Shown here in pieces: positions 1 to 20,684 of a stretch of DNA of 20,684 bases. Under the pieces are notes generated by a model. That model searched no databases, had not been told where the DNA came from, and worked only from the letters and a program-made list of their open reading frames with translations. How positions within the stretch are numbered: position 1 is the stretch's first letter; the number at the start of each line of letters is the position of its first letter. The stretch is from a virus. The position numbers and the translations under genes are program-made. Where the stretch lies: positions 1 to 20,684 of the IMG/VR virus record IMGVR_UViG_3300010354_000860; one strand, 5' to 3'.

Positions 1-3000
1 AATGAAACAATCTCATTGCAGTATTCATTCAGCGACATCAAAGATTTAAAAGCAAAAGCTACATATTCAAGAACATTTAGAGTTCCAGCTACTACCAATA
101 ATGCACAAATATTTGGATTCATTGAGAATAATACTTTTCAGTTTTCGCAGTTCAATCCAAAGCGTAAATTTCAAGCAATAATTACAATTGATACTTTGCC
201 AATCATGGAAGGCAGCATCCAATTCAAAGCAGCATATACAAGCAATGGAGTAGTTAGTGAATATGAGATAGTTTTCTTTGGTAATGTAATTGATTTTTTC
301 AAGAATATTGGAGACGCTGATTTTAAAAATTATATTGGTGTTGAATTAAATAATGATTACACTTTTGTAGTGAATTATTTAAATATACTTGATATTATGT
401 CAGGTATAATTGGAGATGGCAATATTGATTTCACTTTAACGGATAGAGGAGAGAATTGGGTTGGAATGATTAATTCAGCAGAAACTCGTTCAATCTATAC
501 CAATAATGTAGATAAAGTCATCAAAGCTGGAAATCTCACTCCAATGATCAAAGCTGAATACATTTTCAATAAGATAATGTCATTGAGTGGATTCGAATTG
601 AACACTGACGAGAGTTCTACTTTATTAGGTGAATTAGGTAAGTTATACATACCATTCACAAGTGAGGCAAGTCAGATTCAACAAATCAGAACTAATGCTG
701 AATTTGCTAAATTTAAATTGCAAGATTTTACAACTAATCCAGTAATTGATTATACTGATTTTGCAACTCAAAGCATTGATGGTGGTAATCCATATGTTTA
801 CGAATTACCATCAATTTCTGTTGTTACTGATGAAGGTAATAATATAATAGTAAATGAATTTACTGCTCCATTCAGTGGTACATATTTAATGAATGCATCA
901 TTAAAAGGATATGTAGATTTTGATACACAATCAGCTTCAATGCGTGTTCATTTCGTAAAAACTGATTTATCATCTAATCAATCATTTATTGGTACATCCA
1001 CAGCTATGCAATTTTTTGAATATAATCAAGGACAAATTGTATATCGCACTGGAATTTTACACATTCAAACTACCAATGCATTTATTGGTAATAGTACACA
1101 ACAATTAGTTTATTTAGCGGCAGGAGAAAAAATAAGACCAGTGTTGAGAATTGCAAATGATGATTTAGCTGCACAATCTCTTCAGCCAGTAACATCAAGT
1201 TTTACATTACTCTCTCCATTATTTCAATGCACAGCAGTATCTCAAAGTGATTGGGGTAATGATATTGATTGGGTTGCAAATGCTCCAGTGATGAAATGTA
1301 CTGAATTCATGAGTGCATTGTTTAAGATGTTTAATTTGGTTGTTATTCCTGATAAGTTCAATCCCAAATTATTGTCATTCATTCCGCTCGATGAATATCT
1401 ATCAACTGGAGATTACAAAGATTGGAGTAATATTATCGATATCAATAAAGACATCATTTTAACACCAACAACCGATTACCAAGCGCAGATAAACAATTGG
1501 AGTTATAAGAAGTCAGATGACTATTTAAATGATTTATATAACACACAAGGTAATCGCGTTTATGGTAGATTACAATTGCTTGATCCCGAAAATGATTTTG
1601 CAACTGAAGAACAAAAGATTGAATTAGAATTTGGTAGTACACCACTTGCATTAATTGAAGCTACTGATTATCCAATTGCGAAATTCATCAATAATAGTGG
1701 AGATTATGTGAATCCTACACCGCGCATTTTATATAGAACTGGAGACACAATGACGATTCATATTTTGAATGATGACACTAACTTAATTGATAATGCATTT
1801 GTATTGCCGATGTTTAGTCATTACAATGCAATCACTCCCGACATCACATCTGTGGATTACAATTTTGGTCAAGAAACACCATTACATCCTACGATAAATA
1901 TTCCTTATCAAACATTATATCAGAGATATTGGAATAATTATGTGGCAAATATCTATGCTCCAGATGCACGAATCATGGAAGCATTCTTTTCGCTTGAATT
2001 TGCAGATATTTATAACTTTAGATTTAATGACAAAATCTTTATTAGAGATTCATATTGGAGAATTTTAGAGATTAAAGATTATGTAGTTGGAATGCAAGAA
2101 AGTGTTCAAGTTAAACTAATGAAAATTATTGATGTTGCTGCTCCATGTAATTTGACAATCGATAGTGTTTCAAATGCTTTAAATGTTTTATTCATTGATC
2201 CAGATGGTAATATATCAAATGGAACTCAAACTTGTTGTGAATCTTATGGTTATGATTGGAATGCAGCACAAGGTCGTTGTTATGCAGTGCGTCAAGATGG
2301 AGGTAATAAAAAATCTTTTACAGATAAAAATTATGTAATTACAAATAATGTAGATGATAATCCATCAGATAGACAATTCATAAATGGTCAAACTAATGTC
2401 GTAGATGCTGGTAATGAGAATTCAATTGTAACTGGATCAAGTAATTATTTGGGAGAGTTCAATGATAATTCATTTGTAGCAGGAACAAATCTCGTAGTTA
2501 TGCCAAATGTTGGTGGATCAATTACAATGATTGGTGATAAAGGAAGAGCAATCAATAAAGGAATAACCATCGGTGGTAATGGAAGTTACATAGGTGAAGT
2601 TCAAAGTGGAATTATTCATCTATGGGGAAAAGGAGATTTCACCAATAATACAACATTCATCGATTTAAAGATTGGTGGTAATAATCCGTACAATATGCCA
2701 TCTGATACTATGTGGATTCTGAAGATTCTATTAAGTGGATTGCAAGATACTGGAGCAGATGGAACAATTAGTGGAGAATATAATCTACATATGGTCAATC
2801 GTGGTGGAACAATATCATTCATCAATGCAACAACAATCGATGAAACGATGGATAATATGAATGGATATTTAGTATTTGATGTAGTAATAAATGCAGAAAC
2901 ATTTTATCCAAAAATCAAATTAGTTAATTCATCTACTTATCCTGAAAACAATATGAAATTTAGCGCATTAACAACTTATGTACAATATCACTATGAATAA
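1..3000 (+). CDS. Large tail protein, 5'-truncated, with a YadA-head-like beta-roll near its C-terminus
   Basis: The reading frame is open from base 1, so the gene starts upstream of the window; the in-frame TTG at 16 is not convincing as a start. The visible N-terminus (SFSDIKDLKAKATYSRTFRVPAT) resembles a family of large tail proteins that I remember from Bacteroidota phages. I infer a baseplate hub or tail-tip role from its size and from the tape measure gene nearby. At about 2229-2290 there is a Cys-pair segment (TCCESYGYDWN, then GRCYA). At about 2400-2600 come four short repeats (NSIVTGSSN, NSFVAGTNL, SITMIGDKG, GITIGGNG) like the left-handed beta-roll of YadA-type heads. The last 130 residues form a beta-rich C-terminal domain that could bind the receptor. 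The stop codon overlaps the next start (ATGAATAA). Tail protein is fairly certain; the exact role is not. Confidence 0.7.
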   Translation, partial: NETISLQYSFSDIKDLKAKATYSRTFRVPATTNNAQIFGFIENNTFQFSQFNPKRKFQAIITIDTLPIMEGSIQFKAAYTSNGVVSEYEIVFFGNVIDFFKNIGDADFKNYIGVELNNDYTFVVNYLNILDIMSGIIGDGNIDFTLTDRGENWVGMINSAETRSIYTNNVDKVIKAGNLTPMIKAEYIFNKIMSLSGFELNTDESSTLLGELGKLYIPFTSEASQIQQIRTNAEFAKFKLQDFTTNPVIDYTDFATQSIDGGNPYVYELPSISVVTDEGNNIIVNEFTAPFSGTYLMNASLKGYVDFDTQSASMRVHFVKTDLSSNQSFIGTSTAMQFFEYNQGQIVYRTGILHIQTTNAFIGNSTQQLVYLAAGEKIRPVLRIANDDLAAQSLQPVTSSFTLLSPLFQCTAVSQSDWGNDIDWVANAPVMKCTEFMSALFKMFNLVVIPDKFNPKLLSFIPLDEYLSTGDYKDWSNIIDINKDIILTPTTDYQAQINNWSYKKSDDYLNDLYNTQGNRVYGRLQLLDPENDFATEEQKIELEFGSTPLALIEATDYPIAKFINNSGDYVNPTPRILYRTGDTMTIHILNDDTNLIDNAFVLPMFSHYNAITPDITSVDYNFGQETPLHPTINIPYQTLYQRYWNNYVANIYAPDARIMEAFFSLEFADIYNFRFNDKIFIRDSYWRILEIKDYVVGMQESVQVKLMKIIDVAAPCNLTIDSVSNALNVLFIDPDGNISNGTQTCCESYGYDWNAAQGRCYAVRQDGGNKKSFTDKNYVITNNVDDNPSDRQFINGQTNVVDAGNENSIVTGSSNYLGEFNDNSFVAGTNLVVMPNVGGSITMIGDKGRAINKGITIGGNGSYIGEVQSGIIHLWGKGDFTNNTTFIDLKIGGNNPYNMPSDTMWILKILLSGLQDTGADGTISGEYNLHMVNRGGTISFINATTIDETMDNMNGYLVFDVVINAETFYPKIKLVNSSTYPENNMKFSALTTYVQYHYE

Positions 3001-3166
3001 TCCACAAATGACATTTAAAAATATCCAGCAATTAATTGAATTGGGATATGGCAATAAATTGCCTAATAAAAAAAATAAATTACCAAATTGGTTTACAATA
3101 ATCATCAATTTGAGCATTATTGCTACATTGATTTTAGGAACTATTTACATTTTTAATTTAATCTGA
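2993..3166 (+). CDS. Small single-pass membrane protein, function unknown
   Basis: This 57-residue ORF starts at the ATG that overlaps the stop of the tail gene (ATGAATAA). A second in-frame ATG at 2978 would add five residues. It ends in TGATG, shared with the tape measure start. Residues 1-33 are polar and lysine-rich (NKLPNKKNKLP), and the C-terminal third is a clear transmembrane segment (WFTIIINLSIIATLILGTIY). Tight overlaps on both sides support translation. I do not recognise a family. Its position before the tape measure is where tail chaperones usually lie, but a membrane segment does not fit that role. Confidence 0.6.
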   Translation: MNNPQMTFKNIQQLIELGYGNKLPNKKNKLPNWFTIIINLSIIATLILGTIYIFNLI

Positions 3167-4965
3167 TGGCAAAAAAATATGTAGTTGAATTAGATGTCGA
3201 TGCATCAGCAGCAAATAATGCAGTTGATGGAGTTGCTGATAAGGTCAAAAATATTGGGGAACAAGGTAAGAAGAGTGCTGAAAAAGCGAGTGGTGGATTT
3301 AAAAAGATGGCTGAAACAATTACCAAATCTCTTGGTGTTGTTACTCTTATTGCTGGAGCATTAAATATAGTAAAAGATATAATTGCTCAAAATCAAAAGG
3401 TAGTTGATTTCTTTAGCGTAACATTTGGAGTTTTAGCTGATGTCGTAAGAGCAGCATTTGATTATATAACCAATAATGCTGGTAAAGTAGTTGATTATTT
3501 CAAACAGATATTTGATGATCCAGTTCAATCTTTAATTGATTTTGGAAATGCCATTAAAGAAAATATAATTGAGCGTTTTGTTTCTTTGGGAGAGACATTA
3601 GGATTAATTGGTAAAGCTGTTGCTGAATTCTTTACTGGTGAATTCACTCAATCGTGGGAGACATTAAAACAAGCTGGAAAAGAAAGTATTGATGTATTAA
3701 CTGGAGTAGATGATTCAGTAGATAAAATCAGTGAATCTGTTGGTGAAGCCGTAGATAAATTTGGCAAATTCATTGAGAAATCCATTGATTCTAATAAAGA
3801 ATTAGTTAAATTACAAAACAATGCGAAGATTGCTGCTGCTGAACAGCAAAGATTAGCTGAACAATACGATCGAAGTGCTGAATTATTGCGACAAGCAAGA
3901 GATGATGAACGCAAATCAATTGATGATAGGATTAAATCCAACAATCAGTTAAATGATGTACTTGATAAGCAAGAAGAAGCTGAATTAGCAGTAGCAAATG
4001 CACAAATAGACGCAGCACAAGCGACTTTTAATCACACTAAAAAATTAGATGACCAAGTTGCATTAACACAAGCGTTAGCGGCTGCGGATGCTGTTCGTGC
4101 AAAAATAGCTGGATTAAGGTCTGAACAGCAAATGAATGACCTTGCATTGAGCAAAGAGAAGAATGAATTGCTCAAAAAACAATCGGAAAGTGAAACGCAA
4201 TTAGACATAAATCAACAAAAGTTCTATGCATCGAGAATAAAGAATGATGAAAATCGAATAAATGCATTGATTAAAATTGCTCAACAAGAAAGAGCAATTG
4301 AACTCCAAAGATTACAAGAGCAGATTGATATTTACGCGGTAGGTACACAAGCGCGATTAGATGCAGAAATTGAATATGCTGCAAAAAAACAAGAGATAGA
4401 TCAGCAAATTATAACTCTTGAAGATGACAAGAAAAAAGCAGTTTTAGAAAGAATTAAAACTGAAGCTGAAAATGAAAAGAAATGGCAAGAACAGAAATAT
4501 GAATTAGCAGCAGCATCAATGACTGCATTAGCTGATTTGAGTTCAGCGTTAGAAGCTGCTGGAGTGTTAAATGCAGAACAAGCATTTAAAGTAAATAAAG
4601 CATTGATGATTGCACAATCCACAATGGGTGGAATCCAAGCAGTAAATGCTGTATTAGCTGATTTAACTTTACCAACAGCAATAAGAATTCCATTGGCAGT
4701 AGCTACTGGAATCAGTGCAGCAGCGAATGTTGCTAAAATCGCAGCAACTAAATTTAATTCGAACACAACACCAGATTCTAATGTACCACCATCAGCGAAT
4801 AATAACAATGTTAATAGTACATCTGCACCAATGTTGGATTTATCTTTCTTGAATAACCAAACAAATCAACCACAACCGCTACAAGCATATGTACTCGCGA
4901 CAAATGTGAGTTCAGCACAAGAAGCGAATGAGAAAATAAAAGACCAATCTAAAATAATAAAATAA
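3166..4965 (+). CDS. Tape measure protein
   Basis: Tape measure proteins set tail length and are packed inside the tail tube. This 599-residue protein has the expected composition: an Ala/Lys-rich start, hydrophobic helices at about 50-70 and 85-100, a long helical and coiled-coil region at about 200-460 rich in A, E, Q and K, and a hydrophobic C-terminal stretch at about 535-560 (TAIRIPLAVATGISAAANVAKIAA). A Asn/Pro-rich, low-complexity tail follows. It is short for a tape measure; by the usual 0.15 nm per residue rule it would suggest a tail of roughly 90 nm, if the tail is siphovirus-like. The start overlaps the previous stop (TGATG) and its stop overlaps the protease start (TAATG). An internal virion protein of a short-tailed phage is a less likely alternative. 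Confidence 0.8.
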   Translation: MAKKYVVELDVDASAANNAVDGVADKVKNIGEQGKKSAEKASGGFKKMAETITKSLGVVTLIAGALNIVKDIIAQNQKVVDFFSVTFGVLADVVRAAFDYITNNAGKVVDYFKQIFDDPVQSLIDFGNAIKENIIERFVSLGETLGLIGKAVAEFFTGEFTQSWETLKQAGKESIDVLTGVDDSVDKISESVGEAVDKFGKFIEKSIDSNKELVKLQNNAKIAAAEQQRLAEQYDRSAELLRQARDDERKSIDDRIKSNNQLNDVLDKQEEAELAVANAQIDAAQATFNHTKKLDDQVALTQALAAADAVRAKIAGLRSEQQMNDLALSKEKNELLKKQSESETQLDINQQKFYASRIKNDENRINALIKIAQQERAIELQRLQEQIDIYAVGTQARLDAEIEYAAKKQEIDQQIITLEDDKKKAVLERIKTEAENEKKWQEQKYELAAASMTALADLSSALEAAGVLNAEQAFKVNKALMIAQSTMGGIQAVNAVLADLTLPTAIRIPLAVATGISAAANVAKIAATKFNSNTTPDSNVPPSANNNNVNSTSAPMLDLSFLNNQTNQPQPLQAYVLATNVSSAQEANEKIKDQSKIIK

Positions 4966-5552
4966 TGAATGAAGTAAAAGTAGTTGAATACACCATTGAT
5001 GATAGTGGATATCTTGGTGTGAATTGCATTTCATTGGTTGATAAACCAGCAATAGAAGTAGATTTTGTTGCATTGAAATCTGCAAAGAAAATGAATCATG
5101 CAGCAGTTGATGAAGGTGATAGACAAATGCTATATGGAGCAGTAATGATTCCTGAACAACTTATATATCGTGTAGATGAAGTAGGTGGTGAATATTATGC
5201 TAAATATTCTTCAGAGACAATTAATAAAATATCTCAAGAATATCTGAAAAGAAATATGCATCATAATTCAAATCTTGAGCATGAGATTCCAATCACTGGT
5301 TGTGTTGTTGTTGAATCATGGATTAAAGAAGGTGAGCATGATAAATCTCAAAACTTTGGATTTAATTTTCCAGATGGAACATGGTGCATTGGAATGAAGG
5401 TAGATAATGATGAGGTATGGCAATCGATTAAACAAGGCGATGTGAAAGGATTTTCGTTAGAAGGATTCTTTACTGAATTGAGTGATGAATATCTTGCGGA
5501 ACAAGAGATAGAAAAGATAATGCGTGAACTAACTGCCGAGTTAAACTCGTGA
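4965..5552 (+). CDS. XkdF-like prohead maturation protease
   Basis: This 195-residue protein matches the XkdF-type putative phage serine protease pattern. After a short N-terminal region (SLVDKPAIEVDFVALK) comes LYGAVMIPEQLIYR, then YSSETINKISQEYLKR, the His-containing NLEHE (H106), VVESWI (117-120), and GTWCIGMKVDNDEVW followed by GFSLEGFF with the likely nucleophile S164. In the family such enzymes cleave scaffold and capsid protein during head maturation, and the neighbours fit: scaffold-like and capsid genes follow directly. The start shares TAATG with the tape measure stop. A rho-independent terminator lies about 30 bases after its stop. The His and Ser assignment is my reading of the family motif. 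Confidence 0.85.
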   Translation: MNEVKVVEYTIDDSGYLGVNCISLVDKPAIEVDFVALKSAKKMNHAAVDEGDRQMLYGAVMIPEQLIYRVDEVGGEYYAKYSSETINKISQEYLKRNMHHNSNLEHEIPITGCVVVESWIKEGEHDKSQNFGFNFPDGTWCIGMKVDNDEVWQSIKQGDVKGFSLEGFFTELSDEYLAEQEIEKIMRELTAELNS

Positions 5553-5574
5553 GTTCATTAATTACTAAACAAAC

Positions 5575-5604
5575 AAAAAAGCCCATTCGTTAATGGGCTT
5601 TTCT
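5575..5604 (+). terminator. Rho-independent terminator after the protease gene, probably bidirectional
   Basis: A perfect 7-bp stem GCCCATT/AATGGGC (5581-5587 with 5592-5598) has a CGTT loop. It is preceded by AAAAAA and followed by TTTTCT, so it could work in both directions. It separates the tail-protease genes from the scaffold-capsid pair. Confidence 0.85.
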
Positions 5605-5702
5605 GTACAAAGGAAAATTAAACTAAAACAAAAACTAAACGATCAAACTACAAAACAAAAATAGCAATTATGCTACATATATGTGAGATAATAAAATTAA
5701 CA
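5605..5702 (+). promoter_or_regulatory. A/C-rich, almost G-free leader of the scaffold-capsid genes
   Basis: The stretch between the terminator and the scaffold start is dominated by A and C; 5615-5662 holds only one G. Such a leader would be unstructured and could help ribosomes load on a highly expressed message. A new promoter should lie here or further upstream because a terminator precedes it, but I cannot find a convincing TTTG/TAnnTTTG pair, so a phage-specific promoter or terminator read-through remains possible. Confidence 0.35.
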
Positions 5703-6305
5703 ATGAATAAAGTAAATGAAATCGTAAGTAAGTATGCAGATCGATTGAAATCTTTTGGCATTAAATTAAGTGCTGAAGGTCAAATTGAAAATGCTACTCC
5801 AGTCAAGATGGCTGTTGCTATCTTAAAAGATGGAACTGAAGTTAGTTCACCAGATGAAATGATTGCTGTTGGTAGTCAATTATTCGTAAAAGATGCTGAA
5901 GGAAATGATGTTCCAGCACCAGATGGTAAACATGAAACTGCTGAAGGTAAATATATAGTTACTGAAGGTGGTGTGGTTACTGAAATTCTTGAGCCAGAGA
6001 TGGAATCTGAAGAAGTAGCAAAAGAAGAGCAATCTGCTTTCGATGGAGTTACTAAAGAAGAATTTGAATCTACTATCAATGCTTTGATTGAGCAGTTTGA
6101 AAACAAAATAAATTCATTGACTGCTGAAAAAACTGAATTGAAAGCACAAGTAGAAAAGATGTCAAAACAACCAGCAGTGGAGAGTGTGAAGAAAGTGAAT
6201 GCTCCATCTTCATTCGCTGAAAAAACATTGAGTCAAAAAGAATTTTTCAAATTGTCTCAAACTGATCGCGTGAAATATTTAATGAACAAAAATAATAATA
6301 AATAA
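5703..6305 (+). CDS. Capsid scaffold-like protein
   Basis: I take the ATG at 5703 (MNKVNEIVSKYADRL, 200 residues) rather than the one at 5670, whose extra 11 residues look like leader sequence. Residues about 30-95 form a small beta domain (VAILKDGTEV, GSQLFVKDAEG, VPAPDGKHET, GKYIVTEGGVVTEI) that I associate with scaffold or prohead core proteins of Bacteroidota phages. It is followed by an acidic linker and a coiled coil at about 115-155 (FESTINALIEQFENKINSL), then a polar C-terminus. Protease, scaffold, capsid is a standard head order, and it ends two bases before the capsid start. Scaffold function is inferred from architecture and position; the protein may be cleaved by the upstream protease. 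Confidence 0.7.
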   Translation: MNKVNEIVSKYADRLKSFGIKLSAEGQIENATPVKMAVAILKDGTEVSSPDEMIAVGSQLFVKDAEGNDVPAPDGKHETAEGKYIVTEGGVVTEILEPEMESEEVAKEEQSAFDGVTKEEFESTINALIEQFENKINSLTAEKTELKAQVEKMSKQPAVESVKKVNAPSSFAEKTLSQKEFFKLSQTDRVKYLMNKNNNK

Positions 6306-6307
6306 AA

Positions 6308-7198
6308 ATGGCCACAACAACAACTTTATCTACCACATATGCTGGTAAAGTAGCTGGGGGATATATTAAATCCGCATTCCTAGCAAATGAATCTTTGCAA
6401 TATTTGACATTCAAAGAGAACATCGATTACAAAGAAGTAGTAAGAAAGATTGTAGATAATGTTTCTTTCGCTGCTCCAACTTGCGATTTCACTGATACTG
6501 GAACAATTGCATTATCACAGCGTGTTTTGACATTGGAGAAATTCCAAGTTCAGCGCGAATTGTGTGCTAATGATTTCTTAACTGATTGGGATACATCATA
6601 TGCTCAAAACGGAGAAGTTACTCCTGAATTGATTGAAGCAGTTACTGCTACTATGCTTGGTGGAATCGGTGCAAAGAATGAGCAATTGATTTGGACTGGT
6701 GTTAATGCTAATACTGGTGAATACGATGGATTTGAGACATTGTTTACTGCTGATGCTGATGTTATTGATGTTGCTAATACTACAATCGATAAAACCAATG
6801 TTGTAGCAGAAATCGAGAAAGTAATTGATGCTATGCCAGTGAGAGTTCGTAGAGCAACTGAAAAGCCAATTCTTTACATCTCTTCTAATGTTGCTGAAGC
6901 ATATCGCAATGCAATGGCTACTGCTGGTAATGGTTTCTTCTACCAATCTGGAGAAGCAATCACTATGATGTGGTTAGGTCAATATGTAATGGCTGAATGT
7001 CCAGGTATGTCTGACGATATCATGGTATTCGCTCAAAAGAGCAATCTATGGTTTGGAACTAACACATTAGCACAATGGAATGAAGTAGCTGTAAAATCTA
7101 TGAAAGATATTACTCTTGATGATACTATTCGTTTCTCTGCTAAATTCTTGGCTGGTGTTCAGTACGGATTCGGTAATGAGATTGTATTCTATTCATAA
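6308..7198 (+). CDS. Major capsid protein
   Basis: This 296-residue protein resembles the HK97-fold major capsid proteins of Bacteroidota phages as I remember them: LEKFQVQRELCANDFLTDW near residue 75-95, then GGIGAKNEQLIWTGVN and GEYDGFETLF at about 120-145, and a C-terminal DDTIRFSAKFLAGVQYGFGNEIVFY. There is no long N-terminal delta domain, which fits the use of a separate scaffold protein. It sits two bases after the scaffold gene and is followed by a strong terminator, so it probably forms a short, abundant two-gene transcript. Its codons look well chosen (many GCT, GGT), as expected for a highly made protein. The fold itself is inferred from context and motifs. Confidence 0.85.
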   Translation: MATTTTLSTTYAGKVAGGYIKSAFLANESLQYLTFKENIDYKEVVRKIVDNVSFAAPTCDFTDTGTIALSQRVLTLEKFQVQRELCANDFLTDWDTSYAQNGEVTPELIEAVTATMLGGIGAKNEQLIWTGVNANTGEYDGFETLFTADADVIDVANTTIDKTNVVAEIEKVIDAMPVRVRRATEKPILYISSNVAEAYRNAMATAGNGFFYQSGEAITMMWLGQYVMAECPGMSDDIMVFAQKSNLWFGTNTLAQWNEVAVKSMKDITLDDTIRFSAKFLAGVQYGFGNEIVFYS

Positions 7199-7218
7199 AT
7201 AATTAACCACATATAAAA

Positions 7219-7250
7219 GGGGAGTGGTTACGGCTACTCCCCATTTTATT
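7219..7250 (+). terminator. Rho-independent terminator after the capsid gene
   Basis: A 7-bp GC-rich stem GGGGAGT/ACTCCCC (7219-7225 with 7236-7242) encloses a 10-base loop and is followed by ATTTTATT. It lies 20 bases after the capsid stop and should end or attenuate the scaffold-capsid transcript. The preceding AAAA gives some activity on the other strand too. Confidence 0.85.
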
Positions 7251-7268
7251 AAAATAAAAATATAAAAA

Positions 7269-7802
7269 ATGTGTACGATTACAAACGGATTTGATTTACA
7301 ATGCAAGGATGGTATTGGTGGAATCAAAAAGATTTATTTGAATGCTCATAATCTATATGCTGGATCATTAGAATTTGATGCTACTACGCAAGAAGTAAAT
7401 GGATGTTCTTCCGAAGGCAAAGTATTTGAGTTTATCCTACCAAAATCAACTGGTAGTTTTACTGAAGAAGTATCAAGCAGTGTTGAGAATGGAACTATTT
7501 TCTATACTCAAACAATCACTGCATCATTTCACAAATTGAGCGCTCAAAGAAGAAAGCAATTAGAGTTGATTGCTCAAAATCGTTTATTTGTTATTGTATT
7601 AGATAATAACGATAACTATTGGGTGGTTGGTTATGAAGATGGAGCAGAAGTAACTGCAGCGTCAACAATGACTGGAGTAGCAAAAGGAGACATGAATGGT
7701 TATACAATTACCATATCATCTGATTCAAAAAACAAAGCATATCGAATTGAAGATGGCATATTTGCATCTGATTTTATAATCGATAACGCTCCATCTGTTT
7801 AA
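7269..7802 (+). CDS. Putative major tail (tube) protein
   Basis: This 177-residue protein opens with CTITNGFDLQCKDGIGGIKKIYL and is beta-rich. Its middle contains SAQRRKQLELIAQNRLFVIVLDNNDNYWVVGYEDGAEV, then TGVAKGDMNGYTITISS. This pattern (a helix, a VIV strand, a hydrophilic turn, W-V-G, then GD-NGY) matches a family I remember next to head and tail genes in Bacteroidota phages and regard as tail tube proteins. Moderate size, a location just after the capsid, and its own A-rich leader after the terminator all fit an abundant virion protein. The start is the ATG at 7269, preceded by an A-rich run and no Shine-Dalgarno sequence. The family is fairly convincing; the tube role is inferred. Confidence 0.6.
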   Translation: MCTITNGFDLQCKDGIGGIKKIYLNAHNLYAGSLEFDATTQEVNGCSSEGKVFEFILPKSTGSFTEEVSSSVENGTIFYTQTITASFHKLSAQRRKQLELIAQNRLFVIVLDNNDNYWVVGYEDGAEVTAASTMTGVAKGDMNGYTITISSDSKNKAYRIEDGIFASDFIIDNAPSV

Positions 7803-7814
7803 TCTCATTGCAGA

Positions 7815-8222
7815 ATGAATTATCTGCAATCAAATACTGCATCTCAAACTCTCTTTCTCTCTTTAAAGGAAGGGAGTTTGCTTTTTTCAACAACCTATAC
7901 CAATTATCTATTGGTGTTGCAAAATGAATTAACTTGTGAATTATTATATGTGATTCCAAATATCATAAATGAAAACGATAGGATTACAACTCTGGGCATT
8001 AGTACGAATGCTGATGATCCAGTTAATGCTTCGATTCTCATCACTCATGGTGGTAGGTGGAATTATATTGTTTACGCTCAAAATTCGAATAGCAACCTTA
8101 ATCCTAATTCTATTGATGTGGTTGGTGAAATTGAAAGAGGATTCATTGAATTTTCTTCGCTCATTAACTACTACGATCAACCATCATTAACAATACCTTC
8201 AGACATCGAATACAATGCCTAA
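7815..8222 (+). CDS. Small conserved structural protein, possible tail completion or connector
   Basis: This 135-residue protein contains TLFLSLKEGSLLF, TNYLLVLQNELTCELLYVIP, ITTLGISTNADDPVNASI and GRWNYIVYAQNSNSNLNPNS. These segments recall a small beta-rich virion protein family found beside tail tube and portal genes in Bacteroidota phages. It begins 12 bases after the tail tube stop and overlaps the portal start by eight bases, so it is probably in the same operon. I infer a connector, tail completion or decoration role, but nothing in the sequence decides between them. Confidence 0.55.
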   Translation: MNYLQSNTASQTLFLSLKEGSLLFSTTYTNYLLVLQNELTCELLYVIPNIINENDRITTLGISTNADDPVNASILITHGGRWNYIVYAQNSNSNLNPNSIDVVGEIERGFIEFSSLINYYDQPSLTIPSDIEYNA

Positions 8223-10326
8223 TATAGTCGACGAAATAAAACAAAGGATTGGAGCAACTCAACTGGAGTTATCTAAATATGTGAAGATTCAACCTATCGA
8301 AATTGAAGATAGAAAAGGATTTGTGAGTTATGGAGAATCTAATTCATTTCCACAATACACCATAGAATTATACAATGAATCACCAGTGCATGGAAGTATT
8401 GTTAATTCGATTGCGTTTATGATTGCTGGTCAAGAATTCACAAGTGATAATCCACAAGCTACTGCTGAATTAAAGAGATTAGGATTAGATAAAATTCGTC
8501 ATAATACAGCACTCGATTTAAAATTACATGGTGGATTTTATTGGGAGATTATTTGGTCAATGGATAGAAGTACCATCGCGCAAATTAATCATTTGCCATT
8601 TGAGAATTGTCGCTTGTGTGTAAGCGATGACAATGATGATGTGAATGGTATTTATTATTCTCGCGATTGGAATGATACTAGAAAAAAGAAGAATACACCT
8701 TCGTACATTCCTATGTTCAATCCTGAATATAAAGATGAATGTCCAAAGCAAGTATTATTTGTTCATTCAGTTTCTGTTGGTAGTGAATATTATCCAAAAC
8801 CAGATTACATAGGTGGAATTAATTATATTGAATTAACTCGTCAGATTAGCGAATATCATGTGAACAATATATTGAATGGATTCTTTCCATCATTAATCAC
8901 ATCATTCAATAATGGAATTCCTTCACTTGAAGAGCAGCGAATGATTAAGAATCAATTGCAACAAGCAATTCAGGGAGCAGAGAATGCAGGGAAAGTATTG
9001 ACATTTTTCAATGAAGATAGAGATCGTGGTGTTGAGTTCACTCCATTTCCAATATCTGATGCAGATAAGCAATATGAATTTTTGAGTGAAGAAAGTACAA
9101 AACAAATTTTGATTTCTCATCGTGTTACATCTCCATTATTATTTGGAATTCGCGATGGTGGTGGATTAGGCAGTAATACTGATGAAATGAAACAAGCAAT
9201 GTGGATTTTCACCAAACAAGTAATTGAGCCATTCCAAAGAATGATTACTGATAGTGTTGAATATTTATTTTCAGTTATTGCAATAAATGCAACAATTGGA
9301 ATTACTCAAAACGATTTGATTTATTCACCACCAGCATCTCCAACTCAACAATCAGAAGAAAAAAAAAAAGTTTTAGTACAAGCTGATGAGAATAACTCTT
9401 TTTTACCAACAAATGAGATGGCAGCATCAGCAGAATTGGGATTGAAATGGAGAGCAGAATACAATCGTGGTGGAACAGAGGTAGGAGTAGCAAGAGCGAG
9501 AGATATAAGCAATAAACGCAATCTCTCATTTGATACAATTAAACGCATGAATAGTTATTTCTCTCGTCATGCAGTAGATAAAGAAGCAAGTGGATGGAAT
9601 CAAGGAGAAGAAGGATTTCCATCTGCTGGTAGAATTGCTTGGGAATTATGGGGTGGTGATGCTGGAAGAGATTGGGCAGCAAGAATTATTGAAAGAGTAA
9701 ATCAGCAACAATCAGTTCACATTTGCCAATCATCAAATGATTTCAGTGATGAACAAGGTAGATTGTGGATTGAGATTTTGAAAACAAAAGCTGAATTTGT
9801 TGATTCTGAAGAATGGGAATTGATAAGTGAAGAAGATGTAGATGATCCAGAAAATGAATCAAAGTTCACACAACAATTTCAAGCGTCATTAAGCAGTTAT
9901 GATAATTCTGATGATAGGTCTAATTGGGGAGATACTGGATTATATAAATTGCGCTATGCATATAGTCAAAATTTGAGTGAAAATTCTCGTGAATTTTGTG
10001 TTGAAATGGTTAGATTATCCAAAGCTGGAGCATCATTCAGATATGAAGATATTCAGGAGATGAGTAATGATGGAGTAAATGGTCAATTTGCACCAGCTGG
10101 TCAATCAAAATATAATATCTTCTTGTACCTTGGGGGGTGTTTCTGCCATCATAGATTCAAAAGACAAATTTATTATCGCAAGAGAGATAGTAAAGGAAGA
10201 ATTCTTCCAAACAAAGGTCTTGAAAATGATAAACGAGTGGGAGATAATCCATATGTACCAAAGAAAGGTCTAGAAGGAATTGCTCCAATCGATAGAGCAG
10301 ATCGTGGATCATTGAAATATGGATAA
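8215..10326 (+). CDS. Portal protein fused to C-terminal minor-head-like modules
   Basis: Residues 1 to about 375 look like a portal: early Gly/Tyr-rich region, LKLHGGFYWEIIW, YIELTRQISEYHVNNILNGFFPS, and SHRVTSPLLFGIRDGGGLGS followed by a long helix. Portal proteins form the dodecameric DNA channel at the head vertex. After an Lys-rich linker (about 380-396) comes a module at about 397-497 with RGGTEVGVARARD and GFPSAGRIAWELWGGDAGRDWA, which I know from phage head-gene neighbourhoods. A third part, about 575-703, has SREFC (C595), FLYLGGCFCHHRF (C642, C644, H645, H646) and a basic, Gly-Leu rich end. At 703 residues it is much longer than a plain portal. An A11 run lies at the first junction (9359-9369). 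It overlaps the previous gene by eight bases. Portal identity is strong; the roles of the added modules are unknown. Confidence 0.8.
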   Translation: MPNIVDEIKQRIGATQLELSKYVKIQPIEIEDRKGFVSYGESNSFPQYTIELYNESPVHGSIVNSIAFMIAGQEFTSDNPQATAELKRLGLDKIRHNTALDLKLHGGFYWEIIWSMDRSTIAQINHLPFENCRLCVSDDNDDVNGIYYSRDWNDTRKKKNTPSYIPMFNPEYKDECPKQVLFVHSVSVGSEYYPKPDYIGGINYIELTRQISEYHVNNILNGFFPSLITSFNNGIPSLEEQRMIKNQLQQAIQGAENAGKVLTFFNEDRDRGVEFTPFPISDADKQYEFLSEESTKQILISHRVTSPLLFGIRDGGGLGSNTDEMKQAMWIFTKQVIEPFQRMITDSVEYLFSVIAINATIGITQNDLIYSPPASPTQQSEEKKKVLVQADENNSFLPTNEMAASAELGLKWRAEYNRGGTEVGVARARDISNKRNLSFDTIKRMNSYFSRHAVDKEASGWNQGEEGFPSAGRIAWELWGGDAGRDWAARIIERVNQQQSVHICQSSNDFSDEQGRLWIEILKTKAEFVDSEEWELISEEDVDDPENESKFTQQFQASLSSYDNSDDRSNWGDTGLYKLRYAYSQNLSENSREFCVEMVRLSKAGASFRYEDIQEMSNDGVNGQFAPAGQSKYNIFLYLGGCFCHHRFKRQIYYRKRDSKGRILPNKGLENDKRVGDNPYVPKKGLEGIAPIDRADRGSLKYG

Positions 10327-10355
10327 ATTAATTATTAATTAATAAAAAAACTGAA

Positions 10356-10931
10356 ATGCCAATACAACCAGAGATATTATTAATCACAGAAGATTACTTG
10401 AAAAAATACACATCAATCACTGATGCTGTTGATCCAAACATCATTCGTCCAGCTATTTATTTAGCACAAGATAAGCAAATGACAAATTATCTTGGAACTG
10501 ATTTGATGAATAAAATCAAAGCAGATGTAAGTGCTGGAACAATCACTGGAGATTATGAGACATTACTCAATAATTACATCTTAAAATCATTATTATGGTG
10601 GACGATGGTTGAGTTATATCCATCTCTATTGTATAAGCATGACAATGGTAATTTAGTTAGCAGACAAAGTGAAGATACTACTCCAGTAACGAAGGGAGAA
10701 ATGGAATCGTTAAAGGAAGCTGCACGAGAAAATGCAAGATATTACACTAATAGATTGGTAAAATATTTGTGTTATAATAGTTCACTCTTTCCTGAATATA
10801 CATCAAACACTAATGATGATATCAATCCAGATAACAATCCATATGGAAAGAGTAATTTTCTAATTAGCGATTCATATAATTTTCAAAGATTAAGATGGAC
10901 AATAAAAGATTTCATACGAACATCGTACTAA
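10356..10931 (+). CDS. Head-tail adaptor protein
   Basis: This 191-residue, mostly helical protein has IIRPAIYLAQDKQMTNYLGTDL near residue 25-50, YETLLNNYILKSLLWWTMVELYP at about 65-90, and LKEAARENARYYTNRLVKYL at about 122-145. The pattern (an early helix with AQD and LG, a central hydrophobic helix, a long amphipathic helix) matches the gp6/gp15-type adaptors that sit under the portal, and the position right after the portal fits. A short AT-only inverted repeat lies in the 29-base gap before it. The C-terminus (WTIKDFIRTSY) overlaps the next small ORF in another frame. Confidence 0.65.
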   Translation: MPIQPEILLITEDYLKKYTSITDAVDPNIIRPAIYLAQDKQMTNYLGTDLMNKIKADVSAGTITGDYETLLNNYILKSLLWWTMVELYPSLLYKHDNGNLVSRQSEDTTPVTKGEMESLKEAARENARYYTNRLVKYLCYNSSLFPEYTSNTNDDINPDNNPYGKSNFLISDSYNFQRLRWTIKDFIRTSY

Positions 10932-11002
10932 ATAGAAAAAAGCAGTACGAGAAATTGCTTAAACAATATTTAAAAAAGCAATATGAATTGAAGAAATCAT
11001 GA
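10895..11002 (+). CDS. Small Lys/Tyr-rich protein (35 aa)
   Basis: A 35-codon ORF reads MDNKRFHTNIVLNRKKQYEK followed by LLKQYLKKQYELKKS. It starts inside the end of the adaptor gene and its TGA overlaps the holin ATG (ATGA, 10999-11002), the common arrangement for coupled phage genes. It fills what would otherwise be a 67-base gap. The product would be a strongly basic helix. I do not know a family, and so short an ORF could be chance, but the overlap pattern favours it being real. Confidence 0.45.
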   Translation: MDNKRFHTNIVLNRKKQYEKLLKQYLKKQYELKKS

Positions 11003-11427
11003 TGAAGGAATTATTGTTTTTGAAAACAAAATATTGGTTACTTGCAATTGTAACCATATTTCTTCCCATCAAAGAATTGATGATTACCATTGGTTTTTTG
11101 GTTGGATCAGATATGGTTGTTGGAATCTGGAAGGCAATTAAATTAGGAATTAAAATTCGTTCAAGAAGAATGAGTGATAGTGTTACAAAAATGCTATTAT
11201 ATCAACTTGCGATAGTGAGTGGATTTTTAATTGAGACATACATTATTGAACAATTAATTCCAATCACAAAACTCATTGCAACTACCATTGCAGTAATTGA
11301 ATTTAAATCAATTGTTGAATCAATTGAAGCTGTAACTGGAAAAGATTTATGGAAAAGAATTAAGATATTGATTGGTCGTAAAAATGAAGATTTAAACGAA
11401 ATCATGAAAGATGAGCAAATTAAGTAA
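10999..11427 (+). CDS. Holin
   Basis: This 142-residue protein has several hydrophobic segments: about 12-35 (YWLLAIVTIFLPIKELMITIGF), a short one containing VGSDMVVGIW, and about 65-105 (LLYQLAIVSGFLIETYIIEQ, then PITKLIATTIAVIEF). It ends in a charged cytoplasmic tail rich in K, D and E. The LVGSDMVVGIWKAIKLG segment and the overall layout resemble the phage_holin_4 type. Holins open the inner membrane so that the endolysin reaches the cell wall. The peptidase gene follows with a 17-base overlap. The start is the ATG at 10999 or the adjacent ATG at 11002. Confidence 0.7.
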   Translation: MMKELLFLKTKYWLLAIVTIFLPIKELMITIGFLVGSDMVVGIWKAIKLGIKIRSRRMSDSVTKMLLYQLAIVSGFLIETYIIEQLIPITKLIATTIAVIEFKSIVESIEAVTGKDLWKRIKILIGRKNEDLNEIMKDEQIK

Positions 11428-11872
11428 ATATACAACTTTACAAGAGGTCATAAAAAGTAATATGGCTAGTGTATTGCAAATTCAAAATATTCCAAATTCA
11501 GAACAAATTGCCAATCTCAAATTAGTTTGTACAGAGATATTTGATAAAGTTCGTGAACATTTTGGAATTCCAATTGGAATCACCAGTGGTTTTCGTAGTG
11601 CTGAATTGAATCAGCGCATTGGAGGTAGTAAATCATCTCAACATTTGCAAGGTAAAGCACTGGATATCGATGGAGATTTATTGGGTGGTGTATGCAATAA
11701 AGACATATTCGAATTCATAAAAAATAATTGTACATTTGATCAATTGATTTGGGAATTTGGAACAGAGAATTCACCTGATTGGGTGCATGTTAGTTACAAC
11801 AAGGGAGTAAATAGAAAACAAATTTTACGAGCGATTAAGAGCGAAGGAAAAACTATTTACAAACCTTACTAA
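11411..11872 (+). CDS. Endolysin, M15-type D-Ala-D-Ala peptidase
   Basis: This 153-residue protein belongs to the peptidase M15_3 / VanY-like zinc peptidases that cut peptidoglycan peptides. The motifs are in order: TSGFRSAELN (58-67), SQHLQGKALDID (76-87) with zinc ligands H78 and D85, and DWVHVSY (123-129) with the third ligand H126. I2 to K50 form helices typical of the family (LVCTEIFDKVREHFGIPI). There is no signal peptide, so export depends on the holin, which lies just upstream and overlaps by 17 bases. All key residues are present, so it is probably active. Confidence 0.9.
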   Translation: MSKLSKYTTLQEVIKSNMASVLQIQNIPNSEQIANLKLVCTEIFDKVREHFGIPIGITSGFRSAELNQRIGGSKSSQHLQGKALDIDGDLLGGVCNKDIFEFIKNNCTFDQLIWEFGTENSPDWVHVSYNKGVNRKQILRAIKSEGKTIYKPY

Positions 11873-11874
11873 CT

Positions 11875-12867
11875 ATGAAAGGACGAAAAGAATCAGACAA
11901 AACAAAATTAGCGAGAGAGTTAAGAACGAGATTCCCAAACACACCAACGCTAACTCTCGCAAAGAAATTAAGCAAAGAACATTTCGAAACTTTTATTGGA
12001 GTAGAAGATGCTCGTGATACACTGCGTAGAATAGAGGGCAAAGATGGTAGAACTCCAAAAGACAAAACACTGGTCATTACTGAACATCGCCCACGCAATC
12101 CATTCAACCTGCCGAAGTCATATGCCAAAGGAAGAAAGCATTTTGATATCAAAGGTCAGAAGGTATTGATTCTTTCAGATATCCATATTCCTTATCATGA
12201 TATCGATGCATTATCTGTTGCAATTAAAACTGGAATAGATGAAAATGTAGATACAATTATCTTGAATGGAGATGCTCTCGATTGTCATATGATTAGTGAT
12301 TTTGTCAAAGATCCAAAGAAGAGAAAATTTAAGGATGAATTATATGCAATGCGTAGTTTTTTGCACGAGTTGAGAGGACAATTTCCTACTGCTGAAATAA
12401 TTTACAAAGAAGGAAATCATGAAGAGAGATATTGGAGATATATGCGCGTTAAAGCTCCAGAGCTATTCGACATAGATGCATTCGATTTTCCATCACTAAC
12501 TCATTGCGATAAACACAACATCAAATGGTTAGATGGCAAGAGTAAATTGAATATTGGTGGATTATCAATATTTCATGGTCATGAATTTGGAAAGCAATTT
12601 CTTCCATCTGTAAATGTCGCAAGGGGATTATTCTTGAAAACAAAAGCGAATGCTATGTGTGGCCACCATCATCAAACAGCAGAACACACCGAGCGAGATG
12701 TAAATGGCAAGGTAATAACTTGCTGGGGTGTTGGTTGTTTATCAGAACTTTCTCCAGATTACAATCCCTATTCCAAATACAATCACGGATTCGCGATAAT
12801 TACGCGAGGAATCAATAAAGCGTTCCATGTCAAAAACTATCGCATACATGAAGGAGCAATTTATTAA
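11875..12867 (+). CDS. Calcineurin-like metallophosphoesterase
   Basis: Residues 95-310 hold a complete metallophosphoesterase motif set: SDIHIP (D102, H104), NGDALD (D133), GNHEER (N181, H182), FHGHE (H234, H236) and CGHHH (H264). Residues 1-90 form a basic N-terminal region (KLARELRTRFPNTPTLTLAKK) seen in other phage members and possibly binding nucleic acid. The substrate is unknown; phosphodiester or phosphomonoester hydrolysis is all that can be inferred. It starts two bases after the endolysin stop and overlaps the next ORF, so it is co-transcribed with the lysis genes. Lysis is not a usual role for this family, so nucleic acid processing late in infection is equally possible. Confidence 0.85.
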   Translation: MKGRKESDKTKLARELRTRFPNTPTLTLAKKLSKEHFETFIGVEDARDTLRRIEGKDGRTPKDKTLVITEHRPRNPFNLPKSYAKGRKHFDIKGQKVLILSDIHIPYHDIDALSVAIKTGIDENVDTIILNGDALDCHMISDFVKDPKKRKFKDELYAMRSFLHELRGQFPTAEIIYKEGNHEERYWRYMRVKAPELFDIDAFDFPSLTHCDKHNIKWLDGKSKLNIGGLSIFHGHEFGKQFLPSVNVARGLFLKTKANAMCGHHHQTAEHTERDVNGKVITCWGVGCLSELSPDYNPYSKYNHGFAIITRGINKAFHVKNYRIHEGAIY

Positions 12868-13144
12868 ATGGATTGCATTTGCAATTGGGTTAATTATTGC
12901 ATGGATTATTGGGAAAAATTCATGCAGTTCCAATCGGTTACAAATTGTAACCACCTCATCAGATACTATTGTTGTATTGAAAGCACGAATTGACACGATA
13001 GAAAAAGAACGAATTAAAATCAAAGAGATTTATGAAAAGCAAATTGATACTATTTATCTGTATGATAGCATTGCCATTGATAGTGCATACACAAAGGCAA
13101 TTGAAAAGCTACGCGATTACGAACGCACTGGATTCGATAAGTAA
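12848..13144 (+). CDS. Putative inner-membrane spanin-like protein
   Basis: The product has an N-terminal membrane anchor followed by a periplasmic helix. I prefer the ATG at 12848 (MKEQFIKWIAFAIGLIIAWI, 98 residues) to the one at 12827, because the anchor then starts close to the N-terminus. After the anchor come NSCSSNRLQ and a coiled-coil-like stretch (VVLKARIDTIEKERIKIKEI). The layout is that of Rz-type i-spanins, which bring down the outer membrane with an outer-membrane partner. It overlaps the metallophosphoesterase end and contains the start of the next gene in another frame. The role is inferred from topology and position. Confidence 0.55.
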   Translation: MKEQFIKWIAFAIGLIIAWIIGKNSCSSNRLQIVTTSSDTIVVLKARIDTIEKERIKIKEIYEKQIDTIYLYDSIAIDSAYTKAIEKLRDYERTGFDK

Positions 13145-13409
13145 AGAAAAGCGGTTGGTTGTATTGGCAGTTGCTAAACTCGATTATTTGATTAGCGACA
13201 ATCAAAAATTAAGTAGGATAAATCATTCACTAAACGAGATTAACGAGCGTAATGCAGTTTATATCGTGCAAATCGAGGGGTTAAATAAGGAATTAAACGA
13301 TGAGTTAAATGCGGAATTAAAGAGAAAAAAAAAGTGGCGAAATGCCACTCTTTATTCAGTTGGATTTAACGCTGCTTTTTTAACTGCATTAATCGTTTTA
13401 GGTAGATAG
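13032..13409 (+). CDS. Exported coiled-coil protein with a C-terminal membrane segment, spanin-like
   Basis: This 125-residue ORF starts inside the previous gene in the +1 frame and shares 113 bases with it. Residues 1-20 look like a signal peptide (MKSKLILFICMIALPLIVHT), 40-95 form a charged helix with heptad spacing (LNEINERNAVYIVQIEGLNK), and 105-123 are a transmembrane segment (ATLYSVGFNAAFLTALIVLG). LFIC is not a good lipobox, so it is probably not a lipoprotein. I know similar layouts from small phage lysis-region proteins of Bacteroidota. It may be a spanin partner or a unimolecular spanin variant. Its 3' end runs 44 bases into the convergent minus-strand gene and contains a terminator hairpin. 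Confidence 0.55.
   Translation: MKSKLILFICMIALPLIVHTQRQLKSYAITNALDSISKEKRLVVLAVAKLDYLISDNQKLSRINHSLNEINERNAVYIVQIEGLNKELNDELNAELKRKKKWRNATLYSVGFNAAFLTALIVLGR
13325..13349 (-). terminator. Rho-independent terminator of the minus-strand operon, inside a plus-strand gene
   Basis: A 6-bp stem AGTGGC/GCCACT (13333-13338 with 13344-13349) with a GAAAT loop is flanked on the minus strand by a downstream run of eight T (13332-13325). It lies 17 bases after the last minus-strand stop. On the plus strand the tail is only CTTTATT, so termination there should be weak, which would let the plus gene be completed. Confidence 0.75.
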
Positions 13410-13584
13410 CAAAATCTAATGCTTCTTCATATGCATGATGCATCCATTCTTGTTCACTCAAATTAGCTTGATCTACACTCATGCCATATTTTGCTCTTCC
13501 CATTTTTTCTCTAGATATTAAATCGGAAATTACTTGTTTGTAAGTTTCAGATTGACAATTATCAAAATCATGTGTTATATTCAT
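13366..13584 (-). CDS. Small helical protein, possibly MazG-like
   Basis: The 72-residue product carries ISREKMGRAKYGMSVDQANL and SEQEWMHHAYEEALDFAIYL. The EW..HA.EEA.D.A.YL helix recurs in small phage proteins and looks like the acidic helices of all-alpha NTP pyrophosphatases. It begins with an ATGA overlap with the upstream MazG-like gene. I infer a role in nucleotide handling, but with one helix pair only it could be a non-enzymatic partner of the neighbour. It is the last gene of the minus-strand unit. Confidence 0.5.
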   Translation of the reverse strand: MNITHDFDNCQSETYKQVISDLISREKMGRAKYGMSVDQANLSEQEWMHHAYEEALDFAIYLKRLMQLKKQR

Positions 13585-13943
13585 TTGTTTAATATTTTTT
13601 CTAAATTAGGTTTAAAATAATTTTCTCCTTTCATCACTTTTCCATCTTGACGATAGATTGGATTTCCATTAGCATCCAGTTTACTCATGTTACTGGCATG
13701 AATCTCATCGAACATTGATTCTAATTTATCAGCAATTCCCAAATCTATTGCATAACCAATGAGCAAATACATTTGATCTATAATTGCATCTGATAAATCA
13801 ATTAAATTCAATGAAGAAATCATTTCATAGAATTCTTCTCTAATCAAATTGTGATGCAATAAATGATTGGAATTCCTTCCAGAATTGATTGGTAAATTAA
13901 ATCTCTTTCGAAATTCAGTTACTTGTTCTATTTGTTTATTCAT
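13581..13943 (-). CDS. MazG-like nucleotide pyrophosphohydrolase
   Basis: This 120-residue protein has the all-alpha NTP pyrophosphohydrolase pattern: IREEFYEMI (acidic E36, E37, E40), LSDAIIDQMYLLIGYAIDLG (D52, D56) and then FDEIHASNMSKLDANGNPIY (78-97) with the closing GKVMKGENYFKPNL. These enzymes hydrolyse (d)NTPs to monophosphates with a metal ion; in phages they may clean or adjust nucleotide pools. The HASNMSK segment is very typical of phage and bacterial members. It overlaps both neighbours by four bases (ATGA). The substrate is not shown by the sequence. Confidence 0.85.
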   Translation of the reverse strand: MNKQIEQVTEFRKRFNLPINSGRNSNHLLHHNLIREEFYEMISSLNLIDLSDAIIDQMYLLIGYAIDLGIADKLESMFDEIHASNMSKLDANGNPIYRQDGKVMKGENYFKPNLEKILNK

Positions 13944-14269
13944 AATATTTCTTTTTGTTTGCGAATGTATTCCGTTAATTCAGGCAGCATCCAATATCCA
14001 TAACTTGCCATTTCATAACTGAATTCTTCAATTTGGCGAGTTATATCTGGCAGCAATGCTCCATCTGCATTCCAAATAGCAGTAATTGTTTTGCCATGTT
14101 CACGCTGGATACTATCGTTTAATCTTTTCAGAATCATTTTTGTTTGGTGATTGTAAAACCATTTGATTGTCTCGCATTCATCCCCTGCGTAAATTGACGC
14201 TTGTAACCACATGAGAAGGTTTAACACCTTTACTTTTTCTAATTCGTCTTTTGTTATTTCAGTTTTCAT
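13940..14269 (-). CDS. Conserved phage protein of unknown function
   Basis: I choose the ATG at 14269 (MKTEITKDELEKVKVLNLLM, 109 residues). A GGAGG sequence lies eight bases upstream, inside the last codons of the preceding gene, and is one of few good Shine-Dalgarno sites here; the longer frame from 14335 would run through that gene. The product is helical, with a Trp-rich middle (IKWFYNHQTKMILKRLND) and an acidic/aromatic end (EEFSYEMASYGYWMLPELTE). I do not recognise a domain. It lies directly before the MazG-like gene with an ATGA overlap, so a link to nucleotide metabolism is possible but unproven. Confidence 0.6.
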   Translation of the reverse strand: MKTEITKDELEKVKVLNLLMWLQASIYAGDECETIKWFYNHQTKMILKRLNDSIQREHGKTITAIWNADGALLPDITRQIEEFSYEMASYGYWMLPELTEYIRKQKEIL

Positions 14270-14270
14270 C

Positions 14271-14831
14271 TTATCCTCCAAATGTTTCGTTGTAGTATTG
14301 TTCACTCGTTTCTCGTGGAAATATAGTATCATCATTAGTCATATCTAAACATCCATGACAATACGAATCTATTATCTCCTCCTTATGCATTGCTTTTGCT
14401 TTTCTCAAGATTGAGTGCCATTCAAATTTGTCTTTTGGTGTGTATGATAGTTCAAAAAATAACCATTCAACACTACTTTGTTTATGGCTTATACTTTTAG
14501 GTTTCCATGTACTACCAATTCTTTTGTATCCTCTATCCCACAAAAATTGATCTACCAGTCCAGTGTTTTCTATTGCATTTTTAAGGTCAGTAAAATACTT
14601 AGCATCATCCTCATCACTTTCATTTATAAAACAATCTGAAATAATTTGCTTGACAAAAGTTTCTTTTGCTTTCTCAATCCATTCCTCTTTAGTAGGCAGA
14701 TAATCCCTTTCGTCAAACATCTCAAAAGTCATGTGTTTTTTTATAGTGGCAGTATATACTATGTCATAAGAATCTGGTCTTATATTGATTTCTACCTTAT
14801 CAAAATCAAATAGGTCATATATTTTTTTCAT
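14271..14831 (-). CDS. Unknown protein with a C-terminal EQYYNETFGG module
   Basis: This 186-residue protein seems to have two parts. Residues 1-115 are acidic and mixed alpha/beta (YDIVYTATIKKHMTFEMFDE) and unknown to me. Residues about 120-186 (EWLFFELS, ILRKAKAMHKEEIIDSY, SEQYYNETFGG) match a short helical module that I remember as a separate small protein in many Bacteroidota phages. It may therefore be a fusion. A TACATTTG box lies 20 bases upstream. Its stop codon is followed after one base by the next start. No function can be given. Confidence 0.6.
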   Translation of the reverse strand: MKKIYDLFDFDKVEINIRPDSYDIVYTATIKKHMTFEMFDERDYLPTKEEWIEKAKETFVKQIISDCFINESDEDDAKYFTDLKNAIENTGLVDQFLWDRGYKRIGSTWKPKSISHKQSSVEWLFFELSYTPKDKFEWHSILRKAKAMHKEEIIDSYCHGCLDMTNDDTIFPRETSEQYYNETFGG

Positions 14832-14850
14832 TTTGTTTTGTTTTAGATTT

Positions 14851-14877
14851 CAAATGTATCAAATAAATTTAACCAAA
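14851..14877 (-). promoter_or_regulatory. Candidate Bacteroidota-type promoter
   Basis: The minus strand reads TTTG (14877-14874), 15 bases, then TACATTTG (14858-14851), a perfect TAnnTTTG -7 box. The spacer is shorter than the usual 17-23. The start codon of the downstream gene is 20 bases further on. It overlaps the terminase stop and could drive the last four minus-strand genes. Confidence 0.4.
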
Positions 14878-16155
14878 AGCATATTTGCCATAGTTCTTTT
14901 TGAGTTCGTAAAAACATCTCATCATAATTGCATCAGCGAAATCTGGAGAAATTCCGTATTTCTTTTGCAATGTCTCTTTGTTCGTTACTCGCAACTTTCC
15001 ATCACTATCGATTTTCTCTCTTCTAATCATCTCCAGTTCTTTGATAATTGTATCTTTATAGGTAGATTCAAAAGTGATTGCATTATTGGTTATTAGTTCT
15101 CCAAGTTTAAAATAACAATCTGCTTTTAAGTTCATATAGTTATCGCGCACTGCTTTTGATCCATTAAGAAATCCTCGATATCTTCCAAAATCAACTGCTC
15201 CACCACCGATTCCATCTTCATCGCAGATGATATTTGACAATCTAACACCATTTGCTTGTGCTAATTGATTGATAGTATCTACGATTTCATTGATTGGTTT
15301 ATGTTTCAAGATAATAAATTTACTAGCGTGTAATCCATTCCATAACACAATGATTGTTCTATCATTTCCCATTCGCGCGATATCAGCAGTGATAAACATA
15401 TCTGCATTTGTGATAGCTGGAGTTCTGAAACATCGGAGTAAATCGTCATAATCATACAATCTATCTTTTGTCTCATCATAATCCCAATCACCTTCAAGTA
15501 ATCTTTTTCTATCTGTTTCTGGAAGCATCTGGAGTGATTCAAGATATACTGGAGATATATGTGGATTATCAGATGGTAATGCCTGAACAAAATCTCTATC
15601 ACTACGAATTGTTCCATTCCTTTTTGCATCAAAGAACTCGGTGTATAACCAACCTTTGTGAGGGTTGCAAGTCATGAGTAACTTTGGTTTGTCGTTTATT
15701 AACTTGTAACGCAATCGCGAGGAAAGGATGTCGATACATTTTTGACTTACCTCACCTGCCTCATCAACGAAAGCATCTGTTAATTCAATCGATCCAAATC
15801 TTTGGAATTCTGCATCGGATGGTAAATCAGCTAAATCCATCAAAATAATTTGGCTGCCATTAAAGAATTTGATTACATGGTCTTGTCCGTTATATGTCCA
15901 ATGTTTATCTGGCATTAATCCATACATCGAGCATAACTCAAAGAAGGTAGCCATTGTAGATAATCGCAGTTTTTTAAGTTCAGATCTACCAATCAATCCG
16001 CGAGTTCCAGCATATTTCAATCTTCTCTTGATTTGCCAATCGCAACCTAAAAAAGATTTCCCACCACCTACACCGCCACCATACAACAATTGCCTACAAT
16101 CGTTATCGATGGCGAGTAGGTTGAGAGCATCAATTTGTTTCTGATGGTATTTCAT
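14869..16155 (-). CDS. terL: Terminase large subunit
   Basis: This 428-residue protein is the DNA packaging motor. The ATPase domain has Walker A GGGVGGGKS (26-34), Walker B DAFVDEAGE (127-135, with D131 and catalytic E132) and the coupling segment MTCNP (161-165). The nuclease domain has TADIARMGND (D258), IICDEDGIGGGAVD (D312) and SPDFADAIM (D405, D408), the acidic residues expected for the RNase H-like fold. Length and motif order are normal, so it looks complete and active. It starts 118 bases after the upstream 255-aa gene, over a small ORF that overlaps it. It lies on the strand opposite the capsid genes, and I see no clear small-subunit gene beside it. Confidence 0.95.
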   Translation of the reverse strand: MKYHQKQIDALNLLAIDNDCRQLLYGGGVGGGKSFLGCDWQIKRRLKYAGTRGLIGRSELKKLRLSTMATFFELCSMYGLMPDKHWTYNGQDHVIKFFNGSQIILMDLADLPSDAEFQRFGSIELTDAFVDEAGEVSQKCIDILSSRLRYKLINDKPKLLMTCNPHKGWLYTEFFDAKRNGTIRSDRDFVQALPSDNPHISPVYLESLQMLPETDRKRLLEGDWDYDETKDRLYDYDDLLRCFRTPAITNADMFITADIARMGNDRTIIVLWNGLHASKFIILKHKPINEIVDTINQLAQANGVRLSNIICDEDGIGGGAVDFGRYRGFLNGSKAVRDNYMNLKADCYFKLGELITNNAITFESTYKDTIIKELEMIRREKIDSDGKLRVTNKETLQKKYGISPDFADAIMMRCFYELKKNYGKYAFG

Positions 16156-16276
16156 TTATTTGATTAAAGATTATATCCATTCGTATCAATTGCTTAAGTA
16201 GGTTTTCGTTATCACATTTCTTTTTGATATGATATTTTTTACCATACAATTCAAATCGAACATTATAATTTTTCAT
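16130..16276 (-). CDS. Small basic protein between the 255-aa gene and terminase (48 aa)
   Basis: A 48-codon ORF begins MKNYNVRFELYGKKYHIKKK and continues CDNENLLKQLIRMDIIF to a TGA inside the terminase gene. Its ATG overlaps the upstream TGA as ATGA (16276-16273), and it fills the gap before terminase. Coupled overlap and a sensible beta-then-helix composition support it. It is far too short for a normal small terminase subunit; no family is known to me. Confidence 0.5.
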   Translation of the reverse strand: MKNYNVRFELYGKKYHIKKKCDNENLLKQLIRMDIIFNQINEIPSETN

Positions 16277-17040
16277 AACTTACTCATTATTCGTTCTTGT
16301 AAAATCGTGCTATCCATGATATCTGCATACAATCTTCTCATCAATTCTTTTTGAACAGATTGATTGAATGATAATTTATCAGTTTTATTCATTCTTTCCA
16401 ATCTTGTTTTGGTCAATTGCATTTCTTCAATCACTTGAAATCGCGCAGCAAATTTCCATTGTTTCCACTGGTCATCACTCCAGCAATCATCATTGATTAC
16501 TTCCAGTTCATAGAATTTTGCGATGAAATTTGGAGCAAGAATCATGACTGCATTTCTCTCATTATTCTTCCATCGATTGATGTCTGTTTGGAACATTTCT
16601 TTCCAATCAATTTGATCATGATATTCTTGCAGTGGAATCTCCATCTTCGTTTTTTTCTTTTCCAGAGCAATATTCATTTGATTCCGCACATTGCTATAAT
16701 TTTTCAAGACATCGCTTTGGAAGGCAATAGTAACCATTCCAAAATGTTCTATTCTTGTGAATTCAACTCCAGCAGCATTCATTTCAAAAGCAAGTGCATA
16801 TTCGCCAATTGTCATATATGGATGATAATGGATAGCATTAGTGAACAGCATTTGAACTTCTTCGCTAGATGGCAATTGTTTAATTCCACTGATAACGATT
16901 GTTCTGGCGATTAGTGATTTGAACATCTGTAATGTAATATCACAGATTCTTACTTGTTCTTTTGATTCAAGATATGCTCTTTCATTCGCTGTCAATCCAC
17001 TCTTGTAGTTGAGTCCTTTGTATTCTACCAATTGATTCAT
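16273..17040 (-). CDS. Conserved phage protein, possibly replication-related
   Basis: This 255-residue helical protein has LTANERAYLESKEQVRICD near the start, SGIKQLPSSEEVQMLFTNAI at about 51-70, and MTIGEYALAFEMNAAGVEFTRIEHFGMVTIAFQSDVLKNYSNVRN at about 75-120, then a Lys-rich helix and a C-terminal helical domain. The middle part (E-A-F-AAG, H-G, F--VL--Y---R) reminds me of a protein found in replication regions of Bacteroidota phages and prophages. The position just upstream of terminase would also allow a small-subunit role, but I see no HTH. Its start overlaps the upstream gene by 59 bases; starting later would lose a well-formed N-terminus. Confidence 0.55.
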   Translation of the reverse strand: MNQLVEYKGLNYKSGLTANERAYLESKEQVRICDITLQMFKSLIARTIVISGIKQLPSSEEVQMLFTNAIHYHPYMTIGEYALAFEMNAAGVEFTRIEHFGMVTIAFQSDVLKNYSNVRNQMNIALEKKKTKMEIPLQEYHDQIDWKEMFQTDINRWKNNERNAVMILAPNFIAKFYELEVINDDCWSDDQWKQWKFAARFQVIEEMQLTKTRLERMNKTDKLSFNQSVQKELMRRLYADIMDSTILQERIMSKL

Positions 17041-17347
17041 TGTTTTGATTTTTATTAGTTATGAATTCGTGTAATTTCCATGCACTACGCATTGCTGCTT
17101 TCCAATCTTTCATTTTTTTCTTGCCATAATACCAATTGGTGTTCGTGTAATGGCTGATAAAAATATCTGCAAAATTGAGTGCATCTTCAGTTTGTGCATT
17201 TGGCATTCTTTCGATAAAGTAATCAGCAACATCTTCAAGCGATGGAGGTGTGAATCTGCTTTTGTCGTTTTGCTTCTTCTCTAGTAAGTAATCGAGTTTT
17301 TCGTGCAATTTTTGCACTTCTATCAAGATTTGAGTTAGTTCGTTCAT
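16982..17347 (-). CDS. Replication-region protein with N-terminal coiled coil
   Basis: Residues 1-28 form a coiled coil (LTQILIEVQKLHEKLDYLLE). Residues about 32-92 (RFTPPSLEDVADYFIERM and WYYGKKKMKDWKAAMRSAW) match a C-terminal segment I know from phage replication initiator and primosomal proteins, here as a separate short protein. The 121-aa frame shares 113 bases with the DnaA-like gene upstream and 59 with the gene downstream. A TACATTTG promoter candidate lies 31 bases before its start. A role as an adaptor of the replication complex is an inference. Confidence 0.55.
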   Translation of the reverse strand: MNELTQILIEVQKLHEKLDYLLEKKQNDKSRFTPPSLEDVADYFIERMPNAQTEDALNFADIFISHYTNTNWYYGKKKMKDWKAAMRSAWKLHEFITNKNQNNESIGRIQRTQLQEWIDSE

Positions 17348-17849
17348 ATTTCCATTTTTTTGTAGTTAGCATATCGTCAAATGTATAAATTTTTTGATTA
17401 TTCAGCAATTTAATTATGTCAGTTACTTTTTTCCTGAATATTTTATCTGTATTGATCAATGCATCAAATGATTTCATATTATGTATCATTGTCGCATGAT
17501 GGCGCAAAAGATGTGCTGATATCTTTGCATAACTCCAGTCAGTTCCCATTCGTAAAAATGCTGTATAAATAATTCGTGCATCATTGAATTCTCGATATCG
17601 AAATCTACTAAACAATTCAGATGGAGAAATCTTACATACATTGCAAACTTCAGCCAAAACTGCATTGGTTAATTCATTACCATCTGGTCTAGTTAATTTC
17701 ATCTTATCATATTTAATCACTTCATCCAGTGAAGATGCATTAGGATTAGTTATGATTGAATATAGTAGATCAAAACTATTAGGAGATTGAATGAGATTCA
17801 TTTTTAGCTTATCGTAAGCATTCATTAATTGCTTATTCATCACCTTCAT
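17235..17849 (-). CDS. DnaA domain IV-like DNA-binding protein
   Basis: Residues about 62-147 resemble the C-terminal DNA-binding domain of DnaA: AVLAEVCNVCKISPSELFSR, then YREFNDARIIYTAFLRMGTDWSYAKI and the signature-like LLRHHATMIHNM (114-125), followed by IFRKKVTDI. In DnaA the corresponding DHTTV-type helix reads the DnaA box. There is no AAA+ ATPase part; the N-terminal 60 residues are unrelated and the C-terminal 40 are very basic (KYERTNSNLDRSAKIARKTR). I infer origin recognition or repression rather than strand opening. The start may be 17849 or the ATG at 17840. It lies between a small HTH gene and replication-region genes. The domain call rests on motif reading. Confidence 0.7.
   Translation of the reverse strand: MKVMNKQLMNAYDKLKMNLIQSPNSFDLLYSIITNPNASSLDEVIKYDKMKLTRPDGNELTNAVLAEVCNVCKISPSELFSRFRYREFNDARIIYTAFLRMGTDWSYAKISAHLLRHHATMIHNMKSFDALINTDKIFRKKVTDIIKLLNNQKIYTFDDMLTTKKWKYERTNSNLDRSAKIARKTRLLTREEAKRQKQIHTSIA
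17378..17408 (-). promoter_or_regulatory. Candidate Bacteroidota-type promoter inside the DnaA-like gene
   Basis: The minus strand has TTG (17408-17406), a 20-base spacer, and TACATTTG (17385-17378), an exact TAnnTTTG match at normal spacing. The next start codon is 31 bases downstream. It would allow separate expression of the replication-region protein, the 255-aa gene and terminase. Confidence 0.45.
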
Positions 17850-18066
17850 GTTTAATTGTTATTTCACTTGAGTTAATTGCCATCTGCACGATTATTTTGA
17901 TATCAATATTGAGTTCATCTGAAATCTTTTGGATATCCATCAATCTCATATACACTGGATAGTTCACATATCTCCATGCAGTAGGATAACTGATTCCAAG
18001 TACACGAGAGAAATTCATCGTATTCTTAAAATTGGTTTTGATTAAATTTTGAAAATCTGTTTTCAT
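17833..18066 (-). CDS. Small HTH DNA-binding protein
   Basis: The 77-residue product contains MNFSRVLGISYPTAWRYVNY (17-36) followed by MRLMDIQKISDELNID, the order of helices seen in Cro/CI-like or excisionase-like helix-turn-helix proteins, with the recognition helix at about 27-34. It could be a regulator of the minus-strand operon or a replication accessory factor. It is coupled to the upstream gene by ATGA (18066-18063) and overlaps the DnaA-like gene by up to 17 bases. There is no oligomerisation domain. Confidence 0.65.
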   Translation of the reverse strand: MKTDFQNLIKTNFKNTMNFSRVLGISYPTAWRYVNYPVYMRLMDIQKISDELNIDIKIIVQMAINSSEITIKHEGDE

Positions 18067-18488
18067 AATTGTCCAGTAAATAAAAATTTGATTCTTTTGA
18101 TTAATGATACCTTACGCAATTGCCTTGTTTTTTTTGCAACTGGAGGGGAATCTTGTTGGGTTACTTGGTGGGATGTTTTTGGAAATTTGATTTTGATCTG
18201 TCCAATTTGTTTTTTATTTGAATAATATTTAGATTGATATTCCTTGCATAATTGAACGAACTTATCCAATCGCTGTTGTGTTAATCTTTCTGCTGCTCTC
18301 CATTTACCATCTTCTTTCCATACAATTCCAGATTGTATCATTATTTGAAAATGCCATCGTGCTATTGATAAATGATCAGTAACTATTTGATAATTATAAA
18401 TTTGATTGTGATTCAGATATTGACATAATTGAGTTATTCGTTTATGCATCAACTCTGGATTGGTAGTCATTGCTTGTCTCGTTTTCAT
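18063..18488 (-). CDS. Possible winged-helix DNA-binding protein
   Basis: Residues 12-72 of this 141-aa protein read as a small winged-helix-like unit (MHKRITQLCQYLNHNQIYNY, LSIARWHFQIMIQSGIVW, KEDGKWRAAERLTQQR). The pattern is helix, helix, recognition helix, then a beta wing with GIV-K-DGKW. The C-terminal half is basic and Ser/Gln/Lys-rich and probably disordered. It sits between SSB-like and HTH genes with a four-base overlap on its downstream side, so a replication or regulatory role is likely. No family is recognised, and the fold is my inference. Confidence 0.5.
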   Translation of the reverse strand: MKTRQAMTTNPELMHKRITQLCQYLNHNQIYNYQIVTDHLSIARWHFQIMIQSGIVWKEDGKWRAAERLTQQRLDKFVQLCKEYQSKYYSNKKQIGQIKIKFPKTSHQVTQQDSPPVAKKTRQLRKVSLIKRIKFLFTGQL

Positions 18489-18532
18489 TTTTCTATTTTT
18501 AATTTTAATTTATTAATCCATTCTTCAGGAAT

Positions 18533-18991
18533 TCAGAAAGGCATATCATCATTTGCATCCATCTTCCTATCATTTAACGCATTATCCACCGCATCTTGGT
18601 TAGCTTGTTGGCCTGTGGTTAGATAGTGTTCAAAATAAAGAGCCATATCTACATACACTTCTTTTTGCTCACCTATTCCAATAGCATCTACTGCTGCTTT
18701 CAAAGCAACAGCACGAGCGATTTCTACTTTGTCTTGTGGTGATTTTTGATATCCACCACCAGCATTACCAAATGATTTTGGAGCATCACCTACTGCACTA
18801 ATAAATTTAATTGTTGGTGTTGATTTACTATTACCAGCAATCTGATAGTTGTATTCCTTTCCAATTTCGAATTTACAATTACCTTTTGCGTAATTATTAC
18901 CTACATCTCCATTTTCAAATACAATTTCGAAGATTTTCATATCTTTAAAATCTCCATTTGGCTGCACATTTTTTACTTTACTTGTTTTCAT
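18533..18991 (-). CDS. Single-stranded DNA-binding-like protein
   Basis: The first 70 residues of this 152-aa protein are beta-rich (FEIVFENGDVGNNYAKGNCK, IGKEYNYQIAG, TIKFISAVG), consistent with an OB-like fold. A Gly/Ser-rich linker (70-85) is followed by a helix pair (VEIARAVALKAAVDAIG, VDMALYFEHYL). The protein ends in DANDDMPF, the acidic-Pro-Phe tip by which SSBs bind partner proteins. I infer that it coats single-stranded DNA during phage replication. The helical insert is not part of a typical SSB and resembles phage replication proteins of a similar plan that I have seen. The stop is just before a 44-base gap to the next gene. Confidence 0.7.
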   Translation of the reverse strand: MKTSKVKNVQPNGDFKDMKIFEIVFENGDVGNNYAKGNCKFEIGKEYNYQIAGNSKSTPTIKFISAVGDAPKSFGNAGGGYQKSPQDKVEIARAVALKAAVDAIGIGEQKEVYVDMALYFEHYLTTGQQANQDAVDNALNDRKMDANDDMPF

Positions 18992-19001
18992 TGTTTTTTG
19001 A

Positions 19002-19241
19002 TTATTTGATTATTAAATTATTTTCTTGATCTATTGCTCCAATTGCCCATTGTTCATCTTTGAATAGTGGATGCATGGCAGTGTGATTTTCATAGCAGTA
19101 AGGACACCATTCTTTTTCTTCATATGCAGATATCCAAACAATTTTTGCATCGCATTCGTGAACAATCGAATTACATCTATCGCAGTTTTTGATTTCATTG
19201 ATATCAACTGGATAATCTGGTGGATTGATTCTATCGTACAT
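19002..19241 (-). CDS. Small zinc-ribbon protein
   Basis: The 79-residue product has CDRC (20-23) and CPYC (46-49), two CxxC knuckles about 22 residues apart, which probably bind one zinc ion. Between them lies IVWISAYEEKEW. The rest is acidic and has no recognisable domain. It lies between the 58-aa ORF (11-base overlap) and the SSB-like gene. Zinc ribbons of this kind bind nucleic acid or proteins; nothing here shows which. Confidence 0.65.
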   Translation of the reverse strand: MYDRINPPDYPVDINEIKNCDRCNSIVHECDAKIVWISAYEEKEWCPYCYENHTAMHPLFKDEQWAIGAIDQENNLIIK

Positions 19242-19407
19242 ATGTTTTTTCTGTTAAAAGTTCTTCCATTCGTTCTAGTGGTGTTCTATTTGTTCCTGCG
19301 GCAATGTGCTGGGCTATCTCATTAAAGTCAAGTTTCTCGGTGGGATAACTCGCTGATTGAACGCAAATGAACTTCTTTGGATAGGTTAAATTAATCTTTT
19401 GATTCAT
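19231..19407 (-). CDS. Small protein of unknown function (58 aa)
   Basis: A 58-codon ORF starts MNQKINLTYPKKFICVQSAS and continues with FNEIAQHIAAGTNRTPLERM and EELLTEKTYVR. It fills the stretch between two neighbouring genes exactly, overlapping the zinc-ribbon start by 11 bases and the upstream stop by 17. The amino acid composition is ordinary for a globular protein. Without it the 149-base stretch would be empty, which is unusual here. I do not know a family. Confidence 0.65.
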   Translation of the reverse strand: MNQKINLTYPKKFICVQSASYPTEKLDFNEIAQHIAAGTNRTPLERMEELLTEKTYVR

Positions 19408-19633
19408 AAAGCAGTGAAGATTGAGTTAATTTTTTATACAATTCAAGCAATTCATCATCATTCATCAAATATGAATAACTATCATTTTCAATGATGTTTT
19501 TAATCACCACTCGCAAGAATGCGATTTCATCGATGGTAAAGAATTTAACCGATGTACCAACACCGCTTTCATCTTTGATTTGATTTATGATGCTATCGTC
19601 ACCATAAACCATTATTGTTTTTGTTGCTAACAT
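19391..19633 (-). CDS. Hypothetical early protein (80 aa)
   Basis: The product is acidic, with a beta-strand start (TKTIMVYGDD), a middle segment TSVKFFTIDEIAFLRVVIKN and a C-terminal helix rich in D, E and L (DDELLELYKKL). It lies four bases after the upstream gene, in the same unit. No family or motif is recognised. Confidence 0.6.
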   Translation of the reverse strand: MLATKTIMVYGDDSIINQIKDESGVGTSVKFFTIDEIAFLRVVIKNIIENDSYSYLMNDDELLELYKKLTQSSLLYESKD

Positions 19634-19637
19634 TGGA

Positions 19638-19841
19638 TTAGATTATTTGAAAGATGAATATTTCAGTTCGTGCAGGTGAGTAATCATCGCCAGTGTGAGC
19701 GAATGCCCAACCATCTTGATCCATTCCATATTGCAATCCCATTTCTGATGCTTTCTCCAACACATAACGATTAGCTCTGTCTAAAGAATCGTAATTGCGA
19801 ACTTCGGCATTGATGCCTTCTTTGATGTGAACTTGATACAT
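19638..19841 (-). CDS. Hypothetical early protein (67 aa) behind a leader hairpin
   Basis: The product reads MYQVHIKEGINAEVRNYDSL, then a helix (DRANRYVLEKASEMGLQYG) and an aspartate-rich end (DQDGWAFAHTGDDYSPARTE). It resembles a small alpha/beta unit but has no known motif. Its start is preceded by an A-rich leader and, 22 bases upstream, by the first copy of a repeated hairpin. Confidence 0.6.
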   Translation of the reverse strand: MYQVHIKEGINAEVRNYDSLDRANRYVLEKASEMGLQYGMDQDGWAFAHTGDDYSPARTEIFIFQII

Positions 19842-19863
19842 AGTTTTTGTTTTTTTTGTTATT

Positions 19864-19882
19864 GTGCGTTGTGGATGCGCAC
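19864..19882 (-). promoter_or_regulatory. Leader hairpin, copy 1
   Basis: On the minus strand GTGCG pairs with CGCAC around a nine-base loop CATCCACAA. It is preceded by a run of six G and lies 22 bases before the start codon of the downstream gene, joined by an A-rich spacer. There is no T tract, so it is not a terminator. A second copy exists at 20118-20136 with a compensatory change in the outer pair. Confidence 0.6.
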
Positions 19883-19902
19883 CCCCCTTTATTATTTATT
19901 AA

Positions 19903-20094
19903 TTAATTCATTATTGTTTCATTACCCATTGTCCAATATGATAGTATGACCCCATTTTCTTTTGACAAAGAATTTATCAAACCATTGTTTCTGTAAATGA
20001 CATATATGGTTTTTTGTAATTTGAGAGAAAGTTCCATTGCTTCATCATTTATCAACATGAATGCAATTGTTCTTCTGATTTCAGTTGTTTCCAT
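19903..20094 (-). CDS. Hypothetical early protein (63 aa) behind a leader hairpin
   Basis: The product begins METTEIRRTIAFMLINDEAM and has a helix-strand pattern (LSLKLQKTIYVIYRNNGLIN) ending in LSKENGVILSYWTMGNET. No known motif is seen. It has the same type of A-rich leader and hairpin as the next gene downstream, with 23 bases between hairpin and start, which suggests shared control. Confidence 0.55.
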   Translation of the reverse strand: METTEIRRTIAFMLINDEAMELSLKLQKTIYVIYRNNGLINSLSKENGVILSYWTMGNETIMN

Positions 20095-20117
20095 TTGTTT
20101 TTGTTTTTTAGTTTATT

Positions 20118-20136
20118 ATGCGTTGAAGATGCGCAT
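20118..20136 (-). promoter_or_regulatory. Leader hairpin, copy 2
   Basis: On the minus strand ATGCG pairs with CGCAT around the nine-base loop CATCTTCAA. Four G precede it, and an A-rich spacer of 23 bases leads to the start codon. Stem length, loop length, loop ends (CAT...CAA) and distance match copy 1, while the outermost pair is A-T instead of G-C. Confidence 0.6.
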
Positions 20137-20152
20137 CCCCTATTTTATTATT

Positions 20153-20602
20153 TTAATTTATTTGATAAGTATCATAAGGAAAATGCTCATAATATGGACT
20201 AACAATCATTTTGCCCGTTAACTTATGACCAGATGGGGTTAATGTTATCCAATTTTCTTCTGTTGTATCTATTGCTCCCTGTTTAACACTACTACTACCA
20301 AATGATTGTAAATCACGCATGAATTTACCATTTGAATCAACTAAATAATAAAATTGATTCTTGTCGCATGAATACTTAAAAACAAAATTTCCATCATTTA
20401 ATTTACGCTCCATAAAATGACCATCTTTTGAATAACAACTATCAAATTGAGTACGATCATTGAATCTATTATTATGCATCCAATCGGAATAGAATTTTTT
20501 ATTACCATTGGCTCTTTGCCAATGTGCGTAACTGCATGGAATTGATGTTATTGGCTCTCCTTTATACTTGCCAAAATTCACGATTTTCACTTTGTTTTTC
20601 AT
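20153..20602 (-). CDS. Hypothetical early protein with an N-terminal FGKYKG segment
   Basis: I choose the ATG at 20602 (MKNKVKIVNFGKYKGEPITS, 149 residues) because of the A-rich leader just before it; the ATG at 20629 would add nine residues. The first 35 residues (VNFGKYKGEPITSIPCSYAHW) resemble the short FGKYKG...P..Y..W unit of DUF3820-like proteins, often found in phages. Residues 35-149 are rich in Tyr, Phe, Asn and Lys and look like beta strands with FYYLVDSNGKFM. A promoter candidate precedes it, so it is probably the first gene of this unit in the window. Function unknown. Confidence 0.55.
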   Translation of the reverse strand: MKNKVKIVNFGKYKGEPITSIPCSYAHWQRANGNKKFYSDWMHNNRFNDRTQFDSCYSKDGHFMERKLNDGNFVFKYSCDKNQFYYLVDSNGKFMRDLQSFGSSSVKQGAIDTTEENWITLTPSGHKLTGKMIVSPYYEHFPYDTYQIN

Positions 20603-20626
20603 TTGTCCTTTGTTTTTTGTTATGTG

Positions 20627-20657
20627 CAAATCTTATAAATTTATTTTGATAAAACAA
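20627..20657 (-). promoter_or_regulatory. Candidate promoter for the minus-strand early genes
   Basis: The minus strand reads TTG (20657-20655), 19 bases, then TAAGATTTG (20635-20627), close to TAnnTTTG but one base longer. The downstream start at 20602 is 25 bases on. The region 20630-20684 has no gene. The match is imperfect. Confidence 0.3.
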
Positions 20658-20684
20658 TAAAAAAATAAAGATAATTGTTAAAAT

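Follow-up and report, generated by a model that had tools for sequence, protein, structure and literature searches.

Why should two adjacent minus-strand genes of a viral record each be preceded by the same small RNA hairpin? The record, IMG/VR IMGVR_UViG_3300010354_000860, was analyzed over a stretch of 20,684 nucleotides (the window). An earlier note proposed that the intergenic gaps in front of two early genes contain a repeated unit, consisting of the AT-rich end of the previous gene, a G run, a 5-bp stem with a nine-base loop, and an A-rich spacer, and that a compensatory change of the outermost stem pair reflects selection for RNA structure. All of these details hold (Table 1). With up to three mismatches, the 17-mer TGCGCATCNNCAACGCA is matched 3 times in the window (the two copies exactly, plus one chance-like hit with 3 mismatches) against 0.32 expected, and none of 100 shuffles had as many, so a chance repeat is rejected. 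The window contains no third copy, although it is a 20.7-kb record of unknown completeness; it also holds no tRNA genes and no gathering-level match to an Rfam family (release 15).

Table 1. Features at and near the two copies of the element (positions in the window)
Position	Strand	Feature	Details
19864..19888	-	Pseudoknot copy 1	TAA-15 nt-GGGGG-GTGCG-CATCCACAA-CGCAC-22 nt-ATG; 25-nt core AGGGGGGTGCGCATCCACAACGCAC
19885-19887 / 19873-19875	-	Copy 1, stem 1	GGG with TCC; outer base 19888 unpaired
19883-19884	-	Copy 1, linker	GG
19878-19882 / 19864-19868	-	Copy 1, stem 2	GTGCG with CGCAC
19842..19863	-	Spacer, copy 1 to start codon	22 nt, A-rich, G-free
19638..19841	-	Downstream gene of copy 1	67 aa (MYQVHIKEG...), unknown function, no PHROG
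20118..20142	-	Pseudoknot copy 2	TAA-12 nt-GGGG-ATGCG-CATCTTCAA-CGCAT-23 nt-ATG; 25-nt core TAGGGGATGCGCATCTTCAACGCAT
20139-20141 / 20127-20129	-	Copy 2, stem 1	AGG with TCT; outer base 20142 unpaired
20137-20138	-	Copy 2, linker	GG
20132-20136 / 20118-20122	-	Copy 2, stem 2	ATGCG with CGCAT
20095..20117	-	Spacer, copy 2 to start codon	23 nt, A-rich, G-free
19903..20094	-	Downstream gene of copy 2, upstream neighbor of copy 1	63 aa (METTEIRR...), unknown function, no PHROG
20153..20602	-	Upstream neighbor of copy 2	149 aa from ATG at 20602
18533-18991	-	Probable ssDNA-binding protein gene	152 aa, ends in DDMPF (SSB-type acidic tail); no PHROG match

The feature is, however, larger than the hairpin. 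Both copies belong to an H-type RNA pseudoknot in which stem 2 is the hairpin of the earlier note, while the G run provides one strand of stem 1 plus a GG linker, and stem 1 pairs with the nine-base loop, which the note had left free. Relative to copy 1, copy 2 carries compensatory changes in both stems, with a G-C pair becoming A-T in each.

The unit is not confined to this virus. An exact scan of viral contigs returned, among chance hits in GC-rich contigs, a set of AT-rich contigs with the same layout in the same orientation: G4-G7, stem, loop, A-rich spacer, and ATG. Freeing the loop but keeping TGCG/CGCA gave many more, nearly all with a loop of exactly nine bases although seven to eleven were allowed. 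In all, 138 distinct copies were found, with more than 100 contexts in viral contigs beyond the window. The loops fall into two types: type I, CATC(C/T)NNAA and relatives, and type II, NCYNNNNAA and relatives. The first blastn searches with the type I element in named phages gave no real hit except in Corynebacterium phages, of which C3PO has two type I copies. Blastn with type II copies found the element in Mycobacterium phages (321 Mycobacterium records matched; Acadian, OSmaximus, Phelemich, and Rinkes were read and carry it), with the carriers including cluster B phages, and in at least 116 coliphage-like records of Stephanstirmvirinae, including phi92, phAPEC8, and the K-12 phages JohannJBalmer and PaulScherrer. 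Assignment of the AT-rich contigs to Bacteroidota hosts is an inference, based on the TerL of the window, which is closest to that of Flavobacterium phage 11b (44%), and on the lack of Shine-Dalgarno sequences in the leaders. Phage 11b itself, the closest named phage by TerL, has no copy. Whole records carry one to three copies, in gene orientation. The patterns used have no match in 395 Bacteroidota or 296 Actinomycetota genomes, and the phi92 region has none in E. coli genomes; these are pattern searches on samples rather than proof of absence. An additional genome scan with a pattern restricted to six Gs gave 16 hits, which are chance. Thus, the element looks like a shared, undescribed phage switch or docking site rather than a quirk of one virus.

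Multiple lines of evidence indicate that both stems are kept by compensatory change. Stem 2 was tested with a pattern that required the second pair to be changed and left its partner and the outer partner free. Seven loci in six contexts matched, and all carry the Watson-Crick partner, C-G in four contexts and A-T in two. Among the 138 distinct copies, the outer pair is G-C in 130, A-T in 2, C-G in 1, G-T in 3, and G-A in 2. Two related copies with the broken G-A pair, in the loci L084 (plus strand, 745) and L193 (minus strand), precede the same 209-aa gene and represent natural variants of the element. The second pair is T-A, C-G, or A-T, but pairing there was a criterion for that set and is not independent evidence. 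A motif kept without pairing in related phages, an outcome that would have counted against the earlier note, did not occur.

Stem 1 was noticed when the coliphage copy GGAG-GG-GTGCG-A-CTCC-TTAA-CGCAC was lined up with others, which have TGAG/CTCA, ATGG/CCAT, CCGG/CCGG, CGAG/CTCG, and CCAG/CTGG. In a fixed register, 16 distinct type II cores pair in 97.2% of cells, against 83.5% when shuffled, with 22 double changes, which occur in three of the four stem-1 pairs, and a covariation score of 0.380 against 0.126. None of 500 shuffles reached the percentage, the number of double-change cells, or the covariation score, and slid registers pair in only 18-43%. In 36 distinct type I cores, which set the register and pair counts used for the two window copies, 92.3% of cells pair, with double changes in both stems. 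The outer stem-1 pair is often absent in this type (22 of 36 not paired), so type I stem 1 is usually 3 bp including one G-U. Nevertheless, the flank base before the G run still follows loop base 6 (61/98 Watson-Crick against 33 expected; 23/53 against 16.4 when identical cores are merged). Because many rows are related, the shuffle counts are not probabilities, and it is the independent compensations in unrelated phages that carry the argument. Ordinary folding gives only the hairpin or, for phi92, the competing GGAG/CTCC helix. A scan of 2.56 Mb for the same fold with any stem-2 sequence found only chance-level hits beyond GTGCG and GCGCG (about 27 others, against 33-58 for control linkers), indicating that GCG/CGC is really conserved in the sampled set. 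The family can be written roughly as NNNN-GG-GTGCG-(1-2 nt)-NNNN-(3-4 nt, usually ending AA)-CGCAC. Together, covariation, strand, and position make an RNA function near certain, and the core claim of the earlier note, selection for RNA structure in a repeated leader of early genes, is strongly supported. Its alternative, a duplicated gene-cassette leader, is not exclusive, since the same element precedes 57 unrelated gene families.

The element lies between co-directional genes and, where this could be checked, near the head of early operons. In 126 clean contexts, the distance from the upstream stop codon to stem 2 is 11-17 nt in nearly all, with two below 11, while stem 2 usually ends 13-50 nt before the start codon, mostly 15-27 nt and longer in GC-rich phages. 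Of the 138 copies, selected by structure alone, 135 are followed by an ORF start on the same strand within 110 nt and 130 have a stop within 40 nt upstream; one of the 135, in Tr1, is probably spurious because a terminator intervenes. Downstream proteins form 57 families, mostly small unknown proteins, and upstream proteins form 86. The element stays with the same downstream gene while the upstream gene changes, for example 9 copies of one downstream family with 9 different upstream families. The family of the 67-aa protein of the window carries the element in 18 of 18 fetched homologues, although these loci were found through the element. Where ERF or SSB homologues lie in the same locus, ERF is downstream on the same strand in 29 of 29 cases and SSB in 19 of 20. 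The window follows this rule, with the SSB-like gene starting about 0.9 kb downstream. Spacers are G-poor at most other copies, containing 1-2% G in groups of 38% and 68% mean GC (1% in the 68% GC phages). However, CA-rich leaders also occur at some junctions of the same mycobacteriophages without the element.

Three coliphages depart from this arrangement. In Stephanstirmvirinae, the element ends a conserved, unannotated RNA of about 75 nt behind the last tRNA gene (phi92 54548-54621, locus L318:1952-2025; also loci L319, L320, L321, and L323-L326). This RNA, two predicted hairpins followed by the pseudoknot, matches no Rfam family and is possibly an independent small RNA. In phi92, JohannJBalmer, PsgM04F, phiWec190, and phiWec181 an ORF follows, but in phAPEC8, Ro121c4, and Tr1 an intrinsic terminator follows instead. 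The Ro121c4 copy has lost the outer stem-1 pair, which may be decay after loss of the gene. These three copies are the best evidence against a pure leader role. The element itself is not an intrinsic terminator, since it is followed by an A/C-rich spacer with 5-22% T; longer terminator-like hairpins encountered in three loci (L299, L306, and L309) were set aside.

What, then, does the pseudoknot do? From its retained link with downstream genes and start codons, we infer that it acts in cis as a portable 5'-leader module of the following gene. Stem 2 starts about where the footprint of a ribosome stopping at the upstream stop codon ends, and the fold is followed by a G-poor, A/C-rich single strand up to the start region. 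Our tentative preference is therefore for a translation-initiation (standby/recruitment and insulation) site, in which the pseudoknot and the unstructured spacer dock the 30S subunit, perhaps through ribosomal protein S1, a host factor present in all three host groups, so that the gene is translated independently of its upstream neighbor. The S1/30S step is inference only and rests on analogy: E. coli S1 binds H-type pseudoknots with nanomolar affinity, and tisB standby translation needs a pseudoknot plus a single strand (PMC7708055), while ACA motifs enhance initiation and occur in S1 ligands (PMC3879156). The tisB leader differs in having stems of 9 and 5 and a standby site about 100 nt from a sequestered ribosome binding site (PMC7708055). 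Furthermore, S1-bound pseudoknots are structurally diverse (PMC7708055), so S1 alone does not explain the near-invariant GCG/CGC, linker GG, and loop AA. The presence of only 1-3 copies per genome, near the operon head, also fits an operon-level role, and ERF genes often lack the element directly upstream (28 of 32).

The strongest rival, though unlikely on present evidence, is a processive antitermination site working like lambda nut or HK022 put, in which the nascent pseudoknot binds host RNA polymerase, alone or with a phage protein, and lets it read through pauses and terminators. The consistent position upstream of ERF and SSB genes, the low copy number, and the independence from which gene follows favor this idea, as does the conservation of RNA polymerase across the host phyla. 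The placement a few nt after a stop codon, where RNA is ribosome-free, also recalls lambda, where the annotated rutA region (which holds boxA) starts 7 nt after the cro stop. On the other hand, the coliphage copies sit at an operon end, and in phAPEC8 and Tr1 the element lies just before a terminator followed by what looks like a new promoter, an odd place for an antiterminator. Nor does this model require the regular link to a start codon.

Somewhat less likely is an operator for a phage or host RNA-binding protein that represses or times early translation. The T4 gene 32 leader pseudoknot bound by gp32 shows that phages do use leader pseudoknots for repression, and it has the same topology and layout, a pseudoknot followed by an unstructured A+U-rich leader (PMC3014915). 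In addition, the near-invariant core bases suggest specific recognition, and the window phage encodes the SSB-like protein in the same operon. However, the SSB-like gene itself is not directly preceded by the element. The gene 32 operator is found at one gene of T4-type phages and is bound by that gene's own product, whereas here a 25-nt core precedes 57 unrelated gene families in phages of distant hosts. One RNA consensus across such different phages would need a co-conserved protein, and none common to these phages was identified, though without a systematic search.

A processing or stability element, at which a nuclease cuts at or next to the pseudoknot or the fold blocks exonucleases, separating early mRNAs as T7 RNase III sites do, is doubtful. 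The intercistronic position next to the upstream stop and the occurrence as the last domain of the coliphage RNA behind tRNA genes are consistent with it, but stems of 3-5 bp are too short for RNase III and the core consensus is too specific for generic protection. Least likely is a DNA-level promoter, operator, or recombination sequence spread mainly by cassette shuffling (like T4 PeSL cassettes), because, although unrelated genes lie on both sides and the element probably does serve as a recombination junction, flank-to-loop covariation is not expected for a DNA site (a dyad operator is rejected as sole explanation), the asymmetric core always has the orientation of the genes, and no conserved flanking promoter motif is visible in the contexts. 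A precise junction of this kind is seen in the loci L086 and L077 (element regions at 4092 and 5853), where a nearly identical upstream flank and element are followed by different genes directly behind the leader.

Two further readings were rejected. A readthrough or frameshift signal behind the stop codon is not supported, since start codons fall in all three frames (49/42/35) and 71 of 126 gaps hold another in-frame stop. Shine-Dalgarno-like pairing of the G run with 16S rRNA was dropped because GCGCG and A-T variants break it and the run is tens of nt from the start codon.

Leader pseudoknots, standby sites, and repeated start-associated motifs are already known; this family, however, is not in Rfam 15, with no match near a family's threshold at the element in five element loci or in phi92 and Tr1, and was not found in the papers searched, which were limited to open full texts and simple terms. 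The start-associated sequences (SAS/ESAS) of cluster K mycobacteriophages are also repeated short motifs in front of unrelated non-structural phage genes, mostly in one orientation. However, SAS is a 13-bp sequence, GGGATAGGAGCCC, with AGGAG 3-7 bp from the start codon and 11-19 copies per genome; it is essentially restricted to cluster K, and its authors found little support for RNA pairing of the ESAS repeats (PMC3203893). Its sequence and distance differ from those of the element. PeSL cassettes are repeated intergenic stem-loop cassettes at shuffled gene junctions, but probably combine an early promoter with a terminator-like stem-loop. A sequence-conserved fold shared by phages of such distant hosts, not found in the sampled bacterial genomes and unannotated even in well-studied coliphages and mycobacteriophages, implies a common target in host gene expression. 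It is possible, though somewhat less likely than not, that this is a phage-only RNA device, passed between unrelated phages of Bacteroidota, Actinomycetota, and Gammaproteobacteria, whose pseudoknot docks a core host factor common to all of them (30S/S1 or RNA polymerase) to give selected early genes privileged expression, which would be a cross-phylum host-takeover RNA with no described counterpart. The element could become a compact portable expression element, its function being directly testable in phages of E. coli K-12 and M. smegmatis, and supplies a marker for early operons in uncultured Bacteroidota phages. The annotated start of Acadian gp91 (NC_023701, 67148-67459; locus L291:4649-4960) is the GTG of stem 2, and the real start is probably the ATG behind the element and its ribosome binding site.
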